DNA of 64,000 bases from Halobacteriales archaeon QS_4_69_34 (lineage in GTDB: Archaea > Halobacteriota > Halobacteria > Halobacteriales > Halococcaceae), in assembly GCA_003021045.1 (NCBI GenBank), contig PXRN01000010.1, positions 1 to 64,000 on the forward strand, written 5' to 3'. Position numbers and translations under genes: made by a program. The notes beneath the pieces were generated by a model. The model had not been told where the DNA came from. It made no database searches and saw only the letters and a program-made list of their open reading frames with translations. This document shows positions 1 to 64,000 of the stretch, in pieces (position 1 is the stretch's first letter; each line of letters begins with the position of its first letter).

Positions 1-327
1 TACCGGTACGTGGTGCGGGAGCTGGGCCTCGAAATTCAGCCCGCCGACCCCGCGAGCTACGTCCCCCGCTTCGCCTCCGGGCTCGACCTCTCCGAGGAGA
101 CCGAGCGCCGCGCCCGCGAGCTGCTCGACACCGCGAAAGAACAGGGCGTCCACAGCGGGAAGAGCCCGGTGGGACTGGCGGCTGCCGCCGTCTACGCCGC
201 CGCGCTGCTCACCAACGAGAAGGTCACCCAGGGCGCGGTGAGCGAGGTCGCCGACATCTCCGAGGTCACCATCCGCAATCGGTATCACGAACTCCTCGAA
301 GCCGAGGAGCGCGTCCAGCTCCCGTAG
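1..327 (+). CDS. tfb: Transcription initiation factor IIB (TFB), C-terminal part
   Basis: This is the 3' end of a TFB gene whose start lies left of the window. The reading frame is open from base 1 and ends at TAG (325-327). The 108 residues seen match the second cyclin-like repeat of archaeal TFB: the stretch SPVGLAAAAVYAAALLTNEK followed by VTQGAVSEVADISEVTIRNRY is the typical helix pair and helix-turn-helix that contacts the BRE element. TFB recruits RNA polymerase to TATA-bound TBP. Haloarchaea usually carry several TFB paralogues, so the paralogue number cannot be assigned from this fragment. An in-frame GTG at base 10 is internal and not a start. Confidence 0.93.
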   Translation, partial: YRYVVRELGLEIQPADPASYVPRFASGLDLSEETERRARELLDTAKEQGVHSGKSPVGLAAAAVYAAALLTNEKVTQGAVSEVADISEVTIRNRYHELLEAEERVQLP

Positions 328-545
328 ACCCGGACCACCGTCACCGGCCGCCGATTCCCCGTGCTGTGCTTCGCTCGCGGCCGCCGGGCGAGGACGGCCG
401 GCCCCGCCGCCGGGCCCGTTCGATCTCGGAGCCGACCTGTCGGTCACCAGCCGGACGTCCGTCCCGATCGACAGTGTACCACCCCGATCGCCGGGGGAGA
501 GCAGAGGACGCGTCCATTTATGTTCTCGTCGACCGGAGTACGACC

Positions 546-1676
546 GTGCGTTGTACGACGCTCGCGATCGTGGCGCTCTGTGTCGCCACAGTCGTCGCTC
601 CGGTGACCGCCACGTCGACCACACCGACCGCCGGCGAAACGGTGACGGTCACCGACGTGATCGACGGCGACACGATCGACGTCCGGTACGACAACGGGAC
701 CACGGACACGGTGCGGATGATCGGCGTGGACGCACCCGAGGTGGTCGGCGAGACGAACCCCGACGCGTTCGCGGGCGTTCCGGACACCCGCGAGGGTCGC
801 GAGTGGCTCCGGTCCTACGGCGAGACGGCCAGCGACTACGCGACCGACAGGCTCGAAGGGGAGCAAGTCACGATCGAACCCGACGGAAACGAGCCCGATC
901 GTGACCCGTTCGGCCGGCTGCTCCGCTACGTCTCCGTGGACGGCGACCGCTTCGACCGATCCCTGCTCGAACGGGGGCTCGCGCGGGTCTTCGAGAGCGA
1001 CTTCACGATGCGAGACGAGTTCGAGTCCGTCGAGCACAGCGCCCGGAACGCCGACCGAGGCCTGTGGGGGTTCGAGCCGGCGGGCGGGCGTACCACCCAT
1101 GGAATCACCGTCACGACGGTGCACGCCGACGCGGAGGGGCCCGGCGACGAGCGGGACAACCTCGACGACGAGTTCATCGTGTTCGAAAACGTCCGGACCG
1201 AACCGCTCGATCTCTCGGCGTGGCGGGTCGCGGACGCCGCCGGTCACGTCTACGAGTTCCCCTCGAACTACACGCTCAACCCCGGCGAGCGTGTGACCCT
1301 ACACACGGGCGAGGGAACGAACACGCGGAGCGACCGCTACTGGAAGCAGGGAGCGCCGATCTGGAACAACGGTGGCGACACCATCGTCGTGAGCAACCCG
1401 TACGGCGGCGAGGCCTTGAACACGACCTACGACGGCGACGGTCACCGAAGCGCGTGCAGATCGCCCGCGAGCTTCGATGGTCCCCTCGACGTGGACTGTG
1501 ATGGCCACTACGAGGACGTGAACGGGGACGTCGACCGCGACGCCGTCGACGTACAGCGCCTGTTCGCGACGCTCGACGGCCCGATCGTCGCGGGTACGCC
1601 CGCCGCGTTCGACTTCAACCGTGACGGCACGGCCGATATCGTGGACGTACAACGGCTCTTCACGATAGTCACCTGA
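546..1676 (+). CDS. Secreted thermonuclease-like protein with lamin-tail and dockerin modules
   Basis: This 376-residue protein is predicted to be exported and to cut nucleic acid outside the cell. The GTG at 546 is chosen because it begins a Sec-type signal peptide (RCTTLAIVALCVATVVAPVTA) at once; the frame is open further upstream but that part looks non-coding. Residues about 35-180 resemble the staphylococcal-nuclease fold (VIDGDTIDV, RMIGVDAPE, GRLLRYV, LLERGLARV). Residues about 185-300 resemble a lamin-tail domain (EFIVFENV, LSAWRVADAAGHVYEF, WNNGGDTIVV). The last about 50 residues hold two calcium-loop dockerin-like repeats (DVNGDVDRDAVDVQRLF and DFNRDGTADIVDVQRLF). TNase and lamin-tail pairs are known from haloarchaea; the dockerin suggests attachment to a cohesin-bearing surface partner, which is inference. 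Confidence 0.85.
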   Translation: MRCTTLAIVALCVATVVAPVTATSTTPTAGETVTVTDVIDGDTIDVRYDNGTTDTVRMIGVDAPEVVGETNPDAFAGVPDTREGREWLRSYGETASDYATDRLEGEQVTIEPDGNEPDRDPFGRLLRYVSVDGDRFDRSLLERGLARVFESDFTMRDEFESVEHSARNADRGLWGFEPAGGRTTHGITVTTVHADAEGPGDERDNLDDEFIVFENVRTEPLDLSAWRVADAAGHVYEFPSNYTLNPGERVTLHTGEGTNTRSDRYWKQGAPIWNNGGDTIVVSNPYGGEALNTTYDGDGHRSACRSPASFDGPLDVDCDGHYEDVNGDVDRDAVDVQRLFATLDGPIVAGTPAAFDFNRDGTADIVDVQRLFTIVT

Positions 1677-1858
1677 TGTATCGTCGGCCGAGGGTTCGTA
1701 AGCGCGCGACGGAGGAGCGGAAACCGCCGGACGCGAGCGTTCGCCGGACGGCCCGTCTCCCGTACCCCGCCGCCCTCCGGACGGCTCCGGTGGTGCGCCG
1801 GGCCGCCATGCACCGGTCGGCGCTATCTTTTTTTGCTTTCGGTACTAACTACAGGTGA

Positions 1859-2539
1859 ATGGACTCCGCGGCGCTGCTCGATCTCCTCGGCAACGAGAAC
1901 CGGCGGCGCATCCTCCGGCTGCTCGCCCGCCGGCCGTGCTACGTGACCGAGATCAGCGAGGCGCTCGGCGTGAGCCCGAAGGCGGTGATCGACCACCTCC
2001 GGAAGTTAGAGGAGACGGGCCTGATCGAGAGCCGGGTCGACGAGGGACGGCGGAAGTACTTCCGCATCTCGCGGAACCTCCGGCTCGAGGTGAGCGTCTC
2101 GCCCTACGGGTTCGGCGCGAAGAGTGCCTACTCGGCCGGTCCCGGACTCGATCTGACCTCCTGTCGGCACCTCTCGATCGACGTCTCGACCACCGAAACT
2201 GGCGATACCGCAGCTCTCGCGCACGATCTCCGACGGCTCGAGGAGCTCGAGCGCGAGCTCTCGCTGGCCCAGCGGTGGGTCCACGGGCGGCGCACCGCGG
2301 TCATGGACCGGCTCACCGACCGGATCGACGAGGCTTCGGCGGCGCGAGAGGGCTTCGACGCCGAACTCGCGCGGCTGGCCGCCGAGGTGCTCTCGGCCAT
2401 CGACGCGGGCGCGGACCGGCCGCCGGCGATCGCCGAGCGCGTTCGCGCCCCGCCCTCGGTCGTCGCGGACGTGCTCGGGGCGCTGGAGCACCACGGACTC
2501 GTCCGCCGGGAAGGCGGCCGCTGGCGGATCCAGGACTGA
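1859..2539 (+). CDS. ArsR-like winged-helix transcriptional regulator
   Basis: The 226-residue protein starts with a clear ArsR-type winged helix: LLDLLGNENRRRILRLLARR, then ITEISEAL-like recognition helix region (VTEISEALGVSPKAVIDHLRKLEETGLIES) and a wing (EGRRKYFRIS). The middle (about 110-160) is rich in Leu/Glu/Arg and probably forms a coiled coil for dimerisation. The C-terminus (about 175-226) looks like a second winged helix (PPAIAERVRAPPSVVADVLGALEHHGLVRREGGRW). It probably acts as a DNA-binding repressor or activator; no ligand site is obvious. It stands alone, with its own AT-rich upstream stretch (about 1828-1835), so its target is unknown. Confidence 0.85.
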   Translation: MDSAALLDLLGNENRRRILRLLARRPCYVTEISEALGVSPKAVIDHLRKLEETGLIESRVDEGRRKYFRISRNLRLEVSVSPYGFGAKSAYSAGPGLDLTSCRHLSIDVSTTETGDTAALAHDLRRLEELERELSLAQRWVHGRRTAVMDRLTDRIDEASAAREGFDAELARLAAEVLSAIDAGADRPPAIAERVRAPPSVVADVLGALEHHGLVRREGGRWRIQD

Positions 2540-2713
2540 GAAAGACCCGCGAGCTCCCTCGCTCGTTCGGGACGCTCGCGGTAGACCGCTCGTCACACCT
2601 CCGCCACACCGTTTCGACGACCCGTCCCGGTCGCCGACGTGATGTGTGGATCGGCCACGGCAGTACGGCGGGCCCCCCGTGTCCGACGAGGGCGTCCGGC
2701 GCTCCCCGTCCGA

Positions 2714-4207
2714 CTATCCGCTGGTCGTTCCGTCGGCCATCGTCGTTCCGTCCTCGCCGCTCGCCTCCGTCCCGGTGCCCATCGCCGTTCCGTTACCGCC
2801 GTCCGTGGCGGTTCCACCGGTGTCGGTGCCGCCGCTCCCGCCGAACTCGACGGTGTCGGCCTGCTCGACCTCGCCGCCCTCGGTGTAGGTGAACACCTCG
2901 TAGGTCGCGGAGGCGATGTCGCCGGCGTCGTCGAAGGTGATGTTGCTCGACGCGCCCTGGTAGTTGATCTCCTCGCCGTTCGCGGCCATTCCGACCGCCT
3001 CGGCGAGGTTCTCCGGGCCGACCTCCGTCCCGTCGGGGTTGGCGACCGCGTCCATGTTCTCCTTGACTGCCGAGCCCGCGTTCTCCCCGCCGGCGGCGTT
3101 GGCGAGGATCTGGACCGCGGTCGCGTCGTAGGCCTGTGAGGTGAACACGCCGGGCTCGCTGCCGAACTCCTCCTGGTACTGTTCGTTGAAGAAGTCCTGG
3201 GCCGGACCGGCCGCGAGCGGGGCCGTCCCGACGACGTTCGTCATCGACTGGCCGACGTTGCCCGGGAGCGCGGGGTCCCGGAGGCCGTCGGTCACGAGGA
3301 TGTCGGTGTCGCGGCTGTAGTTCGAGTAGAAGTCCCGGAACAGCTGGTTGCCGCTCTCGGGGTAGCCGATCACCAACAGCCCGTCCGGACTGGAGGACAT
3401 CGCCTCCTGGAGCTTCGAGGTATAGGACGACTTGGCCTTCTCGAAGGATGCCTGTGCGGGCACCTCGCCCTCGAACGCCTCCACGAAGCTGTCGGCGAGC
3501 GCCTGCCCGTAGGAGTTGTTGACGAACATCACCGACACCGACGAGGCATCGAGGCGCCCGCTGGCGACCTGTGCCAGCACCTCGCCCTGGAGCGCGTCGC
3601 TCGGTGGCGTCCGGAAGACGTAGCCGTCGTCCTCCAGCTCGGTGATCGCCGGCGAGGTGCTCGCGGGCGAGGTCAGCACCGCCTCGTTGGGAATGGTGAC
3701 GTTCTGGGCCACCTGGAGCGTCGTCTCCGAGGACGCCGCGCCCGTGATGGCGGGATAGCCGGCGTCGACGAGCGCCTGGGCGGCGCTGATGCCGGCCTGA
3801 GGGTCGGTCTGGGTGTCCTCGGTCTGCGCGTCGATGGTGAACTCCATGTCGGCGTCCTGGAGCTGGATCGTCGGCAGCTGCGCGGCCTGCTGGATCGGCG
3901 TGCCGACCGACGCGAGGTCGCCGGTCGTCGGCTGGAGAATGCCGACCTTGATCGCACGCCCACCGCCACCGTCGCCGTCGGCGGTTCCCGTCTCTCCGCC
4001 GTCGCCGTCGGTGGCTTCCGTCTCTCCGCCGTCGCCGGTGTCGGTCACACCGCCGTCCCCGCCGGCGGCTCCCGTCTCGCCGCCGTCGCCGGCGTCGGTC
4101 GCGCCGCCGTCCCCGCCGTCGCCGTTGCCGAGACAGCCGGCGAGGCCGGTGACGCCCGCCACTCCCGCGCCGACGAGGAACTCGCGTCGTCCGTGTTTTC
4201 GCGCCAT
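2714..4207 (-). CDS. Branched-chain amino acid-type ABC substrate-binding lipoprotein
   Basis: This 497-residue protein is a class-I periplasmic-binding-fold (LivJ-type) solute receptor. The N-terminus has twin arginines (GRREFLVGAGVAGVTG) and a lipobox (LAGC), so it is exported folded by Tat and anchored by lipid outside the membrane. Residues about 25-80 form a low-complexity Gly/Asp/Glu/Thr linker made of repeated GDGGET-like units, followed by the binding domain (VGILQPTTGDLASVG, PAITGAASSETTLQVAQN, YVFRTPPSDALQG, VMFVNNSYGQ, SQAYDATAVQILA). A second Gly/Thr-rich tail closes the protein. No permease or ATPase genes of the Liv type lie beside it, so partner and substrate are unknown. Confidence 0.9.
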   Translation of the reverse strand: MARKHGRREFLVGAGVAGVTGLAGCLGNGDGGDGGATDAGDGGETGAAGGDGGVTDTGDGGETEATDGDGGETGTADGDGGGGRAIKVGILQPTTGDLASVGTPIQQAAQLPTIQLQDADMEFTIDAQTEDTQTDPQAGISAAQALVDAGYPAITGAASSETTLQVAQNVTIPNEAVLTSPASTSPAITELEDDGYVFRTPPSDALQGEVLAQVASGRLDASSVSVMFVNNSYGQALADSFVEAFEGEVPAQASFEKAKSSYTSKLQEAMSSSPDGLLVIGYPESGNQLFRDFYSNYSRDTDILVTDGLRDPALPGNVGQSMTNVVGTAPLAAGPAQDFFNEQYQEEFGSEPGVFTSQAYDATAVQILANAAGGENAGSAVKENMDAVANPDGTEVGPENLAEAVGMAANGEEINYQGASSNITFDDAGDIASATYEVFTYTEGGEVEQADTVEFGGSGGTDTGGTATDGGNGTAMGTGTEASGEDGTTMADGTTSG

Positions 4208-4298
4208 GGGGGGCAGGTTAGCCGATGCCTACATAAGCCTTCTCCCTCGCCGGCACTTCTCGCGGGGTCGGCGGTCGCCGGTGCCGCCGGTTGGCCGC

Positions 4299-4865
4299 TC
4301 ACGCCTCGCGGCAGTTCGGACAGACGAGCCGTCCGTTCGCGTCCGCGAGGCCGCGTGCGAGCGTTCCACACGCCTCGCAGACCCCCTGGGTCGAGTAGCC
4401 GTCCCCGGTCACCGCCGGTTCGCCCGCGAGGCCGACCGGCTCGTCCGCGCCGAACCGAGCGTCGGCGTCGAACGTCCGGTCGGCCTCGGGGACGAGCGTC
4501 GAGGCGGTCACCACGTCGTGGGCGGTCACCAGTCCCACCGGCTCGTCGTCGGCGACGGCCAACACCCACCGGACGCCCTCCCGAGCCATCCGTCCGGCGA
4601 CGGCGGGCAGGCGCTCGCCTGCCGGCACCGTGACCGCCGGATCGGTCATCGCGTCGGCGACCGCCGAGGAGGGGTCGCCCCCGGCCAGCGTGGCGAGCGC
4701 GTCGCGCTCGGTCAGGAGTCCGACGGGCTCGTGTCCCCGCAGGACGACGGCACACTCCACGCCCTCGGCGAGCAACAGCTCGACCGTCTCCCCGACGAGG
4801 TCGCCCTCGCTCACCCCGAGGAAGTCCCGGGCCATCACATCCTTGACCGTGACAGCTCCACTCAT
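4299..4865 (-). CDS. CBS-domain pair protein with C-terminal zinc ribbon
   Basis: The 188-residue product has two CBS motifs (residues about 5-60, VKDVMARDFLGVSEGDLVGE and VGLLTERDALATLA; about 70-125, VADAMTDPAVTVPAGE and VGLVTAHDVV). CBS pairs usually bind adenine nucleotides and act as energy or metabolite sensors. The C-terminus has CEACG and CPNC about 20 residues apart, forming a likely zinc ribbon. ATG at 4865 is chosen because a TTTTA box lies about 27 bases upstream, consistent with a leaderless mRNA; an in-frame GTG at 4886 would overlap that box. The regulated target is unknown. Confidence 0.85.
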   Translation of the reverse strand: MSGAVTVKDVMARDFLGVSEGDLVGETVELLLAEGVECAVVLRGHEPVGLLTERDALATLAGGDPSSAVADAMTDPAVTVPAGERLPAVAGRMAREGVRWVLAVADDEPVGLVTAHDVVTASTLVPEADRTFDADARFGADEPVGLAGEPAVTGDGYSTQGVCEACGTLARGLADANGRLVCPNCREA

Positions 4866-4889
4866 GATCACGCGTACTGCACGCACTGA

Positions 4890-4897
4890 GTAAAAGC
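4890..4897 (-). promoter_or_regulatory. TATA-like box of the CBS/zinc-ribbon gene
   Basis: On the minus strand GCTTTTAC lies centred about 27 bases before ATG 4865. The spacing fits an archaeal core promoter driving a leaderless transcript. Confidence 0.5.
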
Positions 4898-4910
4898 TAC
4901 CCCCACAGCG

Positions 4911-5669
4911 TTAAGCCGTCGCCCGACGTACGGGAACGGTTCCGGAACGGGACACACCACGCGAACGGCCCCGACGGCGCTCGGGAGCCGTTCGAGCGGG
5001 CGACGGGCGAGGGGTGTCCGGGAGCACGATACGTACGGGGCTTCCGAGCCGAGCATAGCCCAGCCAACTCGACGTCCCACGAACCGGCAGTACGGCCCGC
5101 CCGGACAGCCGATCGTCGGCGCGATCGGACCGGCGGACGTACAGCCGGAAGACCAGCCCCGCCGCGACGCCGGCGACCGTCGAGGCGACGAACTCGCCCA
5201 TCAGCGCGCGCTCGCCGGTCAGAAAGCCGGTCCCGAACAGCCCGTCGAGCACCCAGCGGCCGACCGCCCACGCGCCCGCCGTCGCCATCGTCACCACGAC
5301 GACGAACCCGACGGCGAAGGGGGTGTTCATCTCGACGGCGGTGAAGACGTCGAGTTCGGCGGCGAGCACGAGCGCGAGCGCCGCGATCGAGAGATACGTC
5401 GCCAGCGCGCCGACCTCGTGGCTGGCGAACGCGCGCACGAGGACGGGGAGTGCGGCGAGCGCGAGCGCCTCCCAGGGTAACATCACCTCCACCGTGTGTG
5501 ACGGCCGGCGGGACGAGGACGACGGCCAACACGACGGCGGCGAACCCAGCCCACGGAACTCCGCGCGGAGGACGCTCCCGATCGCGGCGACGAGCACCGC
5601 GCCGACGCAGACCCACGAGAGCGTGGCGTTCAGGCGTTCGTCCGCCAACAGCCGCTCGGCGCCGCTCAT
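4911..5669 (-). pseudogene. Membrane protein gene with two reading-frame disruptions
   Basis: The N-terminus (MSGAERLLADERLNATLSWV, then a hydrophobic segment AVLVAAIGSVL) and the region from LPWEALALAALPVL onward read in one frame and predict several membrane helices (ATYLSIAALALVLAAELDVF, VGFVVVVTMATAGAWAVG, FVASTVAGVAAGLVF). The piece between, PWAGFAAVVLAVVLVPPAV, is clearly membrane-like only in another frame. The frame changes at about 5555 (one base missing, in a C run on the coding strand) and changes back at about 5496, in a CA dinucleotide tract. The C-terminal about 70 residues are Arg/Pro-rich and look like read-through of non-coding DNA. Family unknown to me. It may be a true pseudogene or a sequencing artefact. 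Confidence 0.6.
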
Positions 5670-5769
5670 CGACCACGGTCGGCGGGGTCGGATATATACG
5701 GTCGGGACCGGTCGCACGGACCATCGTCGCCGCGGGGCCAGACGAGTCTCCGACGGGAAAGACGGCCCG

Positions 5770-6882
5770 TCATCCCGAGAGGAAGTAGACGGTAGCGTAG
5801 GAGAGCGCGGCCACGGTGATCGCGGCGAGGCCCGTGAGCGCGGCCGTCAACGCGGCGTCGCTGTCGGCTGCTCGCCGCCATCGTCGGCCGTCCCGGCGGT
5901 CGCCCGAGCGCCCCACGCTCGAGGGCCGTCTCGATCCCGGGGCTTCGAGCGGGAGGGTGGCGCCGACGAACCGACGAGCCCGCATCACCAGCGGTGCCGG
6001 CCCGATCGCACCGACCGCGAGCACGCTGAAGACGAACGGGTAGGACGTGTCGAGCGACGGCCAGGGGATCAGCAGTGCCACGCCCGCGTACGTCAGTCCG
6101 AACGCCGCGCGACCGTGGACGTGGTCGCGGAGCCGGCGACCGCACAGACGGCAGTGGACGACCGCGGCGAACCAGATCACCACGAGTTCGATCCCGAACG
6201 CGCCAAGCACCTGCAGGGTCGGGTCGGTGCTCAGCGTCACCCGCCGAGCGAGGGGGGTCGCGTCGAACGGATAGAGGAACGCGGGGGGCGTTCCGGTGAA
6301 CACGTCCCCGAACGGGTGGCTCACGAACCCGAGGAGCGCGGTCGCGAGGACCGTGGTGGCCGGGAAGGCCGCCCGCGCGGCGGCGGTCGCCACCGCCAGC
6401 CCGGCGAGGACGAACGCCGCCGTCACGACCCCGCCGAGGACGCCGCCCTCGATTGCGAGCGCCACGAGCGCGAGCGCGGTCAGGAGTGCGGCGGCCGCAC
6501 GCAGCCGCCAGTCCTCGCTGGGGCGTGTCGCCGTGCGCCGACCGCCGTCTCCGACCCCGGTGGTGACCGCCGCTCCGCTCGCCCCCCGACGGAGTGCGTC
6601 GGCCCACAGCGCGAGCGCGGCCGCGGTGACGACGCCGACGACGAGCGAGTGCGTGATCGTCCGGTGGACGAGCGTGCTAGCGGCCCAGAAGCCGCTCGCG
6701 GCTTCGAGCGGGCCGCTCGCGCCGAGCGCGCCGACGGGCGCGTAGACGACGTCGACGTCCGGGATCGCCGCGAACGCGCCGGCGACGGCCCCGACGAGGA
6801 GCGCACGCTCGCGGGAGCGCCCGAGCGAGCGGGCTCCGAGCCCGGCCAAGGCGAACGCGAGCAGCGCGTGGCCGACGAACAC
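5770..6882 (-). CDS. DUF457 / YdjM-type membrane-bound metal-dependent hydrolase
   Basis: The 370-residue protein fits the DUF457 (LexA-binding, inner-membrane-associated hydrolase-like) family. Features seen are an N-terminal MFVGHALLAFALAGLGARSL, the acidic motif AAIPDVDVVYAP, the histidine motif LVHRTITHSL, and a later HPFGDVFTG; these conserved Asp/His positions are taken to bind metal. About seven to eight hydrophobic segments predict a polytopic membrane protein. The central loop (about 105-145) is Arg/Gly-rich and the C-terminus has a final hydrophobic helix. The physiological substrate of this family is not established. It is not in an obvious operon. Confidence 0.82.
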   Translation of the reverse strand: MFVGHALLAFALAGLGARSLGRSRERALLVGAVAGAFAAIPDVDVVYAPVGALGASGPLEAASGFWAASTLVHRTITHSLVVGVVTAAALALWADALRRGASGAAVTTGVGDGGRRTATRPSEDWRLRAAAALLTALALVALAIEGGVLGGVVTAAFVLAGLAVATAAARAAFPATTVLATALLGFVSHPFGDVFTGTPPAFLYPFDATPLARRVTLSTDPTLQVLGAFGIELVVIWFAAVVHCRLCGRRLRDHVHGRAAFGLTYAGVALLIPWPSLDTSYPFVFSVLAVGAIGPAPLVMRARRFVGATLPLEAPGSRRPSSVGRSGDRRDGRRWRRAADSDAALTAALTGLAAITVAALSYATVYFLSG

Positions 6883-7252
6883 GGGGGGTCTACGCGAACG
6901 GCGACGATAAGTCCAGCGAGAAACGCGACACGGAGGGCGCGATTACCGCGCGATCGCGAGGCGAACCGTCGCCGGCGCGCTACGGAGATGCCCGCCACAG
7001 TACTCATCGGGGAACACGCCGCTGTGCCGCCGAATACGACGGCAGTGTGCCGCGACTGGTTCGGCCGGCCGTCGGGCGTTCACCGGGGTGGTCCTCCGCC
7101 GGCCCGCTCACTGCCCTCCGACAGTCACCCGCGACGATGCAGGCGACACGCCTATGGTGTGCGCCGCGGATGGAAGACGCGACGGCGTTCGCGCGGTGCG
7201 CCGGACCGCCGATAGGGGACGTTCGTCGGACGTCGCCGTGGGGATCACGATT
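6883..7252. other. Intergenic region before the 6-phosphogluconate dehydrogenase gene
   Basis: This 370-base stretch separates two divergent genes. The open frame of the downstream gene extends back to about 7088, but codon content there is Arg-rich and unlike the gene itself. I see no convincing small gene, RNA gene or repeat here; it must hold the promoters of both flanking genes. Confidence 0.5.
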
Positions 7253-8308
7253 ATGTCAGGAGAGAACCTCGAACTCGGCATCGTCGGACTGGGAGCGATC
7301 GGCGGCAACCTCGCAAAGCAGGCCGTCGAAAAGGACGTGCGGGTCGTGGGGCTGGACACGGCCGAGAAACCCGACCTCGAGGAGCTGGGCGTCGAGGTCT
7401 ACGACGCCGGCGAGTACGGGGCACTCGCCGAGGCGCTCGGCCCGCCGCGGGCCGTCTACCTCTCGCTGCCCGCCGGCCCGCTCGTCGACGACGAACTCGA
7501 CGACATCCTCGGCCACCTCGAGGAGGGCGACGTCCTCATGGACGGGGGCAACTCCTTCTGGCGCGACTCGATCCGCCGCGAGGAGCGGGCGTGGGAGGAG
7601 GGTGTCTACTACCTCGATACGGGGACGAGCGGCGGCCCGCCCCGGGCCAGCGAGGGGGCCTGCTTCATGGTCGGCGGGCGCGAGGCGGGCTTCGAGATCG
7701 CCGAACCCGTCCTCGACCTGCTGTCGGTCGAGGGCGGCCTCCTCCACGTCGGCCCGCCGGGGAGCGGCCACTTCGTCAAGCTCGTCCACAACGGCATCGA
7801 GTTCGGGATGCTCCAGTCGATCGCCGAGGGCGTCGAGCTGCTCGAAGCGGGCCAGTTCGACGTCGACACGGCCGACGTGTTCCACAACTGGTCGAACGGC
7901 GCGGTCATCGAGAGCTGGCTGGTCGAGCTCATGGAGAAGGGCCTCCGGAAGGAAGACCAGTCCGCGGACGCCCCGGACTTCGAGGACATCCCGAACTACA
8001 TCGAGGATACGGGCGAGGTCAACTGGCTGGTCCAGGAGGCGTTCAAGGGCGAGACGCCGATCCCGGTGATCAGCCAGTCGGTGATCGAACTGTTCAAGTC
8101 CCGCGGCCAGCAGCGCCACGCGCCCCGCGCGATCGCGCTGATGCGCCACGGCTTCGGCACCCACCCCTTCGGGGAGGACGAGACCATCAGAAAGGAGCGC
8201 TTCGAGGGCCGCGTCGGCAACGAACCCCGCCACGAACTCCGGGACGACGAGGACGTCGACCCGGTCGGGCCGCTCGCCGAGGACGGGCCGGACGGGGGAG
8301 ACGACTAG
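7253..8308 (+). CDS. gndA: 6-phosphogluconate dehydrogenase, decarboxylating (short archaeal type)
   Basis: The enzyme oxidatively decarboxylates 6-phosphogluconate to ribulose 5-phosphate. Residues 8-22 (LGIVGLGAIGGNLAK) are the NAD(P) Rossmann motif; MDGGNSFWRDS and DTGTSGGPPRASEGACFMVGG match the 6PGDH substrate region, and GSGHFVKLVHNGIEFGMLQ holds the catalytic lysine. The 351-residue length is closer to the short archaeal form than to the about 470-residue bacterial form, with an acidic tail (about 320-351). ATG 7253 is chosen because the glycine-rich motif follows directly. The ribose-5-phosphate isomerase gene follows 66 bases later on the same strand, so the two probably make ribose 5-phosphate together. 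Confidence 0.92.
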   Translation: MSGENLELGIVGLGAIGGNLAKQAVEKDVRVVGLDTAEKPDLEELGVEVYDAGEYGALAEALGPPRAVYLSLPAGPLVDDELDDILGHLEEGDVLMDGGNSFWRDSIRREERAWEEGVYYLDTGTSGGPPRASEGACFMVGGREAGFEIAEPVLDLLSVEGGLLHVGPPGSGHFVKLVHNGIEFGMLQSIAEGVELLEAGQFDVDTADVFHNWSNGAVIESWLVELMEKGLRKEDQSADAPDFEDIPNYIEDTGEVNWLVQEAFKGETPIPVISQSVIELFKSRGQQRHAPRAIALMRHGFGTHPFGEDETIRKERFEGRVGNEPRHELRDDEDVDPVGPLAEDGPDGGDD

Positions 8309-8374
8309 AGCGACCGAACGCAGCGAGAGGGCACGAGCTGTAAATCAGTACGACGACAGGAATCCCACGGGACG

Positions 8375-9253
8375 ATGGCCAAGGAATTCACCTACACCAC
8401 GAACGACGGCGAGGAGATACGCGAGTGGGCAGAGAGCGAGAGCGACGTTCTCGACTCGGCACGCGAGCGCCTCGACGAGCGCGGCGTTTCGCTGGCCGGC
8501 GAGGAGATCGAAGAGTGCATCGAGGTCATCCCGTCCCCACGGCGGATCAAGAGCGGCGCGGAGGGCGTCTTCGACGAGCGCCGGCGGCGGGGCGGCGAGC
8601 GCGCCGCCCGGGAGGTCGTCGAGAGCGGGATGGACGTCGGGCTCGGCACCGGGAGCACGACCGCGTGGGCGGTCGCCGAGATCGGTCGGCTGCTCCGGGC
8701 GGGCGAACTCGAAGGGGTTCGCGGCGTCGCCACCTCCCTCCAGAGCCACGAGCTCGCGAAGGAGGCCGAGATCCCCCTCACGGGACTCGACGAGGTCACC
8801 GAACTCGACGTGACGATCGACGGCGCGGACCAGTACTCCGAGTCCGAGCCCACCGTGATCAAGGGCGGCGGCGGGGCCCACGCCCGCGAGAAGGTGATCG
8901 ACGCGATGGCTGACGAGCTGGTGATCACCACCGACGAGGAGAAGGCCACGGACCCGCTCGACTTCCCCGTCCCCGTGGAGGTGATGCCCGACGCGCGCGC
9001 GGTCGTCGCCGAACGCGTCCGCGAGGCCGGCGGCGAGCCCGAACTCCGGATGGCCGAGCGCAAGGACGGGCCACTCTTTACCGCGAACGGCAACCTCGTG
9101 CTCGACTGTGACTTCGGCGGGATCGACGACACCGCGGGAACGGCACGCGACCTCGAAACGATCCCGGGCATCCTCGAACACGGCATCTTCCAGGACATGG
9201 TCGATGCGGTCTACCTCGGCACCAGCGAGGACGTCGACGTGCTACAGTTCTGA
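8375..9253 (+). CDS. rpiA: Ribose-5-phosphate isomerase A with N-terminal extension
   Basis: The C-terminal about 228 residues are RpiA: ERAAREVVESGMDVGLGTGSTTAWAV, a GTGSTT phosphate-binding loop, VTIDGADQ with the catalytic acid region, VIKGGGGAHAREK, and LVLDCDFGGIDD. The enzyme interconverts ribulose 5-phosphate and ribose 5-phosphate. The first about 65 residues (MAKEFTYTTNDGEEIREWAE, then a charged helix and EEIEECIEVIPSPRRIKSG) are not part of RpiA as known from other organisms, where the protein starts near the helix before GLGTGST. They read in the same frame with normal codon use and an ATG after AT-poor DNA, so a fusion or added domain is likely. An internal start near the GTG/ATG at residues 75-85 is possible. 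Confidence 0.9.
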   Translation: MAKEFTYTTNDGEEIREWAESESDVLDSARERLDERGVSLAGEEIEECIEVIPSPRRIKSGAEGVFDERRRRGGERAAREVVESGMDVGLGTGSTTAWAVAEIGRLLRAGELEGVRGVATSLQSHELAKEAEIPLTGLDEVTELDVTIDGADQYSESEPTVIKGGGGAHAREKVIDAMADELVITTDEEKATDPLDFPVPVEVMPDARAVVAERVREAGGEPELRMAERKDGPLFTANGNLVLDCDFGGIDDTAGTARDLETIPGILEHGIFQDMVDAVYLGTSEDVDVLQF

Positions 9254-9352
9254 GCGCTGCGGATCCGATCGATCTCGCTGTGGCCCCGAAACTGTCCGCT
9301 CGCGCGCCGCGCGAGCGGTTCACCGCGAGCGAGCGCAGCGAATGAGCGGGAG

Positions 9353-9372
9353 TTTTTAGTCCAGGTTTTTAC
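9353..9372 (+). repeat. Dispersed intergenic motif TTTTTAGTYCAGGTTTTTAC, copy 1
   Basis: The 20-base motif occurs here (with C at the variable position) and again at 47097-47116 (with T). Both copies follow GC-rich CGAGCG/GAGCGGG-type sequence. It lies just downstream of rpiA and just left of the inverted-repeat element, so it could act in transcript ending on the plus strand because of its T runs; that role is inference. Confidence 0.6.
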
Positions 9373-9379
9373 GAGGACC

Positions 9380-9392
9380 GTGTCATAGAATA
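9380..9392 (+). repeat. Left terminal inverted repeat
   Basis: GTGTCATAGAATA is the exact reverse complement of bases 10303-10315, defining the left end of the candidate element. Confidence 0.7.
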
Positions 9393-9519
9393 CGTCTCAC
9401 ACCCGCTATCCAGCGATTATACAGTCCCCATTTCGCCTGTAGCCCAGTAATTCCACCAGTCACCGATTTCATCCATAATTGAGCGCAACATTCATGATCT
9501 TCCCGGATGTATCAACACC

Positions 9520-10079
9520 ATGTACAGGCGGCGGTTCCTTGCAGGCACTACTGGACTCGTGCTGTTGGGGGCTGTCTCAGCAGGGGTGGGTCGGCCGACG
9601 GTGGCCGACCCACGACCTCTCACCCGATGGACGGGCCGTTCGATGCTAAGCCGGCGGCGACAGCAGTAGTCGGCGAGTTGTCGTCGCTTGACGAACCGGA
9701 CAAACCGCACTCGATCATCGTCTGGAACGCTGCCCCGAGGGCGAGGACCATCGGCGTTCGTCTCATCAGCTCCAACGGTGACGAGCCCGTGTTCCAGGAG
9801 CAGTACGACCTCGCTTCAAACAGATATGTCGAGTGGTCGCTAGCGATGGCGGGGTATTTCGATGTTGAGGTAGCCATCGACGGGAGCGAGTTCAAGACGG
9901 CTGACGCCGAGATTCATCCGTCACTCATCGACTGCAACGGATCGTCGACGTCGATCCGAGTTGGGGAAGACGGTGAACTCAGCTCGAAGACGACCAGCAC
10001 GGCAATGGGCTGCCCTGATGACTTTGGAGTCGATCCGAACCGAACCGTCGGACCCGAGGTTACGATGACTGGCGGTTGA
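9520..10079 (+). pseudogene. Secreted hypothetical protein gene with a frameshift after the signal peptide
   Basis: ATG 9520 opens a frame encoding a Tat-like signal (MYRRRFLAGTTGLVLLGAV) that runs on to a stop near 9667. The mature part, from about 9627 (MDGPFDAKPAATAVVGELSS, then SIIVWNAAPRARTIGVRLIS and a Ser/Thr-rich acidic tail), reads one frame over and ends at TGA 10079. Loss of one C in the CACCCG tract near 9623 would explain the shift, because an added C joins the two parts in one frame. The mature domain looks like a beta-rich extracellular haloarchaeal protein of unknown function. A perfect 11-bp hairpin lies inside the 5' part. It sits inside the inverted-repeat element as apparent cargo. 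Confidence 0.6.
9586..9613 (+). repeat. Perfect 11-bp-arm hairpin inside the cargo gene
   Basis: Arms GTGGGTCGGCC (9586-9596) and GGCCGACCCAC (9603-9613) are exact reverse complements around the loop GACGGT. It lies between the signal peptide and the mature part of the secreted protein, about 12 bases before the inferred frameshift site. Confidence 0.75.
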
Positions 10080-10302
10080 AAACGCATCTTCTCGGACGGC
10101 CAGAGCGCGCCGGACGACGGACCACCTATGCTCGTGGATGGAGCCGCCGGGCAGTACTGCCCCTCGCCGACTGGCTCCAGCATCAATCGCTCTCAGCGTG
10201 CCGCCATGAGCTCGCCCTGATGTGGGGGGGTCTACAGTAGTAAGCGAGCCTCACACCGTGAAATCCCCCGCTCTATGGCGATTCACCGGAGCCGTTGAGA
10301 AC

Positions 10303-10315
10303 TATTCTATGACAC
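10303..10315 (-). repeat. Right terminal inverted repeat
   Basis: TATTCTATGACAC is the exact reverse complement of bases 9380-9392 and defines the right end of the candidate element. Confidence 0.7.
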
Positions 10316-10397
10316 CCTCTTTACAAGGAGTGGTGCGCGAGCTCGACGAGGGGAGCGAGGGACGCGAGCGCACCCGACGCAGGGAAAAACGTGGGTG

Positions 10398-11201
10398 CTA
10401 GATCGCGGTCCAGCCGCCGTCGACGAACACCAGTTCGCCGGTGACGTAGGACGCCGCCTCGCTGGCGAGAAAGAGCGCCGCGCCGGCGTTGTCCTCGGGA
10501 CGGCCCGCGCGACCGAGCGGCACGGGCTTGATGAAGCCACCGTCGCCGTCGCCGCCCTCGCCGGCGGCCGCTCGGGCCTCCTCTGACCACCCCTCGGAGA
10601 ACTCGGTGGCGATCTGGCCCGGCGCGATCGCGTTCACCCGGATGCCGTGTTCGGCGAGTTCGAGCGCGGTCCCCTTGGTGATCATCTCGATCGCGCCCTT
10701 GGTCGCGTCGTACTGGACCTGGTCGTGCTGGGCGACCGCCGAGGAGATCGAGGCCGTGTTGACGACACATCCCGGATCGCCGCGCTCGATCATGTCCCGG
10801 GCGGCGACCTGCGTGCCGAAGAAGTACCCCCGGACGTTGGTCCCGAGGAGGGTGTCGAAAGCGCCCTGATCGACGTCGAGAAACGACTCTGAGTGTTGGA
10901 CGGCAGCGTTGTTCACCATCACGTCCACGCCCCCGAAATCGCGGGCAGCCTCGACGACCGAGGCGAGTTCGTCGGGTTCGGCGGCGTCGGCCTCGGCGTA
11001 CTCGGCGGTGCCGCCCGACGCCGCGATACGCTCGTGGGTCGGCACGTCCTCGTCGTCCATCTTCGGCTCCTCGCGCACGTCGGCGTTGATCACCGTCGCG
11101 CCCGCCGCGCCGAAGCCGAGGGCGATGGCGCGACCGATACCGGCGCTCCCGCCCGTGACGATCACCGTCTCGTCGCCGAAGTCGAAGTCGACGGTCCCCA
11201 T
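10398..11201 (-). CDS. Short-chain dehydrogenase/reductase (SDR), classical type
   Basis: The 267-residue enzyme is a classical SDR that oxidises or reduces an alcohol/carbonyl with NAD(P). It shows the cofactor motif VTGGSAGIGRAIALGFG, NNAAVQ (NNAG-like), the catalytic serine region VVNTASISS, YDATKGA (YxxxK), and INAIAPGQIATEF-like VNAIAPGQIATEF, ending VTGELVFVDGGWTAI. ATG 11201 is chosen because an ATATTAAG box sits about 30 bases upstream; the frame is open well beyond but that part is not SDR-like. Residue Asp after the second strand (NADVREEP) hints at NAD preference. Substrate unknown; it diverges from the exported MmgE/PrpD operon, which may mean related metabolism but proves nothing. 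Confidence 0.9.
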   Translation of the reverse strand: MGTVDFDFGDETVIVTGGSAGIGRAIALGFGAAGATVINADVREEPKMDDEDVPTHERIAASGGTAEYAEADAAEPDELASVVEAARDFGGVDVMVNNAAVQHSESFLDVDQGAFDTLLGTNVRGYFFGTQVAARDMIERGDPGCVVNTASISSAVAQHDQVQYDATKGAIEMITKGTALELAEHGIRVNAIAPGQIATEFSEGWSEEARAAAGEGGDGDGGFIKPVPLGRAGRPEDNAGAALFLASEAASYVTGELVFVDGGWTAI

Positions 11202-11226
11202 GCTCGATCCGTTTCGATCGCCGTGG

Positions 11227-11234
11227 CTTAATAT
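11227..11234 (-). promoter_or_regulatory. TATA-like box of the SDR gene
   Basis: ATATTAAG on the minus strand is centred about 30 bases before ATG 11201, which supports that start and a leaderless mRNA. Confidence 0.6.
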
Positions 11235-11643
11235 GCTCGCCACCCGATCAGGCACCACAGAGTCGGTGTCCGAGCCCCTCAGCCGGGTGGCTACCGCACC
11301 CTTGACGATGGGTCCGCACCCGGGAGAGCCACGCAGTTGAACGGCGGTGCTCGTCACCAGTCTTCTTCGGTGAGTGAGCGACTCCCCGATAGGGGTGCAG
11401 TTACCCCTCCCCCCGGGACTGACGACGCAGTAGGAAAGAACCGCGAGGGGCCGAGGAAACACCCCCCTTCCGTCCCGAAGCCCGGTCCCGGCCCGGGGTC
11501 TGTCTCCCTGTGGCACTCTTCCTCGCCGAGAGGGGCGGGAGCCGAGATCCACGAATTCACCGACTGGCCGGATCCACAGCCGGCTCGGTCGGAAATTACG
11601 AAAGTAAACTCCGAAAAACCGTGAAGATGTGTTATCCATTACG

Positions 11644-11651
11644 ATTTATAA
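11644..11651 (+). promoter_or_regulatory. TATA-like box of the MmgE/PrpD operon
   Basis: ATTTATAA lies about 30 bases before ATG 11679. The spacing supports ATG 11679 over the upstream in-frame ATG at 11655 as the true start. Confidence 0.65.
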
Positions 11652-11678
11652 TGCGTGAAGTGCGATCCCATCCAACCG

Positions 11679-13820
11679 ATGCAGGACCCAAAGACGCGAG
11701 CGAACGCTGGGTCGAAACTGAATCGTCGGACAGTGCTCAGATCGGGTGGCGTTCTCGCCTCGCTGGCAGTGTTCGGGCAGGAGGTTACCGGATCGGCCGA
11801 AGGGACGGAGGACGACGGCGACGTCCCCGAAGAGACTCGCACCGTCGAAGCGGGTTTGGAGGCGTTCGCCACCAAGTGGGACGCGGCCGGCGGGTACATC
11901 GTGAACACGAAGTTCGGCCGCTACGTTGCGAACACGACGATCAACGTCAGCGTCGCCGACGACCCCCGTGCCTACGCAGTCGAGCTCGGCCCTGAAGGGG
12001 GCGCGGTCGTTGCATCGGGTGAAGATCCACGAGCGCACGCGACCCTGACGGCTCCGGAGGACGATCTGCTCGCCATCCTCTACGGCGAGTTCTGTCCGTA
12101 CGCCCCGGCCACCCGCGGCGATTCGTTCGCGCCGAAATCGGAAGTCAACTACGCCTCCTTGTTCGGGCTTATACTCTACGTGTTCGCTCATCTGCCGGTC
12201 AGTCTCGCACACGACCCCGGCTACAACGTCGAAAACCTCCTCGGCGGGTTAGACCGGCGGGCTGGGACCACCGTCGACTGTGGCGGTGGTCCGTCCGGCA
12301 CCTCGTTCGAGCCACGCCTCCCCTCTCGACGGGGCGTGGAGGGAACCGCCGACGCGCCGAACGTTACGGAGGAACTGGCGATCCGGGTCGCCCGGACCAC
12401 TTACGACGACCTTCCCGAAGGGGTCCGTCGCGCCGCGAAAGAGCAGCTAAAGAGCATCATCGGTGTCTGCTACGCGGCGACGGAGCTCGAACCCTCTCGG
12501 AAGTTCGTCGGTGCCGTCGAATCGATGCAGGGTAGCGGGGAAGCGACGGCCATCGCCGGCGACCGGACCTTCAGCGCAGATGCCGCGACCGCTGGCATGC
12601 TCAACGCGTATCTCGCACAGATGCTCGAATGGGAGGACTTCACCTGGTATGCCCACACTGGAAGCGCGACCGTCACCACGGCGCTTGCGGCCGCCGAGGC
12701 CGCTGGCGCGTCCGGAGAGGAGCTCCTGACAGCCATCGCACTCGGTGACGAAATCGCAGGCCGGGTCGGGGAATTCGCTTCTGATCCGACGAGTCTCGGC
12801 CAGTCACTCCCCGTTCATCAGGCAGAGTGTCCGTTCGTCGCGGGGAAGCTCCTGCTCAACGAGGGTGACCGTAGCGACGACGTGAAGGTGCGTGACTTGC
12901 AGTCCGCCGCCGGCTTCGCGGCCATCCAACCCGAGCGAACCGCCGTCAGCGGGTGGCCCTCCGATGCAAAAGGGCTCATCGCCGGTTCGCCGGTTCGAAC
13001 GTCCATCGAAGCCGCCCAGTACACGCAGGCGGGGCTCGTCGGCCGCCGAGACCTCATGGAAAACCCCGCTGGACTCTTTTACTCACTGACCGACGTGGCG
13101 AGCCCGCAGGACATGAAACTCGCCTACGAGGGCCTCGGCGAGAACTGGTATCTCACCGGCAATGGCGTGGAGGTGGGCCCGCAGTTCTACAACAAACGCT
13201 TCGCCACCAACGGCTTCTTCCAGGCGGCCGTCGACGCCGCGCTCGACGTACGCGAACAGATGATCGAAGACGGGGTCGATCCTGCCGAGAGCGTCGAGTT
13301 CATCGACGAGGTCGAACTCCACATGAACGCGGCGATGGCCGGGACGGGCACCATCTTCTCGGCGGGCAGGCCATCGATCCTCGACGAGGTCGACGATCGC
13401 GACGACGTCACGTACACGACGCTGCTATACGAGGCGTACTACGCCATCGCGGCGGCCCTGCTCGAAGGCGATCTGACCCATCGCCAGTACCGTCAGGAGT
13501 TGGTCGACGACCCGCGCCTCAGGGAGCTGTTCGGAAAGACGGAGGGCGCAGTGGATCTATCGGTCGGTGACTTCGGGGGGAAGGTGATCGTCAGGATCCC
13601 AAACGACGAATTCGGGGAGACCCGTCGGTCGCTGAAAGACCGCGCCTACTCCTCGACAGTCACCTGCATCCGTTCGGAGGCGGTCGACGACGGGTTCGGC
13701 CGGGAGAAACTCCGTCGGGCGGCCGTCGACACCATCGGCGACCGCTGGAGGGAGATCGACCGTGCCGTCGACCGTATCGAGACCTACGACGATGTCAACA
13801 GCTTCACGACGGTGCTATGA
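11679..13820 (+). CDS. Tat-exported fusion of an SCP2-like domain and an MmgE/PrpD-family domain
   Basis: The 713-residue protein begins with a Tat-type signal (NRRTVLRSGGVLASLAVFG). Residues about 45-170 resemble an SCP2 sterol-carrier fold (LEAFATKWDAAGGYIVNTKF, ATLTAPEDDLLAILYGEF), which binds lipophilic ligands. Residues about 215-700 match the MmgE/PrpD (2-methylcitrate dehydratase) superfamily: LAIRVARTTYDDLPEGVRRA, NAYLAQMLEWEDFTWYAHTG, TTALAAAEAAGASGEELLTA, LVGRRDLMENPAGLF, and a late KVIVRIPNDEFGE. Family members are normally cytosolic dehydratases or decarboxylases, so export is unusual. The stop overlaps the next start by four bases (ATGA), which indicates a translationally coupled operon with the subunit-3-like and GMC genes. 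Confidence 0.8.
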   Translation: MQDPKTRANAGSKLNRRTVLRSGGVLASLAVFGQEVTGSAEGTEDDGDVPEETRTVEAGLEAFATKWDAAGGYIVNTKFGRYVANTTINVSVADDPRAYAVELGPEGGAVVASGEDPRAHATLTAPEDDLLAILYGEFCPYAPATRGDSFAPKSEVNYASLFGLILYVFAHLPVSLAHDPGYNVENLLGGLDRRAGTTVDCGGGPSGTSFEPRLPSRRGVEGTADAPNVTEELAIRVARTTYDDLPEGVRRAAKEQLKSIIGVCYAATELEPSRKFVGAVESMQGSGEATAIAGDRTFSADAATAGMLNAYLAQMLEWEDFTWYAHTGSATVTTALAAAEAAGASGEELLTAIALGDEIAGRVGEFASDPTSLGQSLPVHQAECPFVAGKLLLNEGDRSDDVKVRDLQSAAGFAAIQPERTAVSGWPSDAKGLIAGSPVRTSIEAAQYTQAGLVGRRDLMENPAGLFYSLTDVASPQDMKLAYEGLGENWYLTGNGVEVGPQFYNKRFATNGFFQAAVDAALDVREQMIEDGVDPAESVEFIDEVELHMNAAMAGTGTIFSAGRPSILDEVDDRDDVTYTTLLYEAYYAIAAALLEGDLTHRQYRQELVDDPRLRELFGKTEGAVDLSVGDFGGKVIVRIPNDEFGETRRSLKDRAYSSTVTCIRSEAVDDGFGREKLRRAAVDTIGDRWREIDRAVDRIETYDDVNSFTTVL

Positions 13821-14572
13821 CCCGGAAAGTCCCGCGTCGAGGCGTCCTCCAGGGAATGGGCGCACTCGGTATCGGCATCGGCGGCGGCATGGGCTCACCA
13901 CAGCAGCTGCTCGAAGGACTCGAAGCGGCACTCGCCGACGTCGACCGATCGGACCACGATCCACATACGCTGGCCACGTGGCGAGCGGTCGTGGACGCGG
14001 TCATCCCGGAGACGCCCGAGCTCGGCGACGAACTCGGTGAGGAACACGTCCCCGGTGGACTCGATGTCGGACTCGAAGTGGGGCTCATCGAGTTCATCGA
14101 CGCGTTCGTCTCCCCGGAGGCCGCCGTTCCGCGCGTGACCGCCGTGGACGGGGAGACGGCGCCGCTCTCCGAGTCGATCACCGTGATACTCGACGCCGCC
14201 GCCACGGAGCTACTCGCACGCGGCGGTAACCGCGACGAGCCGAAACGACGGTTCGAGGATGGGGGGCCGTTCACCACGCTCTCACGGCGCGATCGGTTCC
14301 GAGCGATGGCCGACATCGAAGAGCGAGGCGAAAAGAGCGGTGGATTCGTCGTCGCGATCGTCGCTGCCTTCCCAGCCATTCTCTATTACAGCGACTGGGA
14401 AGGGTACGACGATTTCTCGAAACCGCCCAGCGAGCGAACCTTCGAGGAGGACGTCCAAGGGTGGCGACAGACCAGCTACGAAGGCCCGGCCGACGGCGCT
14501 GCCGTCCTTCGTGGGTACGAGGTCGACGAATTCGAAGAGACGTACGCCGAGGAGGGCCCGGAGGAAGGATGA
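13817..14572 (+). CDS. Tat-signal protein resembling gluconate 2-dehydrogenase subunit 3
   Basis: The 251-residue product starts with MTRKVPRRGVLQGMGALGIG, a twin-arginine signal. The mature part has the pattern HTLATWRAVVDAVIPETPELGDE, which resembles the start of the gluconate 2-dehydrogenase gamma subunit family (subunit 3), small partners that help assemble or export GMC flavoenzymes. A central AAATELLARGG and a late FVVAIVAAFPAILYYSDWEG with Tyr/Trp-rich tail (FEEDVQGWRQTSYEG) also fit. The start overlaps the previous stop by four bases and the GMC gene follows 58 bases later. Its likely job is to carry the signal-less GMC subunit through Tat (hitchhiking); this is inference from the family and gene order. 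Confidence 0.72.
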   Translation: MTRKVPRRGVLQGMGALGIGIGGGMGSPQQLLEGLEAALADVDRSDHDPHTLATWRAVVDAVIPETPELGDELGEEHVPGGLDVGLEVGLIEFIDAFVSPEAAVPRVTAVDGETAPLSESITVILDAAATELLARGGNRDEPKRRFEDGGPFTTLSRRDRFRAMADIEERGEKSGGFVVAIVAAFPAILYYSDWEGYDDFSKPPSERTFEEDVQGWRQTSYEGPADGAAVLRGYEVDEFEETYAEEGPEEG

Positions 14573-14630
14573 AAACGACACTACCCGACTGTAGCACCGA
14601 GAGAGGCGAGGACGACGGAGGCGAGATGCC

Positions 14631-16373
14631 ATGAGTGTCGAAAGCTACGACGTGGTGATCGTCGGAGCGGGTGGTGACGGTCCAGCGGCCGCGAAGCGCC
14701 TCGGTGAGCAGGGAATCGACACGCTCGTGCTCGAAGCGGGACCGTGGTACGGTAACGAGAACTGGCCGAAGCCGACGGAGAAACCGGGATCGGTCAAGGC
14801 ATCGTCGGACCCGGCGGACCTCTCGGGTCAGCTGTTGGACGAGCAGTTCACGACCCGTGAACTCGAGATGATCGAGAAGCTGATCTGGGGACCGGCGGAT
14901 GTCGACCGGCCGGTGTGGTTCCGCGAACAGCCCGAAGACGGACTCGTTCTTCAGGTTGCGGGGGTTGGCGGGACGACGCTCCACTACACCGGCTGCCACC
15001 CGCGGGCGTATCCACACGCCATCGACGATGGCGACGGCTGGCTCATCGATTACGACGACCTGCTTCCCTACTACCGGGAGGTAGAGGACCAGCTACACGT
15101 ATCTCCAGCGCCCACAACGCCCAAGGAAGAACTCTATTATCAGGGAGCGGAGAGTGCGGGCTGGGATCTACTGACGAGCAAAGACGTTACCAGCCCGGGA
15201 TATCGCCCACAGCCGAACGCGCTACTGCGCCCGGACGAGCGCCTCGAAGGTGATTACCAGGGAGACTTTTCGTACCCGGACGTCGAGGGCGATACGCTCG
15301 CTGGCGTCGAGATCCCCGGCAACCCCCACCCGAGTGGGGCACCCTACGAAGAAAAGGCGAAGAAATCGAGCGCGATCGGGTTCGTCCCCGACGCGATGGA
15401 GACGGGTAACGTAACGATCCGACCCAACGCGTTCGTCAAGCAGATCCTCACCCGACCAAGTCTCGACGGTCCCGAGGCGACCGGAGTGCGCTACCGCGAC
15501 ACCTGGAATGAAGAGACTCACCGGGTCGAAGCGGAAGCGGTCGTACTCGCGGCGGGAGCTATCGAAACCCCGCGGTTGTGGCTCAACTCCGACCTCCCCG
15601 ACAACGGGTGGATCGGCAAAGGGATGACCATTCACTACGGCGACGTGGTGATCGGTATGTTCGAAGAGGAGACGCTCGAACGCCGGCTCGGTCGACGAAC
15701 CCTCGATCCCGACAAGGGACAGCAGATCGCCGCCCGATTCGACTACCCCGGACTCGGCGGGTTGCAGACCTTCGGCGGCGCACCGGGAACGACGGCACTC
15801 TCCTCGTATGCTGGCTCGACGGCCGGTTTCGCCGACAGCGTACTGGAAGGCGGCGTCGAAGCCGATCCGGACGCACCGTGGGACTCCCGCGGACGGATCG
15901 CCGGGAAGCAGCTCAAACGGCTCATGGCCGCCTACGACCGATCGCTCGGCATCCAGTGTATGACCGACGACCGGCCACACAAGCACAACGGCGTTACGCT
16001 GTCGAGCTACGAGGACGAGCACGGTCCGGTGCCGGACGTGACCTACGAACCGAGCGACGAGGACCTACACCGACGGGACGAGCTGATGGAGATCGCGGCG
16101 GAGATCTTGCGCGAGGCAGGCGCGTCGTTCGTCCACCGATTGGACGCCGGTCCGAGCGCCATCCACATCCACTCGACGATGCGCATGGGGTACGTCGCCG
16201 ACGAGGCGTGTGAGGCGTACGACGTCTCTCGGCTGTTCATCGCCGACCACTCGGTGTTACCGAACTCGCTTGGCGGTCCCAATCCGACGAACACCGGACA
16301 GGCGCTCGCAACGCGGACGGCTGACCGCATTGTCGAGCGATATTTCTCCGATCGAACGGACCCTATCGCATAG
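14631..16373 (+). CDS. GMC-family FAD-dependent oxidoreductase
   Basis: The 580-residue flavoprotein belongs to the glucose-methanol-choline group. Residues 6-25 (YDVVIVGAGGDGPAAAKRLG) form the FAD Rossmann motif; VAGVGGTTLHYTGCHPRAYP is the second GMC motif; VVLAAGAIETPRLWLNS is the GMC signature 2; and the C-terminus has the catalytic histidine region HIHSTMRMG plus FIADHSVLPNSLGGPNPTNTG. Such enzymes oxidise alcohols, sugars or polyols and pass electrons to quinone or cytochrome. It has no signal peptide, while both upstream genes do, so co-export as a complex is plausible. GGAG before ATG 14631 could act as a ribosome site. Substrate unknown. Confidence 0.9.
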   Translation: MSVESYDVVIVGAGGDGPAAAKRLGEQGIDTLVLEAGPWYGNENWPKPTEKPGSVKASSDPADLSGQLLDEQFTTRELEMIEKLIWGPADVDRPVWFREQPEDGLVLQVAGVGGTTLHYTGCHPRAYPHAIDDGDGWLIDYDDLLPYYREVEDQLHVSPAPTTPKEELYYQGAESAGWDLLTSKDVTSPGYRPQPNALLRPDERLEGDYQGDFSYPDVEGDTLAGVEIPGNPHPSGAPYEEKAKKSSAIGFVPDAMETGNVTIRPNAFVKQILTRPSLDGPEATGVRYRDTWNEETHRVEAEAVVLAAGAIETPRLWLNSDLPDNGWIGKGMTIHYGDVVIGMFEEETLERRLGRRTLDPDKGQQIAARFDYPGLGGLQTFGGAPGTTALSSYAGSTAGFADSVLEGGVEADPDAPWDSRGRIAGKQLKRLMAAYDRSLGIQCMTDDRPHKHNGVTLSSYEDEHGPVPDVTYEPSDEDLHRRDELMEIAAEILREAGASFVHRLDAGPSAIHIHSTMRMGYVADEACEAYDVSRLFIADHSVLPNSLGGPNPTNTGQALATRTADRIVERYFSDRTDPIA

Positions 16374-16686
16374 AAGCACTGGTTAGTCGACAGATCGATA
16401 TCTCGTCGCTCAAATCCGATCGCGAGTGTGATGCTCGATCCGCTCTGTGACGGTTCAGTATCGACATGTACCGGTCGTCCTCCACGTATCGCGGGTGACG
16501 GCGAGAGGAGAGCGAACCGCCGACGACACGGACCGCCGGTGCGGACGAGCGAGCGGGCCCGCCCGCGAGCAGAAGCCGAGCGCGCCGGACTTTGAGCCGT
16601 CGTTGCTGTCGAGCTCGCTGGGCCTTCCCTACACGCGACCGTGGAGCCCACCGAGCTTTTTCACGGTCGCGGGCGGCGCGTGTGGC
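16374..16686. other. Intergenic region without recognised genes
   Basis: The 313 bases between the GMC gene and the ABC ATPase gene contain no convincing gene. The ABC frame is open across most of it but with Arg/Ser-rich content and no ABC similarity. A weak T-rich stretch (about 16656-16661) may be the promoter of the ABC pair. Confidence 0.4.
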
Positions 16687-17499
16687 ATGGCTTCCGAACC
16701 CGCGATCGAAACCAGCGGTCTCTCCAAGCGATACGGCGGGACGACCGCCGTCGAATCGCTCGACCTCTCGATCCCCTCGGGGGCGGTCTATGGCTTCCTC
16801 GGCCCCAACGGCGCGGGCAAGACGACCACGATGGAGATGCTCACCACGCTCACCCGGCCGACCGCGGGGACCGCGAGGGTCGCGGGCGAGTCGATCGACC
16901 GGCGCGAGCGGGTCGTCCCGGCGATCGGCTACCTCCCCGAGGAGCCGCCGCTGTTCGAGGAGCTCACCGGGCGCGAGCAGCTCTCCTATATCGCGGGGCT
17001 GCGCGACCTCCCCGAGCCCGCGGCCACGAAACGGATCGACGACCTGCTCGCGCGCTTCGACCTCGCCGAGGACATCGGCAAGCGCATCGGGGCGTACTCG
17101 AGGGGGATGAAACAGAAGACGGGCATCGTTCAGGCGCTGCTCCACGAGCCCCGCGTGCTCTTTCTCGACGAGCCCACGAGCGGGCTCGATCCGCGGGCCG
17201 CGCGAGTGGTCCGGGAGACGATCGCCGACCTCACGGCCGACGAGGCCACCATCTTCCTCTCGACGCACATCCTCCCCGTAGTCGACGAACTCGCGGACAC
17301 CGTCGGCGTCCTCGCCGACGGCGAACTCGTCGCCGAGGGCGCACCCGAGGCCCTCAAGCGCCGCGCCGAGAGCGACGGGGAGCGCACGCTCGAAGACGTC
17401 TTCCTCGACGTGACGGGCGAGGACGCCTACGCTGGTGCCCCCGACACCACGAACCCCGAAAACGAGGGGCCGGACGCGACGCGGGAGCGGTCAGCGTGA
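16687..17499 (+). CDS. ABC transporter ATP-binding protein
   Basis: The 270-residue ATPase has every ABC hallmark: Walker A GPNGAGKTTT, the signature YSRGMKQKTGIVQALL, Walker B VLFLDEPTSGLD, and the switch histidine (FLSTHILPVVDEL). The short Q-loop region (YLPEEPPLFEELTGREQL) is typical of the ABC-2/CcmA-type exporters. ATG 16687 is preferred because similarity begins directly after it. The last about 35 residues are an acidic Asn/Glu/Thr tail. The stop overlaps the GTG start of the permease gene by three bases, so the two are co-translated as an exporter; its substrate is unknown. Confidence 0.92.
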   Translation: MASEPAIETSGLSKRYGGTTAVESLDLSIPSGAVYGFLGPNGAGKTTTMEMLTTLTRPTAGTARVAGESIDRRERVVPAIGYLPEEPPLFEELTGREQLSYIAGLRDLPEPAATKRIDDLLARFDLAEDIGKRIGAYSRGMKQKTGIVQALLHEPRVLFLDEPTSGLDPRAARVVRETIADLTADEATIFLSTHILPVVDELADTVGVLADGELVAEGAPEALKRRAESDGERTLEDVFLDVTGEDAYAGAPDTTNPENEGPDATRERSA

Positions 17500-19208
17500 G
17501 CGCCGCCGGCTCCGGGCCGTCCGAAAGGAGTCGAGGGGACTGGCGAAATCGGAAGGGCTCCAGCCCCGTTCCGGACCTCGGCCACGCGGTGCTGTACGCC
17601 CGAACGGACCTCCGCCGCAAGCGGCGCTCGCTGTCCGAGAATACCCTCCAGCTGGTCGCGCTCGCCGTCGTGGGACTGTTCGGCGCGGTCTTCGTCGTCG
17701 CCGCGTCGTTCGGCGCATATCTCGCCGGCGAAGCCCTGACCGCGGGGAGCCTCGACGCCCCGCGCTCAGCGACTTCGGGGGCGCGCTCGGCCGCGGCGGC
17801 GCTATGGCTCGGGATCGCCGCGGTCGTCGCGCTCAGAACCGTCACACAGAACGCGACGCTCGACGGGACCGGCGGGCTGCTGACGACGGTTTCCCACCGA
17901 GACGTCGCCGCCGGCGTCGCGCTGAGCGAGTTCTTCGGCCTGCTCGCGTACCTCGGGCTCCCCGCCGTGGCGGTCGCGGTCGCCTTCGCGTTCGGCGCCG
18001 GCTCGGCCGCGAGCGCCCTGCTCGTGCTCCTTGCGATCGGCTCGATCGCCGCGACGGGTCTGCTCGCGGGCGTCGTCGTCGGGTTCGCCGTCAGGAACCT
18101 TACCGTCCGCTCGGCGTTCGTCGCGCGCCACCGGGCCGCGATCTGGATCGTTCTGTTCGTCGCCTACCTCGGCGCGTTCGTCACCGGCGTGGCCGAGTCG
18201 GTGACCGCGCCCCTTCTGTCGGTCGCAAGGGGGCTGCCGATCGCGTGGTACGGCGACCTCGCGCTCGCGGCAGTCGCCGGAAACGCGAGCGCCGTGCGGG
18301 CCGGGTTCGCGGTCGGGCTGACGGTGCTCGGGACACCGCTGCTGGTCGCGCTCCTCGTCCGGCTCGCGGGCGTGCTCTGGTACGCCGACCCGGTCGCGCC
18401 CGCGGCCGGAAGCGGGTCGAGTGCGGATCGGTCGACGGTGGATCGCCGAACCGCGCTGACCGGCGGCGTCTTCGACCGCGTGGCGCCGCGCCCGGTGGCG
18501 TCAGTGGCGGCCAAGAGCTGGCTGCGCGCCACGCGCGCACCGATCAAGCTCGTCTTCGTCGCCTACCCGGCGTTCCTGCTCGTCGGGCCGCTCTCGGACG
18601 CCGTCGAGACGGGCGCGGTGTCGGCGTATCTCGTGGTACTGCTCGCGGTCTACGGGGCGTGGGCGACGGGCGCGGCCTTCACCCTCAACCCGCTTGGCGA
18701 CGAGGGCGCGGTCGTGCCCGCGACCGTGCTCTCGGGGCTCGACGGTCGGCAGTTCGTCGCCGGACTCCTCCTCTGTGGGGCGGCGGTCGGCGCACCGGTC
18801 ACCGGGGGAGCGGTGCTGCTCGCCGGGCTCCTGAGTCCCCTCTCGGCCCTCGGGAGCGCCCTCGTCGCGGCCGTCGCGGTCGCGCTCTGTGTGGGGGCGG
18901 CGGGGCTCGCCGTGGGCGTCGGGACGGCGTTCCCGCGGTTCGAGGCCGCGCGGATCACCCGGAGCCGGCGCGCGGTCGTGCCGAGCCTGACGGCCTTCGC
19001 GACCTACTCGCTCGTCCTGCTGGTCGGCTCGGTGCCCGGGCTGCTCGCCCAGCTCCCGCCGGTGGCCGAGTTCGTGGGCCGTATCGCGGACGTCTCGGTA
19101 CTGACAGTCGGGCTCGCCGGACTGGCCGCGACGCTCGTCCTCGCCGGCGGGGCCGGCTGGCTCGGGTTCCGGTACGCCGCGCGGTCGTTCGAGGAGTACA
19201 CGCTCTGA
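17496..19208 (+). CDS. ABC-2-type transporter permease
   Basis: The 570-residue product has about twelve hydrophobic segments (for example LQLVALAVVGLFGAVFVVAA, VAVAFAFGAGSAASALLVLL, VAAVAVALCVGAAGLAVGVG) and a charged N-terminus of about 45 residues with an RKRR cluster before the first helix. GTG 17496 overlaps the stop of the ATPase gene, which fixes the start. It forms the membrane part of the exporter with the upstream ATPase. Length fits two fused six-helix halves, so one chain may serve where other systems need two. Substrate cannot be inferred. Confidence 0.85.
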   Translation: MSAAGSGPSERSRGDWRNRKGSSPVPDLGHAVLYARTDLRRKRRSLSENTLQLVALAVVGLFGAVFVVAASFGAYLAGEALTAGSLDAPRSATSGARSAAAALWLGIAAVVALRTVTQNATLDGTGGLLTTVSHRDVAAGVALSEFFGLLAYLGLPAVAVAVAFAFGAGSAASALLVLLAIGSIAATGLLAGVVVGFAVRNLTVRSAFVARHRAAIWIVLFVAYLGAFVTGVAESVTAPLLSVARGLPIAWYGDLALAAVAGNASAVRAGFAVGLTVLGTPLLVALLVRLAGVLWYADPVAPAAGSGSSADRSTVDRRTALTGGVFDRVAPRPVASVAAKSWLRATRAPIKLVFVAYPAFLLVGPLSDAVETGAVSAYLVVLLAVYGAWATGAAFTLNPLGDEGAVVPATVLSGLDGRQFVAGLLLCGAAVGAPVTGGAVLLAGLLSPLSALGSALVAAVAVALCVGAAGLAVGVGTAFPRFEAARITRSRRAVVPSLTAFATYSLVLLVGSVPGLLAQLPPVAEFVGRIADVSVLTVGLAGLAATLVLAGGAGWLGFRYAARSFEEYTL

Positions 19209-19656
19209 GGCGGTACCCGTGTGCGTAGACCGCGGCGGTAGAACGGACGGGACGGACCGAAGCGAATCGTGGATCGCGAGTCACGTACAGCGTCGACCGC
19301 GAGTCACGGGACACGCGAGAAACCGCGACCGCACTGTGGCTCAGCCCACGAGCCTCTCCGGTCGATTCATGCCGCTCGGGCTCTCCACTACCACGCTACC
19401 GCAGCCCTCGCGGCGTTCATCCCTCGCGCGAGATCGCGACACGGCGGCGTGCCGGCCGTGCCACACGGCACTCCACGCCGCGAGTCGGGCCCTCGATCAC
19501 GACCGCCCGGAGACCGAGCGGTGACGGAGACGCTAGGGAGGGAAGGGAGCTCGGTGAGCGCTTCTCCCGTCGAGAGCGACGATCGGACGTCGGTCGCCTC
19601 CGACGAGTCGGTCCGTCGCCGGTGGGGTCTTGTGTCCCGGCTGCCTCACCCGACCC
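19209..19656. other. Intergenic region with a dispersed ACACGCGAGAAACCGC motif
   Basis: The 448-base gap holds no convincing gene. At 19311-19326 it carries ACACGCGAGAAACCGC followed by ACCGC and, about 25 bases on, CCACGAGCCTCTCC. The same block recurs at about 23769-23818 in another intergenic gap (there CCACGAGCCTCCCC). This looks like a dispersed non-coding repeat rather than a remnant of a gene. Confidence 0.5.
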
Positions 19657-21234
19657 ATGAAAGCCGCCGATCTGCTCGTGCGGTGTCTCGAAGTCGAGGG
19701 CGTCGACCGGGTCTTCGGGCTGCCGGGCGAGGAGCTAGAGGACGTCCTCTTCTCGCTGCGCGATTCGACGATCGAGTTCGTGCCCGTGCGCCACGAGCAG
19801 GGCGCGGCCTTCATGGCCGACGTCCACGGCCGGCTGACGGGCGATGCGGGCGTCTGTCTGGGAACGTTGGGACCGGGCGCGACGAACCTCCTCACCGGGG
19901 TCGCCGACGCCCACCTCGACAAGAGTCCCGTCGTGGCGATCACGGGACAGGGGGGACTCGAACGCCTCCACCAGGAGAGCCACCAGCGCCTCGACGTCGT
20001 CGACATGTTCGAGCCGATCACAAAGTGGAACACCCAGCTGTCCGAACCGGAGATCGTCCACGAGTCGGTCCGGAAGGCGTTCAAGGTCGCCGAACACGAG
20101 AAGCCGGGTGCGACCCACCTCGAAGTGCCCGAGGACATCGCCGCCGAATCCACCGAGGTGCGGCCCCTCCCGCTGCGGAACAGGGTCCGCCGGCCGAGCC
20201 CGGACGCGGCGGCGGTCGAGCGTGCGGCCGCGCTGCTGGCCGACGCCGACCGGCCGATCGTCCTCGCGGGCAACGGGGCGGTCCGCACCCGCTCGGCCGA
20301 GCGGCTCCGGTCGTTCGTCGCCGAGACCGACGTCCCCGTCGTCGCCACCTACATGGGCAAGGGCGCGCTCTCGGACGCCGACGACCACTCGCTGTTCACG
20401 CTCGAATCCGGCGCGGGGCGGGCCGCCGACGCGATCGAGCGCGCCGACGCCGTGCTTACGGTCGGCTACGACATCGCCGAGCACGACCCGAGCGACTGGA
20501 ACCCCGACCGCGGAGCGCGGGTCGTCCACCTCGACTTCGAGCCCGCCGAGGTCTACGAGCACTACAACCCCAACGTCGAGGTCGTGGCCGACGTCTCCGC
20601 GGGGCTGCGCGCCATCCAGGGGCACGATGCGGCGATCGACACCGATCCAGACTGGTACGCCGACGTCCGTGCGGACCTCCGCGCCGAGGCGACGCGCCGA
20701 CCCGACCCCGACGAACTCTTCACGGTGCGCCGGACGCTGCCCCTGCTGCGCGAGGCGATGGCCGACGAGGACGTCCTGCTCTCGGACGTGGGCAGCCACA
20801 AGTCGGCGATCGCCCAGAACTACCCTACCTACGAGCCAAACACCTGCATCATCTCCAACGGGTTGGCGTCGATGGGGATCGCCGTTCCGGGCGCGGTCGC
20901 GGCCGACCTCGCGGTCGAATCGAACGTGGTGGCGGCGACCGGCGACGGCGGGTTCCTGATGAACGCCGCCGAGATCGGAACCGCGACCCGGCTCGATCTG
21001 GACGTCACGATCCTCGTGTTCAACGACGACGACTACGGGCTCATCTCCGCAAAGCAGGAAGAGCACACCGGCGAGTCCTTCGGGACGGGCCTCACCAACC
21101 CCGACTTCGTGGCCTTCGCCGAGAGCTTCGGGATCGAGGGCCACCGGCCCGGAAGCTGGGAGGAACTGGCCGCCACGCTCGACCGCACCGTGCCCGCCGA
21201 GGGACTGGCGCTCGTCGAGGTGCCGGTGGCGTAG
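19657..21234 (+). CDS. Thiamine-diphosphate enzyme, acetolactate synthase large-subunit type
   Basis: The 525-residue protein has the three-domain ThDP layout. The N-terminal PYR domain shows VFGLPGEELEDVLFSL and the catalytic glutamate in VRHEQGAAFMADVHGRLTG; the centre is a transhydrogenase-like domain (RPIVLAGNGAVRTRSAERL); the C-terminal PP domain shows the cofactor motif ATGDGGFLMNAAEIGTA ending DDDYGLI. It condenses 2-oxo acids after decarboxylation. Acetolactate synthase is the best family-level call, but no ilvN or ilvC lies nearby, so another ThDP reaction (for example an oxo-acid decarboxylase) is possible. ATG 19657 begins the similarity. A T-run after the gene (21263-21268) is a likely terminator. 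Confidence 0.85.
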   Translation: MKAADLLVRCLEVEGVDRVFGLPGEELEDVLFSLRDSTIEFVPVRHEQGAAFMADVHGRLTGDAGVCLGTLGPGATNLLTGVADAHLDKSPVVAITGQGGLERLHQESHQRLDVVDMFEPITKWNTQLSEPEIVHESVRKAFKVAEHEKPGATHLEVPEDIAAESTEVRPLPLRNRVRRPSPDAAAVERAAALLADADRPIVLAGNGAVRTRSAERLRSFVAETDVPVVATYMGKGALSDADDHSLFTLESGAGRAADAIERADAVLTVGYDIAEHDPSDWNPDRGARVVHLDFEPAEVYEHYNPNVEVVADVSAGLRAIQGHDAAIDTDPDWYADVRADLRAEATRRPDPDELFTVRRTLPLLREAMADEDVLLSDVGSHKSAIAQNYPTYEPNTCIISNGLASMGIAVPGAVAADLAVESNVVAATGDGGFLMNAAEIGTATRLDLDVTILVFNDDDYGLISAKQEEHTGESFGTGLTNPDFVAFAESFGIEGHRPGSWEELAATLDRTVPAEGLALVEVPVA

Positions 21235-21262
21235 CGGGCCCTTCCCTTCGGTCACACCTCTC

Positions 21263-21268
21263 TTTTTT
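21263..21268 (+). terminator. T-run terminator after the ThDP-enzyme gene
   Basis: CTCTTTTTTCC about 28 bases after the stop codon gives six T in a row on the coding strand, the usual archaeal termination signal. Confidence 0.55.
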
Positions 21269-21347
21269 CCCTCGCCTTCGCCGAACACGACGGGATCGGC
21301 CGGCGACGCCGAGCCGGCCGTGCCGGCGAATCGGTCGGGGACGCCGC

Positions 21348-21752
21348 TCAGCGCTCGGGCGGTCCTGTGGCCCGGACGGCGACCCAGACGGCCATCGCCG
21401 CGAGGGCGAACGCGGGGACGAGCGGGAGTACGAGGAAGGTGTCGCGCCACGGCAGCCCGAACACGCCGAGGTCCGGCCCCCCGATCGCGGGGAGCGCGAG
21501 GATGACGCCGGGCACGAGGAGGAAGGCGACGGCGATCGCTCCCACGAGCGCCCACCCGGCGGGCCCGAACTCCCGGTCCGCGACGGCGACACTCCCGTCG
21601 GCGGGCGTCCCAGTACCGTCCGGTTCGCTGTCGTCCGTCCCGCCGTCGGCCGTCCCGTCACCGGTCCGGTCGGCAGTACCGTCCGCGTCCGGGCCGTCCA
21701 CGGTCGTCTCGGCGGACGCGCTCGTTCGCGTTCCCGTGGACCGGCCGCTCAT
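21348..21752 (-). CDS. Small two-helix membrane protein, acidic N-terminus
   Basis: The 134-residue protein has a disordered, Asp/Gly/Thr-rich N-terminal half (residues about 1-70) and then two hydrophobic segments (WALVGAIAVAFLLVPGVIL and FLVLPLVPAFALAAMAVWV) joined by a GLPWRD loop. The pattern weakly resembles DUF3311-type small transport-associated proteins, but I cannot confirm this. ATG 21752 (MSGRSTGTRTSA) is chosen because upstream in-frame residues look non-coding. It diverges from moaB over a 73-base gap. Function unknown. Confidence 0.6.
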   Translation of the reverse strand: MSGRSTGTRTSASAETTVDGPDADGTADRTGDGTADGGTDDSEPDGTGTPADGSVAVADREFGPAGWALVGAIAVAFLLVPGVILALPAIGGPDLGVFGLPWRDTFLVLPLVPAFALAAMAVWVAVRATGPPER

Positions 21753-21825
21753 ACCTGCGGCTCGGCCGGCGCGCGCAAAACGCTGGCGATGGGACGACTT
21801 TAGTCCCGCCGGCCGAAGGGCCGGC

Positions 21826-22464
21826 ATGAGCGACGACGGCAACCGCGATCGCGATCACGAACACGGACGCGACGAGCACCACGACGACAACGGCGACGAG
21901 CACCAGCCGGTCCACGGCCACGGCCACGACTTCGGACCGGTGGGCGCGGCCGTCCTCACGATCTCGACCTCGCGCAGCCTGGAGGACGATCCGGCCGGCG
22001 ACGTCATCGCAGCGGCCTTCGAGGCGAGCGGCGACGAGATCGTCACCCGCGAGCTCGTCGGGGACGACTACGATGGGGTGCAAGGCGCGGTCGACGCACT
22101 GGTCGATCGCGACGACGTCGACGTCGTGGTGACGACCGGCGGCACGGGCGTGACGCCCGACGACGTGACCGTCGAGGCCGTCGAGCCGCTGCTCGAAAAG
22201 GAGCTGCCGGGCTTCGGCGAGCTGTTCCGCGAGCTCTCCCGGACGGAGATCGGCACGCGCGTCGTCGCCACGCGCGCGACCGCCGGCGTCGTGGACGGCG
22301 TCCCGGTGTTCTGTCTGCCCGGCAGCGAGGACGCCGCTCGGCTCGGGACGGAGCAGATCGTCGTCGAGGAGGCCGGCCACCTCGTCGGGCTCGCGGGCCG
22401 CGACACGGACGGCGGGGACGGAGACGACCGGATCGGCAGCGCCGGGGAGGCGAACGGGAGCTGA
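21826..22464 (+). CDS. moaB: Molybdenum cofactor biosynthesis protein B with His-rich N-terminus
   Basis: The 212-residue protein carries a MoaB/MogA domain (about 40-190): [59 protein letters not shown] and [20 protein letters not shown]. The family binds or adenylylates molybdopterin in cofactor assembly for molybdo- and tungstoenzymes. The first about 36 residues are unusual: Asp/His-rich ([18 protein letters not shown] and HGHGHD), suggesting a metal-binding tail. ATG 21826 starts this tail. No other Mo-cofactor gene is near. Confidence 0.9.
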
Positions 22465-22481
22465 ATCGCGCGAGCGACCCC

Positions 22482-22796
22482 TCACCCGGGCAGCGGGCAG
22501 AGGCTCGCGGTGAGCACCGCCCGGTCGTCGGTGTCGTTGCGCGCGCCGTGGGCGACGCCGCGCTCGTTGCAGACGACGCCCGGTGCGCTCACGCGCTCTG
22601 TCTCGCCTGCCTGTATCACCGTCACGCTCCCCTCGAGGACGTGGAAGACGTTCGTCGCGTGGGCGTGCTCGTGAGGGTCGACGGTCGCGCCCGGGCCGAG
22701 CGCGAAGACCTTCACCAGCACGTCGTCGGTGACGGCGAGCTCCTCGTCGAGTACTTCGTCCACACCGGGCGCGAGGTCGGGATAGCGATCGAGCAT
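22482..22796 (-). CDS. Small cupin-fold protein
   Basis: The 104-residue protein is a single cupin domain. PHEHAHATNVFHVLEGSVTV supplies the first metal-binding motif (two His, one further His) and NERGVAHGARND the second. Small stand-alone cupins bind a divalent metal and may act as isomerases, dioxygenases or ligand sensors; I cannot say which. ATG is at 22796 and the gene stands alone, convergent with moaB at an 17-base gap. Confidence 0.8.
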   Translation of the reverse strand: MLDRYPDLAPGVDEVLDEELAVTDDVLVKVFALGPGATVDPHEHAHATNVFHVLEGSVTVIQAGETERVSAPGVVCNERGVAHGARNDTDDRAVLTASLCPLPG

Positions 22797-23022
22797 ACCC
22801 CCCGTCCGGCCCCGAACCGGGTAGCCGTTTCGGCGGTCGCGGACGTCGACCTCTCCTCTTTTTCCCTCGACGCTCGACCGCCCGGATCGGCGGGTCCAGC
22901 AGTTCTACCGCGAGCGACCGAAGGGAGCGAGCGGCTTTTTCACGAGCGGTTCTGCAAGCGGGCCGAGCGAGCACGCCGGACGCGCGAGCGAGGCCCCACA
23001 GCAAGAAGGTCCGTACGGTTCG

Positions 23023-23640
23023 TCAGAAGAACTTGAGCAGGTCGTCGCGCTTGTGATCGTGAAGGTGGGTCCCGATCGCGTCGGTCAGCGCCCTGATCGA
23101 GCCGCGTTTCGCGCTCACGGGGGCGACGGTGTCCTGCCACTGCTGCCACGGCGCGTGGAGGCCGAGGCGCTCACAGAGGGCGTTCAACCGTGCGTCCCGG
23201 TCGTCGACCGTGTCCATCTTGTTGGCCGCGACCACGGTCGGGATCCCGAGCTCGCGGAGGAAATGGAACAGCTCGACGTCGTGGGGAAGCTCGCCCCGCT
23301 CCTCGTGGCGATCGATGATCTCGACGGCGCTTTTGGTGTCGACGACGAGCACCGCAACGAGGATCTCCCCGGCGTGAGCCTCGATATACTGGACCACGCC
23401 GGTCTTGATCTCCTCTCTGTGTTCTTCGGGCACACCGGACATGAAGCCAAAGCCCGGCAGATCGGTCAGCACGAAGTCCTCGGACGTCCAGTCGTAGTGA
23501 TCGGGCGAGCGCGTCACGCCAGGCCTTTTCCCGGTGGCGAAGTCGTGGCCCGTGAGCTCGCGGAGCAGCGTGGACTTCCCGACGTTCGAACGCCCACAGA
23601 AGATCACCTCGGCGCTCCAATCGGGTCGCTCGTCGAACAT
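23023..23640 (-). CDS. engB: EngB-family GTP-binding protein
   Basis: The 205-residue GTPase shows the G1 loop [16 protein letters not shown]2 [13 protein letters not shown]3 [11 protein letters not shown]4 AANKMDTV and G5 [11 protein letters not shown], all in the order of the EngB/YsxC group. Bacterial members help assemble the large ribosomal subunit; the archaeal role is taken to be similar. Length is typical. ATG 23640 follows an upstream region with no obvious promoter box. Neighbours do not add information. Confidence 0.93.
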
Positions 23641-24080
23641 GGTCGCAGTCGGTGGCGGAGACGAATAACGCTGGTTCCATCCGAGCGCGATCGAGACGGC
23701 GAGTGCGGGTCACGGACCGGAGGCTGCGAGGTCCGGCCGAGCGAAACAGCGGGAGCCACGAGGTCAGTACACGCGAGAAACCGCCACCGCCGCGGCCACA
23801 CGGGCCACGAGCCTCCCCAGCCGACTACGCTCCTCGCTCGCGGCCCGCGGGCGTCTCCCGCCCGCTCACCCGAACCGGGGCGCTACGCGCCTCGCGCCGC
23901 TCGCTGCGGTGCTCGTCCCTCGCGAGTTCGCGCCGATGGAGCGGTGCGCCACCGTACCGCTACCGCCCCCTGCCGCTCCTGCAGCGCCGAGGCGACGGGG
24001 GTGATGACGGCGAGTACTGATAGTGACGACGGCGAGTGACGGTGAGGTGACGACGGTCGGTGTAATATCTCGTGGGAGAC

Positions 24081-24099
24081 CCGGTCGGCCGCCGACCGG
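24081..24099. repeat. Palindrome between two short direct repeats
   Basis: CCGGTCGG and CCGACCGG are exact reverse complements around a 3-base loop. It lies between two similar GTGACGGTGAGG-containing units (24036 and 24103), upstream of the DUF389 gene. Confidence 0.6.
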
Positions 24100-24211
24100 A
24101 CCGTGACGGTGAGGTTGACGACGACGGTTGGTGCGATAGGTGAGCGGCCGACATCGAATCCCGAGCGTCACCGCCTGGGCTGGCGCTCGAAGGGGTGAGC
24201 CGGTCCGCGGG

Positions 24212-24219
24212 CTATTTGA
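24212..24219 (+). promoter_or_regulatory. TATA-like box of the DUF389 gene
   Basis: CTATTTGA lies centred about 27 bases before GTG 24242 and supports that start as leaderless. Confidence 0.6.
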
Positions 24220-24241
24220 CCCCCGGCTGCGAGGGTGGGAC

Positions 24242-25528
24242 GTGCGCCTCGTGGAAGTTTCGATCCCGGCGGGCAAGCGCGAGACCGTTCTCCGCGAGCT
24301 CGACGAAGAGGGCATCGACTACGTACTCACCGACGAGACGAGCGGCCGGGAGTACGCCGGCGTCGTCTCCTTTCCCCTGCCGACGAACGCCGTCGAGCCC
24401 GTCCTCGAACGCCTCCGGGAGGTCGGCATCGACGAGGAGGCCTACACCGTCGTCGTGGGTGCCGAGACGGTCGTCTCGCGGCAGTTCGAGCAGCTCGAAG
24501 AGCGCTACGCCGAGGAGGAGAGCGCCGAGCGGATCGCCCGCGAGGAGCTCCAAGCCAGAGCCGAGGAGCTCGCCCCCGAGCTCCGGACCTACGCGATCAT
24601 GACCGTCGTGAGCGCGCTCATCGCCACCGCGGGGCTCCTGCTCGACTCGCCGGCAACGGTGGTCGGCTCGATGGTGATCGCGCCGCTGATCGGCCCGGCG
24701 ATGGCCGCCTCGGTGGGGACGGTCGTCGACGACCGCGAGCTCTCGGCGCGCGGGGTGAAGCTCCAGGTTCTCGGGATCGGGCTGTCGGTGGCGAGCGCCG
24801 CCGCCTTCGCTTTCCTCGTGAGGACCACCAACGTCGTCCCACCCGGGTTTGAACTCGCGTCGAGCGACGAGTTCGCCGAGCGGCTCAACCCGGACGTGCT
24901 CTCGCTCGTCGTGGCGATCGGCGCGGGGATCGCGGGCGCGGTGAGCCTCACGGCGGGGGTCTCGGCGGCCATCGTCGGGGTGATGATCGCCGTCGCGCTC
25001 ATCCCGCCCGCCGCCACGGTGGGAATCGGTATCGCGTGGGGCGAGCCGACGGCCGTGCTGAACTCGGGCGTGCTGACGCTCGTGAACCTGCTCTCGATCA
25101 ACCTCGTCGCGCTCGTCGTCTTCCGGCGGTCGGGCTACGAGCCCGCCGGCTTGTTCCAGCGCGACGAGGCGCGCACGGCGACGGCAAAGCGCGTGGTCGC
25201 GCTCGTCCTCGTCGTCGCAGTGCTTGCAGCCTTTCTCGGCGGCGTCACCTACCGCTCCTACGAACGTGTGAGCTTCGAGAGCGAGGCGCGCGCGGAGACC
25301 GAGGCACTGCTTGACGAGCCGCCCTACGAGGGGGCGACGCTCCTCTCGCTGTCCGTCGCGGCCGACGGGACGCTCCTCGGGGGCGTCACCGGGATCAACG
25401 CGACCGTCGGCCGGACGGACGAGTCGGCCGAGAGCGGGCTCGCGCGGGCGATACGCACGCGGCTCGCCCGCGAGACGGGGCGGAACGTCTCCGTGCGGGT
25501 CCGCTTCGTCGAGATAGAGCGGGCGTAG
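24242..25528 (+). CDS. DUF389 / TIGR00341-family membrane protein
   Basis: The 428-residue protein has a soluble N-terminal domain (about 1-115, MRLVEVSIPAGKRETVLREL, with an ACT-like alternation) and then the DUF389 membrane core: MTVVSALIATAGLLLDSPATVVGSMVIAPLIGPAMAA is split by the SMVIAPLIGP motif that marks the family. Several more helices follow (SLVVAIGAGIAGAVSLTAGV, AAIVGVMIAVALIPPAATVG, VALVLVVAVLAAFLGGV), and a soluble C-terminal domain closes it. Function of the family is unknown. GTG 24242 is chosen from the TATA spacing; an upstream ATG in the same frame would precede the promoter. Confidence 0.88.
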   Translation: MRLVEVSIPAGKRETVLRELDEEGIDYVLTDETSGREYAGVVSFPLPTNAVEPVLERLREVGIDEEAYTVVVGAETVVSRQFEQLEERYAEEESAERIAREELQARAEELAPELRTYAIMTVVSALIATAGLLLDSPATVVGSMVIAPLIGPAMAASVGTVVDDRELSARGVKLQVLGIGLSVASAAAFAFLVRTTNVVPPGFELASSDEFAERLNPDVLSLVVAIGAGIAGAVSLTAGVSAAIVGVMIAVALIPPAATVGIGIAWGEPTAVLNSGVLTLVNLLSINLVALVVFRRSGYEPAGLFQRDEARTATAKRVVALVLVVAVLAAFLGGVTYRSYERVSFESEARAETEALLDEPPYEGATLLSLSVAADGTLLGGVTGINATVGRTDESAESGLARAIRTRLARETGRNVSVRVRFVEIERA

Positions 25529-25581
25529 CGCCCCCGAGCGCTCGAAGTCGGGGCTGTGCGGAGAACGGGGGTTACTGTCGG

Positions 25582-25797
25582 CTAATCGTCGGCTGTGGCC
25601 GGGCCGTCCGTCCGCGCCGATCGGACGTCGGTGGGCCCGCTGACCGGTTCGTCTGCGGACTCGCGTGTGATGACCGTAGTGGCGTCGTCGGCGTCGTGTG
25701 CCCGCCCCGCAGTGGCGTCGCCCGGCCCGGACTCGTCTCCGTCGCCGGCCGGCGGGGCCGCGTACAGGACGCCTCTACTCGCGCTGTATCGCGTCAT
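25582..25797 (-). CDS. Small acidic hypothetical protein
   Basis: ATG 25797 opens a 71-residue frame (MTRYSASRGVLYAAPPAGDG, then Asp/Ala/Thr-rich). A TTATAC-type box centred about 28 bases upstream (about 25822-25828) supports a leaderless start. Composition is acidic, as expected of a halophilic protein, with no helix or domain pattern. I do not recognise a family; non-coding is possible. Confidence 0.45.
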   Translation of the reverse strand: MTRYSASRGVLYAAPPAGDGDESGPGDATAGRAHDADDATTVITRESADEPVSGPTDVRSARTDGPATADD

Positions 25798-25837
25798 CGG
25801 TTCCAACGACGATGCGGAACCGTATAACTCCACCCCT

Positions 25838-25860
25838 GATATAGTATATGGTATATTAGC
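25838..25860. promoter_or_regulatory. AT-rich divergent promoter region
   Basis: The sequence TATAGTATATGGTATATTAG is the most AT-rich stretch here and lies between the small acidic gene and the PrsW-like gene. It may hold TATA boxes for either direction; it is about 60 bases before the PrsW start. Confidence 0.45.
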
Positions 25861-25914
25861 ACACACGGAGAAGGCGAGGGACAGCGGTTAGTCGGCGGCG
25901 ACTCTCGGCCGGGT

Positions 25915-26913
25915 ATGGCGCGCGAGGACCCGGTCAAGGCGTGCGACGACGGATCGCGCGACCTCTACGGCGTCGCCACGTGGGACGTCCGGTCGCCGCT
26001 CGACGGGATCGCCGTGAGCGTACATCGAGCGCTCCGGGCGATCGGTCGGGCCGCCGCGTGGGTCGTCGTGGTGGTGGCGCTCCCGCTAGCGCTGCTCGGT
26101 CTGTCGGCCGTCGGCGCACTCGAAGCGCCGATCGTCGGGGGGTTCGTCGTGCTGTCGGTCGTTCCGGCCCTGCTGCTCGCCGCCTACGTCTGGCGGAGCG
26201 ACGTGACGACCCGCGAGCCCTTCGGTCTCTTGGTCGCCACGTTCGCGCTCGCGGTGGTGTTCGCCCAGATCGCCGGTGCGGCCAACGGGGTCGGCGGCGC
26301 CCTCCGGGCGGTGCCCGTAGTCGGCCCGATCTGGTTTTTCTACCTCGTGGTGGGGCCCGTCGAGGAGACGGTGAAGTGGCTCGCCGTCCGCGTCTACGCC
26401 TTCCGAAGCGAGCGCTTCGACGCCGTGATCGACGGCGCGGTCTACGGGGCGGTCGCCGGACTCGGCTTCGCGACCGTCGAGAACGCCCTCTACATCGCTT
26501 CGGCGGTCGACGCGCCCGCCATCGGGAACTTCCTCGCAGCGGGCGAGGGGATCGGCCCCCGGCGTGCACTCGCCGGCCCCGGCCACGTCCTCTACTCGGC
26601 CTACGCAGGCTACTATCTGGGATTGGCGAAGTTCAACCCCGAGCGCGCCGGCCCGATCGCCGTGAAGGGCCTGCTCGTCGCCGCCCTGTTGCACGCGACC
26701 TACAACACGCTCACCCTCGTCCCGGCGGCCGCGTCGACGGCGTTTGGCGTCCCACGGCTCGCGGCCTTCCTCGCGTTCGTCCTCCTCTACGACGGGTTCG
26801 TCGGCTATCTCCTCTACCGGAAGCTCGCGCGCTACCGGACGGCCTACCGGGCAGCTCGCAGCGAGCCCGAGGGGCGCTCGATCCGCCCCGAACGCACCGA
26901 GTTCGACCCCTGA
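25915..26913 (+). CDS. PrsW-family intramembrane metalloprotease
   Basis: The 332-residue polytopic protein shows the PrsW motifs: VGPVEETVKWLAVRVYAF (EExxK), the second motif FATVENALYIASA (ExxxY) and the histidine motif LLHATYNTL, with GHVLYSAYAGYYLGLAK between them. About eight hydrophobic segments are predicted. PrsW cuts membrane-embedded anti-sigma factors in bacteria; in archaea the substrate is unknown. ATG 25915 is supported by a GTTAGT box about 27 bases upstream. It converges with the O-antigen-ligase-like gene. Confidence 0.88.
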   Translation: MAREDPVKACDDGSRDLYGVATWDVRSPLDGIAVSVHRALRAIGRAAAWVVVVVALPLALLGLSAVGALEAPIVGGFVVLSVVPALLLAAYVWRSDVTTREPFGLLVATFALAVVFAQIAGAANGVGGALRAVPVVGPIWFFYLVVGPVEETVKWLAVRVYAFRSERFDAVIDGAVYGAVAGLGFATVENALYIASAVDAPAIGNFLAAGEGIGPRRALAGPGHVLYSAYAGYYLGLAKFNPERAGPIAVKGLLVAALLHATYNTLTLVPAAASTAFGVPRLAAFLAFVLLYDGFVGYLLYRKLARYRTAYRAARSEPEGRSIRPERTEFDP

Positions 26914-26944
26914 GCATCCGGCGGGATTCTTCGATCGAGTCGCG

Positions 26945-28798
26945 CTACTCGCCCCGTCGATCGGTCGCCGTCGGGGCGACCGAGCTCGGGTCGGCCGGTC
27001 CCGGCTCCGCCGGATCGGCGGTGCCGAGCTGTGACGTGCGCTGGCGGCGTTCGGCACCGACGAGGACGCCACACAGCGCCCAGAACGTGAACAGGAGCTG
27101 GGCGCGCAGATAGGTCGGCTGGAACAGCATGGTAGCGAGGTGGGCCGCGACAGCGGCCACGAGCCCGAGAACGAGCCACCAGTCGGCCGCTCGCTCACGG
27201 GTGGTCGTGCGGACGAGCAGCCGCCGCCCGGCGGCGAGGACGAAGCCGATCGCAGCCACGTACAGCAGAAAACCCGGCAGGCCGGTCTCGGCCAGCAGCG
27301 CGATGTAGACGTCGTGGAGCAACATCCGTCGCCCGAGGCCGTAGGCCTTCGAGACGAAGAAGAAGTTTCCCCCGCCGATCCCGAAGATCGGGTACTGGAG
27401 GAACAGGTCGAGCCCGGCGACGTACTGCTGGATGCGGATGCCCAATCCCGTGAGGTCGAACAACGGCACCGAGAGCGAGTCGATCGTCGAGAGGACGCCC
27501 TCCGGCGAGAGGTACTCCGGGCCGTAGGGTGACTCGCCAGCGTCCTGTACAGTACCGACGCGCGCCGCCCGTGCGAGCGCGACGGCCCCGGCCCGGGCGA
27601 CGGCGGCTCCGAGCGCGCTGACGATGCCCCCGGCGGCCGCCAGCACCGGAGCGACGAACCCCGCCACCCCCACGACACCGCCGCCGACGGCGGCGGAGAT
27701 TCGGGAGACGCTCCCGGCGTCCGTCGACGGCACCAGCGTGACGAACACGCCCAGCCCCACTGCGAGGACGACGCCCGCCGAACGGCCGCCGATCGTGCCG
27801 AGCGAGGGCGTCCCCGCAGAGCGGTATCGCCACGCGAACCCGGCGGCGAGGACCGCGGTTCCGACGAGGAGAGCGCCCCGACCGGTGTCCCACCCCGTCG
27901 CCCGGAGGACGGCCGCACACAGCAGCCACGCCCCGAGCCACGTGAGCCGACGGACGCCACGTGCGCGAACCGCGAGGACGAGGGCCAGCGGCGCGGCCAC
28001 GGGGAGCAGCGAGCCGAGCGCGCCGTTGCCGACGAACCCGCTCACGTAGGGCCCCGCGAGATAGGTGCCGAGCGGGCCGAGGGACAGTCGCTCGACGATC
28101 GCGACGCCACCCCTCCCCCCGGCCGGCCCGATCGAGATCGTCGTGAGAAACTCGACGAGGCCGACGGTCGCGTGACCGGTGGCCACGACAGCGACCACGG
28201 TCGCCGCCGAGCGCACGCCGAACGCGCCGTCCTCGACCGCCCGCGCGGCGACGACGAAGACGAGCCACGATTGGAGGACGTACAGTCCGAACTCGAAGGC
28301 GACGCCCGGAGCCGGGCCGGCGACGAACGGGGCCGACGCCAGCGTCCACGCGACGAAGCTCCCGAGCGCGAGGTGCGCTCGCGTGAACGAGGCGAACGGT
28401 CGCCACCACCCACGCCACGCGTAGACCACGAGCAGCCCGAGCAGCGCGAGCTGGGCGAGCGGACTCTGTGTGACCGAGAACGCGAAGCTGCCCGTCGCGG
28501 GACCGCCGGGAAGCCCGGGCATCCAGACCGTCACGAAGGTGAGCAGGGCGACGAACAGCCCGAGCGCCGTCCGCCCGGTCCAGAGCACGAGGAGCGCGTA
28601 GGTCACACAGACCCCGCCCAGCGGGAGGAGCAGGGGGAGCGGGGGCGACAGCGAGAACCACTCCCGGTACAGCCACCCGAGACCCGGCATGAGACCGAAG
28701 ACCCCGGCGGCCAGCGCGCCAGCGAGCATCACCGCATCCCATGCCGGTGACCTGCCGGGCTGTGTGGCCGGCGAGAACCGGGAGAGGCGGCCCGTCAT
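26945..28798 (-). CDS. O-antigen ligase/polymerase-like membrane protein
   Basis: The 617-residue protein has about twelve hydrophobic segments and the Wzy/WaaL-type loop near residues 470-520: LDLFLQYPIFGIGGGNFFFV, then GLGRRMLLHDVYIALLAETG, where GIGGGNFFF and HxxY/E are the family marks. Such proteins join or polymerise lipid-linked glycans on the outer face of the membrane, so a role in surface-polysaccharide or glycan assembly is likely. The tail (about 590-617) is Pro/Ala/Arg-rich. No glycosyltransferases lie beside it, but a T-rich surface protein gene follows. Confidence 0.8.
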   Translation of the reverse strand: MTGRLSRFSPATQPGRSPAWDAVMLAGALAAGVFGLMPGLGWLYREWFSLSPPLPLLLPLGGVCVTYALLVLWTGRTALGLFVALLTFVTVWMPGLPGGPATGSFAFSVTQSPLAQLALLGLLVVYAWRGWWRPFASFTRAHLALGSFVAWTLASAPFVAGPAPGVAFEFGLYVLQSWLVFVVAARAVEDGAFGVRSAATVVAVVATGHATVGLVEFLTTISIGPAGGRGGVAIVERLSLGPLGTYLAGPYVSGFVGNGALGSLLPVAAPLALVLAVRARGVRRLTWLGAWLLCAAVLRATGWDTGRGALLVGTAVLAAGFAWRYRSAGTPSLGTIGGRSAGVVLAVGLGVFVTLVPSTDAGSVSRISAAVGGGVVGVAGFVAPVLAAAGGIVSALGAAVARAGAVALARAARVGTVQDAGESPYGPEYLSPEGVLSTIDSLSVPLFDLTGLGIRIQQYVAGLDLFLQYPIFGIGGGNFFFVSKAYGLGRRMLLHDVYIALLAETGLPGFLLYVAAIGFVLAAGRRLLVRTTTRERAADWWLVLGLVAAVAAHLATMLFQPTYLRAQLLFTFWALCGVLVGAERRQRTSQLGTADPAEPGPADPSSVAPTATDRRGE

Positions 28799-28933
28799 GC
28801 GCGCTCACTCAGGGCGTGTTCGGATAACGGTTCGGATGCGAGGCCGGCGATCCGTCGGGTGGATCGGGCGCAGCTGATCGGCGGTCGCGCGAAAAAGAGA
28901 ACGCAACGTCCGAACGTCCGTCGGACCGTGTCC

Positions 28934-30178
28934 TCAGTCGAAGCGCCGGCGAAGCAGCAGCGTCGCGCCGAGCACGCCGATCGCCGCGGGCACGCCGAGG
29001 CCCGCGAAGCTGCTACTCGTGACACCGCCGACGAACATCCCGCCGATGCTGTTTTCCGACGGACTCGGACTCGGACTCGGGGAGGCCGTGTCGGTCGGGG
29101 TCGCCGTCTCGGTCGCAGCCTCGTCGTCGTCTTCGACGACGATGCTGATGTTGTTGATGTTGGTGTTGTTGTTGGTGTTGTCGTTGGTGTTGTTGTTGAT
29201 GTTGGCAATCGTGTTGATCGCGGCGACAGCCTGCGTGTTGTTGAACATGTCGCCCTCGACGATCACCGTGTCGCCCTCGACGCTGACCGAGCCGGTGGTC
29301 TGCTGCTGTTGTTGCTGTTGTTGCTGGCCGCCGGGCAGGACACACTCGCCGTCCCTGACGACGCCCTGCTGTTGTTGCTGTTGCTGTTGACCGTCACCGT
29401 CCTGCTGTTGTTGCTGTTGCTGCTGACCGTCGCCCTGCTGCTGTTGCTGTTGTTGCTGACCGCCATCGTCCGCGTCGCCGTCATCGGCACCGCCGTCCTC
29501 TGCCTCGGTCGCCGTGCCGCCAGCGCCGGCTTGCGTCGTCGTCACGGCTTCTGCCTGCGTCGTCTCGGTCGCGGTTGCCGTTTCGGTCGCCGTCTCGGTC
29601 GCGGTCGCCGTCTCGGTCGCGGTCGCCGTCTCGGTCGCGGTCGCCGTTTCGGTCGGCGTCGCCGCCGCGACGACCGTCAGCGTTCCGTTGTCGGTCCCGG
29701 TGACCTCGTAGCTGTTTCCGTTCTCGTCGCCGAGCGCCTCAACGGAGAGCAGCAGGTCGGTGCTGCCCGGCGACTCGCCGGCGAGGGTGAGCGTCGAGAC
29801 GATCGACTCGCCGGTGTCGTTCGTGTCCGCCAGCGCCGCCGTGACCATCACCGAGTCGTTGTTCTCGCCGTACTCGATGTCGGTCGTCTGGTCGGAGGGG
29901 TTCCCGCCCGGCGTGACGCTGACGATGTCGGCTGCGGCCGGGTCCGAGAGGTTGATCGTGAACTCGTATGCGCCCGTGCCGTTGTCGGTGTTCTGATTGA
30001 CGACGTCGAAGGAGGCGTTCTCCTCGACGGCGACCTCCTGGTCGGGCTCGACGCTTACTGTCGTCTCGCCGGCCGCGCTCACCACGAAAGCGCCGGCGAC
30101 GACGAGCGCCGCGAGTGCTGCGAGGGCTATCAGGGCCCGCTTCGATCCGAGCGACTGCCGCAATCTGTCTGTTGTCAT
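28934..30178 (-). CDS. Cell-surface protein with cohesin-like N-domain, T-rich stalk and poly-Q tracts
   Basis: The 414-residue product starts with a charged N-terminus and hydrophobic segment (ALIALAALAALVVAGAFVVSA), probably a signal peptide. Residues about 35-165 form a beta-rich domain resembling cohesin-like modules (SVEPDQEVAVEENASFDVV, VTAALADTNDTGESI). Then come TETATATE repeats (about 175-205), an Asp/Gly stretch, four Gln tracts of about eight residues each (about 240-300), a CVLPGG site, an Asn/Ile-rich NINNNTNDNTNNNTN run, an SPSPSPSPS stretch and a final hydrophobic segment before RRRFD. This end resembles archaeal sorting/anchor tails. ATG 30178 is chosen at MTTDRL; upstream in-frame residues look non-coding. 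The AT-rich box at about 30289-30297 would give a 5' leader of about 90 bases. Confidence 0.82.
   Translation of the reverse strand: MTTDRLRQSLGSKRALIALAALAALVVAGAFVVSAAGETTVSVEPDQEVAVEENASFDVVNQNTDNGTGAYEFTINLSDPAAADIVSVTPGGNPSDQTTDIEYGENNDSVMVTAALADTNDTGESIVSTLTLAGESPGSTDLLLSVEALGDENGNSYEVTGTDNGTLTVVAAATPTETATATETATATETATATETATETATATETTQAEAVTTTQAGAGGTATEAEDGGADDGDADDGGQQQQQQQQGDGQQQQQQQQDGDGQQQQQQQQGVVRDGECVLPGGQQQQQQQQQTTGSVSVEGDTVIVEGDMFNNTQAVAAINTIANINNNTNDNTNNNTNINNISIVVEDDDEAATETATPTDTASPSPSPSPSENSIGGMFVGGVTSSSFAGLGVPAAIGVLGATLLLRRRFD
29018..29680 (-). repeat. Low-complexity repeats within the surface-protein gene
   Basis: Inside the gene, GTTGCTGTTGCT-type triplet runs encode four poly-Gln tracts and TCGGTCGCGGTCGCCGT-type units encode the Thr/Glu/Ala stalk. 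The CAG/CAA runs use mixed codons. Being coding and perfectly in frame, these are protein repeats, not a CRISPR array. Confidence 0.8.
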
Positions 30179-30590
30179 TGTGTAGTTAGTTGTTGGTCCG
30201 GTCCGCCGCTCGCGCGGGACGAACCCACGCGGCCGCAACCGGTGTTGGTACAGCCAATCGTTCGGATGGGACGACGACCCGGGTGTACATATAGTTATTT
30301 GATTTTCTCGCACCGTACGCCGTGTAATTTAGTCGCGCCACGGCAGGCCGTCCGGGTGCGTGATCCGCCACCACACCGTCCGCCGCCTCCCGGGACGGCT
30401 GTAGATCAGTCCGGGATCGGCGGGGTCCTGGAGAATCGATCGGCGGACGGGTTTCGACCGGCTTCCCCGCCGCCTCTCGTCTCCGGCGAGCGGTGCCGTC
30501 CCCCTCCCGTATCCTCTTTTCTTTCTCTCCGAGCGCGACCGGATGGCGTCGCCGAGGTTCGGCTGGGGCCACAGAGCAGCGATACGGCGC
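30179..30590. other. Intergenic region between surface-protein and riboflavin synthase genes
   Basis: The 412-base gap has an AT-rich promoter block (about 30285-30305) serving the surface-protein gene. A minus-strand open frame at 30329-30598 ends in a Trp/Arg-rich stretch but overlaps the riboflavin synthase 3' end and I do not call it a gene. Confidence 0.4.
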
Positions 30591-31178
30591 TCACCCATAC
30601 CCTGCCGCGAGGCGCTCGACGTACTTCGCCATCACGTCGACCTCGAGGTGGATCGGATCTCCCGGGGTCGCATCGGCGAGAGTGGTCAGATCGTAGGTCG
30701 TCGGGACGACCGCGACCGCGAAGCCCCCCTCCCACAGGTCGGCGACGGTGAGGCTGATCCCGTCGACGGCGATCGAGCCCTTCTCGACGACGTAGCGCGC
30801 GATCGCATCGGGCAGCGAGAAGGCAAAGCGCCAGTCCTCGCCGACCTGCTCGACGCTCCGCACCTCGGCGGTGGCGTCGACGTGGCCCTGCACGACGTGG
30901 CCGTCGAAGCGGCCGTCCGCGGGCAGCGCGCGTTCGACGTTCACGCGGTCGCCCGCACCGAGGGCGTCGAAGGCGGTCCGATCGAGCGTCTCCCGAGAGA
31001 GGAAACACTCGAAGTCCCCGTCGCCGCCCGCCTCGACGGTGAGACAGGCCCCGTCGACGGCGATGCTCTGACCCTCGTAGAGGCCGTCGAGGCCGGCGGC
31101 CACGCGGACGCGCCGCCCGCCCTCCTCGTCGGTCACGCCGACGACCTCCCCGGTCGTCTCGACGATGCCAGTGAACAT
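30591..31178 (-). CDS. ribE: Riboflavin synthase (bacterial-type, two lumazine-binding repeats)
   Basis: The 195-residue enzyme dismutates two 6,7-dimethyl-8-ribityllumazine molecules into riboflavin. It has two repeats: MFTGIVETTGEVVGV with GQSIAVDGACLTVE, and FDGHVVQGHVDATAEV with KGSIAVDGISLTV. The MFTGIVE start, the GHVD motif and the paired SIAVDG motifs are diagnostic. ATG 31178 begins the first motif. Haloarchaea use this bacterial type rather than the archaeal RibC; no other rib genes are adjacent. Confidence 0.93.
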   Translation of the reverse strand: MFTGIVETTGEVVGVTDEEGGRRVRVAAGLDGLYEGQSIAVDGACLTVEAGGDGDFECFLSRETLDRTAFDALGAGDRVNVERALPADGRFDGHVVQGHVDATAEVRSVEQVGEDWRFAFSLPDAIARYVVEKGSIAVDGISLTVADLWEGGFAVAVVPTTYDLTTLADATPGDPIHLEVDVMAKYVERLAAGYG

Positions 31179-31546
31179 GGTCTCACGAGTCGCCCGGCGG
31201 GCGAAAGCCTTGGGTTCGATCGTGGCCGTCGCGCGGGCGACGGACGAACGGAGCGAGGGCCGCGGCGCGGTTGCGGTGCGTGGTAGTCGAGAGCCCGAGC
31301 GGAGAGCCGGCTGGGGAGGCGCGGGGCTGTGCAGTCGCGGTACGGGTGCGGTCACGATGCGGCGGGCGATCTCTCGCGTGTACCGGCACTCGCGGCCACC
31401 GTTCGCTCCGTGACGCCGCTGCCGGTCCGTCCGGCGGCGGGCCCTCCGGAGCCCGACGAGTGCGTGCCCCTCACCTGCCCGCTATCCCCGACCGCACCGT
31501 CGCCGATCACCGAAGGCGCTTTGAGGCACAGACGGAAACCGCCGCC
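31179..31546. other. Intergenic region without recognised genes
   Basis: The 368 bases between riboflavin synthase and the small membrane protein show only Arg/Pro-rich open frames on both strands. No RNA gene or repeat was recognised; promoters of both divergent genes must lie here. Confidence 0.4.
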
Positions 31547-31804
31547 ATGGCGCGGAGCATTACCGGAACGATCGGGCTCGCGGCGACGCTCGCGTTCGCG
31601 CTCCCGGCGGCGCTACTCGGCGTCGAGTTCCTCCTCGGCGGGCGGACGCTCTACGGAGCCGCCCTCCTGTTCGTCGCGGCCCTCATGATCGCCGTCGAGG
31701 AGTACGTCACCTCGCCGACCGACGTGCCCGCGGCGGCCGCCGAGAAGGTCGTCGAGCGCGTCGCCACCGAGCCCGAGGAGGGCGAGTCGACGACCCGCGA
31801 GTGA
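31547..31804 (+). CDS. Small two-helix membrane protein, haloarchaeal
   Basis: The 85-residue protein has two hydrophobic segments (GTIGLAATLAFALPAALLGV and TLYGAALLFVAALMIAVEEY) and an acidic tail with Glu/Thr (VERVATEPEEGESTTRE). ATG 31547 begins right before the first helix. I recall similar small proteins as conserved in haloarchaea but cannot name a family with certainty. Function unknown. Confidence 0.72.
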   Translation: MARSITGTIGLAATLAFALPAALLGVEFLLGGRTLYGAALLFVAALMIAVEEYVTSPTDVPAAAAEKVVERVATEPEEGESTTRE

Positions 31805-31873
31805 ACCGCGACGGCGCTCCACTCCGCGCGACGACGGCCCGACCGGGGTCGACGGGGCGACGAACGAGCCCGA

Positions 31874-33703
31874 TCAGTCCGCCGCGGCCGGCTCCTCGGC
31901 GTCGCCCAGCAGTTCCTCGATGGTCGCGCCGGTGAGCTCGTTGTTCAACAGGACGTCGATCGGAAGGGTCGGCGCGCCCCGGACGAGGTTCTCGAGCAAG
32001 ACGAGTCGCTCGCGCGCGCGGCTCATCCCCACGTAGAACACCCGGCGCTCGTTGTCCGTCAGCACCGGGACGGGATCGCTCGTCTTGGTGAACTCGTCGA
32101 CGCCCGCCACGGCCTCGGGATCTGGCACCGAGGCGACCATCTGCTCGACCACCTTCTCGGTGAGGTCGGTGGCGACGAAGACGTGATCGGCCTCGCGGCC
32201 CTTCGCGGAGTGGATCGTCCCGACGCGCACCCGATCGCGCGCCATCCCCCGATGCTCGCCCGCGAAGTACGCCGCCACCGACTGCTCTTGGAAGCCCGAG
32301 ACCTTCCGGAGCATGTCGTCGGCGGTCCCCGGCCCGGGCAGGAAGGGGACGTGTTCTTCGATCAGGTCGAGCTCGACGGCCAGCGCCTCGAAGTCCTCGG
32401 TCGCGGCCTCTTCCAACCGGGCGTCGAGCGCGTCGTAGAGCGCGTCGCGGTCGTTCGTCCCGAAGGCCGTCCCTTCGAGCATGTCCGCGAGCCGACGGGC
32501 TTCGAGGCCCGTGATCGCCTCGCCCGCTTCGAGGGCCTCGATGGCGCGCACGTAGTCGGCCAGCCGATCGGTCCAGAGGCGCTGGTCGGTGAGCGCCTGG
32601 AACGGGATGCCCTCGTCGACGAACTTCTCGACGAACTGGAAGAGCTGGTAGCGCGCACGAAAGAGCACCATCACCGTCTCCTCGCTACGCTCGACCGTCG
32701 AGCGCACCTGTCGGGCGAGTGCGAGCATCGTCGCGTTGCGGATCGCCTCGACGGTACCACCCTCGGTGCGGGGTTCGAGGTTCTTCTCCTGGCGCTGTGC
32801 GATGTGTCGTACCTCCCTGTTGACGACGTCGAGCACCCGCGATGGGAGCCGGTAGGAGGTGTCGAGAATGACGTCCTCGCCCTCCTCTTCGAGCAACAGC
32901 TGGGGGTCGGCCCCCTGCCACGCGTACACCACCTGATCGTCGTCGCCGGCGATCAGCGCCCGCTTCACATGGGGTTTCCACTCCTCGTAGACCCGGTGTT
33001 GGAGCAGCGTGATGTCTTGGAACTCGTCGACGGCGAGGTAGTCGACGTTGGGCACGAGCGAGCGCTGGGCGACGCGTTCGAGCATGTCCGCGAAGCCGAC
33101 GAGGCCGTGTTCGCCCTTGTAGGCCCGCCACGCGCGGATCGCCTCGGGCACGTCGATCCGGTCGTCGTCGGCGGGCCACGTCGGGGTGTACTTGTTGCCC
33201 TCCTGTGCGTTCGGATCGACGTCCGGCGGGAGACGCACTTCCTCCTCGTCCCACTGGAAGGCGACGTCGTGCCAATCGGCGACCTCCCGCGTCGTTCGCT
33301 GGAGCCACTGGCTGGTGGCGATGATCTTGTTGCCGATGGTCGTCGAGCGCGCCGACCGGCGGCGCGAGCCCTCGTACTCGTCCTCGAACTCGATGCCGTA
33401 GGTCTCACAGAACTCCCGCTTGTCGGACTCGCCCACTACGTCGCCGCGCGAGAGGTTCAGAAGGTCGTAGGCCTTCGCATGCATCGTCGAGACGTTGCCC
33501 CGGAGGGACTTCGGGCTCCGATCGAGGCGCTCGGCGAAGCGCTCCCTGATCTCGCTCGCCGCGGCCCGGGTGTAGGAGACCACGAGGACGTCCTCGACCG
33601 CGACGCCCGAGTCGAGCAGGTCGTCCACCCGGTCGAGCAACGCCGTCGTCTTCCCGCTTCCCGGGCCGCCGAACAGCCGGATCACGCGTGGGTCGGGGGT
33701 CAT
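31874..33703 (-). CDS. UvrD/Rep-family DNA helicase (SF1A)
   Basis: The 609-residue helicase has the SF1 motifs in order: Walker A GGPGSGKTTALLDRV, motif Ia VLVVSYTRAAASEIRERF, motif II VDEFQDITLLQ, motif III AGDDDQVVYAWQGAD, motif IV SYRLPSRVLDVVNR, motif V VGTIHSAKGREADHVFV and motif VI VFYVGMSRARERLVLL. It should move 3'-5' on single-stranded DNA in repair or replication restart. It is shorter than bacterial UvrD (about 720). ATG 33703 is chosen because a GGTTTATGG box lies 28 bases upstream, leaving no room for the in-frame ATG at 33730. Confidence 0.92.
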   Translation of the reverse strand: MTPDPRVIRLFGGPGSGKTTALLDRVDDLLDSGVAVEDVLVVSYTRAAASEIRERFAERLDRSPKSLRGNVSTMHAKAYDLLNLSRGDVVGESDKREFCETYGIEFEDEYEGSRRRSARSTTIGNKIIATSQWLQRTTREVADWHDVAFQWDEEEVRLPPDVDPNAQEGNKYTPTWPADDDRIDVPEAIRAWRAYKGEHGLVGFADMLERVAQRSLVPNVDYLAVDEFQDITLLQHRVYEEWKPHVKRALIAGDDDQVVYAWQGADPQLLLEEEGEDVILDTSYRLPSRVLDVVNREVRHIAQRQEKNLEPRTEGGTVEAIRNATMLALARQVRSTVERSEETVMVLFRARYQLFQFVEKFVDEGIPFQALTDQRLWTDRLADYVRAIEALEAGEAITGLEARRLADMLEGTAFGTNDRDALYDALDARLEEAATEDFEALAVELDLIEEHVPFLPGPGTADDMLRKVSGFQEQSVAAYFAGEHRGMARDRVRVGTIHSAKGREADHVFVATDLTEKVVEQMVASVPDPEAVAGVDEFTKTSDPVPVLTDNERRVFYVGMSRARERLVLLENLVRGAPTLPIDVLLNNELTGATIEELLGDAEEPAAAD

Positions 33704-33726
33704 TGGATCGTACAGGCGACCGTCAC

Positions 33727-33734
33727 CCATAAAC
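33727..33734 (-). promoter_or_regulatory. TATA-like box of the helicase gene
   Basis: GTTTATGG on the minus strand is centred about 28 bases before ATG 33703, supporting that start. Confidence 0.55.
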
Positions 33735-33884
33735 CCACCCGTCTCCGGAGCGTGGCACGTACTCGCCCGGGGCGGCGAAGCCGCTCGTCCCGTCCGAACT
33801 CGACGCCGGCCGGTACGTGTTCCGTCCTTCCCCCCTCTCCAGGATCGCGTCTCGTGGTCGGGACCGTCGCTGCGGGACCGCCCG

Positions 33885-34064
33885 TCAGTCGGCCCTGGGC
33901 CGCCAGCCACAGGCCGAACACTCCGTTGCGGCCTCGTCGTGGAGGCCGCCACACTCCGGACACTGCTTTTTCGCATAGTCGTGCTCCCACCCCGGTCGCT
34001 CCGTCTCGTGGCCACGGTTCGACAGGAACTCGTCGACGTCGGCCTCGTCGGGTGCGGTCGCCAT
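33885..34064 (-). CDS. Small zinc-finger protein, HVO_0416-like
   Basis: The 59-residue protein ends in a zinc ribbon: QCPECGGLH and ECSACGWRP supply four Cys as two CPxCG-type knuckles. The N-terminal half (MATAPDEADVDEFLSNRGHE) is acidic. Length, the DxFLSxRGHE pattern and the cysteine spacing agree with the small haloarchaeal zinc-finger group I recall as HVO_0416 family; function unknown, possibly regulatory. ATG 34064 has a TAAGTA box about 27 bases upstream. Confidence 0.8.
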   Translation of the reverse strand: MATAPDEADVDEFLSNRGHETERPGWEHDYAKKQCPECGGLHDEAATECSACGWRPRAD

Positions 34065-34250
34065 ACATGCCACAGTATGCCACACCAGTACTTAGTCCCG
34101 CCGGTTGCCGGCAACGCGTTCCGGAGTCCCCGTGCCGGCGCGCTCCGGACGACCGACGGCCGATCGGGCCGCCAGTGGGGGCGTCGGTGGCGTCGTCCCG
34201 CCCTACCACGCTGTCCGGCCGAACCGTGTTCCGGAACCTGACGACGGTCA

Positions 34251-34560
34251 GGTGGGCTCGAACTATCGGGCACGGGGGACCTATCCGCTGTGGGCGGCGT
34301 TCGTGCTCACGACGATGCCCGTCGTCCGGGTGCCGCCCTACCCCTCGCCCGGCGACGGTGCTCGCGCTCGTGCCGGTGCTCGCTCGGACGGGCTTCGGCG
34401 GCGACTGCAGGCCGGCGCTGTCGGTCTTCGTCGGCTGTGGCTGCCTCGCGGTCACCACGCTCGTCATGACACGGCGGTACCGACGGGGCCGGTTCGAGTA
34501 CGAGGTCGATCCCGAGGCCCCGCACTCAGAGGTCGTACAGCGCGCCGAACTTCGTCTCGA
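34251..34560 (+). pseudogene. Possible decayed small membrane-protein gene
   Basis: Two adjacent frames carry pieces that look protein-like. The first reads GTYPLWAAFVLTTMPVV (about 34281-34330); the second, one frame over, reads ATVLALVPVLARTGFGG and ALSVFVGCGCLAVTTLVMTR and then an acidic tail (about 34350-34535). A frame change near 34340 would join them into one two- to three-helix protein. The second frame has no nearby stop and runs into the 3' end of the convergent carboxypeptidase gene, so this is at best a damaged remnant. The rest of the 34065-34525 gap shows nothing else. Confidence 0.3.
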
Positions 34561-36073
34561 CGTGGTCGAGGAACGGTTCGGCGCTGAACGGTTCGTCGGT
34601 GGCGCGCTCGATCAGCTCGGGCGTCGTGTAGCGCTGGCCGTGGCGGTGGACCCGCTCGGTGAGCCACTCGTGCAGCGGGCCGAACTCGGCCTCGCGGACC
34701 TGTCCATCCAAATCGTCGAGATCGCGCTCGGCGGCCGCGTGGAGCTGGGCGGCGAGCACGCTCCCCAGCGAGTAGGTCGGGAAGTAGCCGAAGGAGCCGT
34801 GCGACCAGTGGATGTCCTGGAGACAGCCCTCGCTGTCGGCGTCGGGTCGCACCCCCAGATACTCGTCCATCTTCTCGTTCCAGACCCGGGGGACCTCCGC
34901 GACGTCAAGGTCGCCACGAATCAGGTCGCGCTCGATCTCGAAGCGGAGCACGATGTGCATGTGGTAGGTGAGCTCGTCGGCTTCGACTCGAACGAGGTTG
35001 TCCTCGTAGACCCGATTTGCGACCTCGTAGCACTCTCGCGGGCCGGCATCCACGTCCGGGAAACGCTCGCGCACGCGGGGAGCGAACAGCTCCCAGAACG
35101 CCTCCGACCGGCCGACGTGGTTCTCCCACAGCCGCGACTGGGACTCGTGGACGCTCAGATCCCGGTTTTCCCCGAGCGGCGTTCCGTACCCGTCGTCGGG
35201 CAGCCCGTGCGTGTAGGTCGCGTGGCCGAACTCGTGGATCGTCGACATGAGCGCGCCGAGCGGGTCGCTCTCGTCGAAGCGGGTCGTCACGCGCGCGTCG
35301 AACGGCGTCCCCGTCGAGAAGGGGTGGGGCGCGGTGTCGAGCCGGCCCCGCTCCCAGTCGTAGCCCAAGGTATCGAGCGCGTCGCGCGCGAGCGCCTCCT
35401 GTGCGTCGGCGTCGTAGCTCCCCGTGAACGGATCGGCGAGCTCGACGTCGCTGTCGCTCACCCGCTCGATCAGCGGCACGAGCTCCTCGCGGAGGGTCTC
35501 GAGGATCCGTTCGGCAGTATCGAGGTCCAGGTACGGCTCGTAGTCCTCGAACAGCACTTCGTAGGGCGGCCGGTCGGGATCGACGTGCTCCGCGTACTCC
35601 CGTTTGAGTGCGACCAGCTCTTCGAGGACGGGCGCGAAGGAATCGAACTCGTCCTCGGCTTTGGCCTCCTCCCAGACCGGCAGCGCCTCGCTCGTGGTTC
35701 GAGAGATCGCCTCGACCAGCTCGGTGGGAACCCGGGCGGCGCGCTCGTGCTGGCGGCGCACCTCCCGGACGACGGCGGCCCGCTCGCCGCTGGGCTCGTC
35801 GGCATCGGTATCGCCGGTGTCGGCCGCGGGGGCCGCTCCCGAGAGCTCGTCGAGCAGTTCGCCCGTCCGGTCGTCGGTGAGGAGGTCGTGACGCACCGCC
35901 GAGAGCGCCGCGAGCTGGCGCGAGCGCGCCGGCGTGCCGCCCTCGGGCATCATCACCTCCTGATCCCAATGGAGCACGCTCGCCGCGTCCCCGACGCCGG
36001 CGATGCGCCCGTAGCGTTCGAGCAGCTCCTCGTAGGCGTCCGGCGTCTCCGTCGTCGCGGCCTCCGTTGCCAT
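34526..36073 (-). CDS. Carboxypeptidase M32 (thermostable carboxypeptidase 1 type)
   Basis: The 515-residue metallopeptidase belongs to family M32. The zinc motif HEFGHATYTHGLPDD is at about residue 265-280 and the third ligand lies in ENRDLSVHESQSRLWENHVG; DPLGALMSTIHEFGHA, HIVLRFEIERDLIRGDL, IHWSHGSFGYFPTYSLG also match. It removes C-terminal residues from peptides in the cytosol. Length fits the family (about 500). ATG 36073 is supported by an ATTGATAG box about 27 bases upstream. It stands alone. Confidence 0.94.
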   Translation of the reverse strand: MATEAATTETPDAYEELLERYGRIAGVGDAASVLHWDQEVMMPEGGTPARSRQLAALSAVRHDLLTDDRTGELLDELSGAAPAADTGDTDADEPSGERAAVVREVRRQHERAARVPTELVEAISRTTSEALPVWEEAKAEDEFDSFAPVLEELVALKREYAEHVDPDRPPYEVLFEDYEPYLDLDTAERILETLREELVPLIERVSDSDVELADPFTGSYDADAQEALARDALDTLGYDWERGRLDTAPHPFSTGTPFDARVTTRFDESDPLGALMSTIHEFGHATYTHGLPDDGYGTPLGENRDLSVHESQSRLWENHVGRSEAFWELFAPRVRERFPDVDAGPRECYEVANRVYEDNLVRVEADELTYHMHIVLRFEIERDLIRGDLDVAEVPRVWNEKMDEYLGVRPDADSEGCLQDIHWSHGSFGYFPTYSLGSVLAAQLHAAAERDLDDLDGQVREAEFGPLHEWLTERVHRHGQRYTTPELIERATDEPFSAEPFLDHVETKFGALYDL

Positions 36074-36096
36074 GTTCGAAGGTGGGTCCCGACGGC

Positions 36097-36104
36097 CTAT
36101 CAAT
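36097..36104 (-). promoter_or_regulatory. TATA-like box of the carboxypeptidase gene
   Basis: ATTGATAG on the minus strand, about 27 bases before ATG 36073. Confidence 0.5.
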
Positions 36105-36307
36105 CCCTCCCCTCGCGGCGTCCCCGAGGGCGACCCGCCGGCGTTCAGGACGCCGGTCGCGTTCGACGTCGCGCGGCACGTTCGGGTACGTGCGACGTTT
36201 TCGGACGCTGCACCGTCCTTCGGTGGCCAGGAGCGGCCACCGACGCCGCCAGCGCGCTCGCCGCAAGCCACAGGTTCAAACGTCAGCCGACCCGAATCAG
36301 AGCCGGT

Positions 36308-36535
36308 ATGGCAACGACCGAGCGCAGCCAGTCCGAATCGATGCAAGGCGAACTGACCGAAGTGGACTCGGAGGCCAGCGACGTTATCGCCCTCGCCGCG
36401 GGGCTCTCGGTGCTGCTCTCGCTGTACGAGTTCTACGTCCGGGACAACAGGGACCGGGGCATCTTCGTCGGCCACTGGGCGCCGACGATCCTCGCGTTCG
36501 CCACCTACCTCCGCGAGCGGCGGCGGGACCAGTGA
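36308..36535 (+). CDS. Small haloarchaeal protein with LYEFYxRxNRxRGIFVGHW module
   Basis: The 75-residue protein has a polar N-terminus (MATTERSQSESMQGELTEVD) and a conserved half: AAGLSVLLSLYEFYVRDNRD, then RGIFVGHWAPTILAFATYLRE. The half is hydrophobic with a charged middle and may sit at the membrane. The same module forms the C-terminus of the next gene, so the two arose by duplication. The stop overlaps the next start (GTGA), which implies co-translation. Function unknown. Confidence 0.82.
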   Translation: MATTERSQSESMQGELTEVDSEASDVIALAAGLSVLLSLYEFYVRDNRDRGIFVGHWAPTILAFATYLRERRRDQ

Positions 36536-37185
36536 CTCCCTCGATCCGGACGTTCCCGCGCGGCGACGTCCTCACCGTCGACCCGGGGACGCCCGTCGCG
36601 GAGCTGGCCGCGCGGATGGACCGCGAGGACGTCGGGTTCGTGGTCGTCACCGAGGGCGACCGGCCGGTCGGGACCGTCAGCGACCGCGACGTGGCCACCC
36701 GCGTCGCGGGCGAGGGCCACGACCCATCGGAGCTGGCCGCACGCGAGGTCATGGACGAGGAGGTCCACACGGCCGACGCCGACGCGGGCGTCTTCGAGGT
36801 CCTCGAACAGCTGTCCGAAGCCGGGGTGCGCCGGCTGGTGGCGGTAGACGACGACGGCACGGTCGCGGGGATCGTCACGCTCGACGATTTCCTCGTGCTC
36901 CTGACCCGCGAATTCGACCGGCTCTCGGCGGTCGTCGAGAGTCAGGTCCCCGATTACCGCAAGGAGAGTCCGACGATCCCGGTGTTGGACCGCGGCCCGG
37001 GATCGGGGGCCGGGACGGAACCGGAGCCGGCCGACGCCGTCACCCTCGGGGCCGCAGCTTCCGTGTTGCTCTCGCTGTACGAGTTCTACCGCGGCAACAG
37101 GGACCGGGGCATCTTCGTCGGTCACTGGCCGCCGACGATCCTCGCGTTCGCCACCTACCTCAGGAAGCGCCGGAAGAACGAATAG
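36532..37185 (+). CDS. CBS-domain pair fused to the LYEFYxRxNRxRGIFVGHW module
   Basis: GTG 36532 overlaps the upstream stop by four bases and begins a 217-residue protein. Residues about 5-60 (VLTVDPGTPVAELAARMDRE, VGTVSDRDVATRV) and about 70-130 (AREVMDEEVHTADADAGVFE, VAGIVTLDDFLVLL) are the two CBS motifs, which probably bind adenylates. After a Gly/Pro linker (about 150-168) the last about 48 residues repeat the upstream small protein (AASVLLSLYEFYRGNRDRGI, then FVGHWPPTILAFATYLRKRR). CBS pairs here could sense energy state and act through the shared module, which is inference. Confidence 0.85.
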   Translation: MTPSIRTFPRGDVLTVDPGTPVAELAARMDREDVGFVVVTEGDRPVGTVSDRDVATRVAGEGHDPSELAAREVMDEEVHTADADAGVFEVLEQLSEAGVRRLVAVDDDGTVAGIVTLDDFLVLLTREFDRLSAVVESQVPDYRKESPTIPVLDRGPGSGAGTEPEPADAVTLGAAASVLLSLYEFYRGNRDRGIFVGHWPPTILAFATYLRKRRKNE

Positions 37186-37271
37186 CCGAACGCCGCCGAC
37201 CGTTCCACTCGCGGGCGGCTACCGCCGCCGCGATTTCGCGCCGAATCGAACGACGATCGCCGCTCGGGTGG

Positions 37272-38468
37272 CTACCACGATTCGGCCGCGTTCCGATAGA
37301 TCCGGTAGCACCGCTCGACGGCGTCGATCGAGACGCTTTCCGTCCTCGTGTGGGCCTCGCCCGGCTCCGCCGCCCCGCAGACGACGCAGGTCGCTCCCTC
37401 CGCCGCGAGCCAGCCGGCGTCGGTCGCGTGGGGTTTCGTGACCAGTTCGGGCTCGCCGTCCTGTGCGCCGGCGGCGGCCTCCCGGACCAGCCCGGCGAAC
37501 GCCTCGTCCTCACAGGCCATCGGCGGGAGGTCCTGATCGACGGTCCACGCGACGCTCCCGTCCTCGAGGCGTTCCAGCGGCGCCCGCTCGCCGGGTACCG
37601 TGCGCTCGTCGACGGTGAGCGTGCAGGTCTCCGGAATCACGTTCCACGCCGAGCCGCCCTCGATTCCGGTGACGGCGACGCTCCCGGCGAGGGACTCGCC
37701 GAGCACCGTCGCACGCGGCGCGTCGAGGTCCCTGAGGGTTTCGACGGCCTCGCAGGCGCGGTGAATCGCGTTCTCGCCGGCAGCGGGCTCGCTGGCGTGG
37801 GCGGCCACCCCCCGGGCCTCGACGGTGCTCGCGCGCCGGCCCTTGTGGGCGACCGCGACGTCGGTCACGCCGTCGCTGCGTTTCGCTCGTGACGAGCCGT
37901 CGCTCGCGTTGCTCGCAGAGACGCCGGGCGTGGAGTAGCCCGTCGAGCCCTCGCCGACGATGGCGTACTCGGGCACGAATCCCGCCGCGATGGCGTGGCG
38001 CGCGCCCTCGCCGCCCAGCTCCTCGCCGACGAAGCTGGCGAAAGTGAGTTCGCGGGCGGGGCCGGGATCGGCGTCCCGGAAAGCACACATCGCCGCCGCG
38101 AGCGAGCCCTTCATGTCGGCCGCGCCGCGGCCGTGGAGCCGGCCGTCGCGCTCCTCGACGACGTATTCGCCCTCGCCGTCGATCTGCGAGCTGTCGGGCG
38201 CGACGACATCGTGGTGGCCGACCAGCGCGAGCGTCTCGGCCCCGTCGTCGCGTGTGCGCTCCGTACCGTCGGCTCCCCGTTCCCGTCGTGCGAGGACGTT
38301 CCCCGCCGCGTCGCGGGTCACGGCCGCGTCCGTGTGCTCGCGGAGCCACGCCGCGATGGCGTCGCCGGCCCGCGTCTCGTCGTCGTGGCTCGGGATCGAG
38401 ACGAGTTCGCGCGCGAGGCCGGCCGGATCGGTCGCCTCGGCAGCGTCGGTCGGGGCGCCGTCGGACAT
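37272..38468 (-). CDS. M20-family peptidase/deacylase (ArgE/DapE type)
   Basis: The 398-residue metallohydrolase has the M20 pattern: ALVGHHDVVAPD (first metal ligands), GRGAADMKGSLAAAMCAF (bridging Asp), SFVGEELGGEGARHAI (catalytic and metal Glu), AHASEPAAGENAIHRA (dimerisation-domain His) and a final TRTESVSIDAVERCYRIY with the last ligand region. It should hydrolyse an N-acyl amino acid or succinyl-diaminopimelate; the acyl substrate is not clear. A short segment near residues 184-202 (SNASDGSSRAKRSDGVTD) looks inserted. ATG 38468 gives MSDGAPTDAAEA. It stands alone beside a palindrome-rich gap. Confidence 0.85.
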   Translation of the reverse strand: MSDGAPTDAAEATDPAGLARELVSIPSHDDETRAGDAIAAWLREHTDAAVTRDAAGNVLARRERGADGTERTRDDGAETLALVGHHDVVAPDSSQIDGEGEYVVEERDGRLHGRGAADMKGSLAAAMCAFRDADPGPARELTFASFVGEELGGEGARHAIAAGFVPEYAIVGEGSTGYSTPGVSASNASDGSSRAKRSDGVTDVAVAHKGRRASTVEARGVAAHASEPAAGENAIHRACEAVETLRDLDAPRATVLGESLAGSVAVTGIEGGSAWNVIPETCTLTVDERTVPGERAPLERLEDGSVAWTVDQDLPPMACEDEAFAGLVREAAAGAQDGEPELVTKPHATDAGWLAAEGATCVVCGAAEPGEAHTRTESVSIDAVERCYRIYRNAAESW

Positions 38469-38580
38469 ACCGCGTGCTCGACCGACGACGGCATATATAC
38501 TGTCGGTCGGAAGTCCGTGGACACACGATGGAGCAAATCGGGAGACGACGAGGGGAGAGCCACGACCCGCTTCGCGATCT

Positions 38581-38612
38581 TTTCCGACCGACAGTATCCT
38601 ATCGGTCGGAAA
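38581..38612. repeat. 11-bp-arm palindrome in the M20/PINc intergenic gap
   Basis: TTTCCGACCGA (38581-38591) and TCGGTCGGAAA (38602-38612) are exact reverse complements around a 10-base spacer. Related half-sites lie at 38499 and 38684 and at 47713 and 47801. Confidence 0.7.
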
Positions 38613-38767
38613 CGGTCGCGAAACGGCCTCACGGTTCCCGGTCTCCATCCGTCGATCAGCTTCGCCGTGTGCCCCACGGGTATCCGACCGACAGTACGAG
38701 TCCGGCGGCACCGATCGGTGAACCGGGCGGGGGCCGAGCGGCCCGACGGGTCCGACCGGGTTGGACA

Positions 38768-38775
38768 TTCTTATG
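38768..38775 (+). promoter_or_regulatory. TATA-like box of the PINc-ATPase gene
   Basis: TTCTTATG is centred about 27 bases before ATG 38799 and fits a leaderless transcript. Confidence 0.6.
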
Positions 38776-38798
38776 GGCGTTCGCCTCCGCTGTGCGAT

Positions 38799-40709
38799 AT
38801 GAACGTCCTACCGGACACCAGCGCCGTCGTCGACGGGCGGGTGTCCGAGCGGATCGACTCGGGGGAGTTCGCCGGCGCGACCGTCCACGTCCCCGAGGCC
38901 GTCGTCGCCGAGCTCGAAGCCCAGGCCAACGCCGGCGAGAACTCGGGTTGGCGGGGGTTAGCGGAGCTGCAGGAGCTGGCCGACCGCGCCGCCGACGGCG
39001 AGATCGGGCTCGAGTACGTCGGCCGCCGGCCCGAGGCGGGCGAGCGGGACCGGGCCGCCGAGGGCGCGATCGACGCGCTCGTCCGCGAGCTGGCCGCCGA
39101 GTTCGACGCGACGCTGCTCACGAGCGACCGCGTCCAGAGCGAGGTCGCCCGGGCGCGCGGGCTGGCGGTCGAGTACGTCGCGCCCGAGGTCCGCGCGGTC
39201 GAGGAGCTGGGCATCGAGGACTTCTTCGAGGAGGGAACGATGAGCGTCCACCTCAAAAGCGGCGTCCCGGCGATGGCCAAGCGCGGCTCGGTCGGCGAGA
39301 TGGCCTTCGAGGCGATCGACGACGGGGAGCTGACCGACGAGCAGCTGGAGGGGTGGATCGAGGAGATCGAGGCCGCCGCGGTCGCCGCAGAGGACGGGTT
39401 CGTCGAGCTCGACGAGCCGGGCATGCGGATCGTCCAGCTCCGGAACTACCGTATCGCGGTCGCCGAACCGCCCTTCGCCGACGGGCTCGAGATCACGGCG
39501 GTACGACCGGTCGTGCGGACCGAACTCGACGACTACGCCTACGCCGACGAGCTCCGGGGTCGCCTGCTCGAACGCCAGCGGGGCGTGCTCGTCGCGGGTG
39601 CGCCAGGCGCAGGCAAGTCGACGCTCGCCCAGGCCGTCGCGGGCTCTCTCGCGGACGCGGACTTCTCGGTGAAGACGATGGAGAAGCCCCGCGACCTCCA
39701 GGTCGATCCCGAGGTCACCCAGTACACCGCGCTCGACGGCCGGATGGCGAAGACCGCGGACGCCCTCCTGATGGTCCGGCCCGACTACACGATCTACGAC
39801 GAGGTCAGGAAGACCGAGGACTTCTCGGTGTTCGCGGACATGCGCCTCGCCGGCGTGGGCATGGTCGGCGTCGTCCACGCGACCCGGGCGATCGACGCGC
39901 TCCAGCGGCTCGTCGGCCGAGTCGAGCTGGGGATGATCCCGCAGGTCACGGACACGGTGGTGTTCGTCGAGACCGGCGAGATCACGACCGTCTACGACGT
40001 GGCGACCGAGGTCAAGGTGCCCGAGGGACTGATGGAGGAGGACCTCGCCCGTCCCGTCATTGTGGTGCGTGACTTCGAGACGGGCACGCCGGAGTACGAG
40101 ATCTACTCGTTCAACCGGCAGGTCGTCACCGTCGAGGTCGGCGAGGGCGGAGGGGGGAGCGACAGCGGCGTCGACCGGATCGCCAAGGGCGAGATCGAGC
40201 GGGAGGTCCGCTCGATCGCGCGCGGCGGGGTCGACGTCGAGCTCGTGGGCCCGAACACCGCCGTCGTCTACGTCGAGGAGGCCGACATCTCGACGGTGAT
40301 CGGCAAGGGCGGCGGACGCATCACCGACGTCGAGAACCGGCTGGGCATCGATATCGACGTCCGCACCTTCGAGGAGCGCCCCGGACGGGGCGGCAGCAGC
40401 GGTGCTGGCGGCAGAGCGAGCGGCGGTAGCGACACCGGTGGGGCGGCTGGCGCGGGCGGTGCCGGCGGCAGCGGCCGATCGGGTGGCCGGGGCGAGATCG
40501 TCACGCCGGAGATCACCTCCCGGCACGTCGTCATCCCCCTCGAAGGGCACGCCGGCGAGACGGTCGAGATACAGGCCGACGGCGAGTACCTGTTCACGGC
40601 GACCGTCTCGCGCGGCGGCGAGGTGCAGGTCTCGCGCGGCAGCGCCATCGCCGAGGAGCTCGAACGGGCCGTCGACCGGGGTCGCCAGATCACGGTCGCG
40701 CCGTCGTAG
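38799..40709 (+). CDS. PIN domain-ATPase-KH domain protein (COG1855 type)
   Basis: The 636-residue protein starts with a PIN nuclease-like domain (MNVLPDTSAVVDGRVSERID, then acidic residues and LLTSDRVQSEVARARG; about 1-140). Residues about 255-430 form a PilT/VirB11-like ATPase with Walker A VAGAPGAGKSTLAQAVAG and YDEVRKTEDFSVFADMRLAG plus MVGVVHATRAIDALQRLVGR. A KH-type RNA-binding domain follows (about 485-535: EEADISTVIGKGGGRITDVE, the GxxG loop being GKGG), then a Gly/Ser linker and a C-terminal beta domain. The combination suggests RNA handling, but the biological role of this archaeal family is unproven. Full-length and with a good promoter. Confidence 0.9.
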   Translation: MNVLPDTSAVVDGRVSERIDSGEFAGATVHVPEAVVAELEAQANAGENSGWRGLAELQELADRAADGEIGLEYVGRRPEAGERDRAAEGAIDALVRELAAEFDATLLTSDRVQSEVARARGLAVEYVAPEVRAVEELGIEDFFEEGTMSVHLKSGVPAMAKRGSVGEMAFEAIDDGELTDEQLEGWIEEIEAAAVAAEDGFVELDEPGMRIVQLRNYRIAVAEPPFADGLEITAVRPVVRTELDDYAYADELRGRLLERQRGVLVAGAPGAGKSTLAQAVAGSLADADFSVKTMEKPRDLQVDPEVTQYTALDGRMAKTADALLMVRPDYTIYDEVRKTEDFSVFADMRLAGVGMVGVVHATRAIDALQRLVGRVELGMIPQVTDTVVFVETGEITTVYDVATEVKVPEGLMEEDLARPVIVVRDFETGTPEYEIYSFNRQVVTVEVGEGGGGSDSGVDRIAKGEIEREVRSIARGGVDVELVGPNTAVVYVEEADISTVIGKGGGRITDVENRLGIDIDVRTFEERPGRGGSSGAGGRASGGSDTGGAAGAGGAGGSGRSGGRGEIVTPEITSRHVVIPLEGHAGETVEIQADGEYLFTATVSRGGEVQVSRGSAIAEELERAVDRGRQITVAPS

Positions 40710-40874
40710 ACGCGATCGCGCCCGGAGACGACGCCCGAGGGTCGTACACCGCGGCTGTCCGGTTTCGAGGTGATCGCAGCGACGGCGATCGGGGGCGAGC
40801 GGCTCCTGCGAGCGACCGATCTACAGGGAAGCGGGCCGGAACCACTATGGGCGCACGATTCGGACGCGGACCCG

Positions 40875-42236
40875 ATGGAGGTGTTCGGGTCGAGCGGCGT
40901 CCGCGGCGTGGTGGGCGAAGACCTCACGCCGACGTTCGTCCTCCGCGTGGCGACCGCGGCGGGCACGGTCTGGGAAGCCGAGCGCGCCGCCGTGGCCCGT
41001 GACACCCGCCATACGGGAGGGATGCTGGCCGACGCCGCGGCCGCGGGGCTGGCGCGTGTCGGCAGCGACGTCGACAGGTTGGGCGTGGTGCCGACCCCGG
41101 CCGCACAGCTCTACGCCGAGCGCAGCGGTATCCCGGTGGTGGTGATCACTGCCTCGCACAACCCCCCGGAGTACAACGGCGTGAAGCTCGTCGGGAACGA
41201 CGGGATCGAGCTGTCGATCGCCGCGCTGGAGCGGATCGAGGGGCGTCTCGCGGGGGCGGCCGCCGGCGCGCGCTGGGACGCGGTGGGCGAGCGGCGAACC
41301 GTCGAGGGCGTCGGCCGACGCTACATCGAGGCGGTATGCGGAGCGGTCGACCGCGAACGGATCGCCGACGCCGCTCTCACCGTGGCGCTCGATCCCGGCC
41401 ACGGCGCGGGCGCGCTGACGTCTCCCGAACTACTCCGCGAGCTGGGCTGTCGAGTCCTCACGGTCAACGCCCACCCGGACGGGCACTTCCCCGGGCGCGA
41501 TCCCGAGCCCGTCCCCGAGCACCTCGGCGATCTCCGACGGCTCGTCCGGACGTCGGAGGCCGACCTCGGAGTGGCCCACGACGGCGACGCCGACCGCGCG
41601 ATCTTCGTCGACGAGCGCGGCGAGTACATCGAGGGCGACGCGACGTTCGCGGCGCTCGCGGCCGCCGAACTCGGTCGGGGCGACACCGTGGTTTCGGCGG
41701 TGACGGCCTCACAGCGTCTCGTCGACCTCACCGAGCGGGTCGGCGCGACCCTCGAACGGATACCCGTCGGGAGCACGCGCATCATCTCGCGGGTACGCGA
41801 GCTCGACGCCGCGGGCGAGAGCGTCCCGATCGCCGGCGAGGGCAACGGCGGCGTCCTCTTTCCGGCCTACCGGCTCGCGCGCGACGGGGCCTACGCCGCC
41901 GCGCGCTTTCTCGAACTCGTCGCCGAGCGGCCGGCGAGCGAGGTCGTCGGCAGGTTCGCCGGCTACCACAACGTCCGGACGACCGTCGGCTACGAGGACG
42001 ACGCCGAGCGGGCGGCGATCCTCGCGGCCGCCGAGCGCCACGCCGCGTCGAGCTCCGGGGAACTGGACGCGACCGACGGCTACCGACTTGACTTCGGCGA
42101 CGCGTGGGTGCTCGCGCGCGCGAGCGGGACCGAACCCCTCGTCCGGGTGTACGCCGAGGCGCGCGAGAAAGCGCGCGCCGGCGGGCTGGCCGAGGAGATG
42201 CGGGCGGCGCTCGAAGCCGGCAGGGACGAGGAGTGA
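40875..42236 (+). CDS. Phosphoglucosamine mutase / phosphomannomutase family protein
   Basis: The 453-residue alpha-D-phosphohexomutase shows the starting motif MEVFGSSGVRGVVGEDLTPT, the phosphoserine loop VVVITASHNPPEYNGVKL, the metal loop VAHDGDADRAIFVDERG, the sugar-binding loop AGEGNGGVLFPAYRLARDG and the phosphate loop RASGTEPLVRVYAEA. It moves phosphate between C1 and C6 of a hexose. The catalytic serine is in TASHNP. Which hexose is used (glucosamine, mannose or glucose) cannot be decided from sequence alone. Length is typical (about 450). ATG 40875 begins the first motif. Confidence 0.9.
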   Translation: MEVFGSSGVRGVVGEDLTPTFVLRVATAAGTVWEAERAAVARDTRHTGGMLADAAAAGLARVGSDVDRLGVVPTPAAQLYAERSGIPVVVITASHNPPEYNGVKLVGNDGIELSIAALERIEGRLAGAAAGARWDAVGERRTVEGVGRRYIEAVCGAVDRERIADAALTVALDPGHGAGALTSPELLRELGCRVLTVNAHPDGHFPGRDPEPVPEHLGDLRRLVRTSEADLGVAHDGDADRAIFVDERGEYIEGDATFAALAAAELGRGDTVVSAVTASQRLVDLTERVGATLERIPVGSTRIISRVRELDAAGESVPIAGEGNGGVLFPAYRLARDGAYAAARFLELVAERPASEVVGRFAGYHNVRTTVGYEDDAERAAILAAAERHAASSSGELDATDGYRLDFGDAWVLARASGTEPLVRVYAEAREKARAGGLAEEMRAALEAGRDEE

Positions 42237-42293
42237 ATCGTGCCGAAGCTTCGAGTTTCCGGCGGCTCCGTGCCGACGGATCGGCGTCGTCGG

Positions 42294-42515
42294 CTACTCG
42301 CTCGCCAGATGGTCGTTGAGACGACCGAGTTCGATCACCGCGCCGAGAAGGAGACCGATGATCACGACGACCAGCCCGGCGACCACGGGCCAGTATCCGT
42401 TGTCGAACATCTCCATCCGCGGGACGGTGCCGTTGATCGTCATCACGCCCCCTGCCAGGAGCATCATCAATCCGGCGATCAGGGGAATCGCGGTGGTCGA
42501 TCGCATCGCGCCCAT
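42294..42515 (-). CDS. Small two-helix membrane protein
   Basis: The 73-residue protein has two clear hydrophobic helices (AIPLIAGLMMLLAGGVMTIN and WPVVAGLVVVIIGLLLGAV) joined by a PRMEMFDNGY loop and ends in a charged tail (ELGRLNDHLASE). The start may be ATG 42515 or the ATG three codons later. It is convergent with the mutase gene. Function unknown. Confidence 0.7.
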   Translation of the reverse strand: MGAMRSTTAIPLIAGLMMLLAGGVMTINGTVPRMEMFDNGYWPVVAGLVVVIIGLLLGAVIELGRLNDHLASE

Positions 42516-42658
42516 ATCCGAACGGACGACACACTCTCACAAAAAGTCTCCCCGGGACGTCGACCGGCGGCCGGATCGTGGCACGGAGTGTCGTGTTCGG
42601 GTGCTCCACCGGAGAACCGCGCGCACGCCCCCTTCCCCTCAGTATCGTCGGGGCACGG

Positions 42659-43834
42659 TTACGGCTCGGGGTACTCGGATAGCCCCTCCTCCAGCCGCTC
42701 GCGCTCCGCGCGGGCCGCTTCGAGATCGCGTTCGACCCTGCCGTCCGCGAGGCGCTCGCGCTCGCCGGGGTCGAGTGCGGCCCGCGCCCGGGCGGCCCCG
42801 CGCAGGCGCTCGTAGTCCTCCTCGCGCGTCAGGTCGCGCACGTCCCGGAGCTGGGCGACGACGTCCGGTGGCGCGAATCGCCCGACGACCGAGACGAGTT
42901 CCCGACACCGCCACCGGAGCTCGTCGGCCGGTGGCGGCGGCCACCCGATCTCGAGGGGAGCGGCGTCGATCCGCTCTAAGACCGTTCGCCGGGTGGCGAT
43001 CCGGCGCTTCAGCTCGCTCGGTGCCTCGACGTGGTGGTCGAGCTTCGGGATCGAGTACTCGGCGTACTCGAGCAGTCGGGGCAGCGGCTCGGTGCCCGCC
43101 GTGCTCGTCTCGACGTACTCGACCACCTCGGTCGGCGGCGTGTCGAGCGACACCAACGGGAAGGCCCCGGCAGCGTCGAGGAGCGAGAAGAGCTCGCGGG
43201 CGCTCGCCTCGCGCCGGAAGTCGGCGAAGGCGTCGCGGACGGCATCGTCGTAGGCCGCGATCGGCGCTTCGAGCGCCTCGACGGGGGCGTCGAGATCGGC
43301 CGCCCCCAGCTCACGGAGCCGTTCGAGTTCGTCGATCCGGTCGTCCAGCTCGGCGAGGCGCTCCCGGACCGCCCGGCGGGCATTTTTATATGCCTCGTGG
43401 GCGCTCGCGCGCTCGTCGAGCCGGGCGGCGAGGTCGGCGGCGGGCGCGAGCGCCTCGCGGGCGGCCGCGAAGTCCGACTCGCTCAGGCGGCGCTCGTCGA
43501 GGCGCTCCTCGGCAGTCTCGAAGGTTCCGCGGCGCGGGAGGTCCTCGGGAAGCTCCGCGACGAACGTAGCGAAGCGGTCCTCGAACTCGACGAACGCCGC
43601 GAAGTCGCCCGTTCCGGTGGCCCGATCCTCGTATCGATCGAACAGGCCCGTCGCCCGGTCGTGGGCCGCAGCGACCGCTTCGAGGTCGTCCGCGCCGACC
43701 GCGGCGACGCGCTCCGTGGCGGCGTCGCGCGCCTCGGCGGCGTCGTCGAGCGCGGCGATCAGCTCGTCGGTCCCGCTGTCCCGCGCATCCCTGCCGCCCG
43801 TGGCGTCCGCTCCGTTCGCGCTCGTTCCGCTCAT
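42659..43834 (-). CDS. Coiled-coil hypothetical protein
   Basis: The 391-residue protein is almost wholly Ala/Glu/Arg/Leu-rich with heptad-like stretches (for example [20 protein letters not shown] and [18 protein letters not shown]), so extended coiled coils are likely. A less charged centre ([40 protein letters not shown]) may fold. The start overlaps the stop of hisI by four bases, so the pair is translated together. I think it matches a haloarchaeal DUF family (DUF7118-like) but am not certain. Function unknown. Confidence 0.75.
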
Positions 43835-44268
43835 CTCGATCCCCGGTCGCGCCCGCTCCGCGTTCCTCGTCCGCTCCGGCCGCCGTCCGGCGTTTCACCG
43901 TAGACGGCATCGGGATCGAAGACCCGCTCGCCGACCGTGCTGCCGTCGAGGGTGCGGTAGAAGCAGCTCTCGTGCCCGGTATGGCAGGCCCCGCCCTCCT
44001 GCTCGACGAGATAGAGGAGGGCGTCGCCGTCGCAGTCGACCCTGACCTCCGCGACGCGCTGAACGTGGCCGCTCTCTTCGCCCTTCTGCCAGAGCTCTCC
44101 ACGGCTCCGGGAGTGGTAGTGAGCGAGCCCGGTCTCGCGGGTCTGTGCGAGCGCCTCTCGGGAGGCGTAGGCGAGCATCAGCACCGCCCCGGTCTCGGCG
44201 TCCTGGGCGACGGCAGGGAGGGGCCCGTCGGACCAATCGAGCGCGACCGCCGTGTCCGCCTCGGTCAT
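43831..44268 (-). CDS. hisI: Phosphoribosyl-AMP cyclohydrolase
   Basis: HisI opens the purine ring of phosphoribosyl-AMP, the third step of histidine synthesis. The 145-residue protein shows [39 protein letters not shown] with the metal-binding histidine region, [20 protein letters not shown] and [11 protein letters not shown], so the Cys and Asp ligands of the family are present. No HisE domain is fused. The C-terminal tail is Gly/Arg-rich. ATG 44268 begins MTEADTAV; the upstream in-frame extension looks non-coding. It overlaps the coiled-coil gene by four bases. Confidence 0.94.
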
Positions 44269-44544
44269 GGACGCACTCGCCTGCGCCGCCGGATAGGTCT
44301 TTTCGTGTCCACCGATCCGGCTCCGCCGGATCGACCGCCGTCGATCGTCCCGGATCGAACCCGCCGGGTCCTGCGTGCGTCCGCCTGCGCTCGACCGACC
44401 CATCGCGGAGCGAGCCACGGGAAGTGGGACGAATGCGTCCGGGAGTCCAACCCGAACTCGGAGTCGAGAGTCGAAACCGACCGCAAGCGGAAAACGACCC
44501 CGTTAAGCCGGTCGCATACGTTCGACCGGTAGACAGGTGGACCC

Positions 44545-45803
44545 ATGGGCCTCGTCGTCGGTTTCGCCGGTCCCGTTGGGTCGGTGGAGGTGCAGGCGGG
44601 CGGCTCGTCCCTGCTCGTCGCCGTGGCGGTAGTCGCGGGCCTCGGCATGGCGTGGGCGCTCGGGGCGAGCTCGAACTCGCCGCCCTTTGCCCCGGCGGTG
44701 GGCGCGAACGCGCTGCCGACGATGCGCGCGGCCTTCTTCATCGGTATCTTCGCCGGACTCGGAGCGATCACGCAGGGTGGAAGCATCTCCGAGACGGTGG
44801 GCAACGACCTCATCCGGGGGTCACGATCACGCCTCTGGCCGCCACGGCCGGGCTGTTGACCGCGGCGGCGTTCATCGCCATCGGCGTTCGGACTGGCTAT
44901 CCCATCCCCGTGGCGTTCGCGCTCACGGCCGCGATGGTCGGCTCCGGGCTCGCTCTCGGCGGTGATCCCGCCTACGCGACCTACCGACGGATCGCCAGCT
45001 TCTGGATCGCCGTCCCGTTCGTTTCGGCGGCCATCGCCTACGGCACCGCGACTCTGCTTCGACGGGAGGACGTCCCGGAGAGGGTCGGCGTCCCCCTCTT
45101 GGGGGCCGTCGTGGGGTTCATCATCGCCAACGTCCGCTTCTCGATTATCCCCGGTCCCACAGCCGGCGAGCAGGGGACGGTCGCGGGCTATCTCTCCCGG
45201 CAGCTCGACCGCTCCGGGCCCGCCATCGTCGGCTCGTTCGACGCCTTCATGCTCCTCGTGAGCCTCGCGGCCGGCGGCGTCGCGTTCGTGGGGCTGCGCC
45301 GCTCGATGCAGCGCTCGGTCGAGTCGGGCATCCGGCGCTTTCTGGTCGGGCTCGGGGCGATCGTGGCCTTCTCCTCGGGGGGCAGTCAGGTCGGGCTCGC
45401 CACGGGCCCGCTCGAACCGCTGTTCGCCGAGTTCGGCGCGTCCGGACTCGTCCTCCTCGCGCTCGGCGGGACCGGCATCCTGCTGGGGGCGTGGATGGGC
45501 TCGCCGCGACTCCTCCAAGCGGTCTCACGGGAGTACTCCCAGCTGGGGGTGCGCCGGTCGATCGCGGCGCTGGTCCCGGGGTTCATCGTCGCACAGGTGG
45601 CCATCGCGCTCGGCATCCCGATCTCCTTTAACAACATCATCATCTCCAGCGTGATCGGCAGCGGGCTCGTCGTCGGCTCGGCGGGCGTCTCCGGCCGGAA
45701 GATCGGCGTTACCGTCGCCGCGTGGCTCGCCACGCTCGTCGGCGCGAGCGCGGTCGCCTTCGGGCTCTATACGGCGCTGTCGGCGGCAGTCGGCGGGGCG
45801 TGA
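44545..45803 (+). pseudogene. PiT-family inorganic phosphate transporter with a one-base frameshift
   Basis: ATG 44545 begins a membrane protein with the PiT signature (AWALGASSNSPPFAPAVGAN) that stops early at 44859 in its own frame. The rest continues in the next frame from about 44825 (VTITPLAATAGLLTAAAFIA, then SFDAFMLLVSLAAGG, GGSQVGLATGPLEPLFAEFG, IPISFNNIIISSVIGSGLVV) to TGA 45803. One more G in the GGGGG run at 44816-44820 would join the two (DLIRG then VTITPLAA) without loss. PiT proteins carry phosphate with Na+ or H+. A putative ribosome site (AGGTGG) precedes the ATG. Real pseudogene or sequencing error. Confidence 0.85.
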
Positions 45804-45865
45804 GCCGACCGGTTGGGACAGGGGCGGTCGCGGCAACCCCCCTCGAATTCGGCAGTCGCGGGCGC

Positions 45866-46897
45866 TCAGACCAGCCCGAGCGCACCCATCGCGCCGTAGA
45901 GCAGGTCGCCGTAGACCAGCGCGACGCACAGGCCGAGAAAGAGCGGAACGAGAAAGGGGAGGCCGGGCGTGATCCACACTACCTCGCGCTCGACGAGCAG
46001 GTCGAGGCCCGCGCGCAGGCCGGCCGGCGTCGCCCCGTACGCGCCGTCGGCGTCCTTCAGGAAAGCCGCCGCGCCCCACGGGTCCATGGACTCGCCCGCC
46101 GGGTTCGGATCGCCCGTGTGCGCTTCCACGCCGGCGGTGCCGTGGGTCGCCGTTTCGGGAACCTCACTCATCGCCGTCCCGGAGCCGCCGTCGGCGATCG
46201 CGCCGTCGCCCGGCGAGTGGGGCTCGGCGGGGAGGGTCGCCGGGTCGCGCAGCCGGGGATCGGCCCGCAGCTCGGGAAGGGTCGTGCCGCGCCAGGCGAG
46301 GTACATCCGGAGGGCGTCGAGGGCGAGTCCACGCTCCAGCCCGTTCGCACCGGCGAGCAGGCGGCCGTGGACGCGGGGGATCCGCTCGACCGACACGGGC
46401 CGGCCGACGGCCATCCACGGCGAGAGGTGGCCCCCGAGCGCGTTGCGCGCGGCGAGGAGTGGGGGATAGGCCGCGCCGAGCAGCGCCGCGTTCGTCAGGA
46501 TCGTGAGCGAGAACAAGCCGGTCCCGACTACCAGCGGAAGCGCCGTCGGTGGCTGGGTCGGCAGCGCGTAGGTCGGCGTCGTCGGCACGAGGAGCGCGAG
46601 GACGAACAGGGCCTTCGCGTCCGCACCGCCGAACCCGCCCAGCCGCCAGAACAGGTAGGAAAGCGGGGCGACAACGCCGAGGCTGAGCGCCACGCGGACG
46701 AGAAAGAGCCGACGCTCGACGGCGAACCCCTGCCACGCGCTCCACGCCTCGATCGCGAGCAGGAGAACTCCAAGGGCGGCGAGGGGGACCCACGCATGGT
46801 TGGGCACCCGCCGGGTTCGGAGGTCGCGCCACGCGGCCCACGCGAAGACCGGAACCGCGAGCAGGCGCAGCAGGTCGACGGGCGCGTTCACACCCAC
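45866..46897 (-). CDS. Prepilin peptidase, A24 type
   Basis: The 343-residue membrane protein matches archaeal type IV prepilin peptidases. The first aspartate lies in AAWRDLRTRRVPNHAW and the second in the GGADAKALFVLALL motif (GxGD-like), both at the inner side of membrane helices. About seven hydrophobic segments occur; a long hydrophilic loop (about 190-285) separates the last two. It should cut archaellin and pilin signal peptides at the membrane. GTG 46897 is the annotated start, but the GTG two codons later is equally possible. Confidence 0.85.
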   Translation of the reverse strand: MGVNAPVDLLRLLAVPVFAWAAWRDLRTRRVPNHAWVPLAALGVLLLAIEAWSAWQGFAVERRLFLVRVALSLGVVAPLSYLFWRLGGFGGADAKALFVLALLVPTTPTYALPTQPPTALPLVVGTGLFSLTILTNAALLGAAYPPLLAARNALGGHLSPWMAVGRPVSVERIPRVHGRLLAGANGLERGLALDALRMYLAWRGTTLPELRADPRLRDPATLPAEPHSPGDGAIADGGSGTAMSEVPETATHGTAGVEAHTGDPNPAGESMDPWGAAAFLKDADGAYGATPAGLRAGLDLLVEREVVWITPGLPFLVPLFLGLCVALVYGDLLYGAMGALGLV

Positions 46898-47096
46898 AGC
46901 GACGGGCCTACCGGCATGAATCTTCGGTCGTCGGCGTGAAAGAATCGAGGAGACCGGATCCGATCGCGGGGCAGAGCAGTCATCACTGCGGTGTGGCGCG
47001 GACGCGGTGTGTCGTCGAGCGGCCGCGGGGACGGTAGCGCCAGCGGTCGCACCGCGAGCTCCCTCTTCACTCCGTTCAGTCGTCCGCTCGCGGGTC

Positions 47097-47116
47097 TTTT
47101 TAGTTCAGGTTTTTAC
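47097..47116 (+). repeat. Dispersed motif TTTTTAGTYCAGGTTTTTAC, copy 2
   Basis: Differs from copy 1 (9353-9372) at one of 20 positions. It abuts the large hairpin (47115-47170), downstream of the ferredoxin gene on the other strand. Confidence 0.6.
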
Positions 47117-47170
47117 AGGGGGTTCGGCGGAGCTTCGCTCCGGCGGCGCTCGCTCCGCCGAACCCCCTGT
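47115..47170. repeat. Perfect 19-bp-arm hairpin
   Basis: ACAGGGGGTTCGGCGGAGC (47115-47133) and GCTCCGCCGAACCCCCTGT (47152-47170) are exact reverse complements with an 18-base loop; the pairing extends one more T-A outside. It is about 14 bases past the ferredoxin stop on its 3' side, so it could form a terminator or mRNA-stabilising structure, or be a mobile-repeat remnant. Confidence 0.8.
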
Positions 47171-47184
47171 AGAAAGTGGGGCTT

Positions 47185-47574
47185 CTAGATAACGCGGTTC
47201 TGGAGGTAGTCCAGATGCTTGGCGTTGTAGACGATCTGGAGTTCGTCGTCGGCGGGGCTGCCGATGCAGGTCAGTCGGACGTTCTTGTCCTCGACCTCCT
47301 CGTCGGAGAGGATCTGCTGCATGTCCATGTCGATCTCTCCCTGCTTGACGATGGCCGCGCAGTTCGCACAGGCCCCGGCCCGACAGGAAAAGGGCCAGTC
47401 GTAGCCCTGTGCCTCGGCGGCTTCGAGGATGTACTCGCTCTCGTTGACGTCGAGCGAGCCGTAGTCTTCCTCGCCGAGGTCGGCGTCCTCGGCCTTCTCG
47501 AAGAGGTCGTCGTCGTCGATCTCCCAGCCGTGGTCGTCGAACACCTCGTAGTTGACGTATTCTACCGTGGGCAT
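47185..47574 (-). CDS. 2Fe-2S ferredoxin, halobacterial plant-type
   Basis: The 129-residue acidic ferredoxin passes electrons in the cytosol, for example from oxo-acid oxidoreductases. The cluster ligands are seen in CRAGACANC and, further on, RLTCIGS, the plant-type pattern. The acidic insert near residues 10-35 ([20 protein letters not shown]) is the halophilic hyperacidic domain. ATG 47574 gives [11 protein letters not shown], matching known halobacterial ferredoxins in length; the GTG one codon earlier is less likely. Confidence 0.95.
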
Positions 47575-47811
47575 CACCGCTCGTTCGGCCCCCGGACTGT
47601 TAGACTTTGCTGTTTCGAGAGCCGCCCGGAAGGGGAAGCAGGATGGGGGACGCCACGATGGCGTGCTCGGCCCGTGGCCCGGCGATTCGGGCCACGGGAC
47701 CCTCGCGGCTCATACTGTCGGACGGAAACACGCGAATATCGACCGGCAGTAAACGCTTGGCGGCGGTTGGATGTTCCGGCCGCGTCTGCGAAACGATTCT
47801 GTCCGACAGTA
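47575..47811. other. Short intergenic region with TACTGTCGG repeats
   Basis: ATACTGTCGGACGGAA (about 47713-47728) and its reverse relative CTGTCCGACAGTAT (47799-47812) lie here, matching the family seen at 38.5-38.7 kb. The gap sits between the ferredoxin gene and the 3' end of the PiT transporter gene, on the same strand. Confidence 0.5.
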
Positions 47812-49068
47812 TCAGAAGACGGGGACGAACCGGAAGAGCAGGTAGGCGGCGACCGTCGCCAGCGCCGGAACGAGGTTCTGGAGGACGATCACGCGGGCGG
47901 TGGTCCCCGGCTCGAAGAGGTCGGCGGCGGCCGGGAGGTCCTCGGACGCCTCGTCGCCGATGGGCTCCGGGCGGGCGTCCGGATCGGGGGTGCCGCCGCG
48001 GCCGCCGACCGTAGGAACCTCGCGGTCCCCGCCGGCGGCGGGGTCCGTGTCGGCGGCGAGCGCGCCCACCGAGACCTCGGGGGTTTCGCCGGCGACGGTC
48101 TCCGAGAGGGTCGTCGTCCGCGTCGCGCGGCCCCACCCGAGCCCGACGATCGACATGGTGGCGACGATGACGAAGCTCGCGGGCACCCCGAGCGCCGAAA
48201 GGATGGTAATGATGGTGGCGCTCACGACGGCAACCACGAGCGCCGCCAAGAGCGGCATCTCGGTGAGGTCGTTGCCCACGGTATCGAGCGTGCGCCGCGC
48301 GATCGTGAACGCCCCGAGCCCGATCGCGCCCGCGCCGAGCAGGATCCCCTGATTCAGGGTGATCGAGCCGTTGCCCACCAGCGGCGCGACCGCGTTAGCG
48401 ACGTTCGACGCGCCCGCCGAGAACGCCATGTAGCAGGCGATCCCCACCACGAGCCCCGTCCCGACGAACTCCCGGCGGGTGGTGTTCGGCCCGAGTGTCG
48501 GCCGCGGAACCGTCCCGGAACGGTCGAGCGCGAGCAGCGATCCTTCCGTCTGGGTGACGGCGAAGGACTCGACCAGCCGGGGGTAGAAATACCGGCCGAT
48601 CACGCCGCTGACCCAGAACGCCACCACCGGGGAGACGACCCACCACGAGACGATGGCGAGCATCTCGCCCTCGTTCAGCTGACCGGCGGCGAGCCCGAGG
48701 CCCGCGATGGCCCCGACGGCGGTCATCGAGGTCGAGGCGGGCACGCCGACGACGTTCGAGAGAAACAGGGCGAAGCCGATGAAAAACAGCACCGCGATCG
48801 AGACCGCCGGCGTGAACAGTTCCTGCGGAACGATCCCCGTGCTGAGGGTGGTGACGACGTTCCGGCCGACGGTCCAGCTCCCGAGCAACACGAAGACGCT
48901 CATCAGCGCGGCGGCGGCGAGCTTCGAGAGCGCGTTCGAGCCGACCGCCGGCCCGAACGCGACGCCCGTGCTCGAGCCGCCGATGTTGAAGCCGACGAAG
49001 ACCGCGACGACGAGCCCGACGAGCAGGAGGGGAGAGACCATTGCCGGGAAAAGAGGCGACGCGGACAT
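47812..49068 (-). CDS. PiT-family inorganic phosphate transporter
   Basis: The 418-residue protein has the PiT duplication: VFVGFNIGGSSTGVAFGPAV near the start and ACYMAFSAGASNVANAVAPL in the middle, each with a GANDVANA-like signature. About ten hydrophobic segments are predicted and an acidic Asp/Glu/Ala loop (about 325-385) precedes the last helix. The GVPASTSMTAVGAIAGLGLA helix and IARRTLDTVGNDLTEM are typical. It imports phosphate. ATG 49068. It is a distinct paralogue from the frameshifted transporter at 44.5 kb. Confidence 0.88.
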   Translation of the reverse strand: MSASPLFPAMVSPLLLVGLVVAVFVGFNIGGSSTGVAFGPAVGSNALSKLAAAALMSVFVLLGSWTVGRNVVTTLSTGIVPQELFTPAVSIAVLFFIGFALFLSNVVGVPASTSMTAVGAIAGLGLAAGQLNEGEMLAIVSWWVVSPVVAFWVSGVIGRYFYPRLVESFAVTQTEGSLLALDRSGTVPRPTLGPNTTRREFVGTGLVVGIACYMAFSAGASNVANAVAPLVGNGSITLNQGILLGAGAIGLGAFTIARRTLDTVGNDLTEMPLLAALVVAVVSATIITILSALGVPASFVIVATMSIVGLGWGRATRTTTLSETVAGETPEVSVGALAADTDPAAGGDREVPTVGGRGGTPDPDARPEPIGDEASEDLPAAADLFEPGTTARVIVLQNLVPALATVAAYLLFRFVPVF

Positions 49069-49204
49069 AGTTCTTTCCGTACTACTGGTACGTTATCAGT
49101 GAGTTACGAAACGTATCGACCGGCGAAGCCCCCGCTCCGTTCGGCCGTGAACCGACCGGCATAGTGGAGAAGGACCGACCATCGGGGCCGCCAGCCGGTC
49201 GACG

Positions 49205-49212
49205 GATTTAGG
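49205..49212 (+). promoter_or_regulatory. TATA-like box of hisA
   Basis: GATTTAGG is centred about 28 bases before GTG 49236 and fits a leaderless transcript. Confidence 0.55.
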
Positions 49213-49235
49213 CGGGCGTCGTCCGAGGAGCGGAC

Positions 49236-49967
49236 GTGTCCACCGAGTTCGAGGTCGTGCCCGCCGTCGACGTACAGGACGGGCAGGCCGTCCAGCTGGT
49301 CGGCGGCGAGCGCGGTAGCGAGACGGAGCACGGCGATCCCGTCCGGGCGGCCGAGCGGTGGATCGAAGCGGGCGCGCGGACGCTCCACCTAGTCGACCTC
49401 GACGGCGCGTTCGAGGGCGAGCGACACAACGCCGCGGCCATCGAGCGGATCGTCGGCGTGGCCGAGGCGGCCGGCGTCGCGGTACACCTCGGCGGCGGCA
49501 TCCGCACCGCCGAGGACGCCATCGATCTCCTAAGACGGGGCGTCGATCGCGTGATCGTCGGCACGGCGGCGGTCGAAGACCCCGCAATCGTCGCGGAGAT
49601 CGGCGACGCCCACCCGGGGAGCGTGATGGTGAGCCTCGACGCGAAGGGTGGCGAGGTCGTCGTCGCCGGCTGGACCGAAGGCACGGGGCTGGATCCCGCC
49701 GCGGCCGCGGCGCGCTACGAGGAGCTAGGTGCGGGCGCGATCCTGTTTACCGACGTCGACGTCGAGGGACGCTTGGAGGGGGTCCAGACCGACCGCGTGC
49801 GTCGGGTCGTGGAGGAGGTCTCGATCCCGGTGGTGGCGAGCGGTGGCGTGGCGACCCTCGACGACATTCGCACACTCCGCGCAGCGGGTACGAGCGCCGT
49901 AGTGGTGGGCAGCGCGCTCTACGAGGGACGGTTCACGCTCGAAGCGGCGATCGACGCTGCTCGATGA
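49236..49967 (+). CDS. hisA: ProFAR isomerase (phosphoribosylformimino-AICAR-P isomerase)
   Basis: The 243-residue TIM barrel catalyses the Amadori rearrangement of ProFAR in histidine synthesis. Family features are VVPAVDVQDGQAVQLVGGER (catalytic Asp), LHLVDLDGAFEG, VHLGGGIRTAEDAIDLLRRG, RVIVGTAAVEDP, ILFTDVDVEGRLEGV, IPVVASGGVATLDDIRTL and AVVVGSALYEG, the two half-barrel phosphate loops being GGGIR and GSALY. The GTG at 49236 is chosen from similarity and from the TATA box. hisB lies further downstream on the same strand. Confidence 0.95.
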   Translation: MSTEFEVVPAVDVQDGQAVQLVGGERGSETEHGDPVRAAERWIEAGARTLHLVDLDGAFEGERHNAAAIERIVGVAEAAGVAVHLGGGIRTAEDAIDLLRRGVDRVIVGTAAVEDPAIVAEIGDAHPGSVMVSLDAKGGEVVVAGWTEGTGLDPAAAAARYEELGAGAILFTDVDVEGRLEGVQTDRVRRVVEEVSIPVVASGGVATLDDIRTLRAAGTSAVVVGSALYEGRFTLEAAIDAAR

Positions 49968-49973
49968 GGGCGC

Positions 49974-50777
49974 TCAGTCGTCTCCGTCCTCGCTCCCGTC
50001 GTCTTTCGCGTCCTCTTTCGCTTCCGCTCTGGCCTCCTTCGCGTCCTCCCTGGCTTCGTTCGCTCGCTTCCGCGCCTTCTCCCTGGCTTTCTCCGCCCGC
50101 TCGTTCGCTTCCTGTTCTACGTCCGAAGGATCTCCCTCGCTGTCCGCGCTCCCGGTGGCGTCGGTCGGCGTTGCCGTCGCGGTCGCCGTCGTCGGTGCCC
50201 GTGTTTCGGTCGGCATGGGCGTCGGAGTCGCCGTCGTCGTTTCGGTCGGAGTCACGGTTTCGGTTGCGGTCGCCGTCGTCGGTTCGGTCGGCGGCGTCGT
50301 GGTTGCAGTTGGCGTCGCCGTCTCGGTTGGCGTAGGCGTGGACATCTCGACCGTCGTTGCGGTCGCCGTCTCGGTCGGTGTCGCCGTCTCGGTCGGTGTG
50401 GTGGTGGGCGTCTCGACTGCCGTCTCGGTCGGTGTCACGGCCGTGGGTGTCGGCGTCACCGTCTCGGTCGGTATCGCCGTGGGAGTCGCCGTCGCGGTCG
50501 TGGTCCGGGTGGGCGGCGTTTCGATGGACGTCGGGGCTGCCGTCGTGGCGTCCTCGGTGAGCGACAGCGAGCCGTCGTCAACCGGGACGCTGGCGGCCCC
50601 GCCTGCCGGTCCCGCGCCCCGTACACCGGACGTGCCGAGATACGCCGCGACGAAGTAGCCGGCCCCCGAGAGCAGGACGACGATCACGAGCAGCCCCACG
50701 ACCGGGGCCAGCCACCGCTCGATCGACGACAGCTCGCCCGAGTCGGTCGGTCCCGTGGACTGATTGGATCGGCTCAC
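49974..50777 (-). CDS. Membrane-anchored protein with long Thr/Pro-rich stalk
   Basis: The 267-residue protein has one N-terminal membrane helix ([20 protein letters not shown]), then a stalk of about 130 residues made of TETATPT-like repeats, then an acidic/Lys-Ala-rich helix (residues about 225-260, [20 protein letters not shown] and similar). The stalk is probably O-glycosylated and extends outside the cell; the end helix may coil with partners. No catalytic domain is seen. Family unknown to me. It lies convergent with hisA at a 6-base gap. Confidence 0.75.
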
Positions 50778-50946
50778 GATTGAGTTTCCCGTCTACGCTC
50801 GGCCGACATGTAGGTCTTGTTGCCCGAGACGCGACCCGCGTTCGGGGCTACGAAGCGGTGCGGGAGCGCGAGAAGCGAGGGCCGGTAGCCGAGAACGTGG
50901 GGAGGCAAGCGCAACCCCCTTGTACGCACGCTCGCTGTATGGGACC

Positions 50947-51534
50947 ATGACGACGCGGAGCGCGACACGGATGCGGGAGACGAGCGAGACGGCGGTCGAA
51001 ATCTCGCTGACCGTCGACGGAAACGGTGACGCGACCGCGGAGACGGGCGTCGGCTTCTTCGATCACATGCTCGATTCGTTCGCCGAACACGGCCTATTCG
51101 ACCTCGACGTGGCCTGCGAGGGCGACCTCGCGGTCGACGACCACCACACCGTCGAGGACGTCGCCATCGCGCTCGGGAAGACGTTCGACGGGGCGCTCGG
51201 CGACCGTGCGGGCATCCGTCGGTTCGCCGATCGGCGCGTACCGCTCGACGAGGCCGTCGCGGGCGTCGTGGTCGACGTCTCCGGGCGACCGCTTTTTCAG
51301 TTCGACGGCGCGTTCTCACAAGAGGCGGTAGGCGGGTTTTCGAGCGCGATGGCCCCCCACTTCCTGCGCTCGCTCGCGGTCAACGCCGGGCTGACGCTGC
51401 ACGCCGACGTCCGGGGCGAGAACGCCCACCACGAGATCGAGGCGCTATTTAAAGCCACGGCGCGCGCGCTCGACGACGCCACCCGGCTCGACGAGCGCCG
51501 CGCGGACGCGCCGAGTACGAAGGGCGAACTCTGA
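50947..51534 (+). CDS. hisB: Imidazoleglycerol-phosphate dehydratase
   Basis: The 195-residue enzyme dehydrates imidazoleglycerol phosphate in histidine synthesis. It has the typical repeats [40 protein letters not shown] and [20 protein letters not shown], which provide the manganese-binding histidines. The first about 15 residues are an extension ([18 protein letters not shown]). ATG 50947. It is followed 69 bases later by a small gene and the ACT-domain regulator, which suggests linked amino-acid metabolism. Confidence 0.95.
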
Positions 51535-51603
51535 GCGCGCTCCGCGAACGAGGACGAAGGTCTATACGTCCCGTTCGTCTCGTTCGAACGAAGCGGGGAA
51601 CAC

Positions 51604-51765
51604 ATGTCGTACTCGGATCACATCACCTACGCGGAAAACGAGCTGCGGCGCCGGCGCATCCGCGCCGACAACGACGCCGACGGAGGGATCGTCCTCGTCG
51701 GCGAGGAGACGGCCCGGCGCGGCGAGCACCGCCCCGGACTGTCGAACACGAACGGTGAGCGCTGA
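51604..51765 (+). CDS. Small basic/acidic protein upstream of the ACT regulator
   Basis: ATG 51604 opens 53 codons (MSYSDHITYAENELRRRRIR, then ADNDADGGIVLVGEETARRG and a polar tail) ending TGA 51765. It precedes the ACT-domain gene and overlaps its GTG start by 11 bases, so translation of the two would be coupled. The charged RRRRIR cluster and EE-rich end fit a short nucleic-acid or partner-binding peptide, but this is guesswork. It is below typical ORF cutoffs. Confidence 0.6.
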   Translation: MSYSDHITYAENELRRRRIRADNDADGGIVLVGEETARRGEHRPGLSNTNGER

Positions 51766-52291
51766 AATCGCCGTGACGGGGGACGTGATGTTCGACGAGA
51801 TCATGGGGAAGTTCGCGGGCAGCCCGGGCCAGCAGGCGGTCGTCCGGCTGCTGCTCGAACGGGGCTTCTCGGTGAACGGGGCGGGCCGGGTCGTCTCGGG
51901 CGGCATCGAGATCCCCGACACGCAGGTCGCCAGCGAGGTCGGCGTCGACCGACGGGTGGTCGACGCGACGACCGAAACCGTCCTCGAAGACGAGGAGCTC
52001 CGGCGCATCTTCCGGAATATCTCGGCGGTCCCGAGCCTGATGGACCTCGCGCCGGTGCTCGATCTCTCGGTGCTCACCGTCGAGGTTTCGGCAGCCGACG
52101 AGACGGGAATCGTCGCCGCCGTGGCGGGCGCGGTCGCCGACCACGACGTCCCGATCCGCCAGCTGCTCACCGACGACCCGGAGTTCTCCGCGGCCCCCCG
52201 GCTGTACCTCGTCACCGATGTGGCGCTGCCGGGCGCGCTGCTGACCGAGCTCCGCGACATGGCGTTCGTCCGGCGGATCGAACTGGAGTGA
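51755..52291 (+). CDS. ACT-domain regulator of amino acid metabolism (COG2150-like)
   Basis: The 178-residue protein has an N-terminal helical domain with helix-turn-helix character (about 1-75, QAVVRLLLERGFSVNGAGR and IPDTQVASEVGVDRRVVDAT) and a C-terminal ACT domain (about 105-178, LSVLTVEVSAADETGIVAAV, DVPIRQLLTDDPEFSAAPRL, YLVTDVALPGALL). ACT domains bind amino acids, so this is a likely amino-acid-sensing DNA-binding regulator. GTG 51755 is used because no later start precedes the conserved domain. It follows hisB and a 53-codon gene. Confidence 0.85.
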   Translation: MSAEIAVTGDVMFDEIMGKFAGSPGQQAVVRLLLERGFSVNGAGRVVSGGIEIPDTQVASEVGVDRRVVDATTETVLEDEELRRIFRNISAVPSLMDLAPVLDLSVLTVEVSAADETGIVAAVAGAVADHDVPIRQLLTDDPEFSAAPRLYLVTDVALPGALLTELRDMAFVRRIELE

Positions 52292-52479
52292 ACCGGCCAC
52301 GCCGCACGAGCTATGTGTGAGTGCCGTGCGTCGTGTACGCGAGCGTCGTCAGCATCGCCATGGCGCTCGAAGCGGTAGCCGAGGAACACGGCCCGTGCCG
52401 GGGCCGCAGTGACGGCGGGCAGCGCTCTCGGGCCGTGTCCTCTTTCGGGCCGGGACTCGTCCCGCTCGCCGCGACCGTC

Positions 52480-52730
52480 GCGCGGTCTCGGCCGGCCACT
52501 CGACGCTCGTCGTCGCTCTCGCCTTCTTTCTGCCGGACCTCTCGATGGGCGGCTACCTCCTGGGTCCCGTTCGAGGGAGTCGCGCGTACGGCCTCAGCCA
52601 CGCGTCTCCCTTCCCGGTGGCCGTTCTCGCGGTCGGGCTTCGGTGGGGTCCCGCCTGTGATGGACGGCCTCGTCCGGCTCGCACACGCCGGTTTCGACCG
52701 CGCGCTCGGTGACGGCCACCGACCCGACCG
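52480..52730 (+). pseudogene. Remnant of a DUF4260-type gene, frameshifted
   Basis: One frame reads HSTLVVALAFFLPDLSMGGY, LLGPVRGSRAYGLSHASPFP and VAVLAVGLRWGP, matching the middle of DUF4260 (PDLSM, GYL.GP, YNLAH-like YGLSH). From about 52660 the adjacent frame gives VMDGLVRLAHAGFDRALGDG, which is the typical DUF4260 end (LAHIGFDRALGYG). The N-terminus is missing or scrambled. So a frame change near 52650 has split a small membrane-protein gene. The rest of the 52292-52763 gap shows nothing else. Confidence 0.55.
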
Positions 52731-52763
52731 GGTCCGCCGAAACCCATCTCGGCTGCGTCCGGG

Positions 52764-54212
52764 CTACCTCACCCGGACGTACGGGGGGTCGTCGACGGGT
52801 TCGACCACGCGGACGCGACCCGTGTCGCCGGTGGACGCCTTCGACACGGAGACGTACGTCAGTCCCGCCGGCCCCTGCCATGTCCGGAAGCCCTTCGCCG
52901 CGGACTCGACGCAGAACGACGCGAGGGCGTCGCCGACCAGCCGCCGGTTCACCGCGAGCACGAGCGAGATGCCGTCGACGCTCAGGACGTTCGCGTCCGC
53001 CCAGTAGAACAGCTGTCGCACCTCCTCGGCGGTGACGAGGTGGAGCAGTGGCGAGAGCTCGAGCACCGCGAGCGTCGGCTGGCCGGCGAGTCGCCCGACC
53101 AGCGTCCGGATCGATTCCTGGATCCCGCCCTCGACCGCCTGGACGAGGTGGTTCGCCTCGGGCAGCGACACCGCGGGGTCGAGCGTCTCCGCACCGCGGG
53201 TCACGGTGTCGATGAGGTACAGCGAGTCGCGCTCCATCAGCTCCCGGACGGGCACGGCCTGGGCGGCAAGCAGGTCGTTCGCCCGGCCGAGGGCGGTGCC
53301 GAGCGCCGTGATGAGCACGACGGTGCCGCCGTGCTCGACGGTGCGGGCACAGAGCGCCGCGGTGAACGGCCAGTGCTCGGCGGCACCGTCGTACTCGAAG
53401 ACGGTGGTGCGGTCGCGGGCGACCCCGCCGGCGAGCGCGTCGAAGCCCTCGACGCCGGTCGGGAGTCCCGGACTGGCGGCGTCGCGGTTACGGGTGCGGC
53501 TCACGACGCGTGCGCCGCCCTCCGTGTGCGCGAGCCGGTGTTCGCGCGTGTCGTGGGCGATTCCGCTGAGCTTCTGCACCCGAAGGAACGTGTGGTAGTC
53601 GCCGTCGACCGCCGCCTGCCAGAGGGCGAGGACGCCGTCGGCCGCGACGGCGAGCGCGTCGGCGGTGGCCTCGCGCGGGCGACCCGGCGGCACGTGGGCG
53701 ACGCTGCCGTCGCGCGCGACGTCTCGCGGACCGCCGTGCCGTGTGGCGACGTGGCCGGCCGCGGTGGCGACACAGGTCGTACCGTCGGCTTCGAGGCGAC
53801 CGAGGAGGTCGAGGAGCGCCCGCTGGCCCGCCACGGGGTCGACGAGCCGTGCGAGGGCGGTGGCACTGTCGACGACGGCCCGCTCGAACGGGCCCCGAGA
53901 AGCGACGTTCGCGGCGAACTCGTCCGGCGTGACCGACTCGTTCGAGTCGCTCCCCGCGAGCGCGAGCGTCCCGTCCTCGCCCGCGGCGACGGTGATCACC
54001 GTCGCGTCGTCGTGCGCCGGGGCGCTCGCTCGGCCCACGGTCGTCACCCACAGCCGGTCCGCTCCGCGCGTGTCGGCACCAGCCCGGAGGAAGCCCGCGG
54101 CGAGGCGGCTCTTGCCGGTGCCGGGGCCGCCGCGCAGCAGCAGCGTCGACCCCTCCGGAACGCCGCCACCGAGCAGCGCGTCGAAGGCCGGGTCGCCGGT
54201 CGTGAGGGGCAT
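52764..54212 (-). CDS. RecA/KaiC-superfamily ATPase with a degenerate second half
   Basis: The 482-residue protein has a KaiC-like first half: GDPAFDALLGGGVPEGSTLL, Walker A GGPGTGKSRLAAGFL, and a hydrophobic strand ending FERAVVDSATALARLVD. The second half (about 245-480) repeats the layout (PTGVEGFDALAGGVARDRTT, then YDGAAEHWPFTAALCARTVE, SLYLIDTVTRGAETLDPAVS, and VTAEEVRQLFYWADANVLSV), but lacks a P-loop, so it probably binds no ATP. Function is unknown; KaiC-like proteins act in signalling, recombination or regulation. ATG 54212 is preferred over upstream frame because TATAAA lies at 54238-54243 (27 bases). Confidence 0.85.
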   Translation of the reverse strand: MPLTTGDPAFDALLGGGVPEGSTLLLRGGPGTGKSRLAAGFLRAGADTRGADRLWVTTVGRASAPAHDDATVITVAAGEDGTLALAGSDSNESVTPDEFAANVASRGPFERAVVDSATALARLVDPVAGQRALLDLLGRLEADGTTCVATAAGHVATRHGGPRDVARDGSVAHVPPGRPREATADALAVAADGVLALWQAAVDGDYHTFLRVQKLSGIAHDTREHRLAHTEGGARVVSRTRNRDAASPGLPTGVEGFDALAGGVARDRTTVFEYDGAAEHWPFTAALCARTVEHGGTVVLITALGTALGRANDLLAAQAVPVRELMERDSLYLIDTVTRGAETLDPAVSLPEANHLVQAVEGGIQESIRTLVGRLAGQPTLAVLELSPLLHLVTAEEVRQLFYWADANVLSVDGISLVLAVNRRLVGDALASFCVESAAKGFRTWQGPAGLTYVSVSKASTGDTGRVRVVEPVDDPPYVRVR

Positions 54213-54237
54213 GGTAGCGGTATGCGTCGTCAATGGT

Positions 54238-54243
54238 TTATAC
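54238..54243 (-). promoter_or_regulatory. TATA box of the KaiC-like gene
   Basis: TATAAA on the minus strand about 27 bases before ATG 54212; the plus-strand IMPACT gene starts 53 bases away on the other side, with its own GTTTACC box. Confidence 0.6.
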
Positions 54244-54295
54244 CTACCCCCGCGCCCCGCGAAACGCGTTTACCGGCGGCCGCCCGACCGGCGAC

Positions 54296-54951
54296 ATGGC
54301 CGCGGAGCGCTACCGCACCCTCGCGGGGCCCGGCGAGGCCGCCTTCGAGGTGCGGGACTCTCGGTTCCTCGGCCACGCGCGGCCCGTCGAGTCGGTCGCG
54401 GCGGCCGAGGCGTTCGTCGAGCGCGTCCGCGAGGCCCATCCGGACGCGACCCACAACGTGTCCGCCTACCGCGTCCGGGTCGGGGGGAACGGCGACGGGA
54501 GTAGTGGGCTGCTCCGGGAGTACGCGAGCGACGACGGCGAGCCCGGCGGCTCGGCGGGTAAACCAGCCTTGAACGTCCTGCAGGGGGAGAGCATCGAGAA
54601 CGTCGCCTGCGTCGTGACGCGGCACTACGGCGGACGGACCTCGGCGTCGGCGGGCTGGCTCGCGCCTACGGCCGCGCGGTGAGGGCGGTCGTCGAGGACG
54701 CCGGCACGGTCGAGGAACGATGCCACGAGCGCCTCCACATCGAGAACGAGTACGACGACTCGGGGACAGTAAGGGGAATCCTCGAGAGCGCGGGCGTCGC
54801 GTTCGAGGCGACCTACGAGGAGCGGGTCGCCTTCGACGTGCGCGTCCCGGCCGCTGAGAGCGAGGCGCTCACAGAGCGGCTGCTGAGTGCGACGAGCGGC
54901 CGGGTCGAGATCGACACCGGCTCCGTGGGAGCCGATGACGGGGCCGGGTGA
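54296..54951 (+). pseudogene. IMPACT/YigZ-family protein gene with a frameshift
   Basis: ATG 54296 opens an IMPACT-type frame: FEVRDSRFLGHARPVESVAA, PDATHNVSAYRVR, SDDGEPGGSAGKPALNVL and NVACVVTRHYGG. This frame then reads RTSASAGWLA and ends at 54682. The expected continuation, DLGVGGLARAYGRAVRAVVE and then DAGTVEERCHERLHIENEYD, is in the next frame, ending TGA 54951. One base missing near 54636 explains it. The family is of uncertain function (translation-linked in eukaryotes). Real pseudogene or sequencing error. Confidence 0.82.
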
Positions 54952-55199
54952 CCGGGCGGCCGAACCACGGGCGCACGGCCGGGCAGCCTCGTGTCGTCTC
55001 GTGAGCACGCCGGAGGCCGATCGAGCGCTCCACAACCGAACGGTGGTCCGGTTCGAGCGGAGGTTTTTCGAGCCGAGTCTGACCGTCGGCCGGCAGTGTC
55101 CATTCGAAACGGGCGGGTTCGATCGCGCTCGAACGACCGGCGTCGGCACTCGGGGTCGAGGGGCGACTCGCCGGGGCGATCGAGAGACCCGCGGCCCAT
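54952..55199. other. Intergenic region before upp
   Basis: Between the IMPACT gene and the 3' end of upp. Open frames here are Arg-rich and unconvincing; T-run GTTTTTCG at about 55061 may end plus-strand transcripts. Confidence 0.3.
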
Positions 55200-55877
55200 C
55201 TATTCGGTGTGGAACGCGCGGTCGCCGGCGTCGCCCAGTCCGGGGACGATGAAGCCGTCGTCGTCGAGGCGGTCGTCGACGCTCACGGTGAGCAGGTCCG
55301 CCTCGGGGAACGCCTCCTCGATCCGGAGGAGGCCGGACGGGGCGCTCACCGCCGAGAGCACGAAGAGGTGCTCGGGGTCGGGAGTCCCCTCCAGAACGCG
55401 TTCGAGGACGGCACACATCGTGCTTCCGGTGGCGAGCATCGGATCGGCGACGATCACCGTATCGGTCGGTCGGAGATCGGGCAGCTTCACGTAGTCGACC
55501 GAAATGGGGAACGCTCCCTCGGCGTCCATGCCCGCGGCCTCGTCGCGCCCAGCCGAGATGACGCCCTGCTTGGCGTGCGGGAACGCCTTGAGGAGCCCCT
55601 CGACGAAAGGGGTCGCCGCCCGGAGGACGGTGACGATGACGACGTCCTCCAAACCCGTGACACGCTCGCCGGTGGTCTCGGCCAGCGGCGTCTCGACGGC
55701 GACGTACTCGGTCTCCATCGCGCCGTCGATGATCTCGTAGCCACAGATGCGGCCCAGCTTGACGAGCCCCTTGCGGAAGGCGACCTGTTCGGTTTCGACG
55801 CTCCGCAGCCGCGAGAGGGTGTCCCGGGCGAGCGCGTGGGTCACGAGCGAGCCGTGCTCGCGCTCCTCGATGGTCAT
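55200..55877 (-). CDS. upp: Uracil phosphoribosyltransferase
   Basis: The 225-residue enzyme makes UMP from uracil and PRPP in pyrimidine salvage. It shows [40 protein letters not shown], the PRPP loop [20 protein letters not shown] and [20 protein letters not shown], ending [11 protein letters not shown], the uracil-binding flap region. ATG 55877 (MTIEEREHG) is preferred to the ATG three codons earlier because a CTTATCCC box lies about 28 bases upstream. Length typical. Confidence 0.95.
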
Positions 55878-55968
55878 GCACGTCACGCCACGCCGGGGCG
55901 GGATAAGTGGCCGGCCGGTCGAGGGCCGGAAGCCGCCCGTCGGGGACCGACCGAGACCGGCCGCTCCC

Positions 55969-56148
55969 TCACCGGAGGGTCACGAGGTAGGTGACGGTCG
56001 CGATGACGACCGCGAGCAGCGCGACCGAGCCCCACGAGAACGCGAGCACGCCGACGAAGTCGAGCCCCCGGACGATGCCGGCCGCGAACGCCGCCGAGAG
56101 CAGCAGATCGAGCGCGAGGAGCACGCGGATGTCGCCCTGCGAGGCCAT
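55969..56148 (-). CDS. Small two-helix membrane protein
   Basis: The 59-residue protein ([20 protein letters not shown] then helix [19 protein letters not shown]) spans the membrane twice. ATG 56148 is chosen; the frame continues upstream but Arg-rich. Function unknown. Confidence 0.65.
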
Positions 56149-56239
56149 CAAACGCGATTCGCGGGCGCGGCGGGTAGCTCTTTCGCCGGTCGCCGTCCTC
56201 GGGCACGGCTCGCCGATCGGACGGTAAGCGATCCGGCCG

Positions 56240-56403
56240 TGGTGGACGTGCCGACGGCGGCCACCTACCACCGGCTCTCGGACAACGCGCCCGGCGCTGC
56301 GCGGCGAGGTGCCCGTCGAGGCGCGTCTGTGCCGGCCGTTCGACGCCGTACTGCTCGGAGTCGCCCTGATAGCGCTGCTCTCCGTGCCGCTTTTGCTGCC
56401 GTA
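56240..56403 (+). pseudogene. Possible small membrane protein with a frame change
   Basis: GTG 56240 starts VDVPTAATYHRLSDNAPG; shortly after, another frame reads GEVPVEARLCRPFDAVLLGV then ALIALLSVPLLLP and stops at TAG 56403, just before the SRPBCC gene. An extra base near 56296 would join them into a plausible short protein with one C-terminal helix. Evidence is weak. Confidence 0.3.
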
Positions 56404-56416
56404 GCACCAGAGAGCT

Positions 56417-56824
56417 ATGCGCGAGGCCCGCGTCGCGCGGTTCGTCCGAGCGACGCCCGTGGTCGTCGAGCGCGCGCTGACGCCCGCGGCCGTCGTCGAG
56501 TACGAGGGGAGTTTCGACGTGCGCGACGTGACCGAGACCGACGACGTGACGCTGGTGACCGCCGGAGCGCGCGGGCTCGAACTCCAGTATGCCTTCGAGA
56601 CACGCGAGGACGGCCTCCGCTACGTCCAGTGCGAGGGCGGCCCGCTCGACGCCCTGGAGACGACGCTCACCTACACGGCCGAGGACGAGGGAACCCGGGT
56701 GACGATGGCCTCGACCGTGAGCGCGGGCCTCCCCCTCCCGGTGCTCACCGATCGTGCCGCCGCCTGGAAGCGTCGTGGCGAGCTCCGGCGGGCGCTCTCG
56801 CGGCTGGCCGAGGACGTGGCGTGA
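56417..56824 (+). CDS. SRPBCC-fold (polyketide cyclase-like) protein
   Basis: The 135-residue protein shows the beta-rich START-like pattern: ARVARFVRATPVVVERALTP, YEGSFDVRDVTETDDVTLVT, LQYAFETREDGLRYVQCEGG, LTYTAEDEGTRVTMASTVSA and a C-terminal helix ending LRRALSRLAEDVA. Such proteins bind hydrophobic ligands or act as cyclases or aromatases; which is unknown. ATG 56417 lies close to the preceding damaged reading frame (14 bases). Confidence 0.8.
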   Translation: MREARVARFVRATPVVVERALTPAAVVEYEGSFDVRDVTETDDVTLVTAGARGLELQYAFETREDGLRYVQCEGGPLDALETTLTYTAEDEGTRVTMASTVSAGLPLPVLTDRAAAWKRRGELRRALSRLAEDVA

Positions 56825-56921
56825 CGGGGCCACCATCCGCCCGCGAGCGGCCGGGACACCCGTCGACCGCGGTCGTGTGCCCCGACGACGGTCGTGCACC
56901 GCTCGCGCACACTGGCGGTCG

Positions 56922-56929
56922 AGTTTAGC
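56922..56929 (+). promoter_or_regulatory. TATA-like box of the zinc-ribbon gene
   Basis: AGTTTAGC is about 31 bases before ATG 56957. Confidence 0.45.
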
Positions 56930-56956
56930 CGGCGCAGCGCCGAGCCCCGGGAAGCC

Positions 56957-57181
56957 ATGGGTGTGCTTGGCACGATATCGGAGGTCCTCGAGGCCTCGAC
57001 GGAGTCAGCGAACCGCGGCGGCGGGACGGGCGACGACTCGAAGGGAGCCTACTGGTGTCACGACTGCTCGGAGCGGATCAGGGACGTCGACGTCGAGGGC
57101 GAAGGACCCCCGGACTGTTCGAACTGCGGCGAGCCGATGGAGTTCGAGCGCTCGGCCGCCTCGACCGGGTGTGCGTGCTGA
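56957..57181 (+). CDS. Small zinc-ribbon protein
   Basis: The 74-residue protein has a polar N-terminus and a C-terminal ribbon with CHDC and CSNCG knuckles (GAYWCHDCSERIRDVDVEGE, then PDCSNCGEPMEFERS) and ends in TGCAC. It may bind zinc and act in nucleic-acid or protein contacts. Family not recognised beyond being a CPxCG-type haloarchaeal zinc protein. Confidence 0.72.
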   Translation: MGVLGTISEVLEASTESANRGGGTGDDSKGAYWCHDCSERIRDVDVEGEGPPDCSNCGEPMEFERSAASTGCAC

Positions 57182-57264
57182 GTCCGACGGCGGACACCAC
57201 AGGCCGACGAGCACCGACAGGGTAGTCGTCGACGTTCGGCGGGACCGGTTCGCACGCCAGCGTC

Positions 57265-57272
57265 GCTTAAGT
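57265..57272 (+). promoter_or_regulatory. TATA-like box of the ArsA gene pair
   Basis: GCTTAAGT is about 28 bases before ATG 57296, marking the start of the two-gene unit. Confidence 0.55.
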
Positions 57273-57295
57273 GGCCCGGCGTCGTGTGGTGGCAC

Positions 57296-57592
57296 ATGAC
57301 GCTCGTAGAGCGCATCCGGTCGTACCGCGAGTGGCTCGAACGCTGGCTCCACGGGCTCTACCACGGCATGATCGAGGGGCCGGCGTTCGAGCTGATCGAG
57401 AAGGAGGCCGAGGACGTCGACGACGTGTTCATGCTCGCCTGCTTCGCCGACGCGTTCGGTGTTCCGAGCCCCGTCTCCTACTACACCGCCGAACTCCTCC
57501 CCTACCTCGCCGAGGAGTTCGAGGCGTGGGAGCGCCGGCTCTGGGACCGCGGCTCGATGCTCGAACGCAAGGGCCAGCAGTACCACTTTTGA
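57296..57592 (+). CDS. Hypothetical protein, co-transcribed with an ArsA-like ATPase
   Basis: The 98-residue protein (TLVERIRSYREWLERWLHGL, HGMIEGPAFELIEKEAEDVD, then AELLPYLAEEFEAWERRLWD) is largely helical and acidic. It ends 9 bases before the ArsA-like gene, so the two are probably co-transcribed and may work together in protein targeting or assembly, which is inference. ATG 57296 fits the TATA spacing; no family known to me. Confidence 0.7.
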   Translation: MTLVERIRSYREWLERWLHGLYHGMIEGPAFELIEKEAEDVDDVFMLACFADAFGVPSPVSYYTAELLPYLAEEFEAWERRLWDRGSMLERKGQQYHF

Positions 57593-57601
57593 ACCGCCGC
57601 T

Positions 57602-58585
57602 ATGGAACGATTCGTCTTCTTCGGCGGCAAGGGCGGCGTCGGCAAGACCACGGTTTCGAGCGCCTACGCGGTGACCTGCGCCGACGCGGGCCTCGAAACG
57701 CTGGTGGTCTCGACCGACCCGGCTCACAGCACCGCGGACGTGTTCGACCAGCCCTTCGGCGACTCCCCACGACCCGTGGAGGGCTACGACGGGCTCTCCG
57801 CGATGGAGATCGATCCCGACGAGGCGGTCGAGACCCACCTCCAGGAGACCAGACGCGCGCTCGCCGATCAGGTCAGCGCGGCGATGGTCAACGAGATCGA
57901 CCGCCAGATCGAGCTCGCCCACCGGACGCCGGGGGCCTACGAGGCCGCGCTGTTCGACCGCTTCGTCGACGTCATGCGGAACGCGGAGGCGTACGACCGC
58001 GTGGTCTTCGACACCGCGCCGACGGGGGGATCGCTCCGGCTGCTCTCGCTGCCGGAGTACCTCGGAGGCTGGATCGACCGGCTGATCGACAAGCGCGCCA
58101 CGAGCATCGACCTGTTCGAACGCGCGGCCGTCGGCGACCGCGAGGCCCGCCGAAAGGCGGCCGAGGACCCGATCATCGCCCGGCTGGAGGAGCGCCGCGA
58201 GCGGTTCGCGTTCGCCGGCCGGGTGCTCAGCGAGGAGGCCGCGTTCTTCCTCGTCCTCAACCCCGACGAGCTCTCGATCCGGGAGAGTTCGCGCACGGTC
58301 GCCGACCTCGCCGAGCACGACCTCTCGGTTCGCGGGCTCGTCGTCAACCGGTTGACACCGGAGCCGGACGACGACGACCGGGGTCGCGGCGGGCGCTACC
58401 TCCGGGAGCGGCGCGCGACCGAGCGCGAGCGCGTCGCGCAGGTTCGCGATGAGTTCGCCCAACCGATCGTCGCGGCGATCGAGACCCGCATCGAGGAGGT
58501 GAGGGGCGACCTCCTCGCCGAAGTCGCCGCCGAGCTCGACGTCGCGGTCGCGCCCGGCGCCACGAGCACCCGAACCTCCCGGTAG
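57602..58585 (+). CDS. ArsA/Get3-family ATPase
   Basis: The 327-residue ATPase has the deviant Walker A GGKGGVGKTTVSSAYAVTCA, switch I DPAHSTADVFDQPFGDSPR, a switch II DTAPTGGSLRLLSLPEYLGG and the A-loop-like LVVNRLTPEP. The family either delivers tail-anchored proteins to the membrane (Get3/TRC40) or drives arsenite export with ArsB; no ArsB is here, so protein targeting is likelier, but the metalloid role is not excluded. Cysteine pairs typical of metal-binding ArsA are not seen. ATG 57602. Confidence 0.88.
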   Translation: MERFVFFGGKGGVGKTTVSSAYAVTCADAGLETLVVSTDPAHSTADVFDQPFGDSPRPVEGYDGLSAMEIDPDEAVETHLQETRRALADQVSAAMVNEIDRQIELAHRTPGAYEAALFDRFVDVMRNAEAYDRVVFDTAPTGGSLRLLSLPEYLGGWIDRLIDKRATSIDLFERAAVGDREARRKAAEDPIIARLEERRERFAFAGRVLSEEAAFFLVLNPDELSIRESSRTVADLAEHDLSVRGLVVNRLTPEPDDDDRGRGGRYLRERRATERERVAQVRDEFAQPIVAAIETRIEEVRGDLLAEVAAELDVAVAPGATSTRTSR

Positions 58586-58808
58586 TCGCTCGGTCGTTGC
58601 TGCCGGTCGCGCTCGGACCCGTCTCCTCCGGCCGCTCTCGACCCTGCCCCTGCCGGTCGCTCCCACCCCGCTCTCGCCGGCTCGCCCCGTCGTCCGTACT
58701 CATCCTGCCCTGCGGGACGCCGTCGCGTCCGCGGGTCGTTCCGGCGGGTTCGACCAGGGGTCTCGATCACCGCGGCCGTTCGCGCCGGAACGGGCGCGCC
58801 GGGAGGAA

Positions 58809-58816
58809 TACTTAAG
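58809..58816 (+). promoter_or_regulatory. TATA-like box of cstA
   Basis: TACTTAAG lies 41 bases before ATG 58854; the resulting short leader carries TTGAGGTA about 10 bases before the ATG, a possible ribosome site. Confidence 0.5.
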
Positions 58817-58853
58817 TGGACGTTCCCCGTTCCCTGCCTTGAGGTAACACAGC

Positions 58854-60683
58854 ATGGTACAGATTGCCGTACTGGTCGTCGCCGCGCTCGTCGCGTTCAC
58901 GGCGGGATATCTCACGTATTCACGGTATCTCGCGCAGTTCGTCGAACTCGACGAGGAGGCCGAGACGCCGGCTCACAAGTACGAGGACGGACAGGAGTAC
59001 GTCCCTTCACAGCGGTCCGTCCTCCTGGGACACCACTATTCGAGCATCGCGGGCGGCGCGCCGATCGTCGGCCCGATCACGGCGGGTGCGGCGTTCGGGT
59101 GGCTCCCGGCGATCGCGTGGATCGTGGTCGGGAACCCGCTGATGGGTGCGGTCCACGACTTCATGTCGCTCTCGGCGAGCGTCCGCCACGAGGGCAAGTC
59201 GATCGGCTACATCGTCGGCGAGTACGTCGGCGATCGGGGCAAGGACATGCTGCTGTGGTTCGCCTTCCTCACCATCATCCTCGTCGTCGCGGTGTTCGCG
59301 CTGGTCGTCGCCGTCGTCTTCGACGCGTTCCCGGCGGCGGCGACGGCGAGCACGATCTACATCGCCCTCGCGCTGGTGTTCGGGGTGTACCTCTACCAGC
59401 TGGGTCTTCCGTTTCTGCCCGGGGCCGTCGCGTTCGTCACGATGGTGTTCGGGGGCGTGTGGGTCGGGCTCGAGTTCCCCATCGCGCTCGTTGGAACCGA
59501 GGAGGTGGCCGCCGACACGATCGTCCTGTTGGGCGACGCGGCGGCGTGGGACTGGCTGCCGCTCGCGGGGGCTCAGAACGCCAACATCGCCGCGTGGGTG
59601 CCGGTCGTCGCCGTCTACGCGTTCGTCGCCAGCGTGCTCCCGGTGTGGGTGCTGCTCCAGCCGCGTGACTTCCTCACCTCCAGCCTGCTGTACGTGGGCG
59701 TCGGCGGCATGCTGCTCGGCGTCCTCGTGGCGACCGGGCTGTCGCTGTTCGGCGGGGGCTTCTCCGTCACCTACGAGGGCACCACCTACACCAGCCTGAC
59801 GACCAACCTCCCGGCGTTCAAGGGGTTCACCAGCGCGCTCGGGCCGATCTTCCCGTTCCTGTTCGTCACCATCGCGTGTGGGACCATCAGCGGCTTCCAC
59901 TCGCTGGTCTCCTCGGGCACCTCGGCCAAGCAGCTCGACAACGAAACCGACGCGCGCGCCATCGGCTACGGCGCGATGCTCGGCGAGGGGCTGCTCGCCA
60001 CGACGGCCGTCGCCGCGCTCGCCATCGTCGCCACGACGGACTTCGGGAGCGGGCTCGCGGGCGCGCTCGCCAACTTCCCGATCGGTGGCGCGATCATGCT
60101 CGGTGCCGGCTTCGGGATTCCCACCGCCGCCGGCGCGACGTTCATCGGCCTCGTGTTCGTCAGCTTCCTGCTGACGAGCACCGACACCGCGGTTCGGCTG
60201 GGCCGGTATATGCTCGAAGAGATCGTCGGGACGCCCGAGACCCGCACACAGGAGGCCGCGACGAACCGCTACGTCAACGCCGGCGTCCTCCAAGCGCTCC
60301 CGGCGTACCTGCTCGTCGGCAGCGGCACGTGGGCGAGCCTCTGGCCGCTCTTTGGCGGCGCGAACCAGACGCTCGCGGCGCTGGCGCTGTTGGCCGCGAC
60401 GCTGTGGCTCGCCAACTGGGACGACAGCAAACAGCTGCTCTCGACGGGCGCCCCGATGGCGCTGATGCTCGTCGTGACCATCACGGCGCTTCTGTGGATC
60501 GGGCTCTACCGCGCGCCGACGGAGCTGCTCGCCGCGAGCGGCTTCGCCGCGCAGCTTTCCTTCGCCATCCAGTCGCTCATCTCGTTGACCCTCACCGGAC
60601 TGGCAGTGTCGCTCGCGTGGATGGGCTACAGGAACATCAACGAGGTACGGGACGGCTACACCGGCGCACCGGCCGACGACTAG
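58854..60683 (+). CDS. cstA: CstA-family carbon starvation / peptide or pyruvate transporter
   Basis: The 609-residue protein is a CstA membrane protein: an N-terminal helix, GGAPIVGPITAGAAFGWLPA, DFMSLSASVRHEGKSIGYIV, and CGTISGFHSLVSSGTSAKQL plus GGANQTLAALALLAATLWLA, the conserved CstA motifs, among about 15 hydrophobic segments. In bacteria CstA imports peptides or pyruvate under carbon starvation; the archaeal substrate is not shown. Unlike most genes here it has a short leader with a ribosome-site-like GAGGT. Confidence 0.9.
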   Translation: MVQIAVLVVAALVAFTAGYLTYSRYLAQFVELDEEAETPAHKYEDGQEYVPSQRSVLLGHHYSSIAGGAPIVGPITAGAAFGWLPAIAWIVVGNPLMGAVHDFMSLSASVRHEGKSIGYIVGEYVGDRGKDMLLWFAFLTIILVVAVFALVVAVVFDAFPAAATASTIYIALALVFGVYLYQLGLPFLPGAVAFVTMVFGGVWVGLEFPIALVGTEEVAADTIVLLGDAAAWDWLPLAGAQNANIAAWVPVVAVYAFVASVLPVWVLLQPRDFLTSSLLYVGVGGMLLGVLVATGLSLFGGGFSVTYEGTTYTSLTTNLPAFKGFTSALGPIFPFLFVTIACGTISGFHSLVSSGTSAKQLDNETDARAIGYGAMLGEGLLATTAVAALAIVATTDFGSGLAGALANFPIGGAIMLGAGFGIPTAAGATFIGLVFVSFLLTSTDTAVRLGRYMLEEIVGTPETRTQEAATNRYVNAGVLQALPAYLLVGSGTWASLWPLFGGANQTLAALALLAATLWLANWDDSKQLLSTGAPMALMLVVTITALLWIGLYRAPTELLAASGFAAQLSFAIQSLISLTLTGLAVSLAWMGYRNINEVRDGYTGAPADD

Positions 60684-60771
60684 GGCACCACTCCCCTCCG
60701 CCCCTACCGTCTCCGCCGCTCGCGGAACACGCCGGCGTGGACGGCGGAAAACGGGTGGGCGACGATACGGA

Positions 60772-61428
60772 CTACCGTCCCAGTACGCCGAGCAGCCGGT
60801 CGATGAGCCCCGGCTGCTCGCCATCGGTGTCGGCCCACGGCGCGAACGCGCGCCACACGTCGGCCCCCTCGCTGGCGACGTGTGCCTCCCGTCCGGGCGC
60901 GACGACGACGAGGTTCACCTCGTAGTGGCCGTAGTAGCCGTACTTCAGCAGCGTCCGGTCGGAGAAGTCCGCGACGAACGCACGCACCTCGTCGGGAATC
61001 GCGGGCACGACGAGCGCGAACGTGAACTCGGTGCCGAAGTGCTCCTCGTCGGCCACGATCCACTCGTCGGCGAGGTCGTGGGCGAGCGCGACGAGACGCT
61101 CCAGCTCGGCGACGGTCACCGAACCGACCCGCCGGACGAACAGGTGCTCGGCGGAGTCGTGGCGGGCATACGAGAGCGCGGGATGGAGGAACTGCTTGTG
61201 GCTGGTCATCGAGAGCTGTCCGTAGAGGGGAAAGACCTCCCCGCGGACTCGGTAGTCCTTTTCGAGGTCGTAGTTGGACAGCAGCCGGTCGCTCACCCGG
61301 TCGACGTACTCGTCGTCCCAGTGGGGGACGTCCGGTGGGGCCCCCTCGCCGGCTCCGCGGCCGCCGTCGATCACGGGGCCGGTGCCGGGGTCGTCGGCGA
61401 CGCCGGCCGGTTCGTCCGCGTCGGTCAT
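60772..61428 (-). CDS. Conserved haloarchaeal hypothetical protein
   Basis: The 218-residue protein begins with an acidic disordered stretch (about 1-35) and continues with a folded part: HWDDEYVDRVSDRLLSNYDL, LYGQLSMTSHKQFLHPALSY, VTVAELERLVALAHDLADEW, FTFALVVPAIPDEVRAFVAD and LLKYGYYGHYEVNLVVVAPG. Function unknown. ATG 61428 overlaps the stop of a small upstream frame by four bases (ATGA), suggesting a coupled two-gene unit. Confidence 0.72.
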   Translation of the reverse strand: MTDADEPAGVADDPGTGPVIDGGRGAGEGAPPDVPHWDDEYVDRVSDRLLSNYDLEKDYRVRGEVFPLYGQLSMTSHKQFLHPALSYARHDSAEHLFVRRVGSVTVAELERLVALAHDLADEWIVADEEHFGTEFTFALVVPAIPDEVRAFVADFSDRTLLKYGYYGHYEVNLVVVAPGREAHVASEGADVWRAFAPWADTDGEQPGLIDRLLGVLGR

Positions 61429-61595
61429 CCCTCGGCGGCGTCGCCGGGGCGGCCGGCCCCGGGTCCGGGCCTCGCGCCCGGCTCGCTCCCGCAGCGATCG
61501 ACGGCGGTGCGCCCGCTGTCGACGCTCCCCGATCGCCGCCGGCACTCCGGGCGACCGTCGGTCGGTTCGACGGCAGCGGTCACGCGGTGGCTCAT
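61425..61595 (-). CDS. Small Arg/Pro-rich protein coupled to the next gene
   Basis: ATG 61595 opens 56 codons (MSHRVTAAVEPTDGRPECRR, then a Ser/Gly/Pro stretch) whose TGA overlaps the next ATG by four bases. A GCTTTTGG box about 27 bases upstream would make it leaderless. Composition is close to random high-GC, so confidence is modest. Confidence 0.4.
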   Translation of the reverse strand: MSHRVTAAVEPTDGRPECRRRSGSVDSGRTAVDRCGSEPGARPGPGAGRPGDAAEG

Positions 61596-61716
61596 GGCCG
61601 CCCCGAGGGTGGGGAGGGCCAAAAGCGCGCGGTCGATCCCGGGACGGTCCGGCCCCCTCCATACAGCACACGCCGACCGGCCGACGCGAGCGATTTCGAC
61701 CCGGAGCGCGGGAGAA

Positions 61717-61724
61717 CGCTTAAG
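61717..61724 (+). promoter_or_regulatory. TATA-like box of the small Cys-containing gene
   Basis: CGCTTAAG precedes ATG 61760 by about 40 bases; GGAGGTGA at 61743-61750 may be a ribosome site in a very short leader. Confidence 0.45.
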
Positions 61725-61759
61725 CGGCTGCCCCTCCGATCGGGAGGTGAGTCGATACC

Positions 61760-61987
61760 ATGGGTGGCAAGGACACGGAGACCTGTGGCCGGTGTGCGAT
61801 GAGCTCCGTCACCGGGCTGGCGACCGACGGTCAGAGCGCCGAGGAGCACGCCGAGCGCGACCCGTTCGGCGGGTCGCGGATCGAGCTCCCGGCGGGCGAG
61901 CTGCGGACCGTCTCGCCGGGGGCGTGGCTCGCCGGGGCGAAGCGCCGGCTCGACGAGGTCGCGACACGTCTCACGTACGGCCCCTGA
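61760..61987 (+). CDS. Small hypothetical protein
   Basis: The 75-residue protein (MGGKDTETCGRCAMSSVTGL, then an acidic/Arg centre and LTYGP end) has one CGRC motif near the N-terminus, too few Cys for a full zinc site unless it dimerises. An SD-like GGAGGTGA precedes it. Function unknown. Confidence 0.6.
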   Translation: MGGKDTETCGRCAMSSVTGLATDGQSAEEHAERDPFGGSRIELPAGELRTVSPGAWLAGAKRRLDEVATRLTYGP

Positions 61988-62050
61988 GCTGACGTGGTGG
62001 CTCCCCGGTCGGTTCGGCAGGTTGACTGGCCGGCCGGTCGGGAGCAGGAG

Positions 62051-62058
62051 CTTTAGGA
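62051..62058 (+). promoter_or_regulatory. TATA-like box of the DUF5828 gene
   Basis: GCTTTAGG is about 30 bases before ATG 62085. Confidence 0.5.
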
Positions 62059-62084
62059 GTCGATGAAATAGCGGGTTCCAGCGA

Positions 62085-62768
62085 ATGGAAGGGAGTATCT
62101 CGGGGTTCAAACAGCGCGGCGGGTGGAACGCGATCGTCGAACACGGCGAACGGATCACGCGCGCGCTCGTCGAGTGTGGGGCCGGGGGCGAGGCCTTCGA
62201 GGAGTGGGACGAGTGGCGGCCGAAGAGCCACGAACGACTGGGCGAGGACGTCAACGAGAAGACCGCCGCACAGGCCACCATCGGGGAGGGCGAGGGCGAG
62301 CGCGCAGGGAAGGGACCCGACGAAGACCTCAAGCGAGCGGGCGAGAAGCTCGCCGAATCGGTCGAGGACGGCGAGGACACGACCGAGACGCTCGGCGAGT
62401 CCGTCGAGTACGCCGCACGCGCGGCCGACTCCGCCGGCCGGAAGGCCGTCCGTGCCGTCGAGGGGACGGTCTACCGGACGGTGATGACACAGGTCGCGCC
62501 CTACTACTTCGACAACGAGCTGGTGAGCGCGAACGTCCAGCGCACGACCCGCGACGCCGATGGACCGGGCTACGTCTTCGAGATCAACATCAACGACGAC
62601 GACCTGAAAGAGCGGGTTTCCACGCAGCTCGCGGGGTACGACGACGAGATCGACCGCTGGCACGTCAGCACCGCACGCGACGTCGAGACCGCGGCGGTCG
62701 CCGAGAGGGCCGAGGTCGCCGACGCCGCGGCCGAGTCGGACGACGACGCGAAGCCGACGACGAACTGA
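62085..62768 (+). CDS. DUF5828-family haloarchaeal protein
   Basis: The 227-residue protein (MEGSISGFKQRGGWNAIVEH, WDEWRPKSHERLGEDVNEKT, ADSAGRKAVRAVEGTVYRTV, MTQVAPYYFDNELVSANVQR, VFEININDDDLKERVSTQLA) matches what I recall of the haloarchaeal DUF5828 family. It has an acidic, Glu-rich middle and C-terminal tail. Function unknown, no membrane segments, so it is probably cytosolic. It converges with the CNNM-type gene. Confidence 0.8.
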   Translation: MEGSISGFKQRGGWNAIVEHGERITRALVECGAGGEAFEEWDEWRPKSHERLGEDVNEKTAAQATIGEGEGERAGKGPDEDLKRAGEKLAESVEDGEDTTETLGESVEYAARAADSAGRKAVRAVEGTVYRTVMTQVAPYYFDNELVSANVQRTTRDADGPGYVFEININDDDLKERVSTQLAGYDDEIDRWHVSTARDVETAAVAERAEVADAAAESDDDAKPTTN

Positions 62769-62840
62769 CTGGGGACGGCCCGGAAAGAACCTCGCCGCCG
62801 ACTCCCGCTGCCGGCACGACGGCGCGAGTGTCCGGGATCC

Positions 62841-64000
62841 TCACTCGGTCGCGGCCTCGGCCTCCGTTCCTTCGGCTCCTTCGCTATCGTCCGCCTCGAC
62901 GGTCTCGCTCGACGCGCCGTCCGCGGGCATCTCGGGACGGGTCACGCGCGCCTTCATGATTCGGGTGTTCTCGACGGACTCGATGGTGATCCGGACGCCC
63001 TCGTAGGTGAGCTCCTCGCCCTCCTCGACGAGCCGACCCGCCCGGTTGAAGACGAAGCCGGCGATGGTCTCGAACTCCTCGCCCTCGGGCAGGTCGATCC
63101 CCAGGGCCTCGTTGACCGCGTCGATGTTGACCTCGCCGTGGACGAGCACGGTGTCCTCGTCGACGCGCTCGATGGGCTCTTCCTCGCTGCCCTCCAGGAT
63201 CTCGCCGACGATCTCCTCGATCATGTCCTCGACGGTGACGATCCCCTCGGTGGTGCCGAACTCGTCGACGACGATGGCGATGTGGAGGCGCTCGGCGCGC
63301 ATCTCCGCGAGCAGGTCGTCGACGTTCTTCGACTCGGGGACGTGCAGCGTGGGGCGGGTGACGTCCGCGAGCGCGGGCTCGTCGGCCTCACCGTAGCTGC
63401 GATCCCGCACGAGATCGCGGATATGGACGATGCCGACGACGTTGTCGAGGCTGCCCTCGTAGACCGGGAGGCGGGCGTGACCGCTCTGGATGCAGGTCTC
63501 GATGGCCGTCTCGATCGAGTCGGCAGCGTCGACCGCCGTCACGTCGAGTCGGGGCGTCATCACCTCCTTGGCGATCGTGTTGTTGAACCGGAAGATGCGT
63601 TGGAGCATCTCGCGTTCGTCCTCCTCGATGACGCCCTCCCGTTCGCCGGTCTCGATCATGTCTTGGATCTCGTCTCTGGTCACGTAGGAGGTCTCGATCG
63701 CCGCCCGCCCGCCGGTGACGCGGTTGACGATCCGGGTGAGGCGATCGAAGGTGACGATCAGGGGCAGGAGGGCGTACTCGGAGAGCTTCAGGGGTCGGGC
63801 GACCCGGAGCGCCCACGACTCGGTGTTCTCGACGGCGTAGCTCTTGGGGGCGCTCTCGCCGAACAGGAGCACGAGCGCCGTGATGGCGAGCGTGGCGACG
63901 GCGACGGCCTCGCCCTGCCCTAGGTAAAGCGCGAGCAGACCCGTGGCGATCGAGGACATGGCGATGTTGACGATGTTGTTGCCGACGAGGATCGTCACCA
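62841..64000 (-). CDS. CNNM/CorC-type protein with DUF21, CBS pair and CorC domain, 5' end cut
   Basis: The gene runs off the right edge, so its N-terminus is missing. The 386 residues seen hold the end of a DUF21 membrane domain (NNIVNIAMSSIATGLLALYL, VAVATLAITALVLLFGESAP), two CBS motifs (VMTPRLDVTAVDAADSIETA, VVGIVHIRDLVRD; then TLHVPESKNVDDLLAEMRAE, EGIVTVEDMIEEIVGEI) and a CorC/HlyC domain (VHGEVNIDAVNEALGIDLPE to MKARVTRPEM), with an acidic tail. The family moves or senses Mg2+/Co2+; hemolysin-like naming is historical. Confidence 0.92.
   Translation of the reverse strand, partial: VTILVGNNIVNIAMSSIATGLLALYLGQGEAVAVATLAITALVLLFGESAPKSYAVENTESWALRVARPLKLSEYALLPLIVTFDRLTRIVNRVTGGRAAIETSYVTRDEIQDMIETGEREGVIEEDEREMLQRIFRFNNTIAKEVMTPRLDVTAVDAADSIETAIETCIQSGHARLPVYEGSLDNVVGIVHIRDLVRDRSYGEADEPALADVTRPTLHVPESKNVDDLLAEMRAERLHIAIVVDEFGTTEGIVTVEDMIEEIVGEILEGSEEEPIERVDEDTVLVHGEVNIDAVNEALGIDLPEGEEFETIAGFVFNRAGRLVEEGEELTYEGVRITIESVENTRIMKARVTRPEMPADGASSETVEADDSEGAEGTEAEAATE

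Follow-up and report, generated by a model that had tools for sequence, protein, structure and literature searches.

We describe a three-gene operon from a haloarchaeon that probably encodes an extracytoplasmic enzyme set. In this set, a signal-less flavoenzyme of the GMC family would be escorted out of the cell by a subunit-3-like protein (hereafter S3), a fusion of an N-terminal domain to an MmgE/PrpD enzyme would leave by its own signal, and an oxidation together with an MmgE/PrpD-type reaction might then take place outside. Export of the operon products, as predicted from sequence motifs, is well supported. The extracytoplasmic placement put forward in a preliminary description of this DNA gains support along two independent lines, namely the Tat motifs and the dockerin tags that occur on paralogues of all three proteins. 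The component families are already known; the fusion lineage, its extra domain and the operon with a hitchhiker-type GMC enzyme are new, as is the likely breadth of the unannotated S3-GMC pair in haloarchaea. MmgE/PrpD enzymes are usually intracellular, and the family is regarded as cytoplasmic. An exported lineage that is monophyletic and has an N-terminal domain of its own would carry it to the cell surface. Searches of the open-access literature for MmgE with SCP2, for MmgE/PrpD export and for a haloarchaeal GMC oxidoreductase returned nothing, a weak absence given that subscription journals were not covered.

The operon and its encoded proteins

The window, i.e. the whole 64,000-nucleotide stretch that was analyzed, lies on a contig (C10) of a 2.57 Mb assembly that is 79% complete and whose relatives are haloarchaea. 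The open reading frames bear out both the tight order of the three genes and the ATGA coupling of the first two that had been noted earlier: the fusion and S3 genes overlap by these four letters (13817-13820), and 58 nt separate the S3 gene from the GMC gene. An alternative in-frame GTG start of the fusion gene exists at 11655, but we prefer the ATG at 11679 because the N-termini of the relatives are short.

Table 1. Coordinates of the operon genes and of the features within the fusion gene
Feature	Position	Strand	Remarks
Fusion gene	11679..13820	+	ORF, 713 aa; forms a clade together with six relatives
Twin-arginine motif NRRTVL of the fusion protein	11721..11738	+	RR motif in 7/7 fusions
Conserved N-terminal domain of the fusion, about 180 residues	11820..12362	+	Kept across all seven copies
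SCP2-like sub-threshold match within the N-terminal domain	11931-12089	+	16.9 bits (Pfam) to 19.8 bits (genome search), cut-off 21.3
MmgE_PrpD_N domain (PF03972)	12369..13094	+	98.9-100.8 bits, cut-off 32.1; 3.6e-28
MmgE_PrpD_C domain (PF19305), profile matched in part	13200..13556	+	39 bits, cut-off 32.1; 9.6e-10
S3 gene (subunit-3-like product, probably the hitchhiker of the GMC enzyme)	13817..14572	+	ORF, 251 aa
GMC flavoenzyme gene	14631..16373	+	ORF, 580 aa, without signal peptide

The twin-arginine sequences previously ascribed to the first two proteins (NRRTVLRSGG and RRGVLQGMGALG) are both present. In the fusion protein the RR motif is accompanied by a hydrophobic stretch, as in Tat substrates, and a motif of the form RRx[VFML]L falls inside the first 20 residues of all seven fusion proteins found, against a background of 22 of 349 called genes (6%) in the neighbourhoods read that carry such a motif in their first 40 residues.

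The profile searches uphold the earlier assignment of MmgE_PrpD, with both domains of the fusion scoring above their Pfam cut-offs. They are also matched in its relatives, the C domain of the second copy in the host genome (on contig C24) falling under the cut-off. A profile built from four fusions aligns with solved cis-aconitate decarboxylases across both domains (E 3e-20), and the printed profile alignment was used to map fusion residues onto ACOD1, whose active-site set we take to be D93, T97, H103, H159, K207 and H277. The equivalents of H103 and K207 (H326 and K431) are invariant in the fusions, as is a K-R pair equivalent to K272-R273 in all seven sequences, among which identity falls to about 40%. 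The T97 position is occupied by F, or by W in two relatives, that of H277 by N or D and that of D93 by E or D; the equivalent of H159 is uncertain. Because the fusion thus keeps only part of the complete ACOD1 set, we treat it as a member of the MmgE/PrpD family and not as ACOD or PrpD; nor should it bear the labels of decarboxylase or methylcitrate dehydratase.

The SCP2 identity proposed for the N-terminal domain fares less well, remaining suggestive. The match to SCP2 (PF02036) misses the Pfam cut-off in both searches and is confined to the window copy, the other six fusions giving no match to this family. When the domain was compared by hhalign with haloarchaeal SCP2 proteins in two groups, P was 0.042 for one and 0.24 for the other, and profile searches of the PDB with it returned chance matches only. 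The structure model of the fusion, made from four sequences, reached a pLDDT of 35, too low to lend the label support from the fold.

The third protein had been described as a GMC flavoenzyme without a signal, and so it proves: GMC_oxred_N and GMC_oxred_C both score above the Pfam cut-off, no signal peptide is present, and the protein has an FAD-binding GxGxxG-like start and the catalytic His/Asn pair of the family. A comparison of 39 sequences shows His512 and Asn551 to be invariant, and His118, which aligns with the FAD-linked histidine of FAD-dependent glucose dehydrogenase (FAD-GDH), is found in 30 of them. The closest solved relatives are the catalytic subunit of FAD-GDH and the large subunit of fructose dehydrogenase. 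Since its three cysteines are scattered, the 3Fe-4S cluster of the FAD-GDH type is absent, and no gene for a cytochrome or electron-transfer subunit was recognised among the nearest neighbours. The protein thus falls outside the direct-electron-transfer FAD-GDHs, which combine the 3Fe-4S cysteines with a multihaem subunit.

S3 had been likened to gluconate-2-dehydrogenase subunit 3. It bears RRGVLQ near its N-terminus, in a signal whose hydrophobic part is short and weak, but matches no Pfam family, which leaves membership of Gluconate_2-dh3 (PF13618) unsupported and the likeness suggestive. Among 23 S3 proteins, comprising the window copy and 22 collected relatives that each lie beside a GMC gene, four gave a PF13618 hit with E no higher than 1 (0.0035 at best); the window copy gave none. 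At the profile level, S3 aligns co-linearly with 18 haloarchaeal PF13618 proteins, with E 4.5e-6 when the signals are included and P 0.0041 when they are left out (controls 0.29 and 0.47), a resemblance that is suggestive of relationship and short of membership. The context is also that of Gluconate_2-dh3, window S3 having both an adjoining GMC gene and a Tat signal, though some of its relatives lack the Tat motif and one clade is entirely without a signal. In the structure predicted for S3 the helical core is confident (above 90), and a Foldseek search with the model found no match in the PDB.

Distribution and the dockerin-bearing paralogues

Close relatives of the GMC enzyme occur in 51 of 394 haloarchaeal genomes, and in nearly every neighbourhood read, from several families, an S3 gene lies directly upstream. 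In three named plasmids RefSeq annotates this partner as 'hypothetical protein'. The pair resembles the hitchhiker-exported dehydrogenases and may be their widespread counterpart in archaea. The fusion is far rarer, with seven copies in five genomes of two families: two in the host genome (contigs C10 and C24), two in G410 and one each in G424, G426 and G457, these four genomes belonging to a family other than that of the host, and the assemblies of both the host and G410 being incomplete. Scanning 84,980 species genomes twice yielded no further fusion, though both scans relied on short peptide patterns and may have missed near relatives, and a plasmid search with the fusion recovered only bacterial MmgE/PrpD proteins, 26-27% identical over the MmgE part.

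The seven fusions form one clade (support 100/99), in which the window copy and that of a locus in the other family (L105) are sisters (99/97); the GMC proteins of these two loci likewise fall within one clade of seven (99/98). They are also the only two loci, of the seven with a fusion, that have the operon order fusion-S3-GMC, the GMC gene at L105 being frame-broken. The three genes are hence neighbours beyond the window, and the notion that they are never found together is refuted. The fusion also exists apart from the S3-GMC pair, as four of its seven copies have no such pair nearby; the genomes of these four have four GMC copies each, and GMC copies are present in all five fusion genomes and in most relatives of those genera. 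Given this distribution, the cassette looks less like a fixed unit than like an old and partly dispersed one.

The third locus combining these elements, on contig C24 of the host genome (L051), has an S3 gene and a frame-broken GMC gene diverging from the fusion gene, and a second S3-GMC pair about 3 kb downstream. Here four proteins bear a dockerin-type module, namely an S3, the fusion, a GMC protein and a 6-hairpin glycosidase; the window proteins themselves are without it. We also observed by eye a similar C-terminal sequence on a fifth, uncharacterized protein of this locus, which has a Tat-type start. The genome has 25 dockerin matches, and we read the N-termini of all of them. Every full-length dockerin protein begins with a Tat- or Sec-like start except for the GMC enzyme of L051, which starts straight at the FAD-binding motif. 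In this count one start needed the adjacent frame, one protein is cut by a contig end, and two Tat-like starts were called by eye after the script pattern missed them; among soluble background genes, 35% have such a start under the permissive rule used here and 12% under a strict rule. A signal-less dockerin GMC enzyme beside a partner with a Tat motif is the pattern expected from piggy-back, i.e. hitchhiker, export, and thus suggests such a route, which the natural dockerin tag would render directly testable in an archaeon. As the genome search found no cohesin, we refrain from the label of cellulosome for this cluster.

Export, chemistry and competing readings

We posit that the GMC flavoprotein would fold with FAD in the cytoplasm and then bind S3, which would supply the signal for passage of the pair through Tat in the manner of bacterial FAD-glucose dehydrogenase; this S3-escorted export is fairly well supported. 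The fusion, as its N-terminal motif predicts, would leave apart from them on a Tat signal of its own. For the events outside we offer a conjecture drawn from knowledge of the families: the GMC enzyme would oxidize a CH-OH group, the MmgE/PrpD domain would abstract a proton from a related hydroxy- or unsaturated carboxylate, with dehydration, isomerisation or decarboxylation as the outcome, and the N-terminal domain of the fusion might bind the substrate or a partner. A sugar-acid substrate is favoured by the neighbours of the operon in the window (gnd, rpiA and a glucose-dehydrogenase-like SDR) and by the glycosidase of C24, offset by other neighbours at C24 and L105 (an enoyl-CoA hydratase, a beta-keto acid cleavage enzyme and an acyl-CoA ligase). 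It is unlikely, though worth stating, that the GMC enzyme, its hitchhiker and the MmgE/PrpD enzyme act serially on one extracellular substrate, some versions being kept together, or at the cell surface, by dockerins without a classical cohesin.

The distribution of the genes bears on a different arrangement, in which S3-GMC would be a self-contained exported dehydrogenase and the fusion an independent exported enzyme, the two sharing regulation or history and no common pathway. Nearly all of the 51 genomes have S3-GMC and no fusion, and four fusions have no S3-GMC beside them; both facts speak for such independence. Conversely, the ATGA or 1-nt spacing of the operon in two families, the pairing of the two operons in both the fusion and the GMC trees, the fusion and S3-GMC pairs held in one cluster on C24, and the GMC copies in all five fusion genomes, shared with most relatives of the same genera, argue against it, and we consider it somewhat unlikely. 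Replacement of the T97 and H277 equivalents could also mean that the MmgE/PrpD part is non-catalytic and that, together with the N-terminal domain, it forms an exported ligand-binding or structural protein; the invariance of the H103, K207 and K272-R273 equivalents over sequences this divergent renders that improbable. Misleading RR motifs, which would place all three proteins in the cytoplasm, are more improbable still: the weak hydrophobic part of the window S3 signal and the signal-less S3 clade are what one might cite for this, as against the universal RR motif of the fusions, well above the background, and the dockerins borne by paralogues of all three proteins; elsewhere in this genome that module goes with an export signal.

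Comparison with known systems

The nearest parallel is FAD-glucose dehydrogenase of bacteria, whose catalytic subunit is exported by a hitchhiker protein and for whose gamma subunit a DALI search found no similar structure, according to the authors of the structure (PMC6719666). As in the Burkholderia cepacia enzyme with its gamma subunit (PDB 6a2u; PMC6719666), a signal-less GMC protein adjoins a small partner with a Tat signal, and the FAD-loop histidine and the His/Asn catalytic pair are common to both. In contrast, the window operon has neither the 3Fe-4S cysteine cluster nor a visible cytochrome subunit, its S3 goes unrecognised by Pfam and by fold search, and it adds the putatively exported MmgE/PrpD fusion. 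The host genome also has a canonical Gluconate_2-dh3 (PF13618) protein beside a GMC gene (L206, 4711-7034), which shares with the operon the juxtaposition of a small RR-motif protein and a GMC enzyme. S3 differs from this family in its longer inserts and want of a Pfam match, despite the co-linear profiles, and the S3-linked GMC proteins, 27% identical to the canonical one, form a tight haloarchaeal group apart from it.

Clusters for polysaccharide degradation whose Tat-exported enzymes carry type I dockerin have been described in haloarchaea (PMC10963439). L051 resembles them in uniting Tat-type enzymes and dockerin modules in one gene cluster, but its dockerins sit on redox and MmgE/PrpD proteins, in a genome devoid of detectable cohesin. 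Finally, the fusion has both domains in common with cis-aconitate decarboxylase, MmgE/PrpD and IDS-epimerase structures (PDB 6r6u, 7bra, 1szq and 2hp3) and keeps the H103, K207 and K272-R273 equivalents, while departing from them in the replaced T97 and H277 equivalents, in its extra N-terminal domain and in its predicted export.

Dockerin-bearing proteins and genes upstream of the operon

Proteins bearing Tat motifs and dockerins are clustered on contig C24 of the same genome (locus L051), and Opp-type transporter genes, as judged from sequence, appear to be clustered farther downstream of them. The 514-residue protein at the end of this cluster matched no family in Pfam or NCBIfam. One GMC gene of L051 and one of L105, a locus with the same three-gene order in another family, each contain a frame break in draft assemblies, which may be either a sequencing error or a sign of a pseudogene. 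The window itself encodes a probable exported nuclease, and the ribose-5-phosphate isomerase A encoded among the genes immediately upstream of the operon has an additional N-terminus of ~65 residues.

Features and their coordinates
Feature	Locus	Position	Strand	Characteristics
Predicted exported nuclease	Window	474-1676	+	SNase, lamin-tail, dockerin-type domains
Upstream genes	Window	7253-11201		6-phosphogluconate dehydrogenase, ribose-5-phosphate isomerase A, glucose-dehydrogenase-like SDR
Dockerin-bearing cluster	L051	6818-19511		S3 (subunit-3-like), MmgE/PrpD fusion, 6-hairpin glycosidase, GMC, one protein without assigned function
Frame-broken GMC	L051	about 6880-8570
514-residue protein	L051	17967-19511		Tat motif, dockerin-like end
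Frame-broken GMC	L105	8587-10284
S3-GMC pair	L053 (contig C19)	5000-8485		S3 without signal

S3-GMC pairs at other loci

At L053, the archaeosortase A gene overlaps the GMC gene by 14 nt; an archaeosortase A gene adjoining GMC was not found among the relatives read. On Halorientalis and Haladaptatus plasmids (L242 and L243), one form of the S3-GMC pair adjoins genes for an adenylate-forming enzyme and an IclR regulator, which hints at an organic acid as the substrate of this form.
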